Part shown: positions 1 through 64,000 of the stretch, piece after piece
How the letters are laid out: every line of letters begins with the position of its first letter
Position numbering within the stretch: the first letter of the stretch is position 1
Assembly: GCA_040755095.1 (NCBI GenBank)
Contig: JBFMBH010000001.1
Location: forward strand, 1-64,000
Origin: Thermodesulfobacteriota bacterium
GTDB lineage: Bacteria > Desulfobacterota > Desulfobulbia > Desulfobulbales > JBFMBH01
Reading direction: 5' to 3'
DNA: 64,000 nt
The notes under the pieces: generated by a model
Databases searched by the model: none
What the model was told of the DNA's origin: nothing
What the model saw: only the letters and a program-made list of their open reading frames with translations
Position numbers and translations under genes: made by a program

Positions 1-2
1 TG

Positions 3-3000
3 CCGGGCTACGAAACGAAGGCCTACAGCCTCACCCTGGCGGCCAACACCCTGACCGAGGTCGGCCAGGTGGCGCTGGCGCCGGCGGGTAGCGCCGGCCC
101 CTTGCCGGATCTGGCCATCGCCGGCCTGGAGATGAGCGGGGTGGCCCAGGATCCGCACACCCTGAGCCTGAGCGGCACGCTGGCGGTCTTCGTCACCAAC
201 CAGGGCGAGGGCGCGGCCCAGCCCTTTGTGGATGCTGCGGCCTTCTCGGACAGCAATCGCAACGGCCTCTATGACCCGGCCGTTGATCTCCTCCTGGGCC
301 GGGCCAGCACCGTCATGGCGCTGTTGCCCGGCGCCGAGATGCTGGTCAACATCCCGGTCACCGGCAGCCTGCCCTACCGGGATGCGCCGATCCTGGTCTG
401 GGTGGACAGCCTGGGGGCCGTTGCCGAGACGGACGAGGGCAACAACGCCCGCTCCTCCGGCGCTTGCGCCGCCGATGCCACGCCGGGCGTGGACCTGACC
501 CTGGCCCGCCCGGAGCTGGTCGACCACCAGTCATCCCTGAGCCTGTCGGTGCGGGTGGGCAATGCCGGCGCAGCCACGGCATCGACGAGCACGGTAGCGG
601 TGTACGAAGGCGATCCGGCTGTTGGCGGCATCCTGCTCGCCACGGTGTCAGTGCCGGCCCTGGCGGCGGACAGCTTCCTGGATGTCCTTCTGCCAGAAAT
701 GGCCGGCATCACCGGCGGCGCTGCCATCCATGCCGTGGTGGACCCGGACGGCCTGGTGGACGAATGCCGGGAGGACAACAACCAGATCTCGGTGCCGGCA
801 CCGGCCGTGTATCCGGATCTGACCGCAAGCGATCTCGCAATCACGGATAACGGCCTCGGTACGCCGTTCACCCTGAGCTGCCGGATCGGCAATGGCGGCA
901 ACATCCCGTCCCCGGACCAGATCCTGGTGGCGGTCTACAACGGCGATCCCTATGCCGGCGGCATCCTCCTGGGCACCACCGTCATCGGACCAGTGGCCCC
1001 GGGGGCCACGGTCACGGCCCAACTGCCGACCGCCGGGGCCATCGCCACCGGGGATCTCCTTTCCGCTGTGGTGGATGCGGACGACCGGCTGACCGAGCAC
1101 ACCGAGTGCAACAACCTGACCCAGGCCACGGCACCCGGTGGCGGCCGGGGGGCGATCACCGTCGCCACCGATGCGGCCCAGTACGGCCCCCGGTCGCCGG
1201 TGCAGCTTTTCGCCCAGGTCACCAGCACCAGTGCCCTGGCCGCCACCTTTGCCGCCGAACTGACCATCGAGGACGCTGGCGGCACGGTCCTGGCCACCTT
1301 CCCCGGCCAGGCCACCGGGGCGCTGGCCCCGGGCGCTGCCGCGCTCCTTTCCGCCGCCTGGGAGACCGCCGACCTTCTGGCCGGCAGCTACCGGGTGCGG
1401 GGCCGGCTCGTCGATGGCCAGGGCCAGGACATCCACGAGGCCGTCGCCGCCTTTGCCATCAGCCATGCCCAGGCGGACGAGCCCCAGGTGTCCCTGCGGA
1501 TTGCGACGGACCGGACCGTCTACGGGGCCAACGACACCGTGCGACTGGAGAGCCTGGTCCAGAACCTGACCACCAACCGGGTGATCGATGCAGCCAGCCT
1601 GCGGCTCCGGATCGAGGACCAGAGCAGCCAGCAGGTCTTTGCCGACAGCCGCGATCTGGGCCAGCTGGTGCCGGGGGCCATGATCACCAGCACCTCGCTC
1701 TGTTCCGGCCAGGCCATGGCAGGCGGCTCCTACCTCGTCTTGGCCGAGGTGGTGGCCGGGGCTGCGCAGACGATTCTGGCCAGTGACCAGGCCCAGTACG
1801 AGGTGCGAATCCCCCCGACCCAGTCCCTGGCGGCCCAGGCCGCGGTGCTCCATCCCCTCTTGGCACCCGGGGCTGCCCAGGAAAGCGTGGTCACCATCAC
1901 CAACACCGGCAGTCTGCCCGTGAGCGGCCTGGCCCTCCGGCAGTTCCTGGCCGCCATCGACGGCCAGACCAGAATCGGCACCCGAACGGCGGTCCTGGAT
2001 CTGGCCGCCGGCCAGTCCCAGACCCTGACCGAGACCTTTGCCACCGCAGGACTGGCCAGCGGCGAGTACGACTTCGTGCTGCAGGCCTTGCTCGACGGCA
2101 ACTGGGTGACCCTGGCCTTTGCCCCCTTCCACATCAACCGCCGGCCGGTGGCCCATGCCGGCCCGGATCAGCATGTCTTCATCGGTGATCTGGCCTTCCT
2201 GGACGGCTCGGCCAGCACCGACGCGGACGGCGAGGCCCTGGGCTATCTCTGGCGCATCCTGGCCGCGCCCCTGGACAGCTTAAGCCAGCTGTCCGACCCC
2301 ACGGCTGCGATGCCGACCCTGGCCATCGACCGCCACGGCGCCTACCTCCTCCAGCTGGTGGTGGGGGACGGCCACGAAGAGAGCGCGCCGGATACGGTGC
2401 TCCTCACGGTGGGCAACGTCCGGCCGGTGGCTCATGCCGGGCCAGACCAGCCGGTCTTCATCGGCGACACCGTCATTCTCGACGGCTCGGCCAGCAGCGA
2501 CGTGGACGGCGACGGCCTCAGCTATCAGTGGACGATCCTCGAGGCGCCGGCCGGAAGTCTCAGCACCCTTGCGGATCCCACGGCAGCCATGCCGTCTCTC
2601 ATCATCGATCGCCACGGCGAGTACCGCATCGGGCTCACGGTCCAGGATGGGATCGACGCCAGCGAGCCGGATACCGTGCTGCTGACCGTGGGCAATGTGC
2701 CGCCGGTGGCCCATGCCGGTCCGGATCAGGAGATCGGAAGCGACCTCGCGGTCCTGGACGGCACGGCCAGCCGCGATGCGGACGGCGATGCCCTCACCTG
2801 CTCCTGGAGCATCCTCCATCAACCGGCGGACAGCACCGCGCTCCTCTCCGACCCGGCCGCGGCCCAGCCAACCCTCTTCGTCGATCAGCCCGGCCAGTAC
2901 ATCCTGCAGCTCATCGTCCACGACGGCTACGAGCCCAGCGAGCCGGATACGGTGGTCCTGGATGTGGTGAACATCCGGCCCCAGGCCGAGGCTGGACCCG

Positions 3001-3989
3001 ACCGGACGGTGATGGCCGGCGAGACGGTGCCCCTGGACGGCACCGCCAGCCAGGACGCCAATGGCGATCCCCTGTCGTACCGCTGGAGCATCACCAGCCG
3101 GCCGGCCAACAGCGTGGCGGCCCTTGCTGATCCGGCCGCCGCCCAGCCGAGCTTCACCCCGGACCTTGAGGGGGTCTACATCGTCCAGCTGATCGTCAGC
3201 GACGGCCTTCTGGACAGCCCGCCGGACACCACGACCATCGCCGTCGCCAACCGGCCGCCGGCCCTGGAGCCGATCACGGCCATCCTGGATCCGGTGGCGG
3301 TCCAGACCCAGGTCTGCGCCAGCGCCGTCTTCCATGACCCGGGTGAAGAGGACCTGCCGGCCGCGGTCTGGGACTGGGACGATGGCACCGTTACGGACGG
3401 CCTCTTCAGCACGAGCGATGGCGCCGACACCGTGGCCGGCTGCCACAGCTATGCCGCGGCCGGGGTCTACACCCTGGCCCTGACCCTGACCGACGATGAC
3501 GGCGCCACCGCCCAGGCCGTCTTCCAGTACGTGGTGGTCTACGACCCGGAGGCCGGCTTTGTCACCGGCGGCGGCTGGATCGCCTCGCCGGCCGGCGCCT
3601 ATGCCCTGGACCCGACCCTGACCGGCAAGGCCAGCTTCGGCTTCACGGCCAGATACCACCGGGGCGCCACAGTGCCCACAGGCCAGACGGAATTCCAGTT
3701 CAGGGTGGCGGGGCTCAACTTCCACAGCACCAGCTACGACTGGCTGGTGGTGGCCGGTGCCAAGGCGAAATACAAGGGAGACGGCGCCATCAACAGCGCC
3801 GGCGGCTTCGGCTTCCTCTTGACCGCCACCGACGGCCAGCTCGCTGGCGGCGGCGGGGTGGATACCTTCCGGATGAAGATCTGGGACAAGGCCACCGGCA
3901 CGGTCATCTACGACAACCAGCCCGGCGAGGCCGACGATGCCGAGGCCACGACCGCGCTGGGCGGCGGCAGCATCGTCATCCACCGGTAG
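3..3989 (+). CDS. Large secreted CARDB/PKD-repeat surface protein, 5' end outside the window
   Basis: The reading frame is open from the first bases to the TAG at 3987-3989, so the true start lies upstream; the GTG at 69 is only an internal codon. The visible 1329 residues begin with several CARDB-type adhesive beta-sandwich repeats (signature 'DNNQISVPAP', 'ECNNLTQATAP'). Four tandem PKD/REJ-like repeats of about 90 aa follow, each opening with a variant of 'PVAHAGPDQ' and containing a 'LDGSASxDxDGD' motif. A single PKD domain and a C-terminal beta domain beginning 'GFVTGGGWIASPAG' close the protein; such a domain is common at the end of deltaproteobacterial exported proteins. No catalytic motif is seen. 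By family the role is extracellular adhesion or scaffolding; ligand and anchoring are unknown. The protein ends 338 bp before the next gene. Confidence 0.8.
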   Translation, partial: PGYETKAYSLTLAANTLTEVGQVALAPAGSAGPLPDLAIAGLEMSGVAQDPHTLSLSGTLAVFVTNQGEGAAQPFVDAAAFSDSNRNGLYDPAVDLLLGRASTVMALLPGAEMLVNIPVTGSLPYRDAPILVWVDSLGAVAETDEGNNARSSGACAADATPGVDLTLARPELVDHQSSLSLSVRVGNAGAATASTSTVAVYEGDPAVGGILLATVSVPALAADSFLDVLLPEMAGITGGAAIHAVVDPDGLVDECREDNNQISVPAPAVYPDLTASDLAITDNGLGTPFTLSCRIGNGGNIPSPDQILVAVYNGDPYAGGILLGTTVIGPVAPGATVTAQLPTAGAIATGDLLSAVVDADDRLTEHTECNNLTQATAPGGGRGAITVATDAAQYGPRSPVQLFAQVTSTSALAATFAAELTIEDAGGTVLATFPGQATGALAPGAAALLSAAWETADLLAGSYRVRGRLVDGQGQDIHEAVAAFAISHAQADEPQVSLRIATDRTVYGANDTVRLESLVQNLTTNRVIDAASLRLRIEDQSSQQVFADSRDLGQLVPGAMITSTSLCSGQAMAGGSYLVLAEVVAGAAQTILASDQAQYEVRIPPTQSLAAQAAVLHPLLAPGAAQESVVTITNTGSLPVSGLALRQFLAAIDGQTRIGTRTAVLDLAAGQSQTLTETFATAGLASGEYDFVLQALLDGNWVTLAFAPFHINRRPVAHAGPDQHVFIGDLAFLDGSASTDADGEALGYLWRILAAPLDSLSQLSDPTAAMPTLAIDRHGAYLLQLVVGDGHEESAPDTVLLTVGNVRPVAHAGPDQPVFIGDTVILDGSASSDVDGDGLSYQWTILEAPAGSLSTLADPTAAMPSLIIDRHGEYRIGLTVQDGIDASEPDTVLLTVGNVPPVAHAGPDQEIGSDLAVLDGTASRDADGDALTCSWSILHQPADSTALLSDPAAAQPTLFVDQPGQYILQLIVHDGYEPSEPDTVVLDVVNIRPQAEAGPDRTVMAGETVPLDGTASQDANGDPLSYRWSITSRPANSVAALADPAAAQPSFTPDLEGVYIVQLIVSDGLLDSPPDTTTIAVANRPPALEPITAILDPVAVQTQVCASAVFHDPGEEDLPAAVWDWDDGTVTDGLFSTSDGADTVAGCHSYAAAGVYTLALTLTDDDGATAQAVFQYVVVYDPEAGFVTGGGWIASPAGAYALDPTLTGKASFGFTARYHRGATVPTGQTEFQFRVAGLNFHSTSYDWLVVAGAKAKYKGDGAINSAGGFGFLLTATDGQLAGGGGVDTFRMKIWDKATGTVIYDNQPGEADDAEATTALGGGSIVIHR

Positions 3990-4020
3990 CCGGTAGCCGG
4001 CCGGCGACCGCCTACCGGCG

Positions 4021-4297
4021 GGACCGCAACAGGGGCGGGGCACAGGTCCTATGACTTCCATGGACCCATGGACCCATGGGACGTATAGGACCTATAGGAC
4101 TTATGGGAGGCCACCATGGCCAACTTCCGGCGTTGTACCCATTCGGGTGCGCCCGGCGCATGGCAACCCACGAATCCTATGATTCTCATAGCTCCCATAG
4201 CTCTCCTGGGCGCACGGGACTTATGGGACCTCTCCATCGGCCACCAGAGCGGACTTCCGGCGTTGCATCCATTCGGGTGCGGCCGGCGCATGGCAAC
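4021..4297. repeat. Repeat-rich intergenic spacer: degenerate short tandem repeats and a duplicated ~60-bp block
   Basis: The spacer between the CARDB protein and the next gene holds two kinds of repeat. Around 4050-4107 and 4175-4235 there are degenerate short units of the type 'ggacttatggga' / 'ggacctatagga'. A block reading '..acttccggcgttg.a.ccattcgggtgcg.ccggcgcatggcaac' occurs at about 4121-4167 and again at about 4250-4297 with only a few mismatches. Neither block looks coding: short frames cross them but carry no recognisable motif. Such low-complexity spacers often mark duplicated intergenic DNA; function unknown. Confidence 0.6.
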
Positions 4298-4327
4298 TCT
4301 CAAGCGGCATCACAAGGAAGAACGGCG

Positions 4328-5539
4328 ATGACTCGTTTCATGCGGACTGGCCTGGTGGTCCTGTCAACAGTGTGCAGCCTTGCGGTCTGTCCACCCGGGC
4401 TGCGGGCGGAGCTGCTGGTGGCGCCGGGGTATGCGCTGGAGGTGGTGGCCCAGGCGCCGCCGTGGCTCTGGATCGCGGACCTGACGTTCAGTCCCGCCGG
4501 CCGGCTGGTCTACTCGGTGGGGGCCGCGTCCCGGGTGCCCTGCGACAGCTACATCGGCATGATCGAGGACGACGGCACGCCGGGGGTCTTTGCCGAGCCC
4601 TGCATCGACAACCCGATCTCGGTGGCCTTCAAGGAGATGACCGGCGAGCTGCTCTTCTTTGCCGAGGGCGCGGGCTACAGCGACTACCTCTACAGCATCC
4701 CCTTTGGCGGCACCAATGCCGATCTGGCCCTCCTGGCCAGGACGTTCGTCCTGAACCGGGATCTGGTGGCAGATACGCAAGGCAACCTCTTTTTGGCCGA
4801 CATCTATCGCGGCGCCATCTTCAAGATCGACCCCTACAGCCGGGTGACCATTTTTGCCGGCGGCACGTCCAACCAGGGGGACGGGTTCCATCTGGATATT
4901 GACGCCAACGACGTCCTCTACTTCACGGATGCGGTGGCGGGCAATGTCTACACGATCACCCCCGGCGGTCAGATGAGCCTCCTCACCGCCGCCTTCGAGG
5001 CCCCCAACGCCATCGCCGTGGACCCGGAGCACATGGTCTATGTCTCCGATGGCCTTACCGTCTATACCCTGTCGCCAGCCGGCGAGATCGCCACCCTGGC
5101 CACCGGGGAAAAGGTCACTGCGCTTGCGGACGGGCCGGATGGGGCGATCTATGCCCTGACCATCGGCAGCACCATCTACCGCATCGTGGCCGATCCCTGT
5201 GGCGCCTTGGCCATCGAGGATTTCCACGGCGAGCCAGCCCGGTTCAACCCCCTGCCCCTGGCCGGCCAGCGCGTTCACCTCGCCGCCACCATCCTTGCCC
5301 CGGCCGACCAGCCGGTCTCCTGGAGCCTGGTGGTCAACGGGCAGACGGTGGCTGCGGGCACGGGGCCGGAGGTGCAGGCCGCCTGGGACGGCCGGATTGG
5401 GGAAGGCGTCCATGACCTGGTCCTGACCGCCACCACCCAGGACGGCGCCTGCCAGGCGGAAAAGACCTTGCAGGCGGCGATCGAATGGCAGGACGACTGC
5501 CGGCTGGCGGTGTCCTTTCTGCCTGACGTTGCGCCCTGA
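4328..5539 (+). CDS. Secreted beta-propeller (NHL/SMP-30-like) protein
   Basis: A 403-aa protein. The ATG at 4328 is chosen because it has an upstream 'aaggaag' ribosome site at 4314-4320 and starts a clean signal peptide (basic n-region MTRFMR, hydrophobic core, likely cleavage after 'GLRAE'). Upstream in-frame ATGs fall in the repeat spacer. Residues ~25-310 show repeated beta-propeller signatures ('IADLTFSPAGRLVYS', 'LFLADIYRGAIFKIDPY', 'AIAVDPEHMVYVSDG'), as in NHL or SMP-30/gluconolactonase-like folds. A C-terminal ~90-residue beta segment with 'VNGQTVAAGTG' resembles an Ig-like or FlgD-like module. No catalytic residues can be assigned. It is probably periplasmic or surface exposed; substrate unknown. 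Confidence 0.7.
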   Translation: MTRFMRTGLVVLSTVCSLAVCPPGLRAELLVAPGYALEVVAQAPPWLWIADLTFSPAGRLVYSVGAASRVPCDSYIGMIEDDGTPGVFAEPCIDNPISVAFKEMTGELLFFAEGAGYSDYLYSIPFGGTNADLALLARTFVLNRDLVADTQGNLFLADIYRGAIFKIDPYSRVTIFAGGTSNQGDGFHLDIDANDVLYFTDAVAGNVYTITPGGQMSLLTAAFEAPNAIAVDPEHMVYVSDGLTVYTLSPAGEIATLATGEKVTALADGPDGAIYALTIGSTIYRIVADPCGALAIEDFHGEPARFNPLPLAGQRVHLAATILAPADQPVSWSLVVNGQTVAAGTGPEVQAAWDGRIGEGVHDLVLTATTQDGACQAEKTLQAAIEWQDDCRLAVSFLPDVAP

Positions 5540-5783
5540 AGACCGGGGGCCATCACCGACACCATTCTCCGCACTCCTGCCGCGTTCGCCACCGGGAGGG
5601 CCCAACTGGTCAATTCCAGCGCGCTCCCCCCGCCGCCACGCTGCCCCGGCAAGGAACCCGCCCGCCGCCTGTCCAGGCCCCCCCGCAAAAAACATATCCG
5701 CCCCAGCCGCGGCCTTTTCCGGCCCGTCGAAAGGACACCGCTGAACGGCACAGACCTTGAGGTGTCCCTGCCCGGGATTGGGT
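5540..5783. other. Intergenic stretch, no gene seen
   Basis: About 240 bp of C-rich sequence between the propeller gene and the promoter-like element before the PHP gene. The frames that cross it have no ribosome site, no domain motif and proline/arginine-rich compositions typical of wrong-frame GC-rich DNA. No convincing terminator hairpin with a T tract is visible. Confidence 0.5.
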
Positions 5784-5813
5784 TTGACAGCCAGCCGCTG
5801 TCCGGCTACTTAT
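5784..5813 (+). promoter_or_regulatory. Possible sigma70 promoter placing the transcript start at the PHP start codon
   Basis: A perfect -35 box TTGACA (5784-5789) is followed, after 18 bp, by a weak -10 'ACTTAT' (5808-5813). Transcription would begin about 6-8 nt later, at or next to the ATG at 5819, giving a leaderless or near-leaderless mRNA. This matches the absence of a Shine-Dalgarno sequence in front of that ATG. The -10 is only 3/6 to consensus, so the call is tentative. Confidence 0.35.
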
Positions 5814-5818
5814 GCCCC

Positions 5819-6682
5819 ATGCCCGGCGTCGATCTCCATCTCCATTCCACGTGCTCGGACGGCACCCTCACCCCGGCGGCCCTGGTCGCCCTGGCCCGGG
5901 AGGAAGGGCTTGCTGCGGCCAGTGTCACCGACCACGACTCGGTGGCCGGGGTGGCGGCAGCTTTGGCCGCCGGCCAGCTGCTGGGTGTGGAGGTGCTCTC
6001 CGGGGTGGAGATCGGCAGCAGCCAGGATGGCGTCCCCTTCCACCTGCTGGGCTATGGCTTTCGCCCGGAGGACCCGGGTCTTCAGGCCCGGCTGGCCCAG
6101 CTGCAGGAGGGCCGGCAGCAGCGCAACCTGGCCATCATCGAGCGGCTGGCGGGCCTGGGCATCGGCATTCGCCTGGAAGAGCTGCAGGCAGAGGCGGCCG
6201 GCGGCCAGATCGGCCGGCCGCACTTCGCCCGCCTGCTCCAGGCCAAAGGCCATGTCCGGTCCGCGCAGGAGGCCTTCCACCGCCTGCTGGGCCGGGGCCG
6301 GCCGGCCTACGCCAGCCGCTTCCGCTTCCCGGCCGCCGAGGCGATCGCCTTTCTCCAGGCGGCTGGCGGCATCGCGGTCCTGGCCCACCCGGGCTCAATC
6401 GGCCTGGCCTCCTTCCGGCGCCTGGAGCGCTTCGTGGGCAAGCTGGCGGCCGCCGGTCTCGATGGCCTGGAGGCGTACTATCCGGATCACGATCCGGCCA
6501 TGGCCGGGCGCCTGGTGCGTCTTGCCACCAGCTGCCGCCTGGTGGTGACCGGTGGCTCGGACTTCCACGGGGCGGCGCGGCCCCAGGCCGCCATGGGGCG
6601 GGTGGGCGGCAAGACCCTGGTGCCCGAGGCGGTCATGGGTCCGATCCGGGAACGCTTGACGCGGCGCCGTCGGTCCGGCTAA
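5819..6682 (+). CDS. PHP-domain phosphoesterase (YciV/TrpH-like 3',5'-nucleoside bisphosphate phosphatase / RNase AM family)
   Basis: A 287-aa cytosolic metal-dependent phosphoesterase. The PHP signature is complete: 'DLHLHSTCSDG' at residues 5-15 (His7, His9), 'TDHDS' around residue 40, a conserved Glu in 'SGVEIGS', and the C-terminal 'GGSDFHG'. The family hydrolyses 3',5'-nucleoside bisphosphates and/or trims RNA 5' ends, using a trinuclear Mn/Fe/Zn site. ATG 5819 is preferred over the in-frame GTG at 5762 because the PHP fold begins directly after it and family members start this way; there is no good ribosome site for either. The gene stands apart from the downstream regulator by 109 bp. 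Length is normal for the family (280-290 aa). Confidence 0.85.
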   Translation: MPGVDLHLHSTCSDGTLTPAALVALAREEGLAAASVTDHDSVAGVAAALAAGQLLGVEVLSGVEIGSSQDGVPFHLLGYGFRPEDPGLQARLAQLQEGRQQRNLAIIERLAGLGIGIRLEELQAEAAGGQIGRPHFARLLQAKGHVRSAQEAFHRLLGRGRPAYASRFRFPAAEAIAFLQAAGGIAVLAHPGSIGLASFRRLERFVGKLAAAGLDGLEAYYPDHDPAMAGRLVRLATSCRLVVTGGSDFHGAARPQAAMGRVGGKTLVPEAVMGPIRERLTRRRRSG

Positions 6683-6791
6683 CCTTTGCGGGCACCCCCG
6701 ACCCGTTCAGTCCGACGTCCCTGTCCTCCCTCGGCGCAGGCGCCATCCTGGCCCCAACGGCAGGGGCTTACCCCCACGAAGCTCTTGGCCC

Positions 6792-8180
6792 ATGCACACG
6801 GTTCTCATCGTCGACGACGAGCCCAACTACCGGCTGATCCTGGCCGAGCTGCTGCGGGACGAGGGCTTCGAGGTCCTGACCGCGGCCAGCGGTGAGGCAG
6901 CCCTGGGGGTGGCCCGGGAGGCGGACCTGGACATGGTGGTCACCGACATGCGCATGCCGGGCATGGACGGCATCGACCTCATGAAGGCCATCAAGTCCAT
7001 GGACCGGGATCTGCCGGTGATGATCATGACGGCCTTCGGCGAGGTGGACAAGGCCGTGGAGGCCATGCGCGCCGGCGCCTACCACTACCTGGTCAAGCCC
7101 TTCAAGAACGACGAGCTGGTGGTCAACGTCCGGAAGGCCATCGAGCTGTTCGGCCTGGTGCGGGAGAACCGGCGGCTCTTGGCCGAGCTGCGGGATCGGT
7201 ACGGCTTCGCCAACCTGGTGGGCAAGACCCCGGCCATGCTGGCGGTCTATCACCTGATCGAGAAGGTGGCGCCCACCCCGGCCACCGTGCTCATCACCGG
7301 CGAATCCGGCACCGGCAAGGAGCTGGTGGCCCGGGCCATCCATTTCCACAGCAACCGCAAGGACGCCCCCTTTGTCTCGGTCAACTGCGCCGCCCTGGCC
7401 GACTCCCTCCTGGAGTCCGAGCTGTTCGGCCACGAAAAGGGGGCCTTCACCGGCGCCGTGGCCTTGCGCAAGGGCCGCTTCGAGCTGGCGGACTCCGGCA
7501 CCCTGTTCCTGGACGAGGTGGGCGATATGTCGGCGGCCCTGCAGACCAAGCTCTTGCGGGCGCTCCAGGAGCGCTCCTTCGAGCGGGTGGGGGGCACGAG
7601 GAGCCTGACCGTGGACGTGCGGGTGGTGGCGGCCACCAACAAGGACCTCAAGGACGAAGTGGGACGGGGCAGCTTCCGGGAGGATCTCTACTACCGCCTC
7701 AATGTGGTGCACATCCAGCTGCCGCCGCTGCGGGAGCGGGCCGACGACATCCCTTTGCTGGTGGCCCATCTTCTGGCCAAGCACACCAGGATCATGGGCC
7801 GGCCGGGGCTTACGGTGGCGCCGGAGGCGTTGCGCTACCTGATGAGCCTGCCCTGGGAGGGCAATGTCCGGGAGCTGGAGAACACGGTGGAGCGGGCGGT
7901 CATCCTGGCCTCCGGCAGCACCATCCAGAAGGAGGACCTGCAGCCGGCGGGCGGCGAGGCGCCGCCCCGCTCGGACTGGTCGGCTGGCCCCGACCTGGAC
8001 CGGCTCCTGCCCAGCCATGTCCCGCTGCCGGACGTCCTGGCCACCGTGGAGGAGCACCTCATCCGGCGGGCCCTGGCCAACGCCGGTCAGGTGCAGGCCC
8101 ATGCCGCCCACGAGCTGGGTATCGCCAAGAGCCTGCTCCAATACAAGATGAAGAAGTACGGCATCGCCAAGCGCAGTTGA
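6792..8180 (+). CDS. NtrC-family sigma54-dependent response regulator
   Basis: A 462-aa, three-domain activator. The N-terminal receiver has the acidic pocket 'VDDE' and phospho-acceptor Asp52 ('[10 protein letters not shown]'). The central AAA+ domain has Walker A 'GESGTGKE', the sigma54-contact loop 'GAFTGA' and Walker B 'LFLDEVGD'. The C-terminus is a Fis-type helix-turn-helix ('[21 protein letters not shown]'). Phosphorylation should switch ATPase activity and open sigma54-RNA polymerase promoters. No sensor kinase is adjacent; the next gene, 13 bp downstream, is an HPt-REC protein that could relay to or from it. Target promoters cannot be named from this window. Confidence 0.92.
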
Positions 8181-8193
8181 GCCGAGGATACCC

Positions 8194-9063
8194 ATGGACG
8201 CCGAGATCTTCCGCGAAGAGGCCAGCGAGCTTCTGGACGACATCGAGGAGACCCTCATGGAGCTGCGGGAGGCGTCTCCGGTGCCGGAGCAGCTCAACCG
8301 GCTGTTCCGGGCCTTCCACACCATCAAGGGGTCGGGGGCCATGTTCGGCTTCGACGGGGTAGCCGCCTTCACCCACGACGTGGAATCGGCCATCGACGCA
8401 GTGCGCCAGGGCACCTGCCCCTTTTCCCCCCCGCTGCTCGATCTCCTGCTCGCCAGCCGGGACCAGATCCTGCGCCTGATCGACGAGGGCGCAAAGCCCA
8501 GCCCTGCCACCGCGGCCGAGGGCGCACGCCTGCGGGAGGCCCTCATTGCCTGGCGCCAGCCGGCCGCCGCCGCCCCGCCCTCCAAGCCGGCACCGCCTTC
8601 TTTGCCGGCCGCAGCCCCGGCCCCGGCCGTCTCGGCGGCGCCTGCACCGGTGGTGCCGGCGGCCCCTGGCGTCCGGCCGTTGCGCATGCTGGTGGTGGAG
8701 GACGAGTTCGTCAGCCGGTATCTGCTCCAGGAGTTCCTGGGCCGCTACGGGGTGAGCCACGTGGCGGTGGACGGCTACGAGGCCATCCTGGCCTTCAAGG
8801 CCGCCCACACCGAAAAGAGGCCCTACGACTTGGTCTGCCTGGACATCATGATGCCGGGTCTGGACGGCCGGGAAGTAGCCAAGGAGATGCGCCGCCTGGA
8901 GACCGAGCTGGTGGCTGCCGCCCCCTGCCGCATCGTCATGACCACGGCGGTCAGCGACAGCGACATCGTCCTCGACATGTTCCAAAGCCAGCTGTGCGAC
9001 GCCTACATGGTAAAGCCCATCAACTTCCCCCGCCTCGCCGAGCTCATCGACCGCTTCTTCTGA
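8194..9063 (+). CDS. HPt-linker-receiver phosphorelay protein
   Basis: A 289-aa protein. Residues ~1-105 form an HPt domain with the phosphorylatable His42 in 'FHTIKGSGAMFG'. An Ala/Pro-rich linker (~120-160) follows. Residues ~163-289 form a CheY-like receiver with acidic pair 'VEDE' and acceptor Asp217 in 'LVCLDIMMPGLDG'. The receiver is strikingly similar to the stand-alone regulator at 21545-21961, which shares the 'YDLVCLDIMMPGLDG' core and the 'MTTA' and 'VKPI' motifs, so the two are probably paralogues within one signalling network. It lies 13 bp after the NtrC-type regulator and is likely co-transcribed. No output domain is present, so it acts by phosphotransfer or protein binding. 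Confidence 0.88.
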   Translation: MDAEIFREEASELLDDIEETLMELREASPVPEQLNRLFRAFHTIKGSGAMFGFDGVAAFTHDVESAIDAVRQGTCPFSPPLLDLLLASRDQILRLIDEGAKPSPATAAEGARLREALIAWRQPAAAAPPSKPAPPSLPAAAPAPAVSAAPAPVVPAAPGVRPLRMLVVEDEFVSRYLLQEFLGRYGVSHVAVDGYEAILAFKAAHTEKRPYDLVCLDIMMPGLDGREVAKEMRRLETELVAAAPCRIVMTTAVSDSDIVLDMFQSQLCDAYMVKPINFPRLAELIDRFF

Positions 9064-9542
9064 TCGCGCCGGCCAGGGTCACCCCTGGCAGCCACCCCTG
9101 CCCGCTCTTCCTTGGTCCCACCGTCCTGCCAGGTTGGACGTCCGTCCTGCCCCACAGGAACGCTCACGCCCCCCCAAATGCTACCCTGCTGCCCTGCCGG
9201 GCCGGTCCGGGCCAGGCCCGGGCCCGGCAACTCGTTCTCAAGAGCCAACGGCCACCATGGCGGTTTTTCGGCCGTCACGCCGCTCAATCGGATGCGTCGA
9301 TGCGTGGGATGGGTGGAGGCGACAGCCGCAACCCAGCACCCGGCCGGGGCGAGATGGGTTGCGCTGCGCTCCACCCATCTACCCTGCTGCCTCTTTTTTT
9401 GCCGCCCGGGCTCATCGCCCTGCCAGGCACCGATCTTGCTTCGAGGCTCTGGCAGGATCGACGGCGGTTCACGGCGTTGGAGACGAGCCGCCGGGCAGCA
9501 CAGCAACCCACACTCAACCTGAATCGGGGAGGCAAGACGGTT
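9064..9542. other. Intergenic region upstream of the multicopper oxidase
   Basis: About 480 bp with no credible gene: the frames crossing it have no ribosome site or motif. It contains two palindromic repeat units (9305-9380, listed separately) and presumably the promoter of the oxidase operon, although no convincing -35/-10 pair could be picked out. The oxidase ribosome site 'ggggagg' lies at the right-hand end. Confidence 0.5.
9305..9380. repeat. Two tandem REP/MITE-like palindromes of the 'GATGGGT(T/G)G..GC..CCACCCATC' type
   Basis: Unit 2 (9352-9380) reads agatgggt - short inner arm - acccatct, a near-perfect palindrome with a GCGC-rich middle. Unit 1 (9305-9336, 'tgggatgggtgg...caaccca') is a diverged relative 16 bp upstream. 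This sequence class (GATGGGTTGCGCTGCGCTCCACCCATC) is familiar as a dispersed extragenic palindrome in many proteobacterial genomes. It sits in a gene-free region, as expected. Confidence 0.65.
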
Positions 9543-11984
9543 ATGAGAACAAGACGTGGCTATTGGCAGATGTTGCTGGCCGTCAGTCTGGCGGCCGCCA
9601 GCGCGGCGCCGGGCCAGGCGGCGCCGTTGCCCGGGGGAAGCCTTGACCCCCAATCCATCCCCAAGTACGTGATCCCGCTCGTCATCCCGCCGGAGCTGCC
9701 GCCGAGCAGCGTCCAGCCGGGCGCCCCGGCCGCCGACTACAACATTGCGGTCCGGCAGTTCCAGCAGCAGATCCTGCCCGGCGGCATCTGGAACACGGTC
9801 AACGGCCGCGGCGACACCTTTGCCCCCACCACCGTGTGGAGCTATGGCCGGGCGGAAGACACCCCACCGGCCGTGGCACCGGTTCCCGGCACCACCTTCA
9901 ACTACCCGGCCTTCACCGTGGAGGCCACCTCAGGTGTGCCGACCACCGTGCGCTGGATCAATGGCCTGGTGGACGCCAACGGCGGCTACCTGCCCCATCT
10001 CCTGCCCGTGGACCAGACCCTGCACTGGGCCAACCCGCCCCAGGACTGCATCGACGGCACCCCCCGCACCGACTGCCGGGGCCAGAGCAGCGCACCCTAC
10101 ACCGGGCCGGTGCCCATCGTTACCCATGTGCACGGCGCCCACGTCGGACCGGAAAGCGACGGCTATCCCGAGGCCTGGTGGCTGCCGGCAGCGAACAACA
10201 TCCCGGCCGGCTATGCCACCCAAGGGGGCTTTTTTGACCAGTACGACCGCACCAACGCGGTGCCCGGATCCGCCTATTTCGGCTACCCCAACGATCAGCC
10301 CGCCACCACCATCTGGTACCACGACCATGCCCTGGGCATGACCCGGCTGAACGTCGTGGCCGGCCCTGCCGGCTTCTGGCTCATCCGCGGCGGCCTCTAC
10401 GGGGATGCCTTCGTCCTCGACGCAGCCAGCGGCCTGCCGGCGGTGCTGCCGGGACCGGCGCCGGTCAACGGCGCAGGAGACCCCAACTTCGACGGCGCGC
10501 ACCGGGCCACCATCCGCGAGATCCCCATCGCCATCCAGGACCGGGCCTTCAACGCCGACGGCTCGCTGTTCTATCCCGACAACCGCGCCTTCTTTGAAGG
10601 CCTGGATCCGGCTTCCCTCAACATCCCCTTCATCCCGGACCCGGCCTCGGACGTCTCCCCGATCTGGAACCCGGAGGTCTTCTTCAACACCATGGTGGTG
10701 AACGGCACCACCTGGCCGGCCCTGGAGGTGGCGCCGGCCAGATACCGCTTCCGGCTGCTCAACGGCTGCACCGCGCGCTTTCTCAACCTGGCGCTCATCC
10801 TGCAAACCCCGGAGGGCGGCGAGCTGCCCTTCTTCCAGATCGGCGCCGAGCAGGGGTTTCTCCCCGCCGTGGTGCGGATCCAGACCGGCACCAGCACCGT
10901 CTATGACGGCACACCCGGCGGCACGGTGGTGCCGGTTCCCTCGGCTGACCAGGCCCTCCTGATGGCCCCCGCCGAACGGGCCGACGTGATCGTCGATTTC
11001 TCGGCCCTGCCGGACGGCACCCGGGTGCGGATGATCAACACCGGGCCGGATGCGCCGTTCGGCGGCTTCCCGGCCGATCCGGTGGCCGACCCGGCCACCA
11101 CCGGCCAGGTCATGGAGTTTGTGGTGCGCAACAGCCTGCTGCAGCCTGGAGACGCCACCACCACCGCTCCGGAGGACCTGCTTCTGCCGGCGGAGCCCCC
11201 TCTGGGACTGGCGGCGACCACCCGGCAGCTGTCCCTCAACGAAATGGATTCCGCGCAGGTCTGCGTGACCGTGGACCCGGCCACCGGGGCCATCACCGCC
11301 GTGCCCGGGGACATTCCCCCCTGCTTTTCCGCCGGCGCGTTCCCCTTCGGACCCCGGGAGGCCACCCTGGGGACGGTCATGGCGGGCGGCATGGCCATGC
11401 CGATGATGTGGATGGACGCGGTCACCGAGGCGCCGCGCCTGGGGGACACCGAGGTCTGGGAGCTCTATAACCTCACCATGGACGCCCATCCCATCCACCT
11501 GCACCTGGTGCGCTTCGAGACCATCGAGCGTCAGGCCCTGGCCGTGGACCCGGCCACCATGATGCCGATGGCGATGGCGGATCCCATGAGCGCCCCGGTG
11601 CCGGCATTGCCCCACGAAGAAGGCTTCAAGGACACGGTGGTGGCCTATCCCGGCGAGGTGACCCGGATCAAGGCCAGGTTCGATGTCTCCGGCCTTTTTG
11701 TCTGGCATTGCCACATCGTCGATCACGAGGACAACGAGATGATGCGGCCCTATGTGGTCCGGCGGACGGCGGACATCAACAGCAACGGCTGTGTGGACCG
11801 GGACGACCTCATCGCTCTCATGCAGGCCATGCGCAGCAGCCTGCCGGCCCACGCCCGGATCGAGTACGACCTCAACGACGACGGCAGCCTCGATATCGTC
11901 GATGCCCGGTACCTGGTGGCCCGATTCACCCGACCGCGCGGCCAGCGGTGCGCGGCGCCGGCCATGCCGGTCAAAATGCGCTAA
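9543..11984 (+). CDS. Secreted CotA/bilirubin-oxidase-like multicopper oxidase with C-terminal dockerin
   Basis: An 813-aa exported oxidase. The ATG at 9543 follows a 'ggggagg' site and opens a signal peptide (MRTRRGYWQ, hydrophobic stretch, AxA near residue 25). Copper ligands are all present: 'HVHGAHVG' (~195), 'WYHDHALGMTRLN' (~257), 'HPIHLH' (~648) and 'HCHIVDHEDNEMM' (~721), i.e. T1, T2 and T3 sites. The family couples oxidation of phenolics, bilirubin or metals to O2 reduction. Residues ~742-805 add two dockerin type I repeats ('DINSNGCVDRDDL' and 'DLNDDGSLDIVDA'), an uncommon appendage for such an oxidase. The next gene, 11 bp downstream, encodes a cohesin-like PEP-CTERM protein, suggesting that the enzyme is docked to a surface anchor. 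Substrate (metal or organic) is not deducible. Confidence 0.9.
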   Translation: MRTRRGYWQMLLAVSLAAASAAPGQAAPLPGGSLDPQSIPKYVIPLVIPPELPPSSVQPGAPAADYNIAVRQFQQQILPGGIWNTVNGRGDTFAPTTVWSYGRAEDTPPAVAPVPGTTFNYPAFTVEATSGVPTTVRWINGLVDANGGYLPHLLPVDQTLHWANPPQDCIDGTPRTDCRGQSSAPYTGPVPIVTHVHGAHVGPESDGYPEAWWLPAANNIPAGYATQGGFFDQYDRTNAVPGSAYFGYPNDQPATTIWYHDHALGMTRLNVVAGPAGFWLIRGGLYGDAFVLDAASGLPAVLPGPAPVNGAGDPNFDGAHRATIREIPIAIQDRAFNADGSLFYPDNRAFFEGLDPASLNIPFIPDPASDVSPIWNPEVFFNTMVVNGTTWPALEVAPARYRFRLLNGCTARFLNLALILQTPEGGELPFFQIGAEQGFLPAVVRIQTGTSTVYDGTPGGTVVPVPSADQALLMAPAERADVIVDFSALPDGTRVRMINTGPDAPFGGFPADPVADPATTGQVMEFVVRNSLLQPGDATTTAPEDLLLPAEPPLGLAATTRQLSLNEMDSAQVCVTVDPATGAITAVPGDIPPCFSAGAFPFGPREATLGTVMAGGMAMPMMWMDAVTEAPRLGDTEVWELYNLTMDAHPIHLHLVRFETIERQALAVDPATMMPMAMADPMSAPVPALPHEEGFKDTVVAYPGEVTRIKARFDVSGLFVWHCHIVDHEDNEMMRPYVVRRTADINSNGCVDRDDLIALMQAMRSSLPAHARIEYDLNDDGSLDIVDARYLVARFTRPRGQRCAAPAMPVKMR

Positions 11985-11995
11985 CGGGGTGCCTG

Positions 11996-12586
11996 ATGAT
12001 GAAAAGATTCCTTGCAATCATCGTATTGGGGATAGCACTCCTGGCCACCGGCGCAGCCGGCGCCAGCACCCTCAGCCTGGATCCGGTGCTGAGTGAGACC
12101 GTGGTCGGTGGCCCGGTGGACTTCAGCGTCCACATCGCCGGCCTGGGCACCGGCCTGCCGCCCTCCCTGGGCGCCTTCAGCTTCCGTCTGGTCTATGATC
12201 CGGCCCTTCTGGCCTTCGACAGCGTCGTCTTCGGCAGCGCCCTGGGCGATCCGGGCCTGGGCGAAAGCCTCCAGCTGGTGGACGCCAGCCTGCCGGGCAG
12301 CGTGCTGGCGGAGAGCCTGTCCCTGCTCTCACCGGCCGAGCTGGATCTGGGCCAGCCGGGCGCCTTCACCCTGGCGAGCCTGCGCTTTCTTGGCCTTACC
12401 CCAGGATTCGGCGAGGTCCATCTGGCCGGGCTGCTGCTGAGCGACGGCTGGGGGTGCACCCTGCAGCCCACGGTGCACGGCATCTCCTTTGTCGCCGTGG
12501 ATCCGGTGCCGGTACCGGCCACGGTCTGGCTGCTCGGCGCGGTCCTCCCTGGCCTGGCCTGCCTCCGGAGGCGAGCTGCCGCCTGA
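11996..12586 (+). CDS. PEP-CTERM-anchored protein with cohesin-like domain
   Basis: A 196-aa protein. The N-terminal signal peptide is 'MMKRFLAIIVLGIALLATGAAG'. Residues ~25-165 form a beta domain of the cohesin/CBM2-like class found in PEP-CTERM proteins ('GAFSFRLVYDPALLAF' is the typical core). The C-terminus 'VPVPATVWLLGAVLPGLACLRRR' has the expected layout of a PEP-CTERM (VPLPA variant) sorting signal: VPxPA, a hydrophobic helix, then an arginine cluster, recognised by an exosortase. The start is ATG 11996, or ATG 11999 in frame one codon later. It begins 11 bp after the dockerin-bearing oxidase, so the two are surely co-transcribed; inference: this is the oxidase's surface receptor. A strong terminator follows. 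Confidence 0.82.
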   Translation: MMKRFLAIIVLGIALLATGAAGASTLSLDPVLSETVVGGPVDFSVHIAGLGTGLPPSLGAFSFRLVYDPALLAFDSVVFGSALGDPGLGESLQLVDASLPGSVLAESLSLLSPAELDLGQPGAFTLASLRFLGLTPGFGEVHLAGLLLSDGWGCTLQPTVHGISFVAVDPVPVPATVWLLGAVLPGLACLRRRAAA

Positions 12587-12618
12587 GACCCCTGCCGCAC
12601 CGGCAGGAGCGCCACCCA

Positions 12619-12657
12619 CAGGCAGCCCCGGATCGTCCCGGGGCTGCCTGTTTGTTT
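12619..12657 (+). terminator. Rho-independent terminator of the oxidase/cohesin operon
   Basis: A 13-bp GC-rich stem (caggcagccccgg / ccggggctgcctg) with a small loop is followed by 'tttgttt'. It ends the two-gene oxidase operon and separates it from the chemosensory operon. Confidence 0.9.
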
Positions 12658-12682
12658 GGCACCCCGCCGGGCCACCCTCATC

Positions 12683-12712
12683 TTGACACCGGAAAGAGCG
12701 CCGTTGTGTAAT
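12683..12712 (+). promoter_or_regulatory. Sigma70-type promoter of the chemosensory operon
   Basis: Perfect TTGACA (12683-12688), an 18-bp spacer, and TGTAAT (12707-12712, 5/6 to consensus). The predicted start is near 12719, about 70 nt upstream of cheR. It lies directly between the preceding terminator and cheR, the only sizeable gap before an 11-gene co-directional run. Confidence 0.7.
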
Positions 12713-12789
12713 GACGGTACGACTCGGCTCCAGCTGCCGGCGCTGTTGGCCGGTGCCACCATCTCGACGCTGCCGCTCGGGGAGGGCGC

Positions 12790-13647
12790 ATGGGGATTCA
12801 CGGCGGCCTGCTGCCCGCGGGCCTCATGGCGATCAGCGACCAGGAGCTTGGCCTCATCCGCAGCCTGGTCCGCGAGCGCTTCGGCATCAACCTCACCGAG
12901 CAGAAGCGGGCCCTGGTGGTGGGCAGGCTCCAGAAGTTTCTCCGGGAGCAGGGCTTTCCCAGCTTCCGGGCCTTCTATGACCATCTGGTGAGCGATGCCT
13001 CGGGCCGGGCCCTGGATCAGCTGATCAACCGCATCTCCACCAACTACACCTTCTTCAACCGGGAAAGAGCCCACTTCGACCTGCTGGCCCGGACGGTGCT
13101 GCCGGGGATCATCCGCCAGGAGGAGGCAGCCGGCAGCCGGGATCTGCGGCTGTGGAGCGCCGGCTGCTCCTCGGGCGAGGAGGCGTACCTCCTGGCCATC
13201 CTGCTCATGGAGGCCCTGGGCGTCGCCTACCCCCAATGGCAGGCCGGGGTTCTGGCCACGGACATCTCGGAGCGGGTGTTGGCTGTGGCCCGGCAGGGCG
13301 TGTATGCTGAAGATTCCCTCGCCGACCTGCCGGATTCCTACCGCAAGCGCTACTTCCAGCGCCTGGCCGACGGCCGCTGGCAGGTGGCGGGCCGCCTGCG
13401 GCAGGAGGTCACCTTCCGGCGCTTCAATCTCATGAGCCATACCTTTCCGTTCAAGAAGCCTTTCCAGGTCATCTTCTGCCGCAACGTCATGATCTACTTC
13501 GACCGCCCGACCAGGGATGCCCTGGTAAGCCGCTTCCAGAGCGCTCTGGAGCCGGGAGGCCTGCTCTTCATCGGCCACTCCGAATCACTGGGCCGGGAGC
13601 AGGGCCTGTTCCGCTACCTCATGCCGGCGGTCTATCAGCGGCTCTAG
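12790..13647 (+). CDS. cheR: CheR chemoreceptor glutamate methyltransferase
   Basis: A 285-aa SAM-dependent O-methyltransferase that methylates receptor glutamates for sensory adaptation. The N-terminal CheR all-alpha domain ('ISDQELGLIRSLVRERFGI', 'LINRISTNYTFFNRE') and C-terminal Rossmann domain ('LRLWSAGCSSGEEAYLLAILL', 'IFCRNVMIYFD') match the family. Length is normal. A ribosome site 'ggggagg' sits 7 nt before ATG 12790; an internal ATG at 12826 is also possible. It is the first gene of the operon and is separated from cheB by 2 bp. The receptor at the end of the same operon ends in an aromatic xZxxZ pentapeptide, which would fit CheR tethering. Confidence 0.93.
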   Translation: MGIHGGLLPAGLMAISDQELGLIRSLVRERFGINLTEQKRALVVGRLQKFLREQGFPSFRAFYDHLVSDASGRALDQLINRISTNYTFFNRERAHFDLLARTVLPGIIRQEEAAGSRDLRLWSAGCSSGEEAYLLAILLMEALGVAYPQWQAGVLATDISERVLAVARQGVYAEDSLADLPDSYRKRYFQRLADGRWQVAGRLRQEVTFRRFNLMSHTFPFKKPFQVIFCRNVMIYFDRPTRDALVSRFQSALEPGGLLFIGHSESLGREQGLFRYLMPAVYQRL

Positions 13648-13649
13648 CC

Positions 13650-14765
13650 ATGGCCCTGACGCCGAAGCGCCGCATCCGGGTCCTGGTGGTGGACGACTCC
13701 TCCCTGGTCCGCAGCATCCTCAGCCAGGGCCTGGCCCAGGATCCGGGCCTCGAGGTGGTGGGTGCGGCCCCGGATCCGTACGTGGCCCGGGACAAGATCG
13801 TCGAGCTCTCTCCCGATGTTCTGACCCTGGACGTGGAGATGCCCAGGATGGACGGGGTGGAGTTCCTGCGCCGGCTCATGCCCCAGCACCCCTTGCCGGT
13901 GGTCATGGTGTCGGCGCTCACCGCCCGGGGCAAGAGGATCACCCTCGAGGCCCTGGAGGCCGGGGCGGTGGATTTCGTCACCAAGCCCTCCACGGACGTG
14001 GCCCGGGGGCTGGCCGCCATGCTCCTGGAGCTGCGCACCAAGATCAAGATCGCTTCCACCGCCAACGTCAGCCACTGGAAGGGCCGGCGGACCGGGCTCG
14101 CCGCCGCCGCCCTGCCCGCCCCGGGGGCCCTGGCAGAATCCACGGACAAGGTCATCGCCATCGGCGCCTCCACCGGCGGCACCGAGGCGATCCGCCAGGT
14201 GGTCGCCGCCCTGCCCGTGGCTTGTCCCGGTGTGGTCGTTGTCCAGCACATGCCCGCCGGCTTCACCACCATGTTTGCTGACCGGTTGAGCTCCCTGTGC
14301 GCCATGGAGGTCAAGGAGGCACAAACCGGCGACCGGGTGAGGCCGGGCCGGGTGCTCATCGCCCCCGGCGACTTCCAGATGAGCGTGGTGCGCTCCGGCG
14401 GCGTCTACCAGGTGGAATGCCGGCGGGGGGAGAAGGTGTGCGGCCATTGCCCCTCGGTGGATGTGCTCATGCACTCGGTGGCGCAGCAGGTGGGTGCCAA
14501 TGCCGTGGGCGTCATGCTCACCGGCATGGGCCGGGACGGCGCCGCCGGCATGCTGGCGATGCGCCAGGCCGGGGCCCGGAACATCGCCCAGGACGAGGCC
14601 TCCTCGGTGGTCTTCGGCATGCCCAGGGAGGCGTTCGAGCTGGGCGGCGCCGAGCGGCTGGTGCCCCTGGCCGACATCGCCGCCCAGGTCCTGCGCCTGG
14701 TCGCCGACTCACCCCGGCCGGCGGCCGCCGGCCGGGACCACGACCCAACCAGGAAACGGATATGA
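13650..14765 (+). CDS. cheB: CheB protein-glutamate methylesterase/glutaminase
   Basis: A 371-aa response regulator-esterase that removes receptor methyl groups when phosphorylated by CheA. The receiver domain has 'VVDDS' and acceptor Asp61 ('TLDVEMPRMDG'). The C-terminal esterase has the catalytic triad: Ser in 'IGASTGGTEAI', His in 'VQHMPAGFT' and Asp in 'LTGMGRDGAAGM'. The ATG follows the cheR stop by 2 bp. The stop overlaps the cheA start as ATGA (14762-14765), implying translational coupling. Confidence 0.95.
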   Translation: MALTPKRRIRVLVVDDSSLVRSILSQGLAQDPGLEVVGAAPDPYVARDKIVELSPDVLTLDVEMPRMDGVEFLRRLMPQHPLPVVMVSALTARGKRITLEALEAGAVDFVTKPSTDVARGLAAMLLELRTKIKIASTANVSHWKGRRTGLAAAALPAPGALAESTDKVIAIGASTGGTEAIRQVVAALPVACPGVVVVQHMPAGFTTMFADRLSSLCAMEVKEAQTGDRVRPGRVLIAPGDFQMSVVRSGGVYQVECRRGEKVCGHCPSVDVLMHSVAQQVGANAVGVMLTGMGRDGAAGMLAMRQAGARNIAQDEASSVVFGMPREAFELGGAERLVPLADIAAQVLRLVADSPRPAAAGRDHDPTRKRI

Positions 14766-17122
14766 CCCTGCCCCCCACAAGCGAAATGCTGGAGATCTAT
14801 GCCGAGTTCGTCCTCGAATGCCGGGATCTCTTGGACCAGCTGGAGCCGGACATCCTGGCCCTGCGGGAGGTGGCCGTAAGGCCCGAGGCCATCCCTCCGG
14901 AACAGCTGGATGTCCTCAACGCCATCTTCCGCCTGTTCCATTCCATCAAGGGAGGGGCCGGCTTTCTCAACCTGACCCGGCTTGCCTCCACCGCCCATGC
15001 GGCCGAGAGCCTGTTGGATCTGGTCCGCACCGGCCAGCTCCTCCTGGCGCCGGGCCACATCGATCTTCTGTGCCGCACCTGCGACTTCATCCGCTCCGCC
15101 CTGGACCAGGTGGCCGCCGAGCTCAGTGACGAGGCCAGTGCCCCGGAGGCGGCGGCGGTGGCGGCGGATCTCCACAACGCCACTGCCCTTGCCGCACCGG
15201 CGCCACCGCCCCGGGCCACCCCGCCCCCCCCGGCCCCAGGCCCGGAGCCGGAGCCGGCCGCCCCGGAGGAGGAGACCCCTCCGGAGCTGATTCTGACCAT
15301 CACCCCGGAGATGCGGCAGCGCTTCGTCCAGGAGGCAGACGAGATCCTCCAGGAGGTGGAAGGTCTGCTCCTGGACTGGAGCAAATCGCCGGCCAGGGTC
15401 GAGCTGGTCCATGAGCTCTTCCGCCGCCTCCACTCCTTCAAGGGCAACTGCGGCTTCATGGGCTACGGCGATCTGGAAAGGCTCAGCCACCGGGCCGAGA
15501 CCATCCTCGATCTTGCCCGCCAGGGCCAGCTGGCCAACCAGGCCCCGATCGCTGCCACCCTCTTGAACCTCCTGGACGTATGGAAAGGGGCGGTAGCCGC
15601 CATTGCCACCGACGGCGCGGGCGAGATCATTGGGGTGGATCTCTACCTGGAGCTGCTGGACGATCTGCTGCCCGCCGGGCTGCGGCTGTCCTCCGGCAAG
15701 AAGCCCCTGGGCGCGATCCTGGTGGAACGGGGGGTGGTGACGGCCTCCGATGTGGATCTGGCCCTGGCCCGCCAGAAAGCCCCCATCGGCGAGATCCTGG
15801 TGGAGATGGGCGCCGCCACCCCGGAGCAGGTCTCCGAGGCCCTGGCGGAGCAGGCCGTGGCGCCGGCGGCCGGTCCGCCCCGCACCGAGGCGCCCCTGGC
15901 GGCCGCCATCCGGCGCCAGGACATCCGGGTGGATCTGGACAAGCTGGACAGCCTCATCAACCTCATCGGCGAGCTGGTGATCGCCGAGAACATGATCCTC
16001 CACTCCCCGGATCTCGCCGGCCTGGAGCTGGACCGCTTCAACAAGGCGGCCCAGCAGATGAGCAAGATCGTCAAAGAGCTCCAGGAGGTGGCCATGACCA
16101 TCCGGATGATCCCGGTGGCCGGCCTCTTCCGCCGCATGACCCGCCTGGTTCACGATCTGTCCGGCAAATGCGGCAAGAAGGTGGATCTGGAGCTGGTGGG
16201 GGTCGAGACCGAGCTGGACAAGACGGTGATCGAGACCATCACCGATCCCCTGGTGCACCTCATCCGCAACTCCCTGGACCACGGCCTGGAGCCGCCAGAG
16301 GAGCGGCAGGCCAAAGGCAAGCCGGCCACCGGCCGGGTGACCCTGTCCGCCAGCCACGAGGAGGGGGAGGTCTGGATCACCATCGCCGACGACGGCCGGG
16401 GCCTGGACCGGAAGAAGATCCTGGCCAAGGCCGCGGCCCGGGGCCTCCTGGCCGGCGACGGCGCCGAGCTCTCCGACCGGGAGGTGGCAGGCCTCATCTT
16501 TCTGCCCGGCTTCTCCACGGCGGACCAGGTCACCGATGTCTCCGGTCGCGGGGTGGGCATGGACGTGGTCAAGCAGAATCTGACCAAGATCAACGGCAAG
16601 ATCGACGTCACCTCCCAGCCCGGCCAGGGCACCCGGATCGTCCTGCGCATCCCGCTCACCATGGCCATCATCGACGGCATGCTGCTGCGGGTGGGCGCGG
16701 CCACCTACATCCTGCCCATCCTGGCCATCCGGGAGTCCTTCCGGCCGGCGGCCCAGGCCATCACCGTCTCCCCGGACGGCCAGGAGCTGGTGATGGTCCG
16801 GGAGCATCTCATCCCGGTGCTGCGCCTGCACGACCTCTATGGGGTCACCCCGGACAGCCCGCGCCTGGACGAAGGGATTCTCATCGTCCTGGAGGCCCAG
16901 GCCGCGACCATCTGCCTGTTCGTGGATGAGATCCTGGGCCAGCAGCAGACGGTGATCAAGGGCCTGTCCGGCTACATCAGCCACATGGGCAGCCTGACCG
17001 GCATCTCCGGCTGCACCATCCTGGGCAACGGCGAAGTCTGCCTGATTCTGGAGGTGGGGGCGCTCATGGAGCTTTCGGGCGCCCGCCGCGGCCTGGTGGA
17101 CCGGAGGGCGCCCGGGGCCTAA
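14762..17122 (+). CDS. cheA: CheA-type chemotaxis histidine kinase with two HPt domains
   Basis: A 786-aa signalling kinase. It carries two HPt domains, with His60 ('LFHSIKGGAGF') and His224 ('LHSFKGNCGF'), split by an Ala/Pro/Glu linker. Residues ~315-362 contain two copies of a short 'LGAILVERGVV/IGEILVEMGAA' helix-hairpin repeat, a module also seen in GspE/PilB N-termini. A P3 dimerisation domain ('LDKLDSLINLIGELVIAENM') follows, then the HATPase with N-box 'HLIRNSLDHGLEPPEER' and G boxes 'DDGRGLD' and 'GRGVGMDVVK', and a C-terminal CheW-like P5 domain. There is no P2 motif. Two phosphorylatable histidines suggest branched relay to the several receivers encoded next door. The start overlaps cheB by 4 nt. 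Confidence 0.93.
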   Translation: MTLPPTSEMLEIYAEFVLECRDLLDQLEPDILALREVAVRPEAIPPEQLDVLNAIFRLFHSIKGGAGFLNLTRLASTAHAAESLLDLVRTGQLLLAPGHIDLLCRTCDFIRSALDQVAAELSDEASAPEAAAVAADLHNATALAAPAPPPRATPPPPAPGPEPEPAAPEEETPPELILTITPEMRQRFVQEADEILQEVEGLLLDWSKSPARVELVHELFRRLHSFKGNCGFMGYGDLERLSHRAETILDLARQGQLANQAPIAATLLNLLDVWKGAVAAIATDGAGEIIGVDLYLELLDDLLPAGLRLSSGKKPLGAILVERGVVTASDVDLALARQKAPIGEILVEMGAATPEQVSEALAEQAVAPAAGPPRTEAPLAAAIRRQDIRVDLDKLDSLINLIGELVIAENMILHSPDLAGLELDRFNKAAQQMSKIVKELQEVAMTIRMIPVAGLFRRMTRLVHDLSGKCGKKVDLELVGVETELDKTVIETITDPLVHLIRNSLDHGLEPPEERQAKGKPATGRVTLSASHEEGEVWITIADDGRGLDRKKILAKAAARGLLAGDGAELSDREVAGLIFLPGFSTADQVTDVSGRGVGMDVVKQNLTKINGKIDVTSQPGQGTRIVLRIPLTMAIIDGMLLRVGAATYILPILAIRESFRPAAQAITVSPDGQELVMVREHLIPVLRLHDLYGVTPDSPRLDEGILIVLEAQAATICLFVDEILGQQQTVIKGLSGYISHMGSLTGISGCTILGNGEVCLILEVGALMELSGARRGLVDRRAPGA

Positions 17123-17125
17123 GCC

Positions 17126-20100
17126 ATGGCCGAGATCAACCTGCGCCCCCGCCTTCTGGTGCCGCTGGTGGCTGTCTTCGCCGGCATCGTTTTCCTGTCG
17201 GTCCTGGTGGCCGTCTGGCTCTGGAACCGGGAGCTCGATCGGGCGAGCGACCTGAGCCTCCATCTGGTCACCCACGACTTCGCCCAGACGGTGGCCGAGG
17301 AGGAGCAGCTGCTGGACGCCCTTGCCGCTGCCATCATGGCCAACGGGCCGGTACGCCAGGCCTTCCTGAGCCGGGATCGGGGCCAGCTCCTGGCCCTGGT
17401 CGAAGACCTGTACCGCGAGCTGGCCCGGGCCAAGGGGATTGCCCACCTGGTCTTCCACGATCCCGAGGGCCGAGCCTTTCTGCGGGTCCAGCGACCGGAT
17501 CTCTTCGGGGACGCCGCCGCCCGGCCGACCCTGGCAGCGGCCCGCCAGGCCGCTGGCCACAGCCTGGGCCTGGAGCTGGACCAGGACGGAGACGTCACCC
17601 TGTGCCTCGTCCGGCCCTGGCTCCACAACGGCGAGCTGCTGGACTTTGTCGAGCTGGGCCTCGGCTTGGCCGCGCTCCTGGAGCATCTTGGCGCCTATGT
17701 CCATTTCCTCGCCAGCACCCGGGTCTATCTGGTGCTGGACAAGGCAGAACTGGCCGGCCTGCCAGGGGCGGCCCGGCAGCGGCTGGCCCCCCGGGCCGGG
17801 GACTGGGAGCGGCTGCCCGGCTCGCTCCTGCTGGGCTCCGAGAGCGCCGACCTGCCGGCTCCCATCCTGGGGCTCCTCGCCGCCCGGCCGGAGCCGGGCG
17901 CCGGCTACCAGCGCCGCACCGCCGGCGCCCGCCTGTTTGCGGCCAGCGTCCAGCCGCTGCCCCCCATGGTCCTGCCCAGCTCGGCCCGGCTGGCGGCGCT
18001 CACCGATCTGACGGCGATCAACCGGCATTTCCAGCGCCTGGCACTGCTCCTCGCTTTGGCCGGCGCGGCAGGCCTCGCCTTCCTGATCTTCCTCTTCTCC
18101 CGCCACCTGCGGCGGACGGAAGAAAGCCTGCGGGAGTCCCGCCAGGCCCTGGTGGCGGAGGCCGCCCAACGGGAGGCCATCCACGAGCAGCACATCCGGG
18201 AGCTGCAAGAGACCCAGGACTTTCTGCAGACGGTGATCGACACCATCGGCGACAGCATCACGGTCATCGACCGCCAGTATCGCATCCTGATGGCCAACCG
18301 CGCCGCCCGGCTGGCGGCCGCCTCCCTGGATCCGGTGGCTGACCGCCTCACCTGCCACCAGGTCTCGCACCACCGGGACAGCCCTTGCGACGCCGGGGAG
18401 CATCCCTGCCCGGTGCGGCTGGTGGCAGCTTCCGGCGAGCCGGCCTTCACCACCCACGTCCATCTCGATGCCGCCGGCAACGAGCGGATCGTCCAGGTCA
18501 CGGCCTGGCCCCTGCGCAACCCTGAAGGGGAGATCGACCGCTTCATCGAGACCGGCCACGACATCACCGACCTGGTCCTGGCCCAGGGGCGGCTTGCCAC
18601 TGTCTCCCGCGCCCTGGACCAGAGCCCGGCGGCCGCCCTGATCACCGACCGGCAGGGTGTCATCCAGTACGCCAACCACTGCTTCTACCTCCTCGCCGGC
18701 CTGCCTGAAGACTCCCTGACCGGAAGACTCGTCCAGGACCTGCCGGCAACGGGCCTGGGAACGGATGAGCGCCAGCAGCTGGTGGCCGCCCTCGCCAGCG
18801 GCCGGACCTGGCAGGGGGCGGTCCTGCACCGCCGGCCGGACGGCGACCTCCTGTGGATCGCGGCCAACGCCTCGCCGATCCGGGATGACCAGGGCCGGAC
18901 CAGCCATTATGTGGGTCTGTTCGAGAACATCACCGAGCGCAAGCTGGCCGAGGAGGGCCTGCAGCGGGAGGCGGCGGTGAATGCCGCCCTGGTGGCCCTG
19001 GCCAGAAGCCTCCTGGCCTCGGACAGCCTGGATGACGTGGCCAGCCTCACCCTGGCCAAGGCCCAGTCCCTGACCGGGAGCGCCATTGGCTATGTGGGCC
19101 ACATCGATCCGGCCACCGGCAATCTGGTCTCCACCATGCTGTCCCGGGAGGTGTGGGACCGGTGTCAGGTGCCAGGGGACTACCGGGAGGGCCAGCCGGT
19201 GGTGTTCCACCAGTGGGGAGGGCTGTGGGGCTGGGTGCTCCAGAACAGAACCTCGGTCCTCACCAACGAGGTGGCTGTCGATCCCCGCTCCCGGGGGGTG
19301 CCGGAGGGCCACCTGCCGATCCAGCGCTTCCTGTCGGTGCCCGCCATGATCGGCCGCACCCTGGTGGGCCAGATCGCCCTGGCCAATGCCGAGCGGGAAT
19401 ACACCACCCAGGACCTCAAGGTCGTGTCCGGGCTGGCCGCCCTCTACGCCCTGGCCGTGCAGCGGCAGCGGGCGGACCGGGAGCTGCTCCGGGCCAAGGA
19501 GCGGGCCGAGGCCGCCAGCCGGGCCAAGGACGAGTTTCTCGCCAACATGAGCCACGAGATCCGCACCCCCTTGAACGGCGTCCTGGGCATGACCGAGCTG
19601 GTCCTGGACACCCAGCTGGACAAGCTGCAGCGCCGCTACCTGACCATGGCCAAGACCTCTGCCTACAGCCTGCTGGGGGTGATCAACGACATCCTCGACC
19701 TGTCCAAGATCGAGGCCGGCCGCCTGGAGGTCGAGGCCATCCCCTTCGACCTGCCGGCCCTGGTGGACGAGGTGGTAACGGCCCAGGCCCTGGCGGCCCA
19801 CGACAAGGGCCTGGAGCTCAACCGCCGCCTGGCGCCCGGGGTGCCGGCTCAGGTGGTGGGCGACCCCACCCGGCTGCGCCAGATCCTGGTCAACCTCATC
19901 GGCAATGCCATCAAGTTCACGGCCGCCGGCGAGGTGACCCTGGAGGTGCTGCCGGATCAGGGACCGGCCACGGCCCCGGTGCCGCGGCTCTCCTTCCAGG
20001 TCCGGGACACCGGCATCGGCATCCCGGCCGACAAGCTCGATCGGCTGTTCAAGCCCTTCTCCCAGGTGGACGGGTCGTTTACCCGCCAGTTCGGAGGCAC

Positions 20101-21541
20101 CGGCCTGGGCCTGGCCATCTCCCGGAAGCTGGTGGCCATGATGGGTGGCGACATCGGTGTCCATTCCCAGGTCGGCCAGGGCTCCACCTTCCTTTTCGAG
20201 CTGCCGCTCCGGCTGCCGGACCGGCTGGTGTCGCCGGCCCCACCCGCGCTCACCCAGACCGGGGTGGAGCCTCCGGCCCTGGCTGGGGTCAAGGTGCTGG
20301 TCGCAGCCGACAACCGGACCAGCCGGCAGATCCTGGCCGAAACCCTGGCCGCCTGGGGCATGGACGTGGGGGTGGCGGGCTCCGGCGAGGAGCTCTTGGC
20401 GCGGCTGCACTCGGCCACCGCCGAGAGGCCCTTTGCCGTCGCCCTGGTGGATCTGGGGCTCAAGGACCTGGATGGCTTTGCGGTCACCGCGGCGGTCACG
20501 GGCGACCATGCCTTGGCCGCCACCCGGATCATCCTCATGACCTCGGCCGGCTTCCGGGGCGACGCCGCCCGCTGCCGCGCGGCCGGCGCCAGTGGCTACC
20601 TCACCAAGCCGATCCGGGACCGGGAGCTGGCCGCAGCCATCGACCGCTGCCTGGCCGACCGGGGCGAGGCCGGCCTGGTGACCCGGCACGATCTCGCGCC
20701 CAGGGAGGAGGGGCCAGCCCCAGCCCAGCTGCCCCTTTTGCAGGGCCGGGTTCTCCTGGCCGAGGACAACCTGGTGAACCGGGAGCTGGCCTGCGACCTC
20801 CTGGCCCGGCGTGGCCTGTCGGTCACCACCGCCGCCACCGGCCGCGAGGCGCTGGCCGCGTGGCAGCAGGAGGATTTCGATCTGGTGCTCATGGATGTGC
20901 AGATGCCGGAGATGGATGGCCTGGCGGCCACCGCCGCCATCCGCCAGCTGGAGCGCGCCACCAGCCGCCACGTGCCGATCGTCGCCATGACCGCTGCCGC
21001 CATGGCCGAGGACCAACAACGGTGCCTTGATGCCGGCATGGACGACTACCTGACCAAGCCCGTGAGCCTGGAGGCCTTCCAGGCCATTCTCGACCGCTAC
21101 CTGAGCCGCGGGCCGGGACCGCTGCCGGCAACCGGCACCGGGAGCCAGCCTCCGGCGGGGGCCGGGGCATCGCCTCCCGCGGATCTGACCGTCCTGACCG
21201 CCACCTTGAACGGCAACGTGGAGATCCTGGGCCGCCTGGTGGCCCATGTTCAAGCCGAAAGCCCGCAGCGCCTGGCTGCCATTGCCGCCGCCATCGGGGC
21301 GGGTGATGCTGCCACCCTGGCCCGGGAGGCCCACACCCTGAAGGGCATGATCGGCAACTTTGGCGCCCCGGCGGCCCATGAGCTGGCCCGGCAGCTGGAG
21401 ATGCTGGGCCGTGCAGGAAGCCTGGCCGAGGCGCCGGCAGTCCTGTCCCGGCTCGACCGGGAGCTGCAGCGGCTGGACCAGTACCTGACCGAATGGACCA
21501 GGCAACGGGCGCTTGCCAACCCCTCTCATGCGAGGAGCTGA
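17126..21541 (+). CDS. Large membrane hybrid sensor kinase (PAS-PAS-GAF-HisKA-HATPase-REC-REC-HPt)
   Basis: A 1471-aa hybrid kinase. Two membrane spans (~11-32 and ~305-326) bracket a ~270-aa periplasmic sensor. Two PAS domains (~355-610) and a GAF domain (~625-780) follow. The HisKA box is '[18 protein letters not shown]' (His near 809), and the ATPase has '[12 protein letters not shown]' and '[10 protein letters not shown]'. Receiver 1 (~1055-1170) has an atypical acidic pocket ('VAADN') but keeps an acceptor Asp ('[11 protein letters not shown]'). Receiver 2 (~1206-1325) is canonical ('AEDN', '[11 protein letters not shown]'). The C-terminus is an HPt ('[14 protein letters not shown]'). 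It sits inside the che operon, 3 bp after cheA and 3 bp before a single-domain receiver, so it probably feeds the same network. Confidence 0.92.
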
Positions 21542-21544
21542 CCC

Positions 21545-21961
21545 ATGCGGATCCTGATCGCCGAAGATGACTTCGTCAGCCGTGCCGTGCTCCAGGAGAT
21601 GCTGGCCCCTTTCGGTGTCTGCCACAGCGCCGTGGACGGCCGCGAGGCCGTAGCCGCCTTTGCGGCCGCCCTGGACCGGGGGGAGCCCTACGACCTGGTC
21701 TGTCTGGACATCATGATGCCCGGCCTGGACGGCCAGGAGGCGCTGCGGGAGATCCGGCGTCTGGAGGCCCAGCGGGGGATCGGCGGCCGGGCCCTGGTCA
21801 AGGTGGTCATGACCACGGCCCTGGACGACGCCAAGAACATCATGCAGGCCTTCATGCAGGGCCACTGCGAGGGCTATCTGGTGAAGCCCATCGACCGCAA
21901 GCGGCTCCGGGACGAGCTGGCCCGTCTGGGCCTCATCCCCCCAGGAGCGGCCGGTGGCTGA
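21545..21961 (+). CDS. Single-domain response regulator
   Basis: A 138-aa stand-alone receiver: acidic pair 'AEDD', acceptor Asp55 in 'LVCLDIMMPGLDG', switch Thr in 'VMTTALDD', and Lys in 'LVKPIDRK'. No output domain. It closely resembles the receiver half of the HPt-REC protein at 8194-9063, so one likely arose from the other. It begins 3 bp after the hybrid kinase and its last 8 nt overlap the start of cheD, so it is part of the operon. It is probably the direct phosphoacceptor for the hybrid kinase HPt or for CheA. Confidence 0.88.
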   Translation: MRILIAEDDFVSRAVLQEMLAPFGVCHSAVDGREAVAAFAAALDRGEPYDLVCLDIMMPGLDGQEALREIRRLEAQRGIGGRALVKVVMTTALDDAKNIMQAFMQGHCEGYLVKPIDRKRLRDELARLGLIPPGAAGG

Positions 21962-22445
21962 CACCATCGTCATCGGGGTCGGCGAGCTGGCCGCTTCCCG
22001 CACCCCGGGCACGGTGCTCAAGACCTTTGCCCTGGGCTCCTGCGTGGCGGTGGTGCTGCTGGACCCCCGCACCCGCAGCGTCGGCATGGTGCACGTGGCC
22101 CTGCCCAGTTCCGACATCAGCCCGGAGCGGGTCCAGGATCGACCCGGCTACTTCGCCGACACCGGCATTCCGGCCCTCGTGCAGGCGATGCGGGGCGTTG
22201 GCGCCGCCGGCCTGCCGGCGGGCCTGATTGTGAAGCTGGCCGGCGGGGCCAACGTGCTCGACCCCAACAACACCTTCAATATCGGCAAGCGCAACATCCT
22301 GGCGGTGAAGAAGATCCTGTGGGGCTTCGGCATGGGGCCCCGCGCCGAGGATGTGGGCGGGCACATCAGCCGCACCGTGTCGGTGGCCGTCGACACCGGC
22401 GCCGTCATCCTGAGCTCCCATGCCAAAGGGGAGTGGCGACTGTGA
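21954..22445 (+). CDS. cheD: CheD chemoreceptor glutamine deamidase
   Basis: A 163-aa enzyme that converts receptor glutamines to glutamates and in other bacteria partners with CheC/CheX-type phosphatases. The catalytic residues are visible: Cys30 and Thr24 in 'KTFALGSCVAVVL', and His47 in 'GMVHVALP'. The family motif 'KLAGGANVLDPNNTFNIGKRN' is conserved. The start is a GTG at 21954 overlapping the upstream regulator by 8 nt. The stop TGA (22443-22445) overlaps the GTG of the next gene (22442). Confidence 0.93.
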   Translation: MADTIVIGVGELAASRTPGTVLKTFALGSCVAVVLLDPRTRSVGMVHVALPSSDISPERVQDRPGYFADTGIPALVQAMRGVGAAGLPAGLIVKLAGGANVLDPNNTFNIGKRNILAVKKILWGFGMGPRAEDVGGHISRTVSVAVDTGAVILSSHAKGEWRL

Positions 22446-23332
22446 ACGGAGGCGAAAGGGTGGACGAGATCCTGGCCGCGGTACGCCGGGTGCCGCTTTT
22501 GTCGGTGCAGGCCGGCCAGCTGCTCAAGGTCACTGGCGATCCGCGCCACGCCCCCCGGGATGTGCTCCGGATCATCGAGACCGACGCCATCCTCACCGCC
22601 CAGGTGCTCCGGGTGGTCAACTCGGCGGCCTTTGGCCGGCCGGCCGCGGTGACCAGCGTCGAGCGGGCCCTGGCCCTGGTCGGGGAGAGCCTGGTGGTGG
22701 GCATCGCCCTGTCCAAGGCGGCAGACTCGGTCTTTGCCAGCCCCCTGACCGGCTACCAGGGCCAGCGGGGCGATCTGTGGCGCCACGACCTCTTCACCGC
22801 CCTGGCGGCCCGATCCCTGGCCAGCCACACGACAGAAGCAGTCGACCCGGACCTGGCCTTCACCGCCGGCCTGCTGCACGACATCGGCAAGGCGGTGCTG
22901 TCCGATTTCCTTACCGCGGCAGGACCCGAGGTCCTGGCCGGCCTGGCTGCGCTTTCGGGCCAGCCGGCCCCGGACTTCTGCGCCCTGGAGGCCGCGGCTA
23001 CCGGCGTGAGCCACAGCGCGGTCGGCCAGGATCTGGCCGGCCACTGGCAGCTGCCCGAGCCGCTGCCCTCGGTGATCGGCGGCCACCACCGGCCGGCTGC
23101 GGCCGCCCCCGGAATCCGCACCCTGGCCTACACCGTGCACCTGGCCGACCAACTGGCCATGATGGCCGGCATCGGCACCGGGGCCGACAGCCTCCACTAT
23201 CCCCTGGATCCGGAGTATCCCCGGCATGTCCGGTTGTCGGCCCAGGAGCTCTCCCAGCTGTTTCTGGCTATCCAGGAGGAGTACCGGGCCATCGCCGCCT
23301 CGCTCCGGCCCGGCCAAGGAGACCTGCCATGA
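22442..23332 (+). CDS. HDOD-domain signalling protein
   Basis: A ~296-aa HDOD protein ('VLRVVNSAAFGRPAAVTS', 'DLAFTAGLLHDIGKAVLSD'). The HDOD family is related to HD phosphohydrolases but usually lacks full metal ligation; members act as protein-interaction outputs in chemosensory and c-di-GMP circuits. Two starts are plausible: GTG 22442, overlapping the cheD stop with 'aagggga' upstream, or GTG 22460 with a better-placed GGAGG at 22448-22452. The stop overlaps the next gene's ATG (ATGA, 23329-23332). It shows strong coupling within the che operon; its exact role is unknown. Confidence 0.87.
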   Translation: MNGGERVDEILAAVRRVPLLSVQAGQLLKVTGDPRHAPRDVLRIIETDAILTAQVLRVVNSAAFGRPAAVTSVERALALVGESLVVGIALSKAADSVFASPLTGYQGQRGDLWRHDLFTALAARSLASHTTEAVDPDLAFTAGLLHDIGKAVLSDFLTAAGPEVLAGLAALSGQPAPDFCALEAAATGVSHSAVGQDLAGHWQLPEPLPSVIGGHHRPAAAAPGIRTLAYTVHLADQLAMMAGIGTGADSLHYPLDPEYPRHVRLSAQELSQLFLAIQEEYRAIAASLRPGQGDLP

Positions 23333-23724
23333 TGCGGATCGCCATTGTCGACGATTCGGCCACCGCCCGCATGTTTGTTCGCCGCTGCCTGGCGATCATC
23401 GGCTTGGCAGAGGCGGAATTCGTCGAGCTGGCCAACGGCCAGGAGGCCCTGGCCTGCATCCGCGAGCTGCCGGTGGATCTTCTGGTCACCGACCTGACCA
23501 TGCCGCTCATGGACGGCGAGACCCTGCTCAAATGGATGAAGGCCAACCCGAAGCTGTGCTCCGTGCCGGTCCTGGTCATCACCTCGGCGGGCAATCCGGC
23601 CAAAGAGGCGGAGTTGACCGCCCGGGGCGCCCTGGCGGTCCTGGCCAAGCCCATCACCCCAGCCGGCCTTATGAAGGCCTTGGCCCACCTCGTACCGGCA
23701 ACGGAGGACGATCATGGCCCCTGA
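23329..23724 (+). CDS. cheY: CheY-like response regulator
   Basis: A 131-aa single receiver domain: 'IVDDSATARMFVRR', acceptor Asp55 in 'LVTDLTMPLMDG', Thr/Ser switch in 'VLVITSAGN', Lys in 'LAKPITPAGL'. The 'DDSATAR' start is typical of CheY proteins that bind the flagellar or pilus motor or a downstream effector. It overlaps the HDOD gene by 4 nt and the following cheX-like gene by 11 nt. The symbol is a family assignment; motor interaction is not proven, and no flagellar or pilus genes are in the window. Confidence 0.85.
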   Translation: MMRIAIVDDSATARMFVRRCLAIIGLAEAEFVELANGQEALACIRELPVDLLVTDLTMPLMDGETLLKWMKANPKLCSVPVLVITSAGNPAKEAELTARGALAVLAKPITPAGLMKALAHLVPATEDDHGP

Positions 23725-24196
23725 ATGCGCCTCCTGGCAGGAAGGGATGATCCAGGCGGTCACCGCCACCATCGAGAACCTGGCCTTCACCGAGGTGCTG
23801 CCGCAAGCCCCCGGCGAGGCGCCGCCGCCGGCCGCCGACTGGCCCTGGACCCGCCTGCCGGTGCGGGAGCCGGCGGCCGGCGAGCTTTGCCTGGCCATGA
23901 GCCCGGATCTTCTGGCCGGCCTGGCCGCCACGGTCTACGGTCCGGTCATGGGCGAGATCGGACCGGCCCAGGAGAACGATCTCTTGGCCGAGATCCTCAA
24001 CACCATCGCCGGCCGCTTTCTGGCCGACATCCTGCCCCCGGGCGAGGTCTTCCGCCTCGGCCTGCCGGAAGCCGGCAGCGGCCCCCCGGCCCTGCCAGGG
24101 CCCCCGGCCTGCACCTGCCACTTTGTGGCCGAGGATGAGCCGTTTGCGGTCACCGTGGCCGGCGCAGCGCTCCTGGCCCTGCGGCAGACCGGATAG
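23714..24196 (+). CDS. CheX-like chemotaxis phosphatase domain protein
   Basis: A 160-aa protein. The segment 'ENDLLAEILNTIAGRFL' contains the CheC/CheX/FliY phosphatase signature with Glu93 and Asn96 (E-x2-N) on one helix, the residues that orient water for CheY~P dephosphorylation. The rest is a typical CheX-like alpha/beta fold with Pro/Ala-rich loops. It likely terminates signalling by the CheY encoded immediately upstream (11-nt overlap); a GGAGG precedes its ATG. Sequence divergence from classical CheX leaves activity inferred only. Confidence 0.72.
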   Translation: MAPECASWQEGMIQAVTATIENLAFTEVLPQAPGEAPPPAADWPWTRLPVREPAAGELCLAMSPDLLAGLAATVYGPVMGEIGPAQENDLLAEILNTIAGRFLADILPPGEVFRLGLPEAGSGPPALPGPPACTCHFVAEDEPFAVTVAGAALLALRQTG

Positions 24197-24333
24197 CTCC
24201 GCAGGGGGCCGTGGTCGGGTCGGGCGCGTCCGACAGGTGCGCCGGGTCAGACCGGTCAGACCCGGGCCTTCCCTTGACGACCAAATGGCCAAGCCCATTC
24301 CCGAACCGCGGTTCAACTTCAGGAGGAGAAACG
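24197..24333. other. Short repeat-bearing gap inside the che operon
   Basis: A 137-bp gap before cheW contains a degenerate motif cluster around 24211-24272 ('gtcgggtcgggcgcgtccgacaggtgcg', 'gggtcagaccggtcagacccggg'), including the palindrome GGGTC-AGACCGGTCA-GACCC. No T tract follows, so termination is unlikely, but partial attenuation or an internal processing site between the upstream signalling genes and cheW-mcp is possible. Confidence 0.4.
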
Positions 24334-24858
24334 ATGGCCAAAGACAAACAGGCAGTGGGGTTGGACGACGATCTCTATGACGAGGACGAGGAGGATACCC
24401 AGAAAGACAAATACCTCACCTTCCACCTGGCCGGCGAGGACTACGGCATCGAGATCCGGTACGTCACCGAGATCATCGGCATCCAGCGCATCACCGAGCT
24501 GCCGGACATGCCGGACTTTGTCAAGGGGGTGATCAACCTCCGGGGCAAGGTGATCCCGGTCATGGATGTACGCACCCGCTTCCGCCTGGCCACCCGGCCA
24601 TACGACGACCGCACCTGCATCATCGTCGTCAACATCAACGACACCACGGTCGGCCTGGTGGTGGACGAGGTGCGGGAGGTGGCCGACATCCCGGCCGAGC
24701 AGGTGGAGCCGCCGCCCCGCACGAGCAAAGGCGCCGGCAGCCGGTTCATCCAGGGCATGGGCAAGATGGGCCAGGAGGTGAAGATCCTCCTGGACGTCAA
24801 CAAGCTGCTCTACGAAGAGGAGCTGGCCCAGATCAGCGCCGCCACGGAAGCCGCCTGA
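24334..24858 (+). CDS. cheW: CheW chemotaxis scaffold protein
   Basis: A 174-aa adaptor that couples the receptor to CheA. Residues ~25-165 form the CheW SH3-like fold ('YLTFHLAGEDYGIEI', 'VINLRGKVIPVMDVR', 'VGLVVDEVREVADI'). An acidic N-terminal tail ('DDDLYDEDEEDTQKD') is an added feature. ATG 24334 has an excellent ribosome site, AGGAGGAG at 24321-24328. It lies 49 bp upstream of the receptor gene. Confidence 0.94.
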   Translation: MAKDKQAVGLDDDLYDEDEEDTQKDKYLTFHLAGEDYGIEIRYVTEIIGIQRITELPDMPDFVKGVINLRGKVIPVMDVRTRFRLATRPYDDRTCIIVVNINDTTVGLVVDEVREVADIPAEQVEPPPRTSKGAGSRFIQGMGKMGQEVKILLDVNKLLYEEELAQISAATEAA

Positions 24859-24907
24859 GGCCTGGCGCCTCCGGGACCGTCATTCCTTCGACAAGGAGAC
24901 CTGAGCG

Positions 24908-27130
24908 ATGCAGATGAAGCTTGGCATGAAGATCGGTCTGGGATTTGGCGCCCTGGTGCTCATCGCGGGCATCCTCGGCGGGGTGGCCATTGTCCAGATG
25001 GGCAGCGTCGACAACCTGGTCGACCAGATCCAGAACGAGTATGTGCCGGAGGTGGAAGAGGCCAACGACATCGAGCGCACCTCCCGGGCCGCGATGTACG
25101 CCATGCGGGGCTACGGCTTCACCGATGACGAGGCCTTTCTCAAGGAGGCCCGGGAGTCCCTGGCCGAGCTGCACAAGCACATCGGCGATGCCGGTGAGCT
25201 GGTGACCGGAGCCGTGCATCTCGTCAAGCTCAAGAGCCAGCTGGAGCGGATCGAGGGCAGCCTCAAGGAGTACGAGGGACTGGTCCAGGAGACGGTCGCC
25301 GCCAACGACAGGATGACCGAAGAGCGGGCCCGGATGGGCACCGTTGCCAAGGCCTTCATGGACGGCTGCTACGACTTTCTGACCAACCAGAACGAGAAGA
25401 TGGCCAAGGACATCAGCGAGGGCAAGGAGCACGCCAAGCTCCTGGAGCGGCTGGACAAGATCACCTGGGTCAACGACATCATCGATCTCGGCAACGGCGT
25501 GCGGCTGGCCAACTGGCAGAGCCAGGCCACCCGCCAGCTCAAGGGCATCGAGGAGGCCATGACTGCCTTCCCCAGGATCGAGGAGAAGCTGGCCGCCCTG
25601 GCCCCGATCACCCGCTCCGCCGAGAACATCCAGCAGCTGAAAGAGGTCCGCGCCGCGGCCGAGCAGTACCGCCAGGCAATGACCAGCCTGATGGCCACCT
25701 GGAAGGCCCTGGACAGCCTGGGCCAGAAGCGCAACGAGGCGGCGGCCAGGGTGCTGGAGGCCGCCGAGGCCATGGCTCTGGCGGGGATGGAAGGCACCAC
25801 CGGCAAGACCGACGAGGCGGTCGCATCCCTGGCCAGCGCCACCACCACCCTCTACGTTGGCCTCCTCATCGCCCTGGTGGTGGGAATTGCTGTGGCCTTC
25901 TTCATCACCAGCTCCATCACCCGGCCCATTGCCAAGGTGGTGAAGATGATCGCCGAGATGGAAAAGGGCCATCTCGACGACCGGCTGCGCCTGGAGCGGG
26001 GCGACGAGATCGGCCAGATGGCGGCCACCATGGACGCCTTTGCCGACTCCCTGCAAAAAGAGGTGGTGGATGCCATGCAGAAGCTGGCCGCCGGCGACCT
26101 CACCTTCCAGATCCAGCCCAAGGACGACCGGGACGCCCTGCGGGGCGCCCTCAGGAAGACCGGCGACGACCTCAACCAGATCATGGGCCACATCGCGGTC
26201 ACCGGCGAGCAGGTCAGCTCGGCGGCGGGCCAGGTGTCCAACGCCTCCCAGGCCCTGTCCCAGGGCGCCACCGAGCAGGCCTCTTCCCTGGAGGAGATCA
26301 CCAGCTCCATGACCGAGATGGGCTCCCAGACCAAGCAAAACGCCGAGAACGCCAACCAGGCCAACCAGCTGTCCAGCCAGGCCCGGGACGCCGCCGAGCG
26401 GGGCAACCATCAGATGCAGGAGATGGTGCAGGCCATGGGCGCGATCAGCGAGGCTGGCCGCAACATCTCGAAGATCATCAAGGTGATCGACGAGATCGCC
26501 TTCCAGACCAATCTGCTGGCCTTGAACGCGGCGGTGGAGGCGGCCCGGGCCGGCCGCCACGGCAAGGGCTTTGCCGTAGTGGCCGAGGAGGTGAGGAATC
26601 TCGCCGCCCGCTCGGCCAAGGCAGCCCGGGAGACCGCCGAGCTTATCGAGGGCTCGGTGGCCAAGACCGAAAACGGCACCCGCATCGCCAACGACACCGC
26701 CCAGGCACTCAACGAGATCGTGAGCGGGGTCACCAAGGTGGCCGACCTGGTGGGTGAGATCGCCGCCGCCTCCAACGAGCAGGCCCAGGGCATCTCCCAG
26801 ATCAACGAGGGCCTGGGCCAGATCGACGAGGTCACCCAGCAGAACACCGCCAACGCCGAGGAGTCCGCCTCCGCTGCCGAGGAGCTGTCCAGCCAGGCCA
26901 ACCAGCTCCGGGAGCTCTTGCGGCGCTTCCGGCTGCGCACCGAGGCCGGGGCCGGCATGCTGGCCGCCGGCATGACCGCCGCCCCGGCCATGGCCAGCGG
27001 CGGCGGCACCGGCTGGGGCAGCACCCCGGCCCGGGCCGCCCACGCCCTGCCCGGCCCCCGCAAGGCTGGCAAGGCCGTCAAGCCCAGCGAGGTGATCGCC
27101 CTGGACGACAAGGAATTCGGCCGCTACTGA
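24908..27130 (+). CDS. Methyl-accepting chemotaxis receptor with long helical sensor and C-terminal aromatic pentapeptide
   Basis: A 740-aa transmembrane receptor. TM1 is ~9-31, an all-helical periplasmic sensor spans ~32-312 (length fits an HBM-like bimodular bundle rather than a 4HB), and TM2 is ~315-337. HAMP follows ('[15 protein letters not shown]'), then a signalling domain whose hairpin tip includes '[20 protein letters not shown]'. Gln/Glu-rich methylation helices flank the tip. After a Gly/Ala/Pro linker the protein ends 'KEFGRY', so the last five residues are E-F-G-R-Y, matching the xZxxZ CheR-tether pattern (Z = aromatic). Ribosome site 'aaggagac'. It is the last gene of the che run; ligand unknown. 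Confidence 0.93.
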
Positions 27131-27276
27131 TCCCCTGCGCTGATGATCTGGCAGGCTGCCGGCCCTCGCCGCCGCCCGCCTGCCCCTCCCGCGCCCCGCC
27201 CCGAAAAGCCTTGAACCCCGGCCGATCTGTCAGGTAGATTGCCGCTGGGTCCACCAATGGCCCCGGAGGCGGCTCC

Positions 27277-27660
27277 ATGACTGTCAGCGACTTCTTCTTG
27301 GGCATCCTGGCCCTGTCCGGACTGGCGTTGGCCATCGCCGCCGTCCCCGCCTTTTTGCGCCTGGGCCGGGCGGCCGGGGCGGTGGAGCGGCTGGCCAGTC
27401 GCCTGAGCCAGGACCTTCTTCCCCTGGGCCAGCGCCTGGCCAGCCTGGACCACGAGATCCACGACCTGGCCGGTCGCTGCCGCCAGGGTCTGGACAAGAC
27501 CGACCAACTGTTGGGCCGGGCTACCGCCACCGCCGACCGCCTGGAGCGCACCAGCGCCGTGCTCCTGAACGCCCTGGCTGCGGTCGCACCCCAGGTCGGG
27601 GGCCTGGTGGCCGGCTGGCGCGCCTTTGCCGCCGCGCTCCGCCGGGGCAAAGACCGCTGA
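27277..27660 (+). CDS. DUF948/YtxG-like membrane-associated protein
   Basis: A 127-aa protein. One N-terminal transmembrane helix (~5-28) is followed by a long amphipathic helical region rich in Leu/Arg with heptad-like spacing (~30-115), the usual layout of DUF948 (B. subtilis YtxG) proteins. GGAGG lies 7 nt before the ATG. A YtxH-like gene follows after 55 bp, reproducing the ytxG-ytxH pairing; general-stress or cell-envelope roles are inferred from that family only. Confidence 0.65.
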   Translation: MTVSDFFLGILALSGLALAIAAVPAFLRLGRAAGAVERLASRLSQDLLPLGQRLASLDHEIHDLAGRCRQGLDKTDQLLGRATATADRLERTSAVLLNALAAVAPQVGGLVAGWRAFAAALRRGKDR

Positions 27661-27715
27661 GCCACCCTGGCGCCGCCAGCCCCTTTCCCCCTCCTTCCCC
27701 TTGCCGGAGGTTGCC

Positions 27716-28105
27716 ATGTCCGTGTCTTCTTCCCATCGCTCCAGCCGCTTTCCCTGGTTCGTCGCCGGCGCCGCCCTGGGGGCTGGCCTGGCCCTTTTGC
27801 TGGCCCCGGCCACCGGCCGCGAGACCCGGCAACGCCTGGCCCGCCTGCGGGACGAGCTGGCCGACAAGGCCTGCGATCTGCATCAGGATCTGTGCCGCTG
27901 CGGGGAGGATCTTCTGTCCCGCAGCAAAGAGACCTTGGCCCAGAGCGAGGAGGTCAAGGCCCGGGGCCAGGAGCTGGTGGCCCAGGGCCGGGAATATCTG
28001 GACGAGAAGAAGCGGACCCTGGCCTCCGCCATCGAGGCCGGCCGGGAGGCCATGGCCCGGGAAAAGGAGGCCCTGGCCGCCTCGCTGGAACAGGGTGAGG
28101 AGTAG
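27716..28105 (+). CDS. YtxH-like small membrane protein
   Basis: A 129-aa protein. The start 'SSRFPWFVAGAALGAGLALLLAPATGRETR' is shortened here to its key features: one glycine-rich transmembrane helix (~13-30) followed by the family hallmark 'APxTGxETR', then a charged helical tail ('ARLRDELADKA', 'EEVKARGQELV'). ATG 27716 has GGAGG 5 nt upstream; the in-frame ATG at 27626 would add a Pro/Arg-rich extension over the previous gene and is not favoured. It is paired with the DUF948 gene upstream. Confidence 0.72.
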   Translation: MSVSSSHRSSRFPWFVAGAALGAGLALLLAPATGRETRQRLARLRDELADKACDLHQDLCRCGEDLLSRSKETLAQSEEVKARGQELVAQGREYLDEKKRTLASAIEAGREAMAREKEALAASLEQGEE

Positions 28106-28128
28106 GCCGCCTACCGCCGGGGCCTTCT

Positions 28129-28164
28129 CGGGGTCGGGGTCGCTATCGGAATCGGGATCGGATC
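28129..28164. repeat. Degenerate hexamer repeat (GGGTCG / GGAATC / GGGATC)
   Basis: The stretch 'cggggtcggggtcgctatcggaatcgggatcgg' is a run of 5-6 degenerate hexamers located just 24 bp before the ATPase gene. Simple repeats of this kind are seen at junctions of inserted DNA in GC-rich genomes; here it marks the left edge of the two-gene ATPase cassette. Confidence 0.5.
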
Positions 28165-28187
28165 TTGAGTATCAGAGCTGGCGGCAG

Positions 28188-29387
28188 ATGAAAATCCACG
28201 AGATCTGGTTTCAGGGCTACAAGGCCTATGGTGGGGATGGCACGGACGCTCAGTTCCAACGTCTGCGGCTCGCCCCCTTGACGCTTGTGCTCGGCAAGAA
28301 CAACAGCGGCAAGAGCGCGGCCATCCGTCTGCCACGCCTCCTCCTTGGAGGTCTGGAGTGCGATGACGGCAGGGTGTTGCCCGTCGAGGTCCGCGGCATG
28401 CGCTACGGAAGCGGTTTCCTTGATTTGGTCCACGGCGGCGCCTTCTTTCGACGCCCTGTGTTTCGAATCCTTGCCTCCCATGGGGACCTGCCCCTTGACC
28501 TGACAGTCACTCTCTTCAGCCGCAGCGCTCTCGCCGCTGACGAGCCCCCCCAGGTGTGGTCGTATCAGATGCACGCCCCAGAGAGCCTTGACATGGCTGG
28601 ACCGGGTGAAGCCCATGGAACGGGAACGATCTTCAAGGGCCTCCTGCCCCCGCGTGCCCGGTGGAATACCTGGCGGAAGGCAGCAGGGGCCGTGCTCGGC
28701 GAAATGATCCATCTTGGCCCCACCCGCGCTTCGGTGCTGTCTGCCTATGCCAATGAGCAGGTATTGGGCCGACTCGGCCTCCGTGGTGTTGAAGCTCCCC
28801 AGTTGTTGCGCCAGGATGGTGAGCTGGCTGACCAGGTGGGCTCCTGGTTCTCCGCGCACATGGATGGCTGGCGTTTGTTGCTAAAAAAGGACCCGGACAG
28901 CTTCAGCCTGGGCCTCCGCCGCAGCAGCACCCTGGAGACCAATCTGGCCCAGGGGGGAGAAGGCGTCCAACAGGTGCTGCCGGTGGTCGTCCATCAGCTG
29001 TGGCGCCAGCGACATGCCTCCATGCCATTCTTGGATGTCGTCGAGCAGCCTGAGCTGCACCTCCATGCCGCGGCACAAGCCCCTCTCGCCGACCTGTTCA
29101 TCGACACAGCCATCATGGGGCCCGGCCAACTGCTCGTGGAGACCAGCTCCGAGCCCATCCTTCTGCGGGTGCAGCGTCGGGTGGCCGAAGGCAAGATTCG
29201 CCCTGAGCAGGTGGCGCTCTATTTTGTCGAGATGACGGACGAGGGCAGCCAGCTCAAAGCGGTCGGCCTCACCGCTGACGGTGAGGTCGATTGGTGGCCT
29301 TCAGGGGTATTCGAGGAAGACTTCGTCGAGGTCGCCGCTATCCGCCGGGCGCAACGTGCACGCAGTGGGCACGGGGACCATCCGTGA
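28188..29387 (+). CDS. DUF3696-family AAA ATPase (OLD/RecF-like ABC ATPase)
   Basis: A 399-aa predicted ATPase. The N-terminal Walker A is 'GKNNSGKS' (36-43), typical of SMC/OLD/RecF-class ATPases. Walker B with its signature extension is 'LDVVEQPELHLHAAAQ' (~280-295). The following 'ETSSEPILLRVQRRVAEGKI' and 'VALYFVE' segments and the 'WWPSGVFEEDFVE' tail identify DUF3696. In relatives the segment usually reads 'ETHSE'; here the conserved His is Ser. It starts at ATG 28188 with no strong ribosome site and ends overlapping the next gene by GTGA. The base composition is less GC-saturated than the che operon. Relatives of this class with a downstream partner are frequently anti-phage, so a defence role is inferred. 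Confidence 0.8.
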   Translation: MKIHEIWFQGYKAYGGDGTDAQFQRLRLAPLTLVLGKNNSGKSAAIRLPRLLLGGLECDDGRVLPVEVRGMRYGSGFLDLVHGGAFFRRPVFRILASHGDLPLDLTVTLFSRSALAADEPPQVWSYQMHAPESLDMAGPGEAHGTGTIFKGLLPPRARWNTWRKAAGAVLGEMIHLGPTRASVLSAYANEQVLGRLGLRGVEAPQLLRQDGELADQVGSWFSAHMDGWRLLLKKDPDSFSLGLRRSSTLETNLAQGGEGVQQVLPVVVHQLWRQRHASMPFLDVVEQPELHLHAAAQAPLADLFIDTAIMGPGQLLVETSSEPILLRVQRRVAEGKIRPEQVALYFVEMTDEGSQLKAVGLTADGEVDWWPSGVFEEDFVEVAAIRRAQRARSGHGDHP

Positions 29388-30269
29388 GGTTCATCCTGGC
29401 AGCGACCGCCCTGAATGGCGATGATGAGCTGCTTGGGCTCATTGATCGCCTGGTCGACCGGATAGCCGAGGAGGTCCACCGTGTGGAAGTCCCGGATGCT
29501 GACCTGCTTGAGACCTCGCAATGGTACAACTCCGCCCGGATGGTACGGCGCAAGATTCTGACCAAAGCGGTGGCGGTCCCTCCCCGAAAGCAGCCGCCAT
29601 CCAGGGGTCCGCACGCGGCGGCCGTCCAGGTCCGGAATATCACCGAGGCGCGGGTCGCGGACAAGCTGGCCCATGCTCCCTTGCTGGTGCTGGTCGAGGA
29701 TCGGGAGGCGGATGGAGTGCTGCTGGAGATCCTGGTGGAAGAGCTCGGGTCCCCGGAGACCCAAGCTTTGTGGCAACGAGGGCAGACGGTTACCCCCCGG
29801 GCCATCCCGACTGCGGGCGCTGGTGTGCGTACTGCTGGCGAGAGAGCCCTTGAGGCCAGACGGGTCTCCGCTGGGCCTGGATGGTGCCGCCAGCCTGCTG
29901 CTGCAGCGCGGGCCGGGGGCAATGGCCACCGTGTGCGCCTCCGTCAGCGACGGCGATCTCCGCCGGAGTCCTGCCAACCGGATTCTCGATGTTGACCCAG
30001 CCCGCTCTGGGCAGGCCAAAAACTGGCTTCTGAACCTGGATCCCCGGGTCCAAAACCGGGTTCTGGAAAGCCACGCCATCGAGCCGGACTCCCTCCCCCT
30101 TCTGGAGGCCGGTGACCATGACGGCTTCTTGAAACGGCGCTTGGCCTTCCTGTCGCATTTGGAACGGAACTTTATGGCGCAGGTGTCCGTCTCCCCCCCT
30201 GAATCCAGCCAGCCTGCGCCCTCACCCGTCGATGCCGAGGATGATGACCTTTTCGCCCCCCTGGACTGA
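29384..30269 (+). pseudogene. Toprim-like partner of the DUF3696 ATPase, single-nucleotide frame disruption
   Basis: The gene starts at GTG 29384, overlapping the ATPase stop. The first frame gives 'MRFILAATALNGDDELL...' and runs to a motif 'LLVLVEDREADGVLLEILVEEL', which resembles the hhhhVE-x-x-x-D of Toprim/OLD-type nucleases. Around the C6 run at 29793-29798 this frame turns into Arg/Ala-rich nonsense (ending at 29995). The frame +1 away takes over with protein-like sequence ('LRALVCVLLAREPLRPDG', 'LLNLDPRVQNRVLESHAIEPDS', 'RLAFLSHLERNF') to the TGA at 30267-30269. Removing one C restores a single 294-aa protein. This may be a real mutation, a sequencing or assembly error in a homopolymer, or less likely a programmed +1 shift. 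A second acidic Toprim motif is not obvious. Confidence 0.6.
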
Positions 30270-30303
30270 CGAGACCATGCACCTGGGGAGGGCAGGGGCG
30301 TCT

Positions 30304-31131
30304 TCAGCTGGCGGCGGCGGGCCGGCCGCCCCAGTTGAGCTTGCCCCGGAGGATCTCAAAGTAGGTCAGACTGGGTGAGCCGATGAGCTGCAAGGGCCGG
30401 GGGGAGGCCTGGATCTCCAGGCGATCCTCTTCCCCCATGGACCAGGCGAAGCGGCCGTCGACGATCACCCGTACGTCCTGGGCCGGCCCGGCCATGCGGG
30501 TGACCAGCCGGACGCCGGGCGGCAGGAGCAGGGGCCGGCTTTCCAGCATGAAGGGGCAGATGGGGGTGACGACGATGCTGTCGAAGCCGGGATGGACGAT
30601 GGGGCCGCCGGCGGACAGGTTGTAGGCGGTGGAGCCGGTGGGGGTCGCGAAGATCAGGCCGTCGGCCTTGTAGGTGGTGAGATACTCGTCGTCGGACCAG
30701 GTGGACAGACTGACCAGCCGGTCCACATGGGCCTTGCTGATGGCCACCTCGTTGAGGGCGGTCTGCCAGCCGGTGGTGGCAGCGGTCGAGGACAGGCGGG
30801 CCTGGAGCATCATCCGTTTCCGGATCGTTGCCCGGCCGGCCAGAATCTGCTCCAGAACGTCGTAGACCTCGCCTGCCCCCACCTCGGTCAGGAAGCCCAG
30901 GCCGCCGAGGTTGATGCCCACCACCGGGATATCCAGCTGGCTGGCCATCCCTGCGGCGTGGAGCAGGGTGCCATCTCCCCCCAGGATGACCAGAAGATCG
31001 GTGTCGGCCGGGATCCGATCCACGGCCACCGACAGCCCGCGCCGCCGCAGCCAATCGGCCAGCTCGGCTGCCAGCTGGCGTGGCTCCGGCGCCCCCTTCT
31101 TGGTGATAATGCCAATGGACGAGACGGCCAT
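30304..31131 (-). CDS. nadK: NAD kinase
   Basis: A 275-aa cytosolic enzyme making NADP+ from NAD+ and ATP (or polyphosphate). Diagnostic motifs: 'VILGGDGTLLHAA' (nucleotide-binding GGDGT), 'GINLGGLGFLTEV', 'LNEVAI', and 'KADGLIFATPTGSTAYNLSAGG'. Start ATG at 31131 lies 12 bp after the proC stop, so the two are an operon. Length and motif order are standard. Confidence 0.95.
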   Translation of the reverse strand: MAVSSIGIITKKGAPEPRQLAAELADWLRRRGLSVAVDRIPADTDLLVILGGDGTLLHAAGMASQLDIPVVGINLGGLGFLTEVGAGEVYDVLEQILAGRATIRKRMMLQARLSSTAATTGWQTALNEVAISKAHVDRLVSLSTWSDDEYLTTYKADGLIFATPTGSTAYNLSAGGPIVHPGFDSIVVTPICPFMLESRPLLLPPGVRLVTRMAGPAQDVRVIVDGRFAWSMGEEDRLEIQASPRPLQLIGSPSLTYFEILRGKLNWGGRPAAAS

Positions 31132-31143
31132 GGGGCCAGGTCT

Positions 31144-31968
31144 TCAGACGCCGGCGGCCAGGTGGCTCCCCAGCTCCCGGGAGCGGTCGGTGGCTGCCGC
31201 CACCGCGTCCATGAGCAGGCCGGCCAGGCCGGCCCTCTCCATCACCGCCAGGCCGGCCATGGTGGTGCCGCCCGGCGAGGTGACCATGTCCCGCAACGCC
31301 GCGGGGTGCTGGCCTGTCTCGGCCAGAAGCCTGGTGCTGCCGGTTACCGTCTGCAGCACCAGGGTGCGGGCTACCTCCCTCGGCAGTCCCTCCCGCACCC
31401 CGGCATCGATCAGGGCCTCGATGATGCGGAGCACATAGGCGGGTCCTGAGCCGGACAGCCCGGTGACCGCATCCATGAGGCGCTCCTCCACCACCACCGC
31501 CTGCCCCACCGCCCGGAACAGGGTGAGCACGGTGGAGAGATCCTCCTCGGAGGCCGAACGCCCGGCGGCCACGGCCGAGGCGCCGCTCAGCACCAGGGCC
31601 GGGGTGTTGGGCATGACCCGCACCAGACGGCAGCCACAGCCGGCCAGGCACTGCTCCAGATAGGCGATGGGGATGCCGGCGGCGATGGAGATCACCAGAT
31701 GGCGACCGGACAGGCCCGAGGCCAGCCCGGCCAACACCGGAGCCATCACTTGCGGCTTCACGGCCAGGACAATAATCCCGGCCCAGTCCAGGATGGCCCG
31801 GCCGTCCGCAGCCACCGATACCCCGAAATCCCGGGCCAGGATCTCCCGGCGCTCCAGATCCGGATCCGCCACCAGGATCTGGTCCTTGGCCTTGAGATTG
31901 GCGGTGAGGATGCCCCGGATCAGGGCGCTGGCCATGCGGCCTCCGCCCACAAAACCGATGGTGTCCAT
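31144..31968 (-). CDS. proC: Pyrroline-5-carboxylate reductase
   Basis: A 274-aa NAD(P)H-dependent enzyme for the last step of proline synthesis. Rossmann motif 'IGFVGGGRMASALI' at the N-terminus, 'AVKPQ', 'RVMPNTPALV', and the C-terminal 'GLSGSGPAYVLRIIEALIDAGV' and 'SPGGTT' signatures are all present. 'gggag' precedes ATG 31968. It is the promoter-proximal gene of proC-nadK; the shared upstream region faces the NHL gene on the other strand. Confidence 0.95.
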   Translation of the reverse strand: MDTIGFVGGGRMASALIRGILTANLKAKDQILVADPDLERREILARDFGVSVAADGRAILDWAGIIVLAVKPQVMAPVLAGLASGLSGRHLVISIAAGIPIAYLEQCLAGCGCRLVRVMPNTPALVLSGASAVAAGRSASEEDLSTVLTLFRAVGQAVVVEERLMDAVTGLSGSGPAYVLRIIEALIDAGVREGLPREVARTLVLQTVTGSTRLLAETGQHPAALRDMVTSPGGTTMAGLAVMERAGLAGLLMDAVAAATDRSRELGSHLAAGV

Positions 31969-32132
31969 GTCTGTCTCCCTCCCTTGGCTCGGGACAGCGG
32001 CAGCCGCCCCTGTTTGGTATCCCTTTTACCACGCCGCCGATGGGTCTGCCAGTCCCGGAGGCCCGCCCTCCTGGCTCCCAGCACGACCGCCAGCCCGTGA
32101 AATGGGTTCACCAAAAAGGCAGCCTGGTGGAA

Positions 32133-32167
32133 GAAGAGTCTGTCTTGTTGCCAAGACAGACATCTTC
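32133..32167. promoter_or_regulatory. Long near-perfect hairpin
   Basis: GAAGA-GTCTGTCTTG / TTGC / CAAGACAGAC-a-TCTTC: a perfect 10-bp stem (32138-32147 with 32152-32161) on a 4-nt loop, extended by 5 bp across one bulged A. No T tract follows on either strand, so it is not a classical terminator. It could be an operator or an RNA structure in the leader of the plus-strand surface cluster or the proC transcript. Confidence 0.55.
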
Positions 32168-32346
32168 TACCCTGGAAACATGGCCAGGAATGCGGGGAGA
32201 GAGGCCCGGCTTCTGCCCGGTACGATCGACGTCCGCGGCTGCTGGGACCACGTGGTTCCCTTCGTCCTGGGGAGCTGGTCCCGACGCCAGCAGCTGGCCC
32301 CCATCCGGGCGCCCTTTCGGGCCTGGGGACCGCCCCCTGCCCGCCA

Positions 32347-32385
32347 CCCGGGGGGTCCCGTCGGCAGTCGACGGGACTCCCCGGG
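32347..32385. promoter_or_regulatory. GC-rich hairpin in the leader of the NHL/cytochrome cluster
   Basis: CCCGGGGGGTCCCGTCG / gca / tCGACGGGACtCCCCGGG form a stem of about 16 bp with one mismatch, ending roughly 60 nt before the NHL start codon. The following sequence 'aaataacaa' is A-rich rather than T-rich, so termination is not expected. A role in leader-mRNA control is possible. Confidence 0.5.
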
Positions 32386-32446
32386 AAATAACAACCCCCG
32401 GCCGCACCGTTTGCGCCGTGCTCAAGCCTGAGACGAGGGCATGCCC

Positions 32447-35068
32447 ATGAAGGCCTTCTGGTTTCCACTCCCGCTGGTTGTCCTCCTTGGCCTTGCTTGT
32501 CTGCTGCCGCCGGTCGCGGCTGGCGCCGACTACCAGCGCCTGGGCCGGCTGGTGGTGGCCATGCCCACCGCCCTGGCGGTGGACGGCGACGAGAATCTCT
32601 ATGTGGTGGAGGCCGACCCCGGCCGCCTCACCGTCTACGGCCGGGACGGCAGCCGGCTGCGGGTCCTGTCCGGACTGGCCCGGCCGAGCAGCGTCGCGGT
32701 GGCGCCGGACGGCAGCATCCTGGTCGGCGCCAGCGGCACCGAGAGCGTCACCGTCTATTCCCCCGAGCTTGCGCCCCAGCGCCAGCTCGGCCAGGGCGCT
32801 GGCGAGGTCAAGCGGCCCCTGGCCATCGCCGTGGCCGCCAGCGGCCGCATCTTCGTCGCCGACGCGCTGGCCGGAAGAATCCTGGTCTATGCCCCGGGCG
32901 GCAGCCGGCTGCTGGTGTTCGGCAGCCCGGGCAGCGGCGACGGCCAGCTCAGCTACCCCACCGCCATCACCATCGACGAGGCCCGCCAGGAGATCATCGT
33001 CGCCGATCTGCCCCTGGTCAGCTCCCCCATGGGGAACCACCAGGGCGCCCGGCTGCAGGTGTTCGACAACCAGGGGCGCTTCCTGCGCCGCCTGGGCAGC
33101 TTCGGCGTCGGCACCGGCCAGTTGGTCAAGCCGGTGGGCCTGGCCATGGCCGGGGACGGTGACCTCCTGGTGGTGGATGCCTACCAGAACGTGGTGCAGC
33201 TGTTCGATGCCCTGGGCATGGGCCAGGGCGCGGTGTTCGATCCGGCCCTGCCCCTGGCCACCCCCCTCGATATCGGCGTCGGGCCCCGGTCCGGCCGCCT
33301 CTTCGTGGCCGATGCCGAAGGGGTGCAGGTGTTCGGCCTGCCGGGCAGCGTCCACACCGTCACCGCCACCGCGGTGGGCGGCGGCAGCCTGATGCCGGCG
33401 GGCGCCATCACGGTGCTGGACGGCGACGACCAGCCCTTCCTGCTGACCGCGGACGAGGGCCATGCCATCGCCAGCCTGGAGCTGGACGGCGTGCCGGTGG
33501 CCGGCGTCACCGGCCTGGCGGCCTCTTGCTACACCCTGCCGGCGGTGCGGGCCGACCACGCCCTGACCGCCACCTTCGCCCCCCGGCTCTACCAGGTGGC
33601 GGCGGTGGCCCTTGGCCACGGTCGGCTGAGCCCGGCCGGCGTCCTGCCGGTGGCCCACGGCGGCGAGCTGAACTTCACCATCAGCCCCGATCCTGGCTAC
33701 AAGGTGGCGGCCCTTTTGGTGGACGGCGTCGATCAGGGGCCGGTCAGCAGCTACCGCCTGGCCGACATCGTCGCCGACCACTCCGTGGAGGCGACCTTTG
33801 TGCCCCTGTCCACCGTGGTCATCCGGGCCAGCGCCGGCGACCACGGCCGCATCACCCCGGCGGGCACGGTGAGCGTCACCGAGGGCGGCGACCAGGCCTT
33901 CGCCATCGTTGCCGACCCGGGCTACGCCATCGCCGACGTGGTGGTGGACGGCGTCTCGCAAGGTGCCCGGGACCGCTATCTCTTTGCCGATCTCCGGGAG
34001 GACCACGTCATCGAGGCCTCCTTCCTGGCCACCGTCGTCTGGCAGGAGCTGACCGTCAGCGTCGAGGGCGAGGGCACGGTGGCCAGCCAGCTCTGGGGCA
34101 TCGACTGCCCCACCGACTGCGTGGCGGAGTTCGCCCAGGGCAGCGCCGTGGCCCTCACCGCCAGCCCGGCAGCCGGCCAGCTCTTCGCTGGCTGGAGTGG
34201 CGACTGTACGGGCGGTGCGCCAACCTGTGTCCTGACCATGACCGGCCGGCGGGCCGCCGGCGCCCATTTCCTGCCCGCCCTGCGCAGCGAGACCTTCGAG
34301 TCCGGGGACTGGCGGACCTTCCCGTGGCTCACCGGCGGCGCCGCCCCCTGGCTGCTCCAGGAGCAGGGGCCGCACCGGGGCCGCTATGCCGCCCAGGCGC
34401 CGACGGGGCTGGAGCCGCATGCCATGGCCTATCTCGAGGTCCGGCTGCAGATGCTGGAGCCCGGTCCCCTTTCCTTCTGGCTGCGGATGACGGACGCCAC
34501 CGGCAGCGACCAGCTGCGCCTCCTGGTGGACGGGGTGGAGAAGGGGGCCTGGTCCGGGGATCAGGACTGGCGGCAGGCCCAGATTGCGCTGGCCGCTGGC
34601 AGCCATCTCTGCCGCTGGGAGTACCGGCGGGCGGGCGGGGCCGAGACGGCCAGCGCCTGGCTGGACGACATCGTCTTCCCAGTGCTGGCGCCCCTGCCGG
34701 CGCCGCTGCCGGATCTCAAGGCCAACGACAGCGACGGCCCGCTGGTGCTGCGCCGGGGCGAGCCCCTGCGGCTCTCCTACGGCCTGGCGGCCGGCGAGGC
34801 CCTGGGCCAGGGCTCCGACTGGGTGCTGGCCCTCCGCTCCCCCTGGGGCTGGTTCTTCTACGACCAGGCCCGGCAGCTCTGGAGCCAACGGGCGGCCTTC
34901 AGCTACCAGGGGCCGCTCACCGACCGCCATGCCCACACGCCACTCCTCCAGACCACCGGCCTGCCGCCAGGGGGCTATGTCTTCTACTTCCTGGTGGACA
35001 CCACCATGAACAGCCGGATGGACGAGGATCTGGTCCTGGATACCGTGGTGGTCAAGGTGGGCAAATAG
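32447..35068 (+). CDS. Secreted NHL beta-propeller / bacterial-repeat protein
   Basis: An 873-aa exported protein. ATG 32447 is preferred to ATG 32441 because GAGGG (32435-32439) is 7 nt before it. The signal peptide begins 'MKAFWFPLPLVVLLGLACLL'. Residues ~30-300 hold NHL-type propeller repeats ('TALAVDGDENLYVVEA', 'SVAVAPDGSILVGA', 'IFVADALAGRILVY'). Residues ~305-610 hold three tandem ~75-aa repeats plus a diverged fourth ('GxLxPAGxxxVxxGxxxxFxIxxDxGYxI'), the divergent InlB B-repeat class; the fourth has Cys pairs. Residues ~615-750 look like a lectin/concanavalin-type beta domain. The last ~125 residues ('LKANDSDGPLVLRRGEPL', 'GYVFYFLVDT') form a module recurrent in deltaproteobacterial surface proteins. 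It is first of the three-gene exported cluster. Confidence 0.82.
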   Translation: MKAFWFPLPLVVLLGLACLLPPVAAGADYQRLGRLVVAMPTALAVDGDENLYVVEADPGRLTVYGRDGSRLRVLSGLARPSSVAVAPDGSILVGASGTESVTVYSPELAPQRQLGQGAGEVKRPLAIAVAASGRIFVADALAGRILVYAPGGSRLLVFGSPGSGDGQLSYPTAITIDEARQEIIVADLPLVSSPMGNHQGARLQVFDNQGRFLRRLGSFGVGTGQLVKPVGLAMAGDGDLLVVDAYQNVVQLFDALGMGQGAVFDPALPLATPLDIGVGPRSGRLFVADAEGVQVFGLPGSVHTVTATAVGGGSLMPAGAITVLDGDDQPFLLTADEGHAIASLELDGVPVAGVTGLAASCYTLPAVRADHALTATFAPRLYQVAAVALGHGRLSPAGVLPVAHGGELNFTISPDPGYKVAALLVDGVDQGPVSSYRLADIVADHSVEATFVPLSTVVIRASAGDHGRITPAGTVSVTEGGDQAFAIVADPGYAIADVVVDGVSQGARDRYLFADLREDHVIEASFLATVVWQELTVSVEGEGTVASQLWGIDCPTDCVAEFAQGSAVALTASPAAGQLFAGWSGDCTGGAPTCVLTMTGRRAAGAHFLPALRSETFESGDWRTFPWLTGGAAPWLLQEQGPHRGRYAAQAPTGLEPHAMAYLEVRLQMLEPGPLSFWLRMTDATGSDQLRLLVDGVEKGAWSGDQDWRQAQIALAAGSHLCRWEYRRAGGAETASAWLDDIVFPVLAPLPAPLPDLKANDSDGPLVLRRGEPLRLSYGLAAGEALGQGSDWVLALRSPWGWFFYDQARQLWSQRAAFSYQGPLTDRHAHTPLLQTTGLPPGGYVFYFLVDTTMNSRMDEDLVLDTVVVKVGK

Positions 35069-35129
35069 GATGCCGTGCGCCCGGAGTGATGACCGTGGGG
35101 CCAATCGGATCGGTTGAAGGAGAATGGGC

Positions 35130-38100
35130 ATGAGCAGCGTGGCGCGGGCGGTTCTGGCAGGCATCCTGGGGGGCCTTCTCCTCGCCGGCTCGGCGGCAGC
35201 CGACCGGTTCGGCTCCGACTATCCCCACAACCTGAGCACCAACACCGCCTGCCCGGGGTGCCACTACGTCGTCAGCGACACGCCGCCCCCCTGGGTCAAC
35301 AGCGCTACCCCCTATGACAGCCTCTGTCTGAGCTGCCACAACCAGGTGGTGCTGCCGCACCTGGTGGTGAAGACCCACTCCAGCGCCAACACCACCAACC
35401 GCTACGGCGTCTGGGCCATCGAATGCCGCACCTGCCACTGGCCCCACCACCAGCTCCAGTACCAGACCTACGGCGCCGCCCAGGCCACCGGCATCTCCAC
35501 CGGCATGACCTCGGCGCCGCCGGACCAGGAGCACCCGTACGGCTCCGGCACCCTGACCATGGCCGGCGCCGGCTGGGCCGAGGACCAGTTCAACGACTCC
35601 ATCCTCGTCCCCAACACCGCCAACCCAAGCTACAACGCCCGGATCCTCGACACCACCAGCGACACCCTCACCGTCAGCCCGGCCATCGACCTGACCAAGG
35701 CAGCGGTGGGCAACACCTTCGCCATCTTCTATGGCAAGCTGATCAAAAACGAGATCACCACCCCCAACAGCGGCAAGAAGACGGTACGCCTCTTTGCCAC
35801 CAGCGGTGCCAACTCCTATGCCGACGGCGATGCCAACCGCGACGGCGTCTGCGAGGTCTGCCATACCCAGACCAGCCATTTCCGGAACGATGGCAGCGCT
35901 GCCGACCAGCTGCACAGCAATGTCGGCGGCGGCCAGGCAGCCAAGAACTGCATCGCCTGCCACCCCCACAGCGGCGGCTTTGCCCATGGCGGCGGCGGCG
36001 CTGGCGGCTCTGGCTGCGACTCCTGCCACGGCCACGACGACGGCTTCGGCGGCGAGGGCATCGGCGGCAAGGGCACCTACGCCACCCACTCCACCCACAC
36101 CGAAAACGATGCCGACGACCTCCGGGGCCCGGCCGTGGGCTGCGGCGCCTGCCACGACACCAACGCCTTCCCCAACTTCAAGGACGGCGCCACCACCCTG
36201 GCGGCCACCACCGTCTGCAACAACTGCCATTCGCCGGGCGGCTCCTACGACGGGGTCAACAACCAGACCTACGGCGCCAAGGCCAACTGGCGGACGGGGA
36301 TCTACGAGCCCAACGGCGCCCTGAAGGCGGGCAAGGAGCTGTGGTGCATCAGCTGCCATGACGAAACGCCCGCCAACAGCGCCCAGGACGGCTCCGGCGT
36401 GCCCGCCCCCAACAAGGCCGGCGACGGCACCACCTACGGCTACTACCTGACCGGCCACGGGGTCAGCGGCAGCTACCCGGCCACCCTGCACGGCCAGAAC
36501 GGCCCGGCCTATGCCTGCACCGCCTGCCACAGCTCCACCAGCGCCCACTTCTCCGGCGCCCTGGGCGATGCCCTGCGCCTGGAGACCGTGCCCGACGACG
36601 GCCTGGCCTCCACCTCCACCATCTCCGAGGTCTGCCTCGACTGCCACCAGAAGGGCCAGGCGTCAGCCGGCGCCCTGGGCTTCGATGCCACCGCCGAGGC
36701 CAGCATCCACTCGGGCGCCGTCTCCGGCCGCTACAACACCAACGCCGCCACCGCCTTCCCGGCCTACGGCAACAGCGCCGACTACGCCACCAGCCCCGGC
36801 TACCAGTGCGAAGACTGCCACGAGGTGCACGGCACCAGCAAGCTGGCCATGGTGCTGCCCACCATCGACGGCAAGGTGGGCGGCGCCAGCAACCCGGTGG
36901 CCATCACCGGGCTCGAGGCCAGCGACACCGATCTTCGGGATCTCGACCCCAGTAACGCTGCCAACAACGGCGTCTGCGACGCCTGCCATGCTGCCGGCGG
37001 CGATCCCCATCCGGACACCAACCATGCCAACAACCACAACTGGGGCCAAAACGGCAACTCCTGCGTCACCTGCCACGCCCACACCGACAGCTTCGCCCAC
37101 GGCGGCGGCGGCGGTGCTCCTGGCGGCGGCTGCGGCTCGGCCGACTCCTGCCACGGCCTCCAGGACGCCCACCCCGCCCACGTCGCGGCAGCCGGCAATG
37201 TCGGTGCCCCCTGCGGCCGCTGCCACGACACCGGCAACATGCCCCGCTTCAAGGACGGCGGCAGCAGCCAGTTCAACACCACCGTCTGCAGTGACTGCCA
37301 TCACGACGGCACCTTCGTGGCCACCGGCCTCCGGATCGCGGCCCATGCCGTACCGGCGTGGGAGTCGGCCACCGAGGTCGACTGCACCGGCTGCCACGAC
37401 TCTGGACCGGTCTATGCCAACGCCGCGCCCAAGGCCAACTCCCATGCCGCCCACAGCGGCTTTGGCTGCAGCAGCTGCCACGCCAACACCACCGCCACCG
37501 GCAACAGCATCAGCGGCCAGGCCAACCACCTGAACAACGCCTACGACCTGGCGGCCGGCGCCGGGATAAGCTTTGCCTACACCTTCGACGCCAACGGCTC
37601 CACCTGTGCCACCATCTCCTGCCACGGCGGCACCACCGCCCAGTGGGGCCAGTCGGCCTGCCTCGGCTGCCACTCGGTCTCCCTGGGCAACCGGGCCCCC
37701 ATCACCGGCCAGTTCGCCGGCAGCTCCCACCATGTCCAGGGGGTGACCGTCGAGGGCCAGCACTGCTACCAGTGCCACTGGGAGGCCAACAGCGACGGCA
37801 GCATCAACCTCGCCTTCCACGGCGGCACCGCCACCCCCGGTGCGGTGGTCAATCTGGTCCTCTACGGCGCCGGCAGCAGGCCCACCGCCTACAGCGAGGC
37901 GGCCACCGGCATCGGCTACCTCGCCGACGGCGCCCGCGCCCAGATCGCCAAGCTCAACCTCCACTGCCTGTCCTGCCACAGCGACCAGAACAACGACACC
38001 GAGCCCTTCGCCGACTGCAACACCCCCCGCCAGTATGCCTGGGACCGCAGCTCCATCGCCGCCCGCTACTCCCAGACCGGCACCACCACCTGGGGCAAGT

Positions 38101-39404
38101 ACACCACCAGTTCGTACCCAAAGGTGGCGGCGAAGAACCTCATCAAGTCCTTCTCGGCCCACGGCAACGCCATAAGCAACCAGGGCGGCTTCGATCCGGC
38201 CACCGGCCTCGACGCCACCATCGCCAACACCCGGGGCGGCTTTGCGAACGTCCTGTGCTTCGACTGCCACAACGCCCACGGCTCGGCGGCCGTGGGCAGT
38301 ACCTCCAGCTACCGCAGCTTCGCCGGCGACCAGAGTGGCGGGCTCCTCAAGAACACCTTCGCCGGCAAGGGCGGCTACACCGTCTCCTACCTTCCGCAGG
38401 CCAATACCGACGATGCGGACCGTAGCCCTTACAACACCGGCGCCGATCTCTGCTTCGACTGTCACATGACCGCCACCATCGGCCAAACCCCCTGGGGCTA
38501 TCAGCAGACCTTCGGGGCCTCGAAGCCAATCATGGGCTACAAGGACGGCTTGCGTTTCGGCACCAGTTACAGCGGCACCAAGCAGCGCTTCCCCTTCCGG
38601 GGGGGCCGCACCAACCAGGGGGGCCACATGATGGCCTCAAGCAGCCTCAAGGGCCTCAACGGCACCAGCGAAGGGGACGAGGCCGCGCACCAGATAGGCG
38701 GCCTGTGCACCCCCTGCCACGACCCGCACGGCGTCTCCCTGACCCTGGGCATGAACCAGGGCTATGGCGTGCCCCTCTTGAAGGGCACCTGGCTCACATC
38801 GCCCTACCAGGAAGACTCGCCCGAGATGACCGGCACGCCCTCCACCGATGGCTGCCAGTCAGGATGTTCCGGCTATGACAACACCCAGGACCGTCACTGG
38901 CACACCGACCGGGTGACCTTTGACACCAACAGCAATATCCACGACGCCGGCGGCACGATCACCGAGGAGGACGAGGTCTTCGCCGGACTCTGCCTCCGGT
39001 GCCACACCAAGGCCAATCTCACCGACGGCATCAACAAGAACACGGCCTGGAAGACCGTGGACCGGATCCATGAAACCGTGCGGGGCTGGGGGAACAACCA
39101 GGAACACACCTTCCCCTGCTCCAAATGCCATGTGCCCCACAACTCGGGCTTGCCCAGACTGATGCAGACCAACTGCCTCGACTTCAACCACCGGAAGCAG
39201 GTGCTCAAAGGCGGCATTCCCAGCTACGCCGGCAATCCCGACCACGGCCACGGCTTCTTCCCGGGCTTTGCCGTACGAACAGTGGATCCCGCCAGTCTGG
39301 GAGGGTGCCACGAGGTGGACGGGGCCGCAGGCGGCGGCGGGCCCTACACCGGCGGCAACACCTGGCCCTTTGTCGAGCTGTGGAACGAGGTGACGCCGTG
39401 GTGA
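35130..39404 (+). CDS. Multihaem c-type cytochrome with 26 CXXCH motifs
   Basis: A 1424-aa secreted cytochrome. ATG 35130 is chosen over 35124 because AAGGAG (35117-35122) is 7 nt upstream of it. The signal peptide is 'MSSVARAVLAGILGGLLLAG', cut near 'AAA-D'. I count 26 canonical CXXCH haem sites from CPGCH near the N-terminus to CSKCH near the C-terminus. There are also two atypical ones, CX4CH ('CATISCH', followed by 'CLGCH', the Geobacter-type CX4CH...CXXCH pair) and CX5CH ('CGSADSCH'). His-rich inter-motif stretches ('FAHGGGG', 'HPAHV') can supply distal ligands. Long Gly/Ser/Thr-rich segments separate haem clusters. Such proteins conduct electrons across the periplasm, outer membrane or outside the cell. 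It lies 61 bp after the NHL gene. Confidence 0.93.
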   Translation: MSSVARAVLAGILGGLLLAGSAAADRFGSDYPHNLSTNTACPGCHYVVSDTPPPWVNSATPYDSLCLSCHNQVVLPHLVVKTHSSANTTNRYGVWAIECRTCHWPHHQLQYQTYGAAQATGISTGMTSAPPDQEHPYGSGTLTMAGAGWAEDQFNDSILVPNTANPSYNARILDTTSDTLTVSPAIDLTKAAVGNTFAIFYGKLIKNEITTPNSGKKTVRLFATSGANSYADGDANRDGVCEVCHTQTSHFRNDGSAADQLHSNVGGGQAAKNCIACHPHSGGFAHGGGGAGGSGCDSCHGHDDGFGGEGIGGKGTYATHSTHTENDADDLRGPAVGCGACHDTNAFPNFKDGATTLAATTVCNNCHSPGGSYDGVNNQTYGAKANWRTGIYEPNGALKAGKELWCISCHDETPANSAQDGSGVPAPNKAGDGTTYGYYLTGHGVSGSYPATLHGQNGPAYACTACHSSTSAHFSGALGDALRLETVPDDGLASTSTISEVCLDCHQKGQASAGALGFDATAEASIHSGAVSGRYNTNAATAFPAYGNSADYATSPGYQCEDCHEVHGTSKLAMVLPTIDGKVGGASNPVAITGLEASDTDLRDLDPSNAANNGVCDACHAAGGDPHPDTNHANNHNWGQNGNSCVTCHAHTDSFAHGGGGGAPGGGCGSADSCHGLQDAHPAHVAAAGNVGAPCGRCHDTGNMPRFKDGGSSQFNTTVCSDCHHDGTFVATGLRIAAHAVPAWESATEVDCTGCHDSGPVYANAAPKANSHAAHSGFGCSSCHANTTATGNSISGQANHLNNAYDLAAGAGISFAYTFDANGSTCATISCHGGTTAQWGQSACLGCHSVSLGNRAPITGQFAGSSHHVQGVTVEGQHCYQCHWEANSDGSINLAFHGGTATPGAVVNLVLYGAGSRPTAYSEAATGIGYLADGARAQIAKLNLHCLSCHSDQNNDTEPFADCNTPRQYAWDRSSIAARYSQTGTTTWGKYTTSSYPKVAAKNLIKSFSAHGNAISNQGGFDPATGLDATIANTRGGFANVLCFDCHNAHGSAAVGSTSSYRSFAGDQSGGLLKNTFAGKGGYTVSYLPQANTDDADRSPYNTGADLCFDCHMTATIGQTPWGYQQTFGASKPIMGYKDGLRFGTSYSGTKQRFPFRGGRTNQGGHMMASSSLKGLNGTSEGDEAAHQIGGLCTPCHDPHGVSLTLGMNQGYGVPLLKGTWLTSPYQEDSPEMTGTPSTDGCQSGCSGYDNTQDRHWHTDRVTFDTNSNIHDAGGTITEEDEVFAGLCLRCHTKANLTDGINKNTAWKTVDRIHETVRGWGNNQEHTFPCSKCHVPHNSGLPRLMQTNCLDFNHRKQVLKGGIPSYAGNPDHGHGFFPGFAVRTVDPASLGGCHEVDGAAGGGGPYTGGNTWPFVELWNEVTPW

Positions 39405-39436
39405 TTTCGTCCTGGAATCCGAGAAACGAGGCTGTT

Positions 39437-42400
39437 ATGGCAACTCTGTACAGGTCACAACCAGTCCTGGTTTTCACAACAGTCTTTCTCCTGGCTTTTG
39501 CAGGCCTCGCTGTTTCCGCCCCTCCCAACACTCCCAGCAACTCTTCGCCGGCCAACGCCGCCACCGGAGTGAACCTGACCCCAACCCTGAGTGCCTCCGC
39601 CTTTTCCGATCCGGATGCCGGCAATACCCACAGCACCTCCCGCTGGCAGGTACGAAAGAGTTCCGGCGCATACGGCGATGCGAACAGCTATGACAGCGGC
39701 ACCATCCTGGATCTCACCAGTCATATCTTCAACGACAATGTCTGGCGGTCCGCATACCGGCGGACCGTCTCGCTTCTGCCGGCCACCTCCATCCCCGATT
39801 ACCAGGTCAAGGTGGAACTGTCCCATGGAACCTTTGACTACTCCAAAGTGGCCGGCGCCAATGGCGAAGACCTCCGTTTTTTTGATGGCAATGGCACCCC
39901 GCTTTCATACTGGATCGAGACCTGGAACACCGGCGGGACCTCCACCATCTGGGTCAAGGTCCCCAATGCCGGGACTGACCAGATATTCCTTTATTACGGC
40001 AATCCGGCCGTGGCAGCGGCAAGCGACGGCAAGGCGGTGTTCGATCTTTTCGACGATTTCGGGGACGGCACCCTGGATGCGGGTTTATGGGAGAGCAGTG
40101 GGATGAGCGAATCCGGCGGCTATGCCTACGGCTCCAGCAACAACAGCGGCTGGCGCTTTATCCGGAGCATAACCGCATTCGACGACAACGTCGTTCTGAA
40201 GGCCAAGGTGCGCATGGTCGGCGACCGGGGCGGCCAGGGCTCGGACTTCCTGGGATTCTACGATCAGGCGGCGGGAACGCCAGCCAATGCCGCTTCCGCC
40301 TTGCCTGCGACGACCAAGCACATCGGTTTCGGCGAGGGCTGGTGCGCTGACTGGATGCAATGCCCAGAGCAGGCCAACGGCAGTAACCGTTCAGGAGTCA
40401 ACTCCGGCATCGGTGGTGGCAGCGATATTACGGTCACCGTGCAGATCACGCGGCAGGGAACCAGCACAGATTTCTCGATTTCACAGCAGGGAGGCGGCAA
40501 CCATGCAACCACGTTGACCAGCTATTCACCGACCGGGACCTCTCTGGACATCTTTCTGGGGGTGGTGGACACCAACTCCTCGTATGGGGCGCTGGACATC
40601 TATGTTGACCAGGTCCTGGTCCGAAAATACGTAGCAGGCGAGCCGGTTGCCAGCCTTTCCAGTGAATCGACTTCGCCAAAGGCCGCCTTGATGCCGGGCA
40701 CCACCTATTCCTGGCATGTGCAGTACCGTGACAATACCGGCCTGTGGTCTTCCTGGTCCGACGAGACCTCGTTCACCACCTTCATCAACAGCGCGCCCCA
40801 GCTCCCCGCGGCTTCCTCGCCCAGGAACACCACCATCGACAGCGCGCTCCCGACCCTGACCTCCTCGGCCTTTTCCGACCCCAATCCGGGCGACAGCCAC
40901 GGGGCCTCCCAGTGGCGGATCTCCACTGCCAGCGGTGATTATACCGGCGGCAACCTGGTGGTGGATTCCGGCGAAGACACGGACCATCTCACCACGTATC
41001 CCCTGGCAACCGCGCTCGCTTCGGCAACCACCTATTACTGGCAGGTGCGGCACCGGGACATCAGCGGCCTGTGGTCCGACTGGTCCGCCGAGGCCAGTTT
41101 CGACACCGTGGCCAATTTCCTGCCCGATACGCCCGTGAACAGCAGTCCGGCCGCCGGCGCCACCGGGGTGTCGCGCACCCCGACCCTTACGGCCTCGGCC
41201 TATTCCGACGGCGATGGCGACCCGCACCGGGCCAGCCAGTGGCGGATCAGCACGGGCACGGGTGCGAATTTCGACGCCAACATCCTCTACGACACCGGAC
41301 CGGTTTCCGGCCAGGCGAGCCATACCCTCGACGCGACCCTGTCCCCGGACACCACCTATTACTGGCAGGTTCGCTATCAGGACGACCAGGGCGCCTGGAC
41401 CGGGTATTCCGCCGAGACCTCGTTCACCACCGAGTCCTTGCTGTCGACCTACGTGAAATTCCACTGGAAGTTCGACGAGACCAGCGGCTCCACGGCCTAC
41501 GACACCGCGGGCAACCACAACGGCTCGGTCACCGATGCCGTCTGGAACGCGAGCGGCAGGCACAACGGCGCCATCTCCTTTGACGGTTACGACTCCCGGG
41601 TAACCACCTCGTTCAGCGGCTGGCAGCCCGCTTCCTACTCGGTGGAGTTCTGGATCAAGCCAGCGAATTGCGTCAATAACAACCAGCGCATCATCTCCCG
41701 GGACCAGTGGGGGCAATGGGCATTTTACTTCGGCACCGATGCCGGCTGCAACCTGTGGGTTGGCGCCGACGGCACCCAGGCGTTCAACCCCCCGGGCACC
41801 CTGGACCTCAATGTCTGGCAGCATCTGGTCTTCACCTATGTCAACGCCACCGCCACCGGCATCTTTTACAAAAACGGGGTTGCCTTGGGCTCGTCGTCCA
41901 GCATGACCCTACACAAGCCGTGGACGGAATTCTTCGTCGGCCAACAGTACCAAAACACGCTCAACGGCATGGTGGACGGCGTGGTCGTCTACACCCGGGC
42001 ACTCACCGCGGCCGAGGTCCAGGGCCGGTACCAGGAAGGGGCCGGCCCCATGCTCTCCAGGCCTCCGGCCCAGCCGGTCAACACCTCTCCGGCCGACGGC
42101 GCCACCGGCATCACCATCGATACTGGCCTGACTGCCGGCGCCTTCTCCGATCCGGACGGCAACAGCCACCAGGCATCCCGCTGGCGGATCCGAACGGCGG
42201 CCGGCGCGTACGGCGACGGGGCCTCCTATGACAGCGGCGTCACCGGGGACCTGACCGCCCACACCCCGTCTTCCTACGTGATGGTGGAGAACATCCAGTA
42301 CTTCTGGCAGGTCCAGTACCAGGACAACACCGGCGCCTGGTCCGCCTGGTCCGAGGAGACCGATTTCACCATCCGCGGCAACAACCTCCCCAACACCCCC

Positions 42401-45400
42401 TCCGCGGTCTCGCCCAAGGACACCAGCGTGGTGACCAGGCGGCCCAGTCTTTCCTCTTCCGCCTTTGCCGACCCGGATGCGGGCGACACCCACCGCGCCT
42501 CCCAGTGGCGGGTCTCCACGGCAAGCGGCGATTATGCCGGTGCCAACCTCCTGCACGACAGCGGCGCCACCCAGACCGACCTCACCGGCTATTCGGTGCC
42601 CGCGGATCTCACCGTGGAGACGACCTACTACTGGCAGGTCAGACACCAGGACAACGGCGAAAAATGGTCGGCCTGGTCGCAGGAGGCCGCCTTCACCACC
42701 CCGGCGAACCTGCCGCCCCGGCAGCCGGTCAATGCCTCGCCGGCCGACACCGCCACCGGGGTATCGAGAACCCCAACCCTGATCGGTTCGGCCTTCAGCG
42801 ATCCCGAAGGCAGCGTCCATCAGGCGAGCCAATGGCGGCTCTCCACGGCGTCGGGCCCAGGCTTCGAGGCCGCCCTGGTCTATGACACCGGCCCCATTGC
42901 CGAAACCATCCGCACCCAACACCTGGTGGCCACGACCCTGTCGTCGGGTGTCACCTGTTACTGGCAGGTACGGTACCAGGACGGGGAGGGGCTGTGGTCG
43001 GCCTACTCCGAAGCCACCTCCTTGACCCCCATTGCGACCGCCGCCGCCTATGCACCGGATGGCAGCGGGTATATCCGGGACTGGTTGCTCCTTGGTTACT
43101 ATGCAGCCGCGGGCTGTTCGGACACCGGCAGCAGCTACATCAATGAATCAGGCAGCACGCCGGCTGTCGGCGACGGCCCGTATTCCGGGAAATACTGGAC
43201 GGCGCACCACGATACGGACAACCTGATCGATTTCGATTCGATCTATGGCGGCGACAACCGGCTGGCCTATGCCGCGGTCTATGTTTACTCGGGGAGCACC
43301 CGGAGCGCTCAGTTGCGCCTCGGCTCGGACGATGCGATTGCTGCCTGGTTGAACGGAGTCAAGGTCCACAACAATCCAAGCTGCCGTGGGTATTCACCAG
43401 ATCAGGATGTTGTGGCGGTCACCCTGCTCAAAGGGTGGAACAGGTTGCTCATCAAGGTGACAGACGGCGGGGGAGGCTGGGGCTTCTACTGCCGGTTCAC
43501 CAACACCAGCGGCACACCGCTCACCGATCTCGGCCTGGCCTTCACCTATAACCCGCTCACCAGCGGCGATGCGCCCGACCGCCCCGTGAACACTTCGCCA
43601 GCGGCTGGGGCGACCGGCGTTTCCTGCACCCCCACGTTGAACAGCTCGGTGTATTCCGATCCGAACGGCGATGCCCATCAGGCCTCCCGCTGGCAGATCC
43701 GGAAGAGCGATGAATCCTATGGCGGATTCTTCTCGTATGATTCCGGCACGATCAACGACAATCTCACCAGCCATACGGTACCCATTGCCCGGGGCCTGAC
43801 CCCGGGGGCGACCTATTACTGGCATGTCCAGTACCAGGATTCCGACAACTTCTGGTCCTCCTGGTCTGCGGAGACCAGTTTCACGGTTCGCGGCAACAGC
43901 GCTCCCAACACCCCCACGGCCGTATCGCCCAGTGGGGTCAGCGTCACCAGTGCCATGCCGACCCTCGTCTCCTCGGCCTTCAGCGACCCGGACGCGGGCG
44001 ACGCCCATGCCGCCTCCCAATGGCGGCTCACCAGGGTGAGTGGTGACTACTCGGCCCAAGCCCTGGTTCATGACAGCGGCGAGACCGCCTACAGCCTCAC
44101 CAGTTATCCCTTGCCGGTGGATCTCGCCCCGGCCGTCACCGTGTACTGGCAGGTCCGGCACCGGGATGCGGGCTCTGCCTGGTCAGCCTGGTCGGCTGAG
44201 TCCAGCTTTAGCATGGCCGCCAATCTGGCGCCGGAAAAGCCCTCCAATCAGACCCCTCTCCATGGCGCTATCGAGATCAGCCAATCCCCAACCTTGGCCG
44301 CGTCCGCCTTTGTGGATACTGATTCGGGCGACAGCCATCAGGCGAGCCAATGGCGGCTGAGCACGGCAGCAGGCGCAGGCTTCGAGGCCGCCATAGTCTA
44401 TAATAGCGGCCCATGTGCCGATCTTGTCAGCCACACCGCGGCAACACCCCTGGCCGGCTCGACCGCCTATTACTGGCAGGTGCGCTACCAGGACAACCAT
44501 GGCAACTGGTCCGACTACTCTGATGAGACCATGTTTACCACCACCCACTCGCTGGAATCGGTGGTGAAGCTCCACTGGAAATTTGATGAGACCAGCGGTT
44601 CCACCGCCTATGACACCGCGGGCCATCATAACGGCTCGGTCACCGATGCCACCTGGAACGCGAACGGCAAACTGAACGGCGCGCTCAGCTTCGACGGCTA
44701 CGACTCCCGGGTGACCACCTCGTTCAGCGCCTGGCAGCCCCCTTCCTACTCGGTGGAGTTTTGGATCAAACCGGCAAATTGCGCCTCTTACAACCAGCGC
44801 ATCATCTCCAGAGACCAATGGGGGCAATGGGCCTTTTACTTCGGCACCGATTCCAACTGCGGCCTGCATGTCGGCGCGGACGGCACCCAGGCGATTAGCC
44901 CCCCGGGCACCCTGGACCTCAATGTCTGGCAGCATTTTGTCTTCACCTATCATGCCTTCAACCATTTGGGCGTCTTCTACAAAAACGGGGTTGCCTTGGG
45001 CTCGTCGTCAAGCATGACCGAGCATAAGCCGTGGACGGAATTCCTTGTCGGGCTACAGTACCAAGACACGCTCAACGGCATGGTGGACGAGGTGGTGGTC
45101 TATGAACGTGACCTCACCGCCGCCGAGGTCCTGGCCCGCTACCAGGCCGGAGGTGCTCTGCTGTCAACGCCTCCCAACCAGCCGGTCAATGTGTCGCCCG
45201 CCAGCGGGGCTACCGGGCAGGCCATCCTGCCGACCTTCTCCGCATCCGCCTTTTCCGACCCAAACCCCGGCAACCGCCACAACGCTTCGCGCTGGCAGGT
45301 GCGCCCCGACGACGGCGCCTACGGGGACATGGACTCCGTCGATTCCGGGATCACCTCCCAGGCGTTGACCTCCTTGACCCTCGACCCGGGTCCGGCCTGG

Positions 45401-47710
45401 GCCGATCCGGCCTGGTCGTACCGGCGAAAGGTCTCCCTTGCACCGGCCACACCAACCACCGACTTCCAGGTCCGGATCAAGCTCACCCCTGCCGCCTTTG
45501 ACTACGCCCACGCCAAGGCTGACGGCTCCGATCTCCGCTTCTTCTCCACCGGTGGCGCGGGATTGGATTACGCCATCGAATCGTGGAACACCGCCGGCGA
45601 CTCCACCATCTGGGTCAAGGTGGCGGACAGCTCCACCAGTGCCATCTATCTCTACTACGGCAACCCGGCCGCCAGCCCGGCCAGCGCCCCGGCGACGGTA
45701 TTCGATTTCTGGGACGGTTTCGACGGCACGAGCCTCGACAGCGCCAAGTGGCCGCAGTCGTCCGGGGCCGTCGTGGCCGGGGGCATCGTCACCCTGAATG
45801 CCCAGACCGACGACCAGGCCGGCGCCGAACACTTCATCTATGCCGCCGGCTCCTCGGTCTCCATCAACTCCGTCATCGAGTTCCGGCACCACTCGGTGGC
45901 CACCAACAGCCGGGACCGTTTCGGCATCACCGACCGGAGAACAACCCTTTATCTGAACAGCGCCAACTACATCGGCATGCAATTCTTTTCCGACGGCGTC
46001 ATGTATGCCGACACCAACAACGGCGGCTCGGCGAGCCAAGTCAGCCTGGGCGGCTACGGGGCATCCTGGCAGACCATCGGCCTGGCCTGGACCACCGGCT
46101 CGGCCCGCTACTACCGAGACGACAACCTGCTCTACGAATACACGACCAACGTTCCGACTGCGGACGACACCTTGCATCCCTTCCTGCGCGACATCTCGCA
46201 GACCGACTGGGTGCGGGTACGCAAGTTCGCAGCCAGCGCGCCGGTCGCCGGACTGGACGTCGAGACCACCCAGGGCGCCAACCTGAGGCTGCTACACGCC
46301 ACGACCTATTATTGGCGTGTCCAGTATCAGGACGATACCGGCGCCTGGTCCCGGTTCTCGGCGGAGACCGCCTTCACCACCGTGAACGACGCTGCCCCGG
46401 CTGCTCCCACCAGCCTTACAGCCTCGACGGTGCCGCCCTGCCGCATCGATCTGTCCTGGACCGATGCGATCGCCAACGAGACCGGCTTCCGGATCGAGCG
46501 CAAGATCGGGGCCGGCGGCTCCTGGAGTGAGATCGCCCTGCTGGCCGCCAATGCGTCCGGCTATTCCGACACCACCGGCCTGGCCGCCAACACCACCCAT
46601 TTCTACCGGGTCAAGGCGACCAACAGCGGCGGCGATTCTGCGGCCTCGAACGAGGCGAGCGCCACCACCACTGCGATCACCTACTATCAAGATGCCGACA
46701 GCGACAGCTACGGCAATCCGGCGGTCAGCCAGGCGGCCTGCAGCGCGCCGGCCGGTCATGTCACCGACAGCACCGACTGCGATGACGCCAACCCGGAGAT
46801 CAACCCGGCCACCAGCTGGTACAAGGATGGGGACCAGGACCGGTATTCGGATGGCACCTTCCTGGCGCAGTGCACCGATCCAGGGGCCGACTATTATCTG
46901 GCCATCGATCTTGCCGCTCCCAGCGGCGACTGCAATGACCACGACCCCGCCCTCCATCCGGCCACCATCTGGCACAAAGACACCGACGGCGACGGCTACT
47001 CGGACGGCGGCCGCCGCAGCCAGTGCCTGGATCCCGGGCCGATCTATTACCGGGCCGCCGAGCTGACCGCGGTCAGCGGCGACTGCGACGACAGCAACGC
47101 AGCCATCAAGCCCGGGGCCACCGAGGTCTGCGACGGCAAGGACAACGACTGCGACGGCGAGACCGACGAAGGCTTCGCCGCCGACCACACCTACTTCCGG
47201 GATGCCGACGGTGACGGCGACGGCGACGCCGCCAGCCCCCTGGCCACCTGCCAGGCCGGCGCCCCGGCCGGCTATGTTGCCACCAGCACCGACTGCAGCG
47301 ATACCAACGCCGCGGTCAACCCCGGCGCCACCGAGTCCTGCAACGGCGTCGACGACAACTGCAACGGCCAGGTGGACGACGCCTGCACCCCCTGCGCCGC
47401 CACCCCGGCGGCCCCTTCCCTGCTGACGGCCACCGCCGTCAACTCCCGCCTGGTCGAACTCGGCTGGACCGTGAATTCCACCTGCGAGGATGGCTTCGTC
47501 GTGGAGATGCTCGCCTGGAACGGCCTATGGATCGAACGGGCGACGGTGGGTCCGGCCACGGCCAGCTTCCTGGACACCAACGGCATCCAGCCGGCCACCG
47601 AGTACCGTTACAGGGTGCGGGCCTTCCGGGGGGCCAACAGCTCCGCCAACAGCAACGAGGCGGTGGTCACCACCCCCGCCTACACCCCGGGCGATCGCCC
47701 CTGCGACTAG
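39437..47710 (+). CDS. Giant secreted Fn3-like/DUF2341/LamG/MopE-like repeat protein
   Basis: A 2757-aa protein. ATG 39437 opens a signal peptide ('MATLYRSQPVLVFTTVFLLAF'); an alternative GTG 39401 overlaps the cytochrome stop. It contains ten copies of a ~95-aa Fn3-like module with the signature 'FSDPDxGDxHxASQWRxST...YYWQVRYQD..G.WS.WS..TSF'. It also has two DUF2341 domains (~105-215 and ~1990-2100, '..SYRRxVSL..IWVKV..LYYGNPAA'), two nearly identical LamG jellyroll domains (~672-867 and ~1709-1904), and one PA14-like domain (~1205-1360). A C-terminal Fn3 and four MopE-type Cys/Asp-rich motifs ('CDGKDNDCDGETDEGF', 'CNGVDDNCNGQVDD'), which in other proteins bind copper or calcium, complete it. 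It is likely a cell-surface adhesin or scaffold co-expressed with the cytochrome. Confidence 0.85.
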   Translation: MATLYRSQPVLVFTTVFLLAFAGLAVSAPPNTPSNSSPANAATGVNLTPTLSASAFSDPDAGNTHSTSRWQVRKSSGAYGDANSYDSGTILDLTSHIFNDNVWRSAYRRTVSLLPATSIPDYQVKVELSHGTFDYSKVAGANGEDLRFFDGNGTPLSYWIETWNTGGTSTIWVKVPNAGTDQIFLYYGNPAVAAASDGKAVFDLFDDFGDGTLDAGLWESSGMSESGGYAYGSSNNSGWRFIRSITAFDDNVVLKAKVRMVGDRGGQGSDFLGFYDQAAGTPANAASALPATTKHIGFGEGWCADWMQCPEQANGSNRSGVNSGIGGGSDITVTVQITRQGTSTDFSISQQGGGNHATTLTSYSPTGTSLDIFLGVVDTNSSYGALDIYVDQVLVRKYVAGEPVASLSSESTSPKAALMPGTTYSWHVQYRDNTGLWSSWSDETSFTTFINSAPQLPAASSPRNTTIDSALPTLTSSAFSDPNPGDSHGASQWRISTASGDYTGGNLVVDSGEDTDHLTTYPLATALASATTYYWQVRHRDISGLWSDWSAEASFDTVANFLPDTPVNSSPAAGATGVSRTPTLTASAYSDGDGDPHRASQWRISTGTGANFDANILYDTGPVSGQASHTLDATLSPDTTYYWQVRYQDDQGAWTGYSAETSFTTESLLSTYVKFHWKFDETSGSTAYDTAGNHNGSVTDAVWNASGRHNGAISFDGYDSRVTTSFSGWQPASYSVEFWIKPANCVNNNQRIISRDQWGQWAFYFGTDAGCNLWVGADGTQAFNPPGTLDLNVWQHLVFTYVNATATGIFYKNGVALGSSSSMTLHKPWTEFFVGQQYQNTLNGMVDGVVVYTRALTAAEVQGRYQEGAGPMLSRPPAQPVNTSPADGATGITIDTGLTAGAFSDPDGNSHQASRWRIRTAAGAYGDGASYDSGVTGDLTAHTPSSYVMVENIQYFWQVQYQDNTGAWSAWSEETDFTIRGNNLPNTPSAVSPKDTSVVTRRPSLSSSAFADPDAGDTHRASQWRVSTASGDYAGANLLHDSGATQTDLTGYSVPADLTVETTYYWQVRHQDNGEKWSAWSQEAAFTTPANLPPRQPVNASPADTATGVSRTPTLIGSAFSDPEGSVHQASQWRLSTASGPGFEAALVYDTGPIAETIRTQHLVATTLSSGVTCYWQVRYQDGEGLWSAYSEATSLTPIATAAAYAPDGSGYIRDWLLLGYYAAAGCSDTGSSYINESGSTPAVGDGPYSGKYWTAHHDTDNLIDFDSIYGGDNRLAYAAVYVYSGSTRSAQLRLGSDDAIAAWLNGVKVHNNPSCRGYSPDQDVVAVTLLKGWNRLLIKVTDGGGGWGFYCRFTNTSGTPLTDLGLAFTYNPLTSGDAPDRPVNTSPAAGATGVSCTPTLNSSVYSDPNGDAHQASRWQIRKSDESYGGFFSYDSGTINDNLTSHTVPIARGLTPGATYYWHVQYQDSDNFWSSWSAETSFTVRGNSAPNTPTAVSPSGVSVTSAMPTLVSSAFSDPDAGDAHAASQWRLTRVSGDYSAQALVHDSGETAYSLTSYPLPVDLAPAVTVYWQVRHRDAGSAWSAWSAESSFSMAANLAPEKPSNQTPLHGAIEISQSPTLAASAFVDTDSGDSHQASQWRLSTAAGAGFEAAIVYNSGPCADLVSHTAATPLAGSTAYYWQVRYQDNHGNWSDYSDETMFTTTHSLESVVKLHWKFDETSGSTAYDTAGHHNGSVTDATWNANGKLNGALSFDGYDSRVTTSFSAWQPPSYSVEFWIKPANCASYNQRIISRDQWGQWAFYFGTDSNCGLHVGADGTQAISPPGTLDLNVWQHFVFTYHAFNHLGVFYKNGVALGSSSSMTEHKPWTEFLVGLQYQDTLNGMVDEVVVYERDLTAAEVLARYQAGGALLSTPPNQPVNVSPASGATGQAILPTFSASAFSDPNPGNRHNASRWQVRPDDGAYGDMDSVDSGITSQALTSLTLDPGPAWADPAWSYRRKVSLAPATPTTDFQVRIKLTPAAFDYAHAKADGSDLRFFSTGGAGLDYAIESWNTAGDSTIWVKVADSSTSAIYLYYGNPAASPASAPATVFDFWDGFDGTSLDSAKWPQSSGAVVAGGIVTLNAQTDDQAGAEHFIYAAGSSVSINSVIEFRHHSVATNSRDRFGITDRRTTLYLNSANYIGMQFFSDGVMYADTNNGGSASQVSLGGYGASWQTIGLAWTTGSARYYRDDNLLYEYTTNVPTADDTLHPFLRDISQTDWVRVRKFAASAPVAGLDVETTQGANLRLLHATTYYWRVQYQDDTGAWSRFSAETAFTTVNDAAPAAPTSLTASTVPPCRIDLSWTDAIANETGFRIERKIGAGGSWSEIALLAANASGYSDTTGLAANTTHFYRVKATNSGGDSAASNEASATTTAITYYQDADSDSYGNPAVSQAACSAPAGHVTDSTDCDDANPEINPATSWYKDGDQDRYSDGTFLAQCTDPGADYYLAIDLAAPSGDCNDHDPALHPATIWHKDTDGDGYSDGGRRSQCLDPGPIYYRAAELTAVSGDCDDSNAAIKPGATEVCDGKDNDCDGETDEGFAADHTYFRDADGDGDGDAASPLATCQAGAPAGYVATSTDCSDTNAAVNPGATESCNGVDDNCNGQVDDACTPCAATPAAPSLLTATAVNSRLVELGWTVNSTCEDGFVVEMLAWNGLWIERATVGPATASFLDTNGIQPATEYRYRVRAFRGANSSANSNEAVVTTPAYTPGDRPCD
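41453..42037 (+). repeat. LamG-encoding long direct repeat, copy A
   Basis: A 585-nt segment encoding a LamG domain ('KFHWKFDETSGSTAYDTAG...'). It aligns with copy B at 44564-45148 without any net length change, with differences concentrated at synonymous positions and a few residues (e.g. NHNGSVTDAVWNAS versus HHNGSVTDATWNAN). It shows intragenic duplication or gene conversion. Confidence 0.85.
44564..45148 (+). repeat. LamG-encoding long direct repeat, copy B
   Basis: The partner of the segment at 41453-42037: same length and colinear, sharing long identical blocks such as 'tcgtcg.ccagcatgacc' and 'aagccgtggacggaattc'. The copies are 3.1 kb apart inside one gene, so recombination between them could delete or duplicate about five Fn3-like modules plus the PA14-like domain. 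Confidence 0.85.
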
Positions 47711-47755
47711 GGGCAGGCCGGGGCGGTCCCCCCGGCCCCACGCCCCCTCCCCCCC

Positions 47756-47806
47756 AAAAAGAAGATCCCGCCCGCGGCCAGTGGCCGGGGGCGGGATCTG
47801 TCGTTT
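47756..47806. terminator. Bidirectional terminator between the surface cluster and lpxC
   Basis: The stem AGATCCCGCCC...GGGCGGGATCT has a GC-rich internal loop. On the plus strand it is followed by 'gtcgtttt'; on the minus strand it is followed by 'tcttcttttt'. It therefore serves both the giant surface gene (plus) and lpxC (minus), which converge here. Confidence 0.85.
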
Positions 47807-47839
47807 TCGGGAAACGGCCCTGCCGCAAGGGCCGCGTGG

Positions 47840-48784
47840 CTACAGGCGGGCGGGAGCGCTGCAGCTCCGGCCGGCCAGGGCTGCCGGCGGGGTCATGGCC
47901 AGGGGCAGCTCGTCGGGGCCGACGATCTCCCAGGCATCCGGCTGCCGGCGGATGGCGGCCAGCAGCTCCAGATGTTGGCGGTGGCCGGTCTTGTGGGCCT
48001 GGACATGGCCCAGCAGACAGTGGCCCAAAAGGGCCAGATCCCCCACCAGATCCAGGATCTTGTGCCGGACAAACTCGTCGGCGTACCGGAGCCCCTCGAC
48101 GTTCAGCACTTCCTCCGGGCTCAGCACCACGGCGTTGGCCAAGGACCCCCCCAGCCCCTTGCCCAGCTGCCGCAGCCGCTCCACCTCGGAAAGGAAGCCG
48201 AAGGTGCGAGCGCCGCTGATCTCCCGGGCAAAGGCCTGGGGCGACAGCTCGAGGGAAAATTCCTGCCGGTTGATAAGCCGGTGAGCAAAATCGATGGTGT
48301 AGCTGACCTTGAACCCCTCATAGGGAGACACCGCGATCCAGGCATCGCCGTCCCGGACCTCCAGGGGCCTGGTGATCCGCAAGAACCGGCGCCTGAGGCC
48401 CTGCCGGCGCACCCCGGCCTTTTTCAGGAGGCGCACAAAGGGCCGGGCGCTGCCGTCCATGATCGGCACCTCGCCCTCGTCCAGCTCGATGACCGCGTTG
48501 TCGATGCCCAGACCGGCCAGGGAGCCCAGGAGGTGCTCGGTGGTAGCGACGCTGACGCCGTTGGCGGCGAGGGTGGTGGCCAGCTGGGCGTCCACCACCG
48601 CGCTCAGGGCGGCCGGCACCGCAGCCCCTTCCCGGTCGAGACGACGGAAGGTGATACCCGCGCCGGCGTCCGCCGGCCGGATGGTCATGTTGACCCCCCG
48701 CCCGCTGTGCAGACCCACCCCGGCCACGCTCACCTCGCGATCGATGGTCTGCTCGTAAAGCCCGAAGGCCGCTCTGATGCCCAT
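47840..48784 (-). CDS. lpxC: UDP-3-O-acyl-N-acetylglucosamine deacetylase
   Basis: A 314-aa zinc enzyme, the committed step of lipid A synthesis. Signatures: 'VGLHSGRGVNMTIRPA' (substrate loop), 'TTEHLLGSLAGLGIDNAVIELD' (zinc His), 'FVRHKILDLVGDLALLG' (HKxxDxxGD, zinc His/Asp and general base), 'GARTFGFLSEVE'. The start is the ATG at 48784 (MGIRAAFGLYEQ); the longer in-frame ATG at 48898 would add a 38-aa segment unlike the family. It stands apart from lpxK by 248 bp and probably has its own promoter. Confidence 0.94.
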   Translation of the reverse strand: MGIRAAFGLYEQTIDREVSVAGVGLHSGRGVNMTIRPADAGAGITFRRLDREGAAVPAALSAVVDAQLATTLAANGVSVATTEHLLGSLAGLGIDNAVIELDEGEVPIMDGSARPFVRLLKKAGVRRQGLRRRFLRITRPLEVRDGDAWIAVSPYEGFKVSYTIDFAHRLINRQEFSLELSPQAFAREISGARTFGFLSEVERLRQLGKGLGGSLANAVVLSPEEVLNVEGLRYADEFVRHKILDLVGDLALLGHCLLGHVQAHKTGHRQHLELLAAIRRQPDAWEIVGPDELPLAMTPPAALAGRSCSAPARL

Positions 48785-49003
48785 GGTGATGCGCCCTTTG
48801 TTGCCGCTATGATGAAGGGCGGCACTGGTGTCCTCCCAGTCCAGCGCCGTGGCTGCTCTCCAGCCTGCAGCTGGCAGCCGAAGCAACAATGATGCCACAA
48901 GGGCGCTGGCACCGGCACACAGGGCACAAGGAATGGAACAACAAGGCGTTCAGGCCCGGAAGCCTTGCCGGGCGGATGGCTCGGAGGCGGCGGCCCCTGT
49001 GGG

Positions 49004-49030
49004 CAAAAAGACACACCACGGGCTGATGTG
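49004..49030 (-). terminator. Terminator of the waaA-lpxK operon
   Basis: On the minus strand, CACATCA-gcccg-TGGTGTG (7-bp stem with one G-U pair) is followed by 'tcttttt', starting 2 bp after the lpxK stop codon. Confidence 0.65.
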
Positions 49031-49032
49031 AC

Positions 49033-50079
49033 TCAGGGGCCGGCCAGCCAGTCCAGGAACAGGCGGTCGAAGCCCGCCGCCACCCGGGGTGCCACCGTCA
49101 GCGCCCGGAGCGGCAAGGGAGAATCCGGCCGGGGTCCGAGCCGGACCAGATCCTTTTCCGTGGTGACCAGCCAGCGGGCACCGCACCGGAGGGCGGCTGC
49201 GGTCAGCCGCTCCAGATCGGCGCGGCTGTATGCGTGGTGATCGGCAAAGGCGCGATGCCCGGCCACAGTCACGCCGGCCGCCCGGAGGGTGGCGGCAAAG
49301 GAATCCGGGTTGCCGATGCCGGAGAAGGCAAAGGCCGGCAGGCCTTGCACCGCGGCCAGGGATTGCCGCTCCTGGCCCGCATCCACCAGGTCCTTCGGCT
49401 GGTAGTGGCTCGCAAAAACCGGGCACCCGGGCGCCAGCCGGTCCAGCAGGGCTGCCAGATCCGGGGCCGGCCGGTCTGCCCCCTGGCCGGTCAGGACCAG
49501 CACCTGGGCCCGGGCCAGGGCCGAAGCCGGCTCCCGCAGCAGGCCGCCGGGGAAGATCCGGCCGTTGCCGAAAGGGGTCTCCCCGGCCAGGAGCACGATA
49601 TCCAGGTCCCGGGCCAGGGCCAGATGCTGGAAGCCGTCGTCCAGGATGACGAGGTCGGCGGCCAGCTCCCGCACGGCGTGCCAGCCGGCCAGGGCCCGGC
49701 GGCGGCTGATGATGACCGGCACCCCGGGCAGCAGGCGGGCCATGAGAAAGGGCTCGTCGCCTGCCGTGGCAGCGTCGATAAGGGGCGGGCCGCCCCGGCT
49801 CACCACGGTCACCGGCCCGGCCGCTGTTCCCCGGTAGCCGCGGCTGACCACTGCCGGCCGCCGGCCGTGCGCCTGGGCCAGGCGCGCCAGGTGCACCACC
49901 AGGGGGGTCTTGCCGGTACCGCCCAGGGTGAGGTTGCCCACCGACACCACCGGCACCGGCAGTCGGGTCACCGCGAACAGTCGCCGGCGGTAAGCCCAGG
50001 CCCGCCAGGTCATCAGGCGGCCATAGAGGGGGCCGAAAGGCCGGCCCAGGACCTGCCAGGATGGCGCCTTCACGGCCAC
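49033..50079 (-). CDS. lpxK: Tetraacyldisaccharide 4'-kinase
   Basis: A 348-aa membrane-associated kinase phosphorylating the 4' position of the lipid A precursor. An N-terminal membrane-contacting helix is followed by a P-loop 'VGNLTLGGTGKTPLVVHLA' and the family motif 'LVILDDGFQHLALARDLDIVL'; 'NGRIFPGGLLREP' is also diagnostic. The start ATG (50079) overlaps the end of waaA by 10 nt, so the genes are translationally coupled. Confidence 0.94.
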   Translation of the reverse strand: MAVKAPSWQVLGRPFGPLYGRLMTWRAWAYRRRLFAVTRLPVPVVSVGNLTLGGTGKTPLVVHLARLAQAHGRRPAVVSRGYRGTAAGPVTVVSRGGPPLIDAATAGDEPFLMARLLPGVPVIISRRRALAGWHAVRELAADLVILDDGFQHLALARDLDIVLLAGETPFGNGRIFPGGLLREPASALARAQVLVLTGQGADRPAPDLAALLDRLAPGCPVFASHYQPKDLVDAGQERQSLAAVQGLPAFAFSGIGNPDSFAATLRAAGVTVAGHRAFADHHAYSRADLERLTAAALRCGARWLVTTEKDLVRLGPRPDSPLPLRALTVAPRVAAGFDRLFLDWLAGP

Positions 50080-51350
50080 AGCCCCGAAAGAAGCTCCAGG
50101 TGCCGCCGGGTCACCCCGGCGTGCGCGGCCACCAGCCGCAGCCCAGCCCCGGCCATGGCCTGCCTAAGACCCGCATCCGCCAGCAGCTGGGCCAGCCGGC
50201 GGGCCAGCTCCCGGCTGTCCGCCACCCGGAAAGCGGCGCCGGCAGCCTCCAGATCGGCGGCGATCTCCGCAAAGTCCTCCATGTGGGGGCCAAAGAGCAC
50301 CGGCTTACCCAGGCGGGCCGCCTCCAGGGGATTGTGACCGCGCACCGCAACGAGGCTGCCACCGATGAAGGCGGCATCGGCAAGGGCGTAGAGGGCCACC
50401 AGCTCGCCCAGGGTGTCGAGCACAAAGACCTGGGGATCGTCCGGGCACGGGCCCTGGCGGCGACCGCAGCGCCAGCCCTGCCCCGTAGCCAGGGCGGCCA
50501 CCTCCGGGCCCCGCTCGATCCGGCGCGGCGCGATGGCCAGGCGCAGCCCCGGAAACCGCGGGGTCAGGTCCCGGAGGGCATCCAGGAGCGGCCCCTCCTC
50601 CCCGGCATGGGTGCTGCCCGCCACCAGGAGGAAGACGCCGGTGGCCAGGCCCAGGTCCGCCCGGCGCAAAGCGGCTCCGCCGGGGGCCGCCGGAGAGCCG
50701 GCCTCGTACTTGAGGTTGCCCAGAGCGACCACGCGATCAGCCGGCGCGCCCAGGTCCCGGAAGCGCTGGCCGTCCTGGCCGGACTGCACGGCCACAACCC
50801 GGAAGGCGGCCAGCAGGGGAGCGAGCAGGGGCCGCAGCCTCCGGTAGCGCCGCCAGCCGGCCTCGGAGAGCCGGCCGTTGACCAGAACCGCTGGCAGGCG
50901 CCGCCGTAGGATCTCGTGCAGAAAGCGGGGCCAGAGGTCGGTTTCCACCACCACCACCAGGCCTGGCTGCACAAGGCGGAAATAGCGTCGTACCACCGGT
51001 CCCAGATCGAAAGGAAAGGGTATGATGGCGTCGGCCACCCCGGCCAGGAGGCGGCCGGCCGCCGCCGCGCCGCTGGCCGTGGTGGTGGAGAAGACGATGG
51101 CGACCTCTGGCCGCAGCTCCCGGAAGCCCCGCACCAGGGGCGCCACCGAGGTCACCTCCCCCACCGACAGGGCGTGGATCCAGATGCGGGGCCGGCCCGC
51201 CGCCGCCCGGGACAGCAGACCGGCCAGGCCCCAGCCCAGGCGGGCCAGGAACCGCTGCCGGTATTGGGGCCGGGCCAGCACCACCATCGCCAGCACCGGG
51301 GCCAGCAGGAGCAGCCCCAGGCTGCCCAGCAGCTGATAGAGGAGGATCAT
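50070..51350 (-). CDS. waaA: 3-deoxy-D-manno-octulosonic acid (Kdo) transferase
   Basis: A 426-aa GT-B glycosyltransferase that attaches Kdo to lipid IVA. An N-terminal membrane anchor ('MILLYQLLGSLGLLLLAPVL') is followed by 'WIHALSVGEVTSVAPLV' (catalytic Glu), 'VETDLWPRFLHE', 'VLVNGRLSEAGWRRY' and the C-terminal nucleotide-binding 'GHNPLEAARLGKPVLFGPHMEDF'. The start ATG at 51350 is fixed by the family N-terminus. That ATG shares two bases with the divergent rsmE ATG (palindromic CATG at 51348-51351). The gene overlaps lpxK by 10 nt downstream. Confidence 0.93.
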   Translation of the reverse strand: MILLYQLLGSLGLLLLAPVLAMVVLARPQYRQRFLARLGWGLAGLLSRAAAGRPRIWIHALSVGEVTSVAPLVRGFRELRPEVAIVFSTTTASGAAAAGRLLAGVADAIIPFPFDLGPVVRRYFRLVQPGLVVVVETDLWPRFLHEILRRRLPAVLVNGRLSEAGWRRYRRLRPLLAPLLAAFRVVAVQSGQDGQRFRDLGAPADRVVALGNLKYEAGSPAAPGGAALRRADLGLATGVFLLVAGSTHAGEEGPLLDALRDLTPRFPGLRLAIAPRRIERGPEVAALATGQGWRCGRRQGPCPDDPQVFVLDTLGELVALYALADAAFIGGSLVAVRGHNPLEAARLGKPVLFGPHMEDFAEIAADLEAAGAAFRVADSRELARRLAQLLADAGLRQAMAGAGLRLVAAHAGVTRRHLELLSGLWP

Positions 51351-52152
51351 GAATCTCGTTCTCATCGTGGCCGATGATTTCGTGGCTGCCGACCAGGTGC
51401 TGGTGACCGGCCGCCGGGCCCGGCACCTGCAGGAGATCCTGGCCGTCGCCCCTGGCAGCCGGGTGCGGATCGGGCTGGTGGATGGCCCCCTGGGCGAAGG
51501 GCTGGTGGTGGCCAGCGGCCAGGCGGGGGTGCGCCTGGCCGTGCGCTTCACCGGTCCGCCGCCACCCCGGCCGCGGATCGATCTCGTCCTGGGCCTGCCC
51601 CGGCCCCTGCAGCTCAAGAGGATCCTCTTCACCGTGGCCAGCCTGGGGGTGGATCGCCTCTTCCTGCTGCGGGCCGCCGGGGTGGAGAAGAGCTATCTGA
51701 CTGCCTCGATCCTGCAGGAGGACAGTGTCAAGGAGCATCTCCTCCAGGGCCTGGAGCAGGCCATGCACACCGCCCTGCCCCGGGTTTCGGTGCACCCGCG
51801 CTTCCGGCCCTTTGTCGAGGATCTGCTGCCGGACCTCCTGCCTGCCGGCGGCCTGGGTCTGGTGGCCCATCCCGAGGCCGCAGCCGGTCTGGCCGAGGTG
51901 GCGCCTCCTCCCCTGACGTGCCCGGTGCTGCTGGCGGTGGGGCCGGAGGGGGGGTGGAATCCATTCGAGCTGGCGGCCTTCGCTGCCGCCGGCTTCTTGG
52001 CCTTCTCCCTGGGCCCGCGCATCCTGCGGGTGGAAACCGCGGTGCCGGTGCTCCTGGGCCAGCTGCAGCTCCTGGCGGAGCCGGCCCTGGCCCGGGCGGT
52101 CAAAGGGCGCGACGCCCCAGCCGTGCCCGGAGTCGATCGGCCAGAAGCGTAA
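51349..52152 (+). CDS. rsmE: 16S rRNA m3U1498 methyltransferase
   Basis: A 267-aa SPOUT methyltransferase modifying U1498 of 16S rRNA. The N-terminal PUA-like domain ('RRARHLQEILAVAPGSRVRI') and C-terminal knot motifs 'VGPEGGWNPFELAAF' and 'SLGPRILRVETAVPVLL' are characteristic. GGAGG (51341-51345) lies 3-4 nt before the ATG, inside the waaA coding region on the other strand. The last 53 nt overlap the 3' end of murJ on the opposite strand. This single plus gene is wedged in an otherwise minus-strand envelope cluster. Confidence 0.92.
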   Translation: MNLVLIVADDFVAADQVLVTGRRARHLQEILAVAPGSRVRIGLVDGPLGEGLVVASGQAGVRLAVRFTGPPPPRPRIDLVLGLPRPLQLKRILFTVASLGVDRLFLLRAAGVEKSYLTASILQEDSVKEHLLQGLEQAMHTALPRVSVHPRFRPFVEDLLPDLLPAGGLGLVAHPEAAAGLAEVAPPPLTCPVLLAVGPEGGWNPFELAAFAAAGFLAFSLGPRILRVETAVPVLLGQLQLLAEPALARAVKGRDAPAVPGVDRPEA

Positions 52153-53698
52153 GCTCAGCCAGCCCCAGAAGATACAGGGTGACCCCGTAGACCAGGCCGG
52201 CACTGGCAATGGCCAAGATCAGAAACAGGATCTCGGCCAGCAGGCCCTGGCCGGCGGCCGGCCCCCACCAGGAGAAGGCTACGGCCAGCCAGCCGGCCAT
52301 GAGACCGGCCGCGGTGGCGATCTTGGCCAGGCCCCGGCCCAGGTAGCCCCAGCCCAGTCCGCCCAGCTTGCGGGTCAGGACCAGACACAAAAACAGGCAG
52401 TTGAGGGTCATGGCGCCGGAGGTGGCCAGGGCCACCGACCGGTGCTGGAGCCGCTCGATCAGCACCAGGTTGATGGTGATGTTGGCGGCCACTGCCAGAA
52501 AGGAGCCCAGCACTGGAAAGCGGGTGTCGTCCAGGGCATAGAAGACCGGCACGATGGTCTTCACCGCCGCGTAGGCGAAAAGGCCCAGGCAATAGAGCCG
52601 CAGGGCCTGGGTGGTCATGGCCGTGTCGGCAGCGGTGAAGGCGCCGTGCTGGAAGATGACTCGCACCACCGGCTCGGCCAGGGTCATGAGCCCCACGGTG
52701 GCCGGCACGGTCAGGCACAGGCCCACGGTTAGGGAGGAGACCAGGCTGGACTTGAGGCTGGCGAAATCCCGGGCCGCGGCATGGTGGGCCACCACCGGCA
52801 GGGTGGCCACGGCCAGGGCCACCCCGAAAAGACCGATGGGGAACTGCACCAGCCGGAAGGCGTAGTTGAGCCAGGAGACGCTGCCCTCGGCACAGGAGGC
52901 GGCAAAATTGGTGTTGATGAAGATGTTGAGCTGGGTGGCGGACAGCCCCACCACCGCCGGCAACATCAGCCGGAAGACCCGGCGGAGTCCCGGATCGGCC
53001 AGATCCAGAAGGGGCTGCCAGGGGAAGCCGCAGCGGGCCAGACTCGGCAGCTGCACCCCCAGCTGCAGAAGCCCGCCGGCCAGGGTGCCCACCGCCATGC
53101 CGGCGATGGCCGGCTGGCCCAGGGCCGGCATCAGGGCCGCACAGCCTACCCCCACCAGGACCGAGCCCAGGTTGAAGAAGGAGGAGGCGAGGGCCGGCAC
53201 GAAGAAGCGGCCACGGCTGTTCAGGATGCCCATGACCACCGCAGCCAGGGAGATACTGATGAGAAACGGCATCATGATCCGGGCCAGCCGGCTGGTGAGA
53301 CTGACCTTGTCGGCAACCGCGGCGAAATCCGGCGCCAGGGCCAGAACCAGGGGCCGGGCCGCCAGCATGCCCAGGCCGGTGATGAGGACCAAGAGGAGGG
53401 CCACCGCCACCAGCACGTTGTTGGCCAGCCGCCAGGTGGCCGCCTCCCCCCGGTTGCGGCTGGAGTCGGCGAAGACCGTCACAAAGGCCGAGCTCAAAGC
53501 CCCCTCGGCAAAAAGATCCCGCAGGAGGTTGGGGATCCGGAAGGCCACCACAAAGGCGTCGTAAGCGTAGCCGGCGCCGAACAGGCTGGCGAAGACCTGC
53601 TCCCGGACCAGCCCCAGAAGGCGGCTGGCCAGGACCGCGATGCCCACCACCCCGGCCGAGCGGGTGATGCGGCCGGTATCAGCGCTGGCTTCCTGCAT
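52100..53698 (-). CDS. murJ: Lipid II flippase MurJ
   Basis: A 532-aa integral membrane protein of the MOP superfamily, with about 14 hydrophobic segments, that flips lipid II for peptidoglycan synthesis. Family motifs: 'VASRLLGLVREQVFASLFG'-type N-terminus ('LASRLLGLVREQVFA'), 'AFRIPNLLRDLFAEGALSSAFV', 'SVSWLNYAFRLVQFPIGLFGVALA'. The start is ATG 53698 with 'aggagagg' upstream on the minus strand. Its 3' end overlaps rsmE tail-to-tail by 53 nt. It is divergent from the EF-G paralogue. Confidence 0.93.
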   Translation of the reverse strand: MQEASADTGRITRSAGVVGIAVLASRLLGLVREQVFASLFGAGYAYDAFVVAFRIPNLLRDLFAEGALSSAFVTVFADSSRNRGEAATWRLANNVLVAVALLLVLITGLGMLAARPLVLALAPDFAAVADKVSLTSRLARIMMPFLISISLAAVVMGILNSRGRFFVPALASSFFNLGSVLVGVGCAALMPALGQPAIAGMAVGTLAGGLLQLGVQLPSLARCGFPWQPLLDLADPGLRRVFRLMLPAVVGLSATQLNIFINTNFAASCAEGSVSWLNYAFRLVQFPIGLFGVALAVATLPVVAHHAAARDFASLKSSLVSSLTVGLCLTVPATVGLMTLAEPVVRVIFQHGAFTAADTAMTTQALRLYCLGLFAYAAVKTIVPVFYALDDTRFPVLGSFLAVAANITINLVLIERLQHRSVALATSGAMTLNCLFLCLVLTRKLGGLGWGYLGRGLAKIATAAGLMAGWLAVAFSWWGPAAGQGLLAEILFLILAIASAGLVYGVTLYLLGLAELTLLADRLRARLGRRAL

Positions 53699-54057
53699 CC
53701 CAATCCTCTCCTTCCCGGCCGGGCTGCCGACATGGGTGTCGCCCACTGTAGCAGGAGTGCCTGCCGCCGACAACGGCAGCTGTCGTCCCCGGTGGCGGGA
53801 CCTCATCTTCCTTGACTTTGCGAAGAGCTTCCGAATAGTATGCGCACGGTCCGTTTCTCCGGACCCCCGCCACTGGCGTCGCCTCCCGGCGGGCTGCCAC
53901 CTGGCCCTGCCAGGCGGCCCGGCACCAGGCTCTCCCCACCACCGCTGTCCGCGCCCAGGCGCTTGCCGGGTCAAGACGGAATTGAGCCCAGGCTACTGAC
54001 TCCGGCCCCCAGGCCTCGGGGCGGCCGGGGCACCCCAAACCCTTGGAGGAGGCGTGC
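53699..54057. other. Divergent promoter region between murJ and the EF-G paralogue
   Basis: A 359-bp region with no supported gene. On the plus strand, TTGACT (53812-53817), an 18-bp spacer and TAGTAT (53836-53841) form a reasonable sigma70 promoter about 215 nt upstream of the EF-G-like start, leaving a long leader in which no known riboswitch was recognised. Ribosome site GGAGGAGG lies at 54045-54052. Confidence 0.5.
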
Positions 54058-56136
54058 ATGCAGGACACGAAGCTGCTTCGGAATGTGGCCTTACTGGGTC
54101 AGAGCGGGACCGGCAAGACCTCTCTCGCGGAAGCCCTCCTGTTCACGGCGGGCAAGCTCAGCCGGCTGGGCCGGGTGGACGACGGCTCCAGCGCCATGGA
54201 TTCCGAGCCTGAGGAGACCCGGCGGCACATCACCATCAGCGCCGCCTTCCACAACTGCGACTGGAAGCGCCACACCATCGTCCTCACCGACACCCCCGGG
54301 GAGGACAACTTCTTCACCGAGGCAGCCATTGCCATCCACATGGCCGACGCGGCTATCCTGGTGCTGGATGCCCCGTCCGGAGTCAAATACCAGACCGAAA
54401 AGCTCGCCGCCGCCATGCGGCGCCAGGCCCTGCCAGCCATGGTGGTGGTCAACAAGATGGACAAGGAGCGGGCCAACTTCCCGGGGGTGACCGAGGCCTT
54501 GAAGGCCGTGCCAGGCCTGAAGCCGGCGGTGATTCAGCTGCCCATCGGCGCCGAGGCCGCCTTCTCGGGGGTGGTGGACCTGGTGGCAGCCAAGGCCTAT
54601 GTCTTTGACAAAGGCGGCACAGGCAAGGTGCAGCCGGCGCCGATCCCGGAGGACATGGCCGACGAGGTACGGGCGGCGCGGGAGGTGCTCATGGAGGCGG
54701 TGGCCGAGACCGACGACGAGCTCATCGAAAAATTCCTCGAGGAGGGTGAGCTGAACGACGAGGACCTGGCCAAGGGCCTCACTGCCGGTGTACGCCGGGG
54801 CCAGATCACGCCCGTTCTGGTGGCTGCCGCCACCGCCAATCTGGGCAGCGAGCTCATCCTGAGCGCCGTGCTCGATTTGCTGCCACCGCCGGACGAGCGG
54901 TCGGCCCGCGCCGGCACCGATCCCAAGACCGGCAGCGCGGTGGAAAGGCTGCCGGCCGCCGACGCCCCTTTCTCCGCCGTGGTCATGAAGACCATGAGCG
55001 ACCCCTATGCCGGCAAGCTGTCCATCTTCCGGGTCCTGTCCGGCACCATCACCTCGGACTCCACCGTGACCAACACCAGCAAGGGCGCCAGCGAGCGCCT
55101 CGGCCAGCTCCTGGTGCTGGAGGGCAAGAGCCAGCGGCCGGTGGCCGAGGCCGGTCCGGGCATGGTGGTGGCGGTCACCAAGCTCAAGGAGACCGCCACC
55201 GGCGACACCCTGGCCGCGGATGCGACGCCGGTCCTCTATCCCCCCTTGACCCCGGCGCCGGCGGTGATGTCCTTTGCCGTCAGCCCCGCCAAGAAGGGGG
55301 ACGAGGAGAAGGTGTTTTCGGCCATCGGCAAGGTGCTGGAGGAGGACATCACCTTGCGCTTGAGCCGTGAGGTCCAGACCAAAGAGATCCTCATCTCCGG
55401 AGTCGGCCAGCTGCACCTGGAGGTGGTGGTGGAGAAGATCCGCCGCAAGTACGGGGTGGAGATGGCCCTGCATCCGCCCAAGGTGCCCTACAAGGAAACG
55501 ATCAAGGGCTCCACCCGCATCCAGGGTCGCTACAAGAAGCAGTCGGGCGGCCGGGGCCAGTACGGCGACACCTGGCTCGAGATCGAGCCCCTGCCCCGGG
55601 GCGGCGGCTTCCAGTTCGAGGACAAGATCGTCGGTGGCGTGGTGCCCAGACAGTATATCCCGGCCGTGGAGAAGGGCATTGTCGAGGCCATGAGCGAGGG
55701 CGCCCTGGCCGGCTACCCCATCGTCGACGTCAAGGTGGCCCTGGTGGACGGCTCCTACCACACCGTCGACTCCTCGGAAATGGCGTTCAAGATCGCCGCC
55801 TCCATGGGCTTCAAAAAGGGCATCCTCCAGTCCAGCCCGGTGCTGCTGGAGCCGATCATGAACATGACCATCACCGTGCCCAAGGACTGTGTCGGTGACG
55901 TGATCGGTGACCTCAACAGCCGGCGGGGCAAGGTGATGGGCATGGACTCCGGCCCGGACGGCGAGTTGGTCACCGCCCAGGTGCCCATGGCCGAGGTCTT
56001 GACCTACTCGCCGGATCTGACCTCCATCACCGGCGGCCGCGGCTCCTTTGTGCTGGATTTCTCCCACTACGAGGAGGTGCCCAGCCACCTCACCGAAAAG
56101 ATCGTCGCCGCCGCCAGCGAGGCCAAGGGCTCCTAG
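54058..56136 (+). CDS. EF-G paralogue (EF-G-2-like translational GTPase)
   Basis: A 692-aa GTPase with all five EF-G domains. The P-loop is 'GQSGTGKT' (14-21) instead of the AHxDxGKT of canonical EF-G, switch II is 'DTPGEDNFF' instead of DTPGHVDF, and G4 'NKMD' is intact. The C-terminal domains IV-V are conserved ('GRYKKQSGGRGQYGDTWLEIEP', 'LLEPIMNMTITVPKDCVGDVIGDLNSRRGKV'). Loss of the switch II catalytic His suggests slow or differently activated GTP hydrolysis, as in EF-G-2 type proteins of Thermus and many Desulfobacterota. A stress or secondary translation role is inferred. ATG 54058 is preferred to TTG 54043 because of GGAGG at 54048-54052. Confidence 0.85.
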   Translation: MQDTKLLRNVALLGQSGTGKTSLAEALLFTAGKLSRLGRVDDGSSAMDSEPEETRRHITISAAFHNCDWKRHTIVLTDTPGEDNFFTEAAIAIHMADAAILVLDAPSGVKYQTEKLAAAMRRQALPAMVVVNKMDKERANFPGVTEALKAVPGLKPAVIQLPIGAEAAFSGVVDLVAAKAYVFDKGGTGKVQPAPIPEDMADEVRAAREVLMEAVAETDDELIEKFLEEGELNDEDLAKGLTAGVRRGQITPVLVAAATANLGSELILSAVLDLLPPPDERSARAGTDPKTGSAVERLPAADAPFSAVVMKTMSDPYAGKLSIFRVLSGTITSDSTVTNTSKGASERLGQLLVLEGKSQRPVAEAGPGMVVAVTKLKETATGDTLAADATPVLYPPLTPAPAVMSFAVSPAKKGDEEKVFSAIGKVLEEDITLRLSREVQTKEILISGVGQLHLEVVVEKIRRKYGVEMALHPPKVPYKETIKGSTRIQGRYKKQSGGRGQYGDTWLEIEPLPRGGGFQFEDKIVGGVVPRQYIPAVEKGIVEAMSEGALAGYPIVDVKVALVDGSYHTVDSSEMAFKIAASMGFKKGILQSSPVLLEPIMNMTITVPKDCVGDVIGDLNSRRGKVMGMDSGPDGELVTAQVPMAEVLTYSPDLTSITGGRGSFVLDFSHYEEVPSHLTEKIVAAASEAKGS

Positions 56137-56157
56137 ACCCCGGCTGGCCCGAGACGC

Positions 56158-56211
56158 AAAACGCCAACAGCCCGACCCCGGCTTGCTGCCGCGGCGGGCT
56201 GTTGGCGTTTT
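56158..56211. terminator. Strong bidirectional terminator between the EF-G paralogue and purM
   Basis: AAAACGCCAACAGCCCG (56158-56174) and CGGGCTGTTGGCGTTTT (56195-56211) are perfect complements: a 17-bp stem, with A4 on one side and T4 on the other. It terminates transcription from both converging genes. Confidence 0.92.
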
Positions 56212-56236
56212 CCGGCGGGGCGAGCGCCCCCTGGGG

Positions 56237-57292
56237 TCAGATGATGTGCACCGGCTGGATGGCCTGGTTTTGCCGGAAGACGATCTCGCCGATGAGAAAT
56301 GGCGTCTCGTGGAGGGCACGCAGCTGCTGCATGACGTCCTCGGCGATGCTGTCATCGACGATGATCACCATGCCGATGCCGTTGTTGAAGGTCTGGTGCA
56401 TCTCCCCGTCGGTGAGGCCGCCCTGTTCCTGAAGGAAGGGGAAGATGGGCGGCACGGTCCAGGAGCCCCGCTCGATCACGGCCCGGCACTCCTTGGGCAG
56501 CACCCGGGGCACGTTGTCCACCAGACCGCCCCCCGTAATGTGCACCACCCCGCCGACCTTGAAGTTCCGCTGCAGGTTGAGGATCGTCTCGGAGTAGATG
56601 CGGGTGGGACGGAGCAGCTCTTCTCCCAGGGTACAGCCCAGGGGCGCCACCTGATCCTGTACCGACAGCCCCAGCTCGTCGAAGCAGATCCGGCGCACCA
56701 GGCTGAAGCCGTTGCTGTGCAAGCCGCTGGACGCCAGACCGATGATCTTGTCGCCCACCTTGATCTCAGAGCCGTCGATGATCCGGGAGCGCTCGGCGAT
56801 GCCGACCACGAAGCCGGCCACATCGTAGTCGCCCGGCTGGTACATGCCCGGCATCTCCGCCGTCTCGCCGCCGATCAAGGAGCACTTGGCCAGCTCACAG
56901 CCCTTGGCGATGCCGCGGACGATGGCCGTGGCCTGCTCCAGATCCAGCGCCGCACAGGCAAGGTAGTCCAGAAAGAAAAGGGGCCGCGCGCCGCTCACCG
57001 CCACGTCGTTGATGCACATGGCGACCAGGTCGATGCCAATGGTGTCGTGCTGGTCGCACAGCTGAGCGATCTTGAGCTTGGTGCCCACACCGTCGGTGGA
57101 GGCGACGAGCACCGGATCGTCATACTGATCCGCGCCCAAGGCGAACAGCCCCCCGAAGCCACCGATATCGGTGAGCACCCCCCGCCGGAAGGTGCCGGCC
57201 ACAATGGGCTTGATCCGCTTGACGAACTCGTTGCCCTTGTCGATGTCTACCCCGGCCTGGCGGTAGCGCGGCGAACTGGTATCGGCCATCAT
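56237..57292 (-). CDS. purM: Phosphoribosylformylglycinamidine cyclo-ligase (AIR synthetase)
   Basis: A 351-aa ATP-dependent enzyme of purine synthesis converting FGAM to AIR. Signature motifs: 'YRQAGVDIDKGNEFVKRIK', 'VASTDGVGTKLKIA', 'LIGGETAEMPGMYQPGDYD', 'ASSGLHSNGFSLVR'. Length is standard. The start is ATG 57292 (or 57289, adjacent). No strong ribosome site is seen before it; the leader is AT-rich. It is a single gene, bounded by a terminator downstream and a promoter upstream (57368-57396). Confidence 0.95.
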   Translation of the reverse strand: MMADTSSPRYRQAGVDIDKGNEFVKRIKPIVAGTFRRGVLTDIGGFGGLFALGADQYDDPVLVASTDGVGTKLKIAQLCDQHDTIGIDLVAMCINDVAVSGARPLFFLDYLACAALDLEQATAIVRGIAKGCELAKCSLIGGETAEMPGMYQPGDYDVAGFVVGIAERSRIIDGSEIKVGDKIIGLASSGLHSNGFSLVRRICFDELGLSVQDQVAPLGCTLGEELLRPTRIYSETILNLQRNFKVGGVVHITGGGLVDNVPRVLPKECRAVIERGSWTVPPIFPFLQEQGGLTDGEMHQTFNNGIGMVIIVDDSIAEDVMQQLRALHETPFLIGEIVFRQNQAIQPVHII

Positions 57293-57367
57293 GTATCCAA
57301 AATATTGAAGGCAAATCGAGATATTACACAGAAGAGACCCCTGCGCCCCGACGCAGAGGCGACTCCC

Positions 57368-57396
57368 TTTCTAATTTCTCTCCTGGGAAAAGTCAA
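57368..57396 (-). promoter_or_regulatory. Sigma70 promoter of purM
   Basis: On the minus strand, TTGACT (57396-57391), a 17-bp spacer and TAGAAA (57373-57368). The predicted ~70-nt leader contains an 8-bp hairpin (CCTCTGCG-tcgggg-CGCAGGGG) without a T tract, possibly a control or stability element. Confidence 0.6.
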
Positions 57397-57450
57397 CGCT
57401 TTTTCCAGGCCCGGCGCCGGAGGCACTCGCGCACCGGGGGTTAGCTGCCC

Positions 57451-57478
57451 TTGCCAAGAAGGGAATCGGAGTTACACT
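57451..57478 (+). promoter_or_regulatory. Possible plus-strand promoter
   Basis: TTGCCA (5/6) at 57451-57456, a 16-bp spacer and TACACT (4/6) at 57473-57478. It would start transcription about 6 nt before the short reading frame at 57489 and could serve the Zn-ribbon gene downstream. Confidence 0.45.
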
Positions 57479-57488
57479 AAGGCTCATT

Positions 57489-57569
57489 ATGCGCCGTTTT
57501 GTCGAGATCGTCCTGCTGGCCCTGTTCCTGGCCGGGCTGGCCTACCTGGGCAACCGGCCCGCCACCTGA
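57489..57569 (+). CDS. Possible 26-aa single-span membrane peptide
   Basis: ATG 57489 encodes 26 residues: 'MRRFVEIVLLALFLAGLAYL' then 'GNRPAT'. It has a charged N-terminus, one hydrophobic helix and a short polar tail, the architecture of small membrane peptides. A promoter-like pair lies just upstream; there is no clear Shine-Dalgarno, so translation would be leaderless-like. It may equally be chance; there is no homology evidence. Confidence 0.25.
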   Translation: MRRFVEIVLLALFLAGLAYLGNRPAT

Positions 57570-57710
57570 CAGGCTCCTGCCGTGGCGCTCCCGTCGGGGG
57601 TGCCCCGTCCTGCTGTCCCAGGGACGGTGCCATTGCCCGGGGCAGCAGAGACCACGCCCTGACGGCTGCGCCCCCCGATGAGCACCCTAGAATCTGCCCT
57701 GGAGAGCACC

Positions 57711-58361
57711 ATGAGCGATGCATGCCCCACCCTTGTCACCGAGAAGCGGTTCTGTCCCCACTGCCAGGGCGAGCTGACCTACTGCCAGGCCCCGCCCTTC
57801 CACGTGGGCGACGGTCTGGGCTGGGGCTGCGAGGCCTTCTACGTCTGTTTCAACGACGAATGCCCGCTCTATGTGCGCGGCTGGAAGTTCATCGAGGCCA
57901 ACTTCGGCCACTGCGCCTCCTACCGCTACATGCTGTCCGAGGGGGCGAGCGAAGGCTCCACCATGATGGTGGCGAGCCCCGATGCTTACAAGGGCTGCAT
58001 CGTCGACCACGAGGCCTTGCGGCTGCAGGATGCCCGCTACCAGAAGGAAAAGGAGGCGGTGGCCAGCCTGGGCAGCTGTGTGGCCGAGCACAACCTGGCA
58101 CCGGTCCTGCAACTCCTGCTGGACGAGGCGGCCCACCGGGAACATCGCCTGCAGGCCTGCGCCCTTTTGACCGAGCTGAATGACCTGGCCTGCGTCGACC
58201 CCTTGCGCAACCATACCTTCCGCACCTCGGATGTGGAACAGCAGGTGCACCTGGCAGTGGAAACGGTGCTGCGCCAGAACTTCAGCAAGATCTGCCCCCA
58301 CTGTGCCGAGATCATCAAGGCCCAGGCCAAGCTGTGCAAGCATTGCCACCAGCCGCTCTGA
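57711..58361 (+). CDS. Zinc-ribbon protein of unknown function
   Basis: A 216-aa cytosolic protein. An N-terminal Cys cluster ('FCPHCQGELTYC', then 'CEAFYVCFNDECPLY') resembles an Ogr/Delta-like zinc finger. A helical middle is followed by a C-terminal double-CXXC ribbon ('ICPHCAEIIKAQAKLCKHC'). Start ATG 57711 has GGAGA 6 nt upstream; an in-frame ATG at 57678 would add 11 residues and lacks a ribosome site. It lies 68 bp before the tRNA-His start and is not obviously coupled to any pathway here. Confidence 0.7.
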   Translation: MSDACPTLVTEKRFCPHCQGELTYCQAPPFHVGDGLGWGCEAFYVCFNDECPLYVRGWKFIEANFGHCASYRYMLSEGASEGSTMMVASPDAYKGCIVDHEALRLQDARYQKEKEAVASLGSCVAEHNLAPVLQLLLDEAAHREHRLQACALLTELNDLACVDPLRNHTFRTSDVEQQVHLAVETVLRQNFSKICPHCAEIIKAQAKLCKHCHQPL

Positions 58362-58376
58362 GGCCCTGATTTGCCC

Positions 58377-58405
58377 TTGCCAACCACAGGGGGGCACACT
58401 ATAAT
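58377..58405 (+). promoter_or_regulatory. Promoter of tRNA-His
   Basis: TTGCCA (58377-58382), an exact 17-bp spacer and a perfect TATAAT (58400-58405), about 24 nt before the tRNA. It is among the best promoters in the window. Confidence 0.85.
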
Positions 58406-58429
58406 CCGTCGATCGTCGCAAGGCGTGTG

Positions 58430-58506
58430 GTGAGCGTGGCTCAGTTGGTTAGAGCACCGGGTTGTGGCCCCGGAGGTCGTGGGTTCAAGTCCCATCGCTC
58501 ACCCCA
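58430..58506 (+). tRNA. tRNA-His (GTG anticodon), CCA encoded
   Basis: The acceptor arms GTGAGCG (58430-58436) and CGCTCAC (58496-58502) pair perfectly. The anticodon loop is TTGTGGC (anticodon GTG). The T loop GTTCAAG is canonical and the D arm 'GCTCAGTTGGTTAGAGC' is normal. The discriminator is C73 (58503), followed by an encoded CCA. The preceding G at 58429 gives the G-1 identity element of tRNA-His, pairing with C73. Confidence 0.97.
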
Positions 58507-58519
58507 GAGGATGCCTCAA

Positions 58520-58549
58520 GGTTACGGGCCCGCGCCCGTAACCTTTTTT
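58520..58549 (+). terminator. Terminator of tRNA-His
   Basis: GGTTACGGGC-ccgc-GCCCGTAACC (10-bp perfect stem) followed by TTTTTT, 13 bp after the tRNA 3' end. Confidence 0.95.
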
Positions 58550-58663
58550 GTTGCCCAGCCGCCGGATCGCGCCCTTGCGTGCGCCATCTGGCGGTTGCCA
58601 ACGGCAGCCCGGTGACGCACAATGGTCAGGAGGCCGTGCCCCGCCGCCGGTCCAGCCTTCGCC

Positions 58664-60328
58664 ATGCGCCGTGTCGATCTCCTGCGCCCCTTCTGGTGGG
58701 CGGCCCGCAACCGCCTTCTGCCCCCGGGCAGCGTGCCTCTCCGCTCCCTGGGCGCCCTCTTCCTGACCGCCGGCCTGTGCCTCATCCTTTACCTCACGGC
58801 CGTGCGGGTGGTGGGCTATTTCCACCGCCAGAATGAGCTGGGGATCATCCTCTCCCTCAAGCTCTTCCAGATGGCCTGGATCACCCTGTTTGCCATGCTG
58901 GTGTTCTCGTGCATGGTGTCGGCGGTCTCCACCCTCTTTCTCTCCCAGGACAACGAAATCGTGTACGCAGCGCCGGTATCGCCGGCCAGCATCTACTTTC
59001 TGCGCTACACCACCACCACCGTCTACACCTCCTGGATGACGGTGATCTTCTCCCTCCCGATCTTTGCCGCCTACGGCCGGGTGTTCGCCACTGACTGGCT
59101 GTTCTGGCCCCTGCTGGCCCTGGCGGTGACCGCCACCGCCGCCACTGCCACCGGATTCGGCATGCTGGTGACCGTCATCCTGGTCAACCTGTTCCCGGCC
59201 CGTCGCACCAAGGATATCGTCGTCTATCTGTCCCTGTGCTTCGGGGTGCTCATCTACGTGATGTTCCGCCTGATGCGGCCGGAGGAGCTGGTCAACCCGG
59301 ACAGCTACGCCCATTTCGTCGACTATCTGTCCGGCATCTCCCGGCCCGCCGGTCCCTTTGTGCCGGCGGCCTGGGCCGCCAATGCCTGCGCCACCTATCT
59401 CCTGGACCGGGAGGTGGACTGGCTTCTGGTGGGCCTCCTGGCGGCGACGGCTCCGGCCCTCTTCATCCTCGGCGAGTGGAGCATGGAGCGTCTGTTCTTC
59501 TCCGGCTATTCCAAGGCCCAGGAGTCCTTTGGCGGCCACCGCCGCTTCCCGAGCCTCATCGGCTACCGGCCCCGTCCCTGGCTGTGGATCCTGGTCAAGG
59601 AGGCGAAGACCTTTCTGCGGGACTCGTCGGAGTGGGCGCAGCTGTTCATGATCGGCGCCCTGGTGGTGGTCTACCTGTACAACTTCAAGGTACTGCCGGT
59701 GGAGCGCTCCGCCTTCGAGGAGGAGTCCATCACCAACCTCATCGCCTTCCTGAACATCGGCCTCACCGGCTTTGTGATCACCTCCCTGGCGGCCCGGTTC
59801 GTTTTCCCGGCCATCGGCACCGAGGGCGGCGCCTTTGCCATCATCCGCGCCTCCCCCCTGCCCCTGACCCGCTTCCTCCTGGCCAAGTATCTCTACTACG
59901 TCCTGCCTCTCACCGCCCTGGCCCTGGTTCTGGTGCTGGCCTCGGACCACCTGCTGCGTATCGAGGGCCCGATGCGGCTGATTTCGGTCTACACCAGCAC
60001 CCTCATCACCTGGACCGTGACCGCCCTGGCCCTCGGCTTTGGCAGCCTGTTCGCCGATTTCAAGGCCGAAAACCGGGCCGCGGCCCTGGGCGGCCTTGGC
60101 GCCATCCTCTTTCTCCTGGCCGCCTCCCTCTTCCAGGTGGTGATCATCGCCACGGCCGCGGTGCCGGTGTACCGGCTCATGCGCACCTGGCTCAAGGGCG
60201 GCTCTCCCGCCTCCTTCGACCTGAGCCTCCTGGTGGCCTGGGTGGTGGCCTCGCTCCTGATCGCGACCCTGGCTGTCCTGGTGACGGTGCGCCGCGGCCT
60301 GGCGCGGCTGGCCGCCGAAGGCGGCTGA
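58664..60328 (+). CDS. Multi-spanning membrane protein, ABC-2/ABC-exporter permease-like
   Basis: A ~554-aa protein with about 11-12 hydrophobic segments. It resembles the putative ABC exporter permeases of the PF16949 class: an N-terminal cytosolic 'LLRPFWWAARNRLLPPGS', paired hydrophobic helices, and a conserved 'KEAKTFLRDSSEWAQLFM' region mid-protein. ATG 58664 is preferred; ATG 58622 would add a Pro/Arg-rich tail with no ribosome site. No ATPase gene is adjacent, so the partner must be elsewhere and the substrate is unknown. A convergent hairpin (60354-60387) separates it from the next gene. Confidence 0.65.
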   Translation: MRRVDLLRPFWWAARNRLLPPGSVPLRSLGALFLTAGLCLILYLTAVRVVGYFHRQNELGIILSLKLFQMAWITLFAMLVFSCMVSAVSTLFLSQDNEIVYAAPVSPASIYFLRYTTTTVYTSWMTVIFSLPIFAAYGRVFATDWLFWPLLALAVTATAATATGFGMLVTVILVNLFPARRTKDIVVYLSLCFGVLIYVMFRLMRPEELVNPDSYAHFVDYLSGISRPAGPFVPAAWAANACATYLLDREVDWLLVGLLAATAPALFILGEWSMERLFFSGYSKAQESFGGHRRFPSLIGYRPRPWLWILVKEAKTFLRDSSEWAQLFMIGALVVVYLYNFKVLPVERSAFEEESITNLIAFLNIGLTGFVITSLAARFVFPAIGTEGGAFAIIRASPLPLTRFLLAKYLYYVLPLTALALVLVLASDHLLRIEGPMRLISVYTSTLITWTVTALALGFGSLFADFKAENRAAALGGLGAILFLLAASLFQVVIIATAAVPVYRLMRTWLKGGSPASFDLSLLVAWVVASLLIATLAVLVTVRRGLARLAAEGG

Positions 60329-60353
60329 GCCGGCCGGCAGCCCCCGGAATGCA

Positions 60354-60387
60354 AAGAGCCCTGACGCCACCGGGCGCCAGGGCTCTT
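60354..60387. terminator. Convergent hairpin terminator
   Basis: AAGAGCCCTG / CAGGGCTCTT (10 bp) with an inner GC-rich stem, located between the permease (plus) and the HesB-like gene (minus). The T tracts are short on both sides, so efficiency may be modest. Confidence 0.6.
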
Positions 60388-60408
60388 GACCCCAGGAACC
60401 GTATCTTC

Positions 60409-60753
60409 TCAGCAGCCGCAGGAGCCGGAGGAGGTGCTGCAGCTGGAGCCGCAGCCACCACCGCCCCGCACCACCGGGACGGTGGAGGTGATGGCGAACC
60501 CGGAGCGGTAGCCGTCCTCCACAAAGTCCACCCGGATGCCGCCACTGCGGCTCAGAAGGTCGGATTCCACGACAAAGGTCAAACCATCCCGATCGAAGAC
60601 CTGATCACTTCCTGTTGGCTCATCCAGAGCCAATCCCAGGCTGGGACCGGCTCAGCCACCGGTACTGACCATGACCCGCAAGGCCGAGGTGATGTTGCGG
60701 GCCTCCAGGTAGGCCTTGAGATTGCTGACTGCGCTGTCCGTGACTTCAAGCAT
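60409..60753 (-). CDS. HesB/IscA-like protein with in-frame TGA, probable selenoprotein
   Basis: The frame from ATG 60753 (GGAGG 8 nt upstream) runs through an in-frame TGA at 60654-60652 to a final TGA at 60411-60409. With TGA read as Sec it gives 114 aa: 'MLEVTDSAVSNLKAYLEARN', then 'ALRVMVSTGG-U34-AGPSLGLALDEP', a standard 'VFDRDGLTFVVESDLL' core, and a Cys-rich C-terminus 'GGGGCGSSCSTSSGSCGC'. In ordinary relatives position 34 is the first cluster-binding Cys (GG-C-x-GPxLGLALDEP), so Sec replaces Cys. A SECIS-like hairpin begins 18 nt (upper stem) after the TGA. HesB-like selenoproteins are known in anaerobic bacteria. Likely role: an A-type Fe-S carrier or redox protein. A conventional start after the TGA would lose the key residue. 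Confidence 0.85.
60611..60640 (-). promoter_or_regulatory. SECIS-like stem-loop for selenocysteine insertion
   Basis: On the minus strand downstream of the TGA: CCTG-gga-TTGGCTC-TGGAT-GAGCCAA-CAGG. It has a perfect 7-bp upper stem, a 5-nt loop with G at position 2, a 3-nt bulge and a 4-bp lower stem. The loop begins 25 nt after the TGA, within the range for bacterial SECIS elements (SelB binding). It lies within the coding region, as expected for bacteria. Confidence 0.75.
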
Positions 60754-60864
60754 GACCATGACCTCCATAAAGGAATGATTCCCCTTGCGGGGAAAGGTTG
60801 CGAGACATCAGCACGTCCGCACCCGCGGTTGTCGCCTGCTGAGCGAGGCGGACGCCGTCGGATC

Positions 60865-60870
60865 ATTGTA
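60865..60870 (-). promoter_or_regulatory. Possible -10 of the HesB-like gene
   Basis: TACAAT on the minus strand (5/6 to TATAAT), with a poor -35 'TTGTGG' 17 bp upstream, about 105 nt before the start codon. Tentative. Confidence 0.35.
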
Positions 60871-60921
60871 CCGTAAGGGGCGTCATCCCACAAGTCAAGA
60901 GCCGGCCGCCTTCGCCAGCGG

Positions 60922-60951
60922 TTGCAGGGCTTCCTGCCCCTGTGCTAGGAT
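60922..60951 (+). promoter_or_regulatory. Possible promoter of the phosphofructokinase gene
   Basis: TTGCAG (60922-60927), an 18-bp spacer and TAGGAT (60946-60951); start predicted near 60958, about 70 nt before the ATG. Moderate matches only. Confidence 0.45.
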
Positions 60952-61026
60952 GAGCGGCACGCTGGCAGACACCTTCCTCTCCCTCTCTCGTGGCCCGGCC
61001 CACGTCCTTCAGGAGCCAGAATCTTC

Positions 61027-62112
61027 ATGAAAAAGCTCGTCATCTCCACCGGCGGCGGCGATGCGCCCGGCCTCAATGCGGTCATCTATGCGGTGGTCAA
61101 GGCGTCGCACCTCCGGGGGTGGGAGGTCTATGGCAGCCGTTGCGGCTATCTGGGCCTGCTGGACCCGGACGAGCTGGTGCGTCTGGAGCCTGAGGACGTG
61201 GACGGCATCACCGCCACGGGTGGCACCATCCTGGGCTCCACCAACAAGGGCAACCCCTTTGCCATGCCAGTCCAGAACCTGGCTGGCGAATGGCAGATCC
61301 GGGATGTCTCCGACCGGGTGATGACCAACTACCAGCGCATGGGCTTCCACTGCCACATCGCCGTGGGGGGTGACGGCAGCCTGGCCATCGCCCATGCCTT
61401 TGCGGAAAAGGGTATGAACGTGGTCGGCGTGCCCAAGACCATCGACAACGATCTCCAGGCCACCGTACAGACCTTCGGCTTCGACACCGCCATCAGCACC
61501 GCCACCGAGGCCCTGGACAAGCTCCACTCCACCGCCAAGTCCCACGACCGGGTGATGGTGGTGGAGGTCATGGGCCGGGATTCCGGCTGGATCGCCCTCA
61601 ACAGCGGCATCGCCGGCGGCGCCGACATCATCCTCATCCCGGAGATCCCCTTCGACATCGGTATCGTCAGCGCCAAGGTCGGGGACAACGACCTGCACGA
61701 CAAGCATTACTCCATCGTCGTGGTGGCGGAGGGGGCCAAGCCCAAGGACGGCGAGGTGGTGCACAAAGGCAAGGGCGAGATCGGCCGGGAGGAGGTACTC
61801 CTGGGCGGCATCGGCGAATGGGTGGCCACCCAGATCCAGCAGCGGACCGGCAAGGATACCCGCTCCCTGGTGCTGGGCCATCTCCAGCGGGGCGGCAGCC
61901 CCACCACCTTCGACCGCCTCCTCGCCTTGCGCTTCGGCGCCGCCGCCGTCCGCCTGGTGGAGAGGGGCACCTTCGACCACATGGTGGCCCTGGCCTCGCC
62001 GGGCATGACCGCGGTGCCCCTGGCCGAGGCGATCCGGGAGCGCAAGAAGGTCGACCTCGACAACGACAAGGTTCTCACCGCCCGGGAGATCGGCACCTGC
62101 TTCGGCGACTGA
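61027..62112 (+). CDS. 6-phosphofructokinase (group III, G/K-type active site)
   Basis: A 361-aa glycolytic enzyme phosphorylating fructose 6-phosphate. Motifs: 'STGGGDAPGLNAVI', 'GGDGSL' (114-119), 'PKTIDNDL' (136-143), 'MGRDSGWIAL', 'GHLQRGGSPTTFDR'. In this superfamily a Gly after GGD indicates ATP use (PPi enzymes have Asp), while Lys in PKTIDND is typical of PPi-type and of group III ATP enzymes. The G/K combination therefore points to a group III enzyme, most likely ATP-dependent; phosphoryl-donor specificity should be tested. 'aggag' lies about 11 nt upstream of the ATG. Confidence 0.92.
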   Translation: MKKLVISTGGGDAPGLNAVIYAVVKASHLRGWEVYGSRCGYLGLLDPDELVRLEPEDVDGITATGGTILGSTNKGNPFAMPVQNLAGEWQIRDVSDRVMTNYQRMGFHCHIAVGGDGSLAIAHAFAEKGMNVVGVPKTIDNDLQATVQTFGFDTAISTATEALDKLHSTAKSHDRVMVVEVMGRDSGWIALNSGIAGGADIILIPEIPFDIGIVSAKVGDNDLHDKHYSIVVVAEGAKPKDGEVVHKGKGEIGREEVLLGGIGEWVATQIQQRTGKDTRSLVLGHLQRGGSPTTFDRLLALRFGAAAVRLVERGTFDHMVALASPGMTAVPLAEAIRERKKVDLDNDKVLTAREIGTCFGD

Positions 62113-62174
62113 GCCCCACCGGCACCGGTCGCCCCCCTTCTCCGCTCAGGGTGACGCAGGGGCCCCCGACAGTC

Positions 62175-62273
62175 TCAGCCTTGGGCCACCCCGGAAACTA
62201 CCGGATCCCAAAGACCGTCTTCGGCGCCCATCGCCGGATCCAGGTTGACGAGCCAGATTTCGCCCTGCCTCAT
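62175..62273 (-). pseudogene. MazF/PemK toxin remnant (N-terminal fragment)
   Basis: The frame beginning ATG 62273, overlapping the antitoxin stop, reads 'MRQGEIWLVNLDPAMGAEDG', the standard start of MazF-type endoribonuclease toxins ('RGEIWLVNLDPxxGxE'). It then diverges into 'LWDPVVSGVAQG' and stops after 32 aa; the full family length is about 110 aa. No further toxin sequence is seen before the phosphofructokinase gene, so the toxin is truncated and surely inactive. Confidence 0.75.
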
Positions 62274-62518
62274 GCGAAATCCTCCCCGTCCAGGGCGCAA
62301 AGCACGGTCAGCTCCTGGTTGCTGGCATACTCCTCGGCCATCTCTGCCGCAATGGCCGACAGGCGGCTTCGCTTCTGCTCCTCGATGAACCGTTCCAGCG
62401 CCATCCGGTAAAGATCGGACCTGGAGACCTTGAGCTCCTTCCGGAGCGCTTCGACAGCACCGGCCAGGGAATGAGGAAGAGAGACGGTAATCCTGTCTAC
62501 GCTGGTCGAAGCACGCAT
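62270..62518 (-). CDS. Ribbon-helix-helix antitoxin (MazE/CopG-like), orphaned
   Basis: An 82-aa protein. Residues ~7-45 give the RHH DNA-binding pattern ('DRITVSLPHSLAGAVEALRK', 'SRSDLYRMALERFI'), followed by an acidic helical tail ('AAEMAEEYASNQEL') of the sort that neutralises a toxin. 'gaggagg' precedes ATG 62518. It overlaps the toxin remnant by 4 nt, the usual toxin-antitoxin layout. With the toxin broken, it may persist as a plain repressor. Confidence 0.82.
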   Translation of the reverse strand: MRASTSVDRITVSLPHSLAGAVEALRKELKVSRSDLYRMALERFIEEQKRSRLSAIAAEMAEEYASNQELTVLCALDGEDFA

Positions 62519-62548
62519 GGGCCCTCCTCACGTTCAGTCATAATATCC

Positions 62549-62577
62549 AGCATACTGTCCCGCACACGCATTGACAA
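62549..62577 (-). promoter_or_regulatory. Promoter/operator of the antitoxin gene
   Basis: On the minus strand, TTGTCA (62577-62572), a 17-bp spacer and TATGCT (62554-62549). The -10 end lies within a 23-bp imperfect inverted repeat (CAGTATG...CATGACTG-like arms at about 62534-62556), a plausible RHH autorepressor site. Confidence 0.5.
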
Positions 62578-62644
62578 CGCCAAGGGTCGTCCGGTGACCG
62601 AGGGATGGCGCGGACCGGCCGCCGCCCCCTGCGCCACCCGCCCG

Positions 62645-63352
62645 CTAGCCGGCGGCCGGCGGCCCCTTGTTCTCCACGAAGCGCAGGCAGAGGATGCCCG
62701 CCTCGTACAGGAGGTACAAGGGGCCGCCCATGAGGGCCATGTTGACCACATCCGGGGTCGGGGTAAGCAGGGCAGACAGGACGCTGATGGCCAGGATGGC
62801 GTAGCGCCGGCCCTGGCGGAACCGCTGCCGGGAGCACAGCCCTACCTGGGCGGCAAAGACCATGAACAGGGGCAGCTCGAAGATGCTGCCAAAGCCGAGC
62901 AGGAACAGGGCCACGAAGCTCACGAAACGGTCCACGGAGATGACTGGCTTGAGCTGCTCGGACTGGAAGCCCAGGAGGAAATCGATCCCGAAGGGCAAGG
63001 TGACCAGGTAGCAGAACCCGGCCCCCAGGTAGAAGAGCAGCACCGTGCCGGCGGCGAACCCGAAGGCCGCCCGCCGGGAGAGGCGGAAGACCAGGGCCCG
63101 CCACAGCCAGAGCATCAGGACCGGCAGCACGGCAAACCGGGTGACCAGGACAGACAGCTTGGCCAGGGCGAGGAACGACTCGGTGACCGTAAACCAGGCC
63201 AGATCCTGACCGAGATGGCCACGGATGATTGCCAGGATCCGGGGGGAGAGCAGAAAGCAGGCGACGCTGCCGCCAGCGACCAGGCCTGCCACCCACAAGA
63301 GGGTGCGGCGCAGCTCGACGATGACCGCAATGATGGACTGGGCAACGTTCAC
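62645..63352 (-). CDS. tatC: Sec-independent (Tat) translocase subunit TatC
   Basis: A 235-aa inner-membrane protein with six predicted spans, the signal-peptide receptor of the Tat pathway. Conserved: 'ELRRTLLWVAG' at the N-terminus (HxxELRxR-like), 'FGIDFLLGFQS', 'FGSIFELPLFMVF' (F-x-FGxxFExP core), and 'LLTPTPDVVNMALMGGPLYLLYE' near the C-terminus. The start is GTG 63352. It begins 20 bp after the purQ-type gene and is probably co-transcribed with it. No tatA/B is seen here. The first helix motif is slightly degenerate. Confidence 0.9.
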   Translation of the reverse strand: MNVAQSIIAVIVELRRTLLWVAGLVAGGSVACFLLSPRILAIIRGHLGQDLAWFTVTESFLALAKLSVLVTRFAVLPVLMLWLWRALVFRLSRRAAFGFAAGTVLLFYLGAGFCYLVTLPFGIDFLLGFQSEQLKPVISVDRFVSFVALFLLGFGSIFELPLFMVFAAQVGLCSRQRFRQGRRYAILAISVLSALLTPTPDVVNMALMGGPLYLLYEAGILCLRFVENKGPPAAG

Positions 63353-63372
63353 GGCCGGGGCGGCCGGGCGGC

Positions 63373-64000
63373 TCAGACGAGATGGGCCCGGATGAAGCGG
63401 ACGGCGTTCCGGAAGAGGCTTGCGCCCTGCCCTTCTTCGGGCAAATCCTCCCGGGTCCAGCGGGGATGGTTGGTGCGGTGCACAAAGGCCTCGGGATGGG
63501 GCATGAGGCCGAAAAGCCGGCCGCTGGGGTCGCAGATGCCGGCCACCCCCCGGGGCGAGCCGTTGGGGTTCTCCGGATAGCGGCTCGTGGGCGCTCCGGT
63601 TGCCGGATCCGCGTAGCGGACTGCCACCTGGTGCCGGGCGGCAAGCTCATCGAGGGTCCCCTGGTCCTGGGCCACGAACTTGCCCTCGCCGTGCCGGACC
63701 GGCAGATAAAGCCTTTCGAGGCCCTGGGTGAAAACGCAGGGCGAGGCCGGGTCCACGGCCAGGGTCACCCAGCGGTCCTCGAACCGGCCGGAATCGTTGT
63801 AGGTGAGGGAGACCAGCCGCTCGCCCTCCCGGCCAGGCAGGGCCGGCAGCATGCCCATCTTGACCATGAGCTGGAAGCCGTTGCACACCCCCAGGACCAG
63901 CTTGCCGGCGGCGACAAAGGCGGTCAGCTGCTCGAAGAGCCGCTCGCCGCTGCCCGCCACCCGGGCGTACCGCATCCGGAAGGCGGCCGCCTGGCCGGCC
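63373..64000 (-). CDS. purQ: PurQ-type glutamine amidotransferase domain of FGAM synthase, 5' part outside window
   Basis: The frame is open to the window edge (the residues before Met63975 read 'AGQAAAFR'), so this is the C-terminal ~208 residues. It is a class I glutaminase: 'GVCNGFQLMVKMGMLP' contains the nucleophilic Cys, and 'GLMPHPEAFVHRTNHPRW' contains the His-Pro-Glu part of the triad. It supplies ammonia to PurL for FGAR to FGAM conversion. The 'AGQAAAF' lead-in matches stand-alone deltaproteobacterial PurQ (~270 aa) better than the fused enzyme, but a PurL fusion cannot be excluded. With purM, this is the second purine gene in the window. Confidence 0.85.
   Translation of the reverse strand, partial: AGQAAAFRMRYARVAGSGERLFEQLTAFVAAGKLVLGVCNGFQLMVKMGMLPALPGREGERLVSLTYNDSGRFEDRWVTLAVDPASPCVFTQGLERLYLPVRHGEGKFVAQDQGTLDELAARHQVAVRYADPATGAPTSRYPENPNGSPRGVAGICDPSGRLFGLMPHPEAFVHRTNHPRWTREDLPEEGQGASLFRNAVRFIRAHLV

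Follow-up and report, generated by a model that had tools for sequence, protein, structure and literature searches.

A dockerin-bearing copper oxidase next to a predicted cohesin with an exosortase sorting tag: a possible plug-and-socket display module

The oxidase/cohesin locus

We analyzed a 64,000-nucleotide stretch (hereafter the window) at the start of contig JBFMBH010000001.1 from a Thermodesulfobacteriota bacterium (assembly GCA_040755095.1). Two adjacent genes on the forward strand encode a multicopper oxidase and a small protein combining a cohesin domain with a PEP-CTERM tail. Their features are as follows.

9543..11984 (+), multicopper oxidase (CotA-laccase-like, 813 aa) with N-terminal signal peptide and C-terminal dockerin
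10125..10133 (+), copper motif HVH (H195, H197)
10320..10328 (+), copper motif HDH (H260, H262)
11487..11504 (+), copper motif HPIHLH (H649, H652, H654)
11706..11741 (+), copper motif HCHIVDHEDNEM (H722, C723, H724, H728, M733)
11769..11918 (+), type I dockerin domain of the oxidase
11772..11807 (+), dockerin Ca-binding loop 1 (DINSNGCVDRDD)
11868..11903 (+), dockerin Ca-binding loop 2 (DLNDDGSLDIVD)
11996..12586 (+), cohesin-PEP-CTERM protein (196 aa), start ATG 11996 or 11999
12062..12505 (+), single cohesin domain
12506..12574 (+), PEP-CTERM tail (VPVPATVWLLGAVLPGLACLRRR): motif, membrane helix, basic end
12618..12651 (+), intrinsic terminator hairpin after the two-gene unit

The oxidase has a Cu-oxidase_2 domain (6.4e-20) and its closest solved relatives are CotA-type laccases (7z5p and CotA 1gsk, E about 1e-54 or better). 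The copper-ligand residues are invariant in two orthologues from other genomes that share 69-71% identity. The dockerin (PF00404, residues 743-791) scores over the Pfam cut-off in the genome search (23.7 versus 22.9 bits), although it falls just under it when the protein is searched alone (18.6 bits). Both F-hand loops are complete. The best 20 structural matches of the dockerin model (pLDDT 80.8) are all dockerins, but with E 0.16 or weaker, so that the sequence evidence carries this assignment. The second gene starts after a gap of 11 nt, and a hairpin with a 14-pair stem and a T-rich tail (fold z -6.2) ends the unit. Of note, the pair sits inside a chemotaxis-type cluster, with an Hpt-receiver protein before it (window 8194-9063) and CheR, CheB and a CheA-like gene after it (12790-17122).

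The cohesin is barely seen by Pfam (PF00963, 13.9 bits against a cut-off of 24.1, E 0.065). A relative in the same profile family, from genome G018 of our survey (locus L135), scores 49.4, so this is a divergent branch. Three further tests support the assignment. First, a profile built from relatives of the protein without signal and tail (A5, which includes the window protein and gives it 161 bits) retrieves 12 PDB sequences, all of them cohesins, cohesin-like modules or scaffold proteins, with a best E of 0.0011. Second, the AlphaFold model (pLDDT 77.7) matches cohesins first in Foldseek (1.3e-10) and in VIA (Z 16.8, rmsd 2.0 over 135 residues; the Archaeoglobus non-cellulosomal cohesin 2xdh is at Z 15.2). 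Third, when left out of training the protein scores E 2e-25, while the other PEP-CTERM proteins of the genome stay at background. The tail is over the TIGR02595 cut-off of 16 (16.6 bits, and 20.4 in the genome search), whereas the VPLPA variant model TIGR03370 is below its cut-off (17.2 versus 25.35); the model shows a helix at residues 153-173, and the signal peptide was judged by eye.

Dockerins, cohesins and exosortases in the same genome

The first-pass annotation proposed that the dockerin and cohesin form a two-part, non-cellulosomal surface display system with an exosortase-sorted anchor. Both genes and the terminator that it described are confirmed, and every genomic prediction that we could test held. 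The 4.5 Mb assembly contains two exosortases that score as XrtD, the VPLPA-CTERM-specific type rather than XrtA (427.6 and 401.4 bits, cut-off 400), with Cys-Ser-Gly, Asn-x-x-Arg and His-x-x-x-Gly motifs, plus a partial XrtH. We found 22 PEP-CTERM matches over cut-off; two PEP-CTERM hits, on contigs 19 and 228, have the same scores and tail and are possibly a repeat or an assembly duplicate. A type II secretin gene is also present.

Seven dockerin matches fall in five genes. On contig 2 we identified a second clear pair (4891-9320 of locus L043): an S8 subtilase (1217 aa) with a C-terminal dockerin, then a cohesin-PEP-CTERM protein (left-out E 2e-6), then another, non-cohesin PEP-CTERM protein. 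On contig 108 (L045, 7609-10219), a cytochrome with four CXXCH motifs and an N-terminal dockerin is followed by a PEP-CTERM protein of unproven fold that does not score as a cohesin. Contig 15 (L044, 7474-11199) carries a right-handed beta-helix protein with several dockerin repeats, convergent with a contig-end fragment of an XrtH-type exosortase, and contig 132 (L046, 2594-12043) a giant PKD-like repeat protein (over 3100 aa) with dockerin repeats and no cohesin found on the same contig. The two cohesins found in the genome each stand alone in a small protein. With no multi-cohesin protein and no plant-polysaccharide cargo found, we reject membership in a cellulosome.

Recurrence of the pair with different cargo

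A scan of 84,980 named genomes for relatives of the oxidase returned 80 loci, in 69 of which a complete oxidase end and at least 900 nt downstream are present. Most relatives end soon after the last copper motif. Five of the 69, besides the window's own, have a dockerin, and four of these are followed directly by a cohesin gene with a PEP-CTERM-type tail (L140, Desulfurivibrio SURF_16; L141; L142; and L158, Pelotalea chapellei DSM 13688). In L158, the tail was read by eye (APVPEPAACLLVLVALTCILFVRKR) and is below our profile threshold. The fifth, L197 from Geotalea toluenoxydans, has no cohesin within 8 kb. In contrast, none of the 64 oxidases without a dockerin has a cohesin anywhere in the locus (Fisher p 5.8e-6). 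In L147, L148, L161 and L181, oxidase relatives in Geobacter-type bacteria and Nitrospirae carry C-terminal repeats (such as YLDINGNNAWDGTPTD) where the window's oxidase has a dockerin. Another copper-oxidase-like gene lies in a cluster with two dockerin proteins but no cohesin gene nearby (L102, 4962-14030; L106).

We then performed the reverse search. The cohesin profile gives 24 hits in 18 of the 257 genomes of the class, one of which (G009) is not a PEP-CTERM protein. Of the other 23, 21 have a dockerin gene as direct neighbour, one has a dockerin gene within 2.5 kb and one (G018) has none nearby. A few of the 23 are damaged: the tail lies in a shifted frame in G007, G256 (contig C393) and G006, and another G256 copy (contig C261) is cut by a contig end. 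In the wider phylum, 9 of 12 further small cohesin-PEP-CTERM genes have a dockerin gene close by, including three pairs on one single-contig chromosome, G293. Random expectation is well below one such neighbour, and chance adjacency can be rejected. Not every PEP-CTERM gene beside a dockerin is a cohesin, however: in leave-one-out scoring the L045 protein, L105/L129 and L115 do not score as cohesins, and L117 does so only weakly. In L244 and L256, the cohesin-PEP-CTERM gene is flanked by dockerin genes on both sides, suggesting one socket for several cargos.

Cargos adjacent to these cohesins include copper oxidases, MauG-type di-haem peroxidase, cytochromes with four or five haem motifs, subtilases, 5'-nucleotidases and other phosphoesterases, and sortilin-like proteins. 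The window oxidase, its orthologues and the MauG peroxidases of L103 and L245 share one dockerin subtype (..CVDR.DL....YDLN.DG....DAR.L...FT...G..C), and the cohesins beside the oxidases and beside the L245 peroxidase are of one subtype too. The same dockerin and cohesin subtype occurs with different cargo: oxidase in L103/L107, MauG peroxidase in L245, sortilin-like in L108. Over 23 supported pairs, dockerin and cohesin distances correlate (Mantel r 0.79; 0.68 over 16 non-redundant pairs; p 5e-5). We keep this result only as supporting evidence since linked genes inherited together co-vary even without binding, although shared subtypes under different cargo are harder to explain that way.

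A putative display module

We consider it likely, pending any evidence of binding, that the two genes form a non-cellulosomal display module. In this model the two proteins, probably co-transcribed, would pass the inner membrane by their Sec-type signal peptides. The cohesin protein would be held in the membrane by its PEP-CTERM helix until cut by XrtD, and would then go outside (outer surface or exopolysaccharide) by the exopolysaccharide route proposed for PEP-CTERM proteins (PMC1569441, PMC12188702). The oxidase would leave by another route, perhaps type II secretion, and dock through its calcium-loaded dockerin, one enzyme per socket. The sorting step is better supported for this genome than for all. 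Seven genomes of the class with a cohesin-PEP-CTERM gene (G006, G012, G018, G049, G079, G105, G136) gave no exosortase with PF09721 or TIGR04178, some of them rated 97-100% complete and two of them (G012, G049) 99-100%; G061 (100%), with a dockerin/PEP-CTERM pair whose cohesin status is unproven, is another. This may reflect gaps in draft genomes, limits of the search or a different processing enzyme. Exosortase co-occurrence across the class is only moderate (10 of 17 genomes with cohesin-PEP-CTERM against 96 of 257 overall), and we do not use it as proof.

Alternatively, the pair may bind but stay in the periplasm or on the inner membrane, XrtD processing being slow or absent, so that the cohesin protein simply tethers the oxidase near its electron donor or copper source. 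Periplasmic copper oxidases of the CueO type exist, PEP-CTERM proteins can stay periplasmic or enter the matrix (PMC12188702), and several relatives with the pair have no detectable exosortase. We hold this to be unlikely, as this genome has two XrtD exosortases and many PEP-CTERM proteins, and other cargos (subtilases, cytochromes, nucleotidases) are typical of outside enzymes. Less likely still, the cohesin-PEP-CTERM protein may be a matrix or floc adhesin whose partner is not the neighbouring dockerin, the genes being neighbours because both serve biofilm life. PEP-CTERM proteins do serve floc and biofilm formation (PMC9850573, PMC12188702), but adjacency is specific to dockerin genes and to cohesin-type PEP-CTERM proteins, and oxidases without a dockerin never have the neighbour. 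Finally, that the dockerin is a vestigial or purely calcium-binding tail and the cohesin-like protein a relic kept by co-inheritance is very doubtful: non-cellulosomal dockerins and cohesins are widespread and mostly untested (PMC5244752, PMC9012536), but here both Ca loops are intact, subtypes co-vary across divergent cargos and the pair persists over the phylum.

Cohesin-dockerin pairs and PEP-CTERM sorting are each known. In cellulosomes, single-cohesin anchor proteins (for example, the OlpA and OlpC cohesins, 3ul4 and 4dh2) mount dockerin enzymes on the cell surface; they share with our pair the cohesin fold, the type I dockerin with two Ca loops and the separation of anchor and enzyme. 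Here, however, the host is Gram-negative, a PEP-CTERM/exosortase tail replaces the Gram-positive anchors, cargo is redox or hydrolytic instead of cellulases, no multi-cohesin scaffoldin was found and there is one socket per neighbouring cargo. Non-cellulosomal cohesins and dockerins are known from Archaeoglobus (2xdh), C. perfringens (NagJ/NagH, 2ozn) and ANME archaea and their sulfate-reducing partners (PMC9012536, PMC10553843), without a link to PEP-CTERM sorting in the passages we consulted; in our case the cohesin carries the sorting tag and sits next to its presumed cargo. Compared with the PEP-CTERM/exosortase system (Haft 2006, PMC1569441), type XrtD / VPLPA-CTERM, the signal peptide, Pro-rich motif, membrane helix and basic end are shared, but the sorted protein is a cohesin that can carry a second, untagged protein. 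Geobacter genes encoding dockerin, cupredoxin and laccase domains were noted in a transcriptome study (PMC6199725). Within the literature we searched, no paper mentions PEP-CTERM together with dockerin or cohesin, and what appears new is their combination as a recurrent two-gene module with swappable cargo.

More tentatively, we may hypothesize that Desulfobacterota, and probably other Gram-negatives, run a general plug-and-socket display system, in which each operon carries its own specificity-coded cohesin socket on an exosortase tag. Unrelated enzymes (copper oxidase, MauG peroxidase, multihaem cytochromes, proteases, nucleotidases) could then be mounted outside the cell and exchanged by swapping dockerins, and the system could build extracellular redox arrays.

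Non-cellulosomal cohesins and dockerins have been counted for years without a clear role. The present analysis gives a concrete, recurrent two-gene unit with a sorting enzyme, cognate pairs and cargo lists, including one in a cultured strain, Pelotalea chapellei DSM 13688, so that function can be tested directly. It also offers new orthogonal cohesin-dockerin pairs for Gram-negative surface display, and would explain how enzymes without a sorting tag could be placed by exosortases.

Follow-up and report, generated by a model that had tools for sequence, protein, structure and literature searches.

A HesB-like selenoprotein gene of predicted IscA fold, with an in-frame UGA probably decoded as selenocysteine, in a Desulfobulbales genome

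The window analyzed here, a stretch of 64,000 nucleotides from a Thermodesulfobacteriota bacterium of the order Desulfobulbales (contig JBFMBH010000001.1), carries on its minus strand a HesB-like gene of 114 codons plus a stop TGA (60409..60753), identified by a match to the NCBIfam model NF038090, by PDB sequence matches to IscA and by alignment with relatives. Its start codon ATG (60753-60751) is preceded by a GGAGG 8 bases upstream, and the terminal TGA (60411-60409) is the real stop of the gene. A further in-frame TGA, at codon 34 (60652..60654, minus strand), falls in a UxGP motif and corresponds in alignment to E. coli IscA Cys35. In the list of open reading frames made with translation table 11, only a 3′ fragment of this frame appears, 74 aa long and starting from TTG. 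The first-pass annotation had thus rightly stated that a conventional reading splits the gene, and the coordinates, strand and TGA position it gave were all exact when the sequence was read again.

The HesB-like gene stands alone. Upstream lies a divergent phosphofructokinase (PFK) gene (61027..62112, plus strand; PF00365, 332 bits) and downstream a convergent ABC-type membrane gene. PFK is a conserved neighbour, found near the family gene in 32 loci with a synteny that is wide in the order, and stands outside the mechanism proposed below; in other lineages a ClpB or an AMMECR1-like gene (both named by eye) is located downstream. This neighbourhood shows synteny but no functional partner for the HesB-like gene. 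No sigma-70 consensus promoter was found for it. Just 3′ of the gene, a strong hairpin with a short T tail (60352..60387, minus strand) is a probable transcription terminator according to its fold (15-bp stem, −32 kcal/mol and z −3.8 for the stretch 60405-60350); it was not picked by a scan for consensus terminators. Elsewhere in the window, a lone tRNA-His gene is found at 58430-58506 (plus strand), and an RHH (CopG-type, PF01402) antitoxin-like gene at 62175-62518 (minus strand) precedes what, judged by eye, resembles the start of a MazF/PemK-type gene that soon ends. This 32-aa piece has no Pfam match, and the two together may be a toxin-antitoxin pair that has been broken.

When the TGA is translated as an amino acid, the protein reaches 125 bits against NF038090 ("IscA_HesB_Se", cut-off 85) over residues 1-103, 63.6 bits against TIGR00049 and 33.7 bits against the Pfam Fe-S_biosyn model. 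It stays below the cut-off of TIGR01911 (HesB_rel_seleno; 33.3 bits, cut-off 66.35), the model cited for the HesB-like family in a 2026 review (PMC13188914). Judged by these scores, the protein belongs to the sister model NF038090 and not to TIGR01911. Scores of 56, 44 and 42 bits against the IscA, SufA and ErpA equivalogs likewise lie under the respective cut-offs (151, 136 and 117). Sequence matches in the PDB are E. coli IscA (E 4e-13), Aquifex AQ_1857, HI1723, SufA and another IscA (1x0g).

Deltaproteobacterial lineages (Desulfobulbales, Desulfobacterales, Syntrophales, Desulfovibrionales and Desulfuromonadales) account for nearly all of the 45 family loci that a scan of genome contigs yielded, and one is a Nitrospira record. 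In an alignment of relatives, the in-frame TGA occupies a single column, mostly inside a G-U-x-G-P-x-L motif, and this column holds a TGA in 69 of the 89 homologues compared. In a survey of 146 genomes of the order, the family is found above the cut-off in 136, with a single TGA in the best copy for most of the matches listed. The recurrence of the same TGA in the same column, among 69/89 homologues and across most of the order's genomes, excludes a chance origin. Homology is continuous through the TGA, and the region around it is among the best conserved of the family, bearing out the earlier statement that conservation continues on both sides. Residue 34 is aligned to IscA Cys35, so that the TGA indeed falls where relatives have the first Fe-S ligand Cys, and the motif at this first-ligand position reads U34-A-G-P.

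The machinery for selenocysteine (Sec) insertion, which the first-pass annotation had proposed to look for, is complete: the genome has the full set of four sel genes, comprising a tRNA-Sec (selC) with 74.7 bits, above the gathering score, selA (604 bits), selB (358 bits) and selD (347 bits). The selD gene itself (contig C121:5522-6445) contains an in-frame TGA within CGUAAK, the usual UxxK selenoprotein form, making it the genome's second selenoprotein gene. Across the order, selB is found in 126 of the 146 genomes.

Downstream of UGA34, a hairpin UUGGCUC-UGGAU-GAGCCAA (60615..60633, minus strand) of 7 bp is a candidate SECIS element, its loop UGGAU starting 25 nt after the UGA. Its fold energy is −10.2 kcal/mol, and none of 200 shuffles is as good. 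The published bacterial SECIS model asks for a loop of 3-9 nt with G in the first two positions, a stem of 4-16 bp, a distance of 16-37 nt from the UGA and a minimum free energy of at most −7.5 kcal/mol; the hairpin agrees with it in loop (UGGAU), stem (up to 7 bp), distance (25 nt) and energy (−10.2 to −10.6 kcal/mol). Of 68 distinct Sec-type genes, 65 have the 5-bp core of the stem paired throughout, versus 1 of 20 Cys-type relatives, counts that come from related sequences and therefore do not represent independent events. Nine genes show the compensatory change C-G to T-A at one stem pair, where the 3′ change from GAG to GAA is synonymous, and five others show G-C to A-T. Moreover, of the 53 Sec-type genes with Ala at a given place in the stem, 52 use the codon GCT there, and Cys-type genes mostly use GCC. 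The compensatory changes and this codon bias point to selection on the stem at the RNA level, beyond selection on the protein. The minimum-energy fold of 60654-60604 is a different, overlapping 12-bp helix lying upstream. It was rejected as SECIS core despite its energy, since relatives cannot form several of its pairs and keep it only in part. The SECIS-like hairpin reported earlier at the right distance is thus real, with the correction that the hairpin supported by evolution is 60633-60615 and differs from the strongest fold. An Rfam search of the region gave no match near the gathering score.

Taken at face value, the standard code leaves just the 74-aa 3′ fragment of this frame, as would be expected if translation truly ended at the TGA, or if the TGA were a sequencing error or marked a pseudogene. 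Such an origin is very improbable, as the same TGA is present in dozens of independent genomes together with a covarying SECIS, the sel genes are present in the genome itself, and a paralogue in the same genome carries Cys at the same position. A misread TGC or TGT in particular is excluded in practice by this recurrence with a co-conserved SECIS. None of the findings named beforehand as fatal to the selenoprotein reading (a genome without sel genes, an unconserved TGA region, a TGC/TGT error) was encountered. From the sequence, the sel genes and the covariation, we infer that SelB with Sec-tRNA would read UGA34 as selenocysteine, with the hairpin 60633-60615 directing the decoding. The identification as a HesB/IscA-like selenoprotein therefore stands, carried by the NF038090 match across the TGA, the sel genes, the recurrent TGA and the SECIS, and we put the probability that 60753-60409 encodes a HesB-like selenoprotein of IscA fold with UGA34 decoded as selenocysteine at about 0.95. 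To this extent the case is chiefly an annotation correction.

A single genus accounts for three genomes that lack selB and whose only family members are of the Cys type; this genus seems to have lost selB, and its pattern speaks for Sec decoding. Another 13 genomes combine a TGA copy with no detected selB, all being drafts of 40-380 contigs, and here the absence of selB likely reflects missing sequence. At 13 loci (L062, L081, L082, L084, L085, L009, L033, L035, L038, L039, L040, L042 and L044), a Sec gene and a Cys-type paralogue are neighbours in the same orientation, separated by 111-392 bases. These tandem pairs apparently arose by repeated duplication and may represent selenium-dependent isoforms. 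In a tree of 89 sequences built with the Sec/Cys column masked, poorly resolved because of its few columns, 11 state changes are needed, at least three of them forced by well-supported branches. Some Cys copies (L062, L070) keep the SECIS stem intact or nearly so, which on sequence grounds reads as a recent change from Sec to Cys; a remnant SECIS in this family was reported earlier for Desulfitobacterium hafniense (PMC1794560). The genome studied here also has a distant Cys paralogue (L060; contig C105:3939-4241) with a CGC motif inserted before the last strand, and similar inserts occur in L018, L019, L041 and L073. In two Solidesulfovibrio-type genomes, a third family-like ORF (L035:3388-3699 and L039:2970-3284) follows the Sec/Cys pair, with Glu replacing Sec/Cys.

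An AlphaFold model of the protein (mean pLDDT 79.9; tail residues mostly below 50) has IscA and SufA as its best PDB matches, and its matches to 1r94 (E 6.5e-8) and 1s98 (E 3.5e-7) predict an IscA fold. The ligands of IscA are C35, C99 and C101. That three-Cys set, with CxC near the C-terminus, is not present here; instead, Sec34 is combined with a CGSSC-type tail. The Cys-rich tail, GGGGCGSSCSTSSGSCGC, is encoded at 60412..60465 (minus strand), and its first two cysteines, C101 and C105, are among the invariant positions of a 30-sequence alignment, as is the Sec/Cys34 column. From the alignment, the putative ligand set is related to that of IscA but not identical to it.

The first-pass annotation had asked whether Sec in an IscA-type scaffold makes a cluster carrier or a redox enzyme, a question that is also open in the literature, and our tentative preference is for the carrier. 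Sec34, in place of the ligand Cys35, would act with C101 and C105 to bind an Fe-S cluster or some other cargo, metal or chalcogen, and the protein would hand it on; such an A-type carrier is the most likely single role, albeit one held with reserve. It is supported by the absence of a canonical A-type carrier from profile searches of the genome with PF01521, whose sole match is the Cys paralogue on contig C105, and with TIGR00049, which matches that paralogue and the HesB-like gene and no other. A TIGR00049 survey of 38 genomes found a separate match above the cut-off and free of stops in 12, and one further match above it is a TGA gene of the HesB-like family. Many Deltaproteobacteria have no A-type carriers at all (PMC2682760), so the absence of a canonical carrier does not force this role on the protein. 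Against a carrier also speak the tail, which is CGSSC rather than CxC and is modelled with very low confidence, and the lack of Fe-S assembly or redox genes among the conserved neighbours of the family loci. We found nothing direct in the literature on a selenoprotein acting as A-type carrier.

The main rival leaves Sec decoding unchanged and sees an IscA-fold redox enzyme that works through its selenol, in which Sec34 forms a selenenylsulphide with a tail Cys and reduces either a protein disulphide or a small substrate. A redox function is presumed for most uncharacterised bacterial selenoproteins (PMC13188914), the tail, rich in invariant Cys and probably flexible, could resolve Sec34, and no Fe-S genes lie nearby; yet there is no CxxU or UxxC motif and Sec sits exactly at the cluster-ligand position, making this role rather unlikely. 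Doubtful, too, is a third reading that likewise concerns function only, with a metalloid or selenium/sulphur cargo, or a tie to selenium status, instead of Fe-S cluster carriage. The repeated origin of tandem Sec and Cys copies is as expected of selenium-responsive isoforms, and the structural matches include DsrR, which has the IscA fold and belongs to sulphur metabolism, but sulphur, arsenic and mercury genes are not among the conserved neighbours. Going beyond the carrier role itself, it is conceivable, though improbable, that in much of the order canonical A-type carriers gave way to the Sec protein together with its Cys-type paralogues, so that selenium would natively ligate an Fe-S cluster in transit and the tandem Cys copies would serve as a selenium-independent backup in some lineages. 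The function of the family is an old question, and the order is well suited for testing it, given the near-universal presence of the family and, often, no other A-type carrier. Additionally, it offers natural tandem Sec/Cys pairs and a genus seemingly without selB that has Cys-type members only.

With E. coli IscA, SufA and ErpA, the protein shares the fold (36% identity to IscA when the structures are aligned) and the first ligand position, and differs in having Sec for Cys35 and CGSSC plus extra tail Cys for CxC, as well as in scoring far under their equivalog cut-offs. The HesB-like selenoprotein of Methanococcus maripaludis, reported as such from mutagenesis and 75Se labelling, belongs to the same named family (PMC11097638); it is archaeal, with archaeal Sec decoding, and is likened here by family name. 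Its disruption mutant still fixes nitrogen, a further point against the carrier role, and the function of the HesB-like protein is not clear (PMC11097638). Contrary to the novelty implied at first, HesB-like selenoproteins are an established family since the mid-2000s with a curated NCBI model. Eleven bacterial cases, Desulfovibrio (with D. vulgaris) and Geobacter included, were described in 2006 (PMC1794560), further catalogues list the family (PMC1242214; PMC1088965), one of them as "Unknown (iron/sulfur cluster assembly?)" (PMC2933860), and the 2026 review gives its motif as UxGP (PMC13188914). The gene described here is a new member: it resembles the NF038090/UxGP family (PMC13188914, Table 1; PMC1794560) in Sec position, in its UAGP, which fits UxGP, in fold and in deltaproteobacterial host, with no substantial difference.
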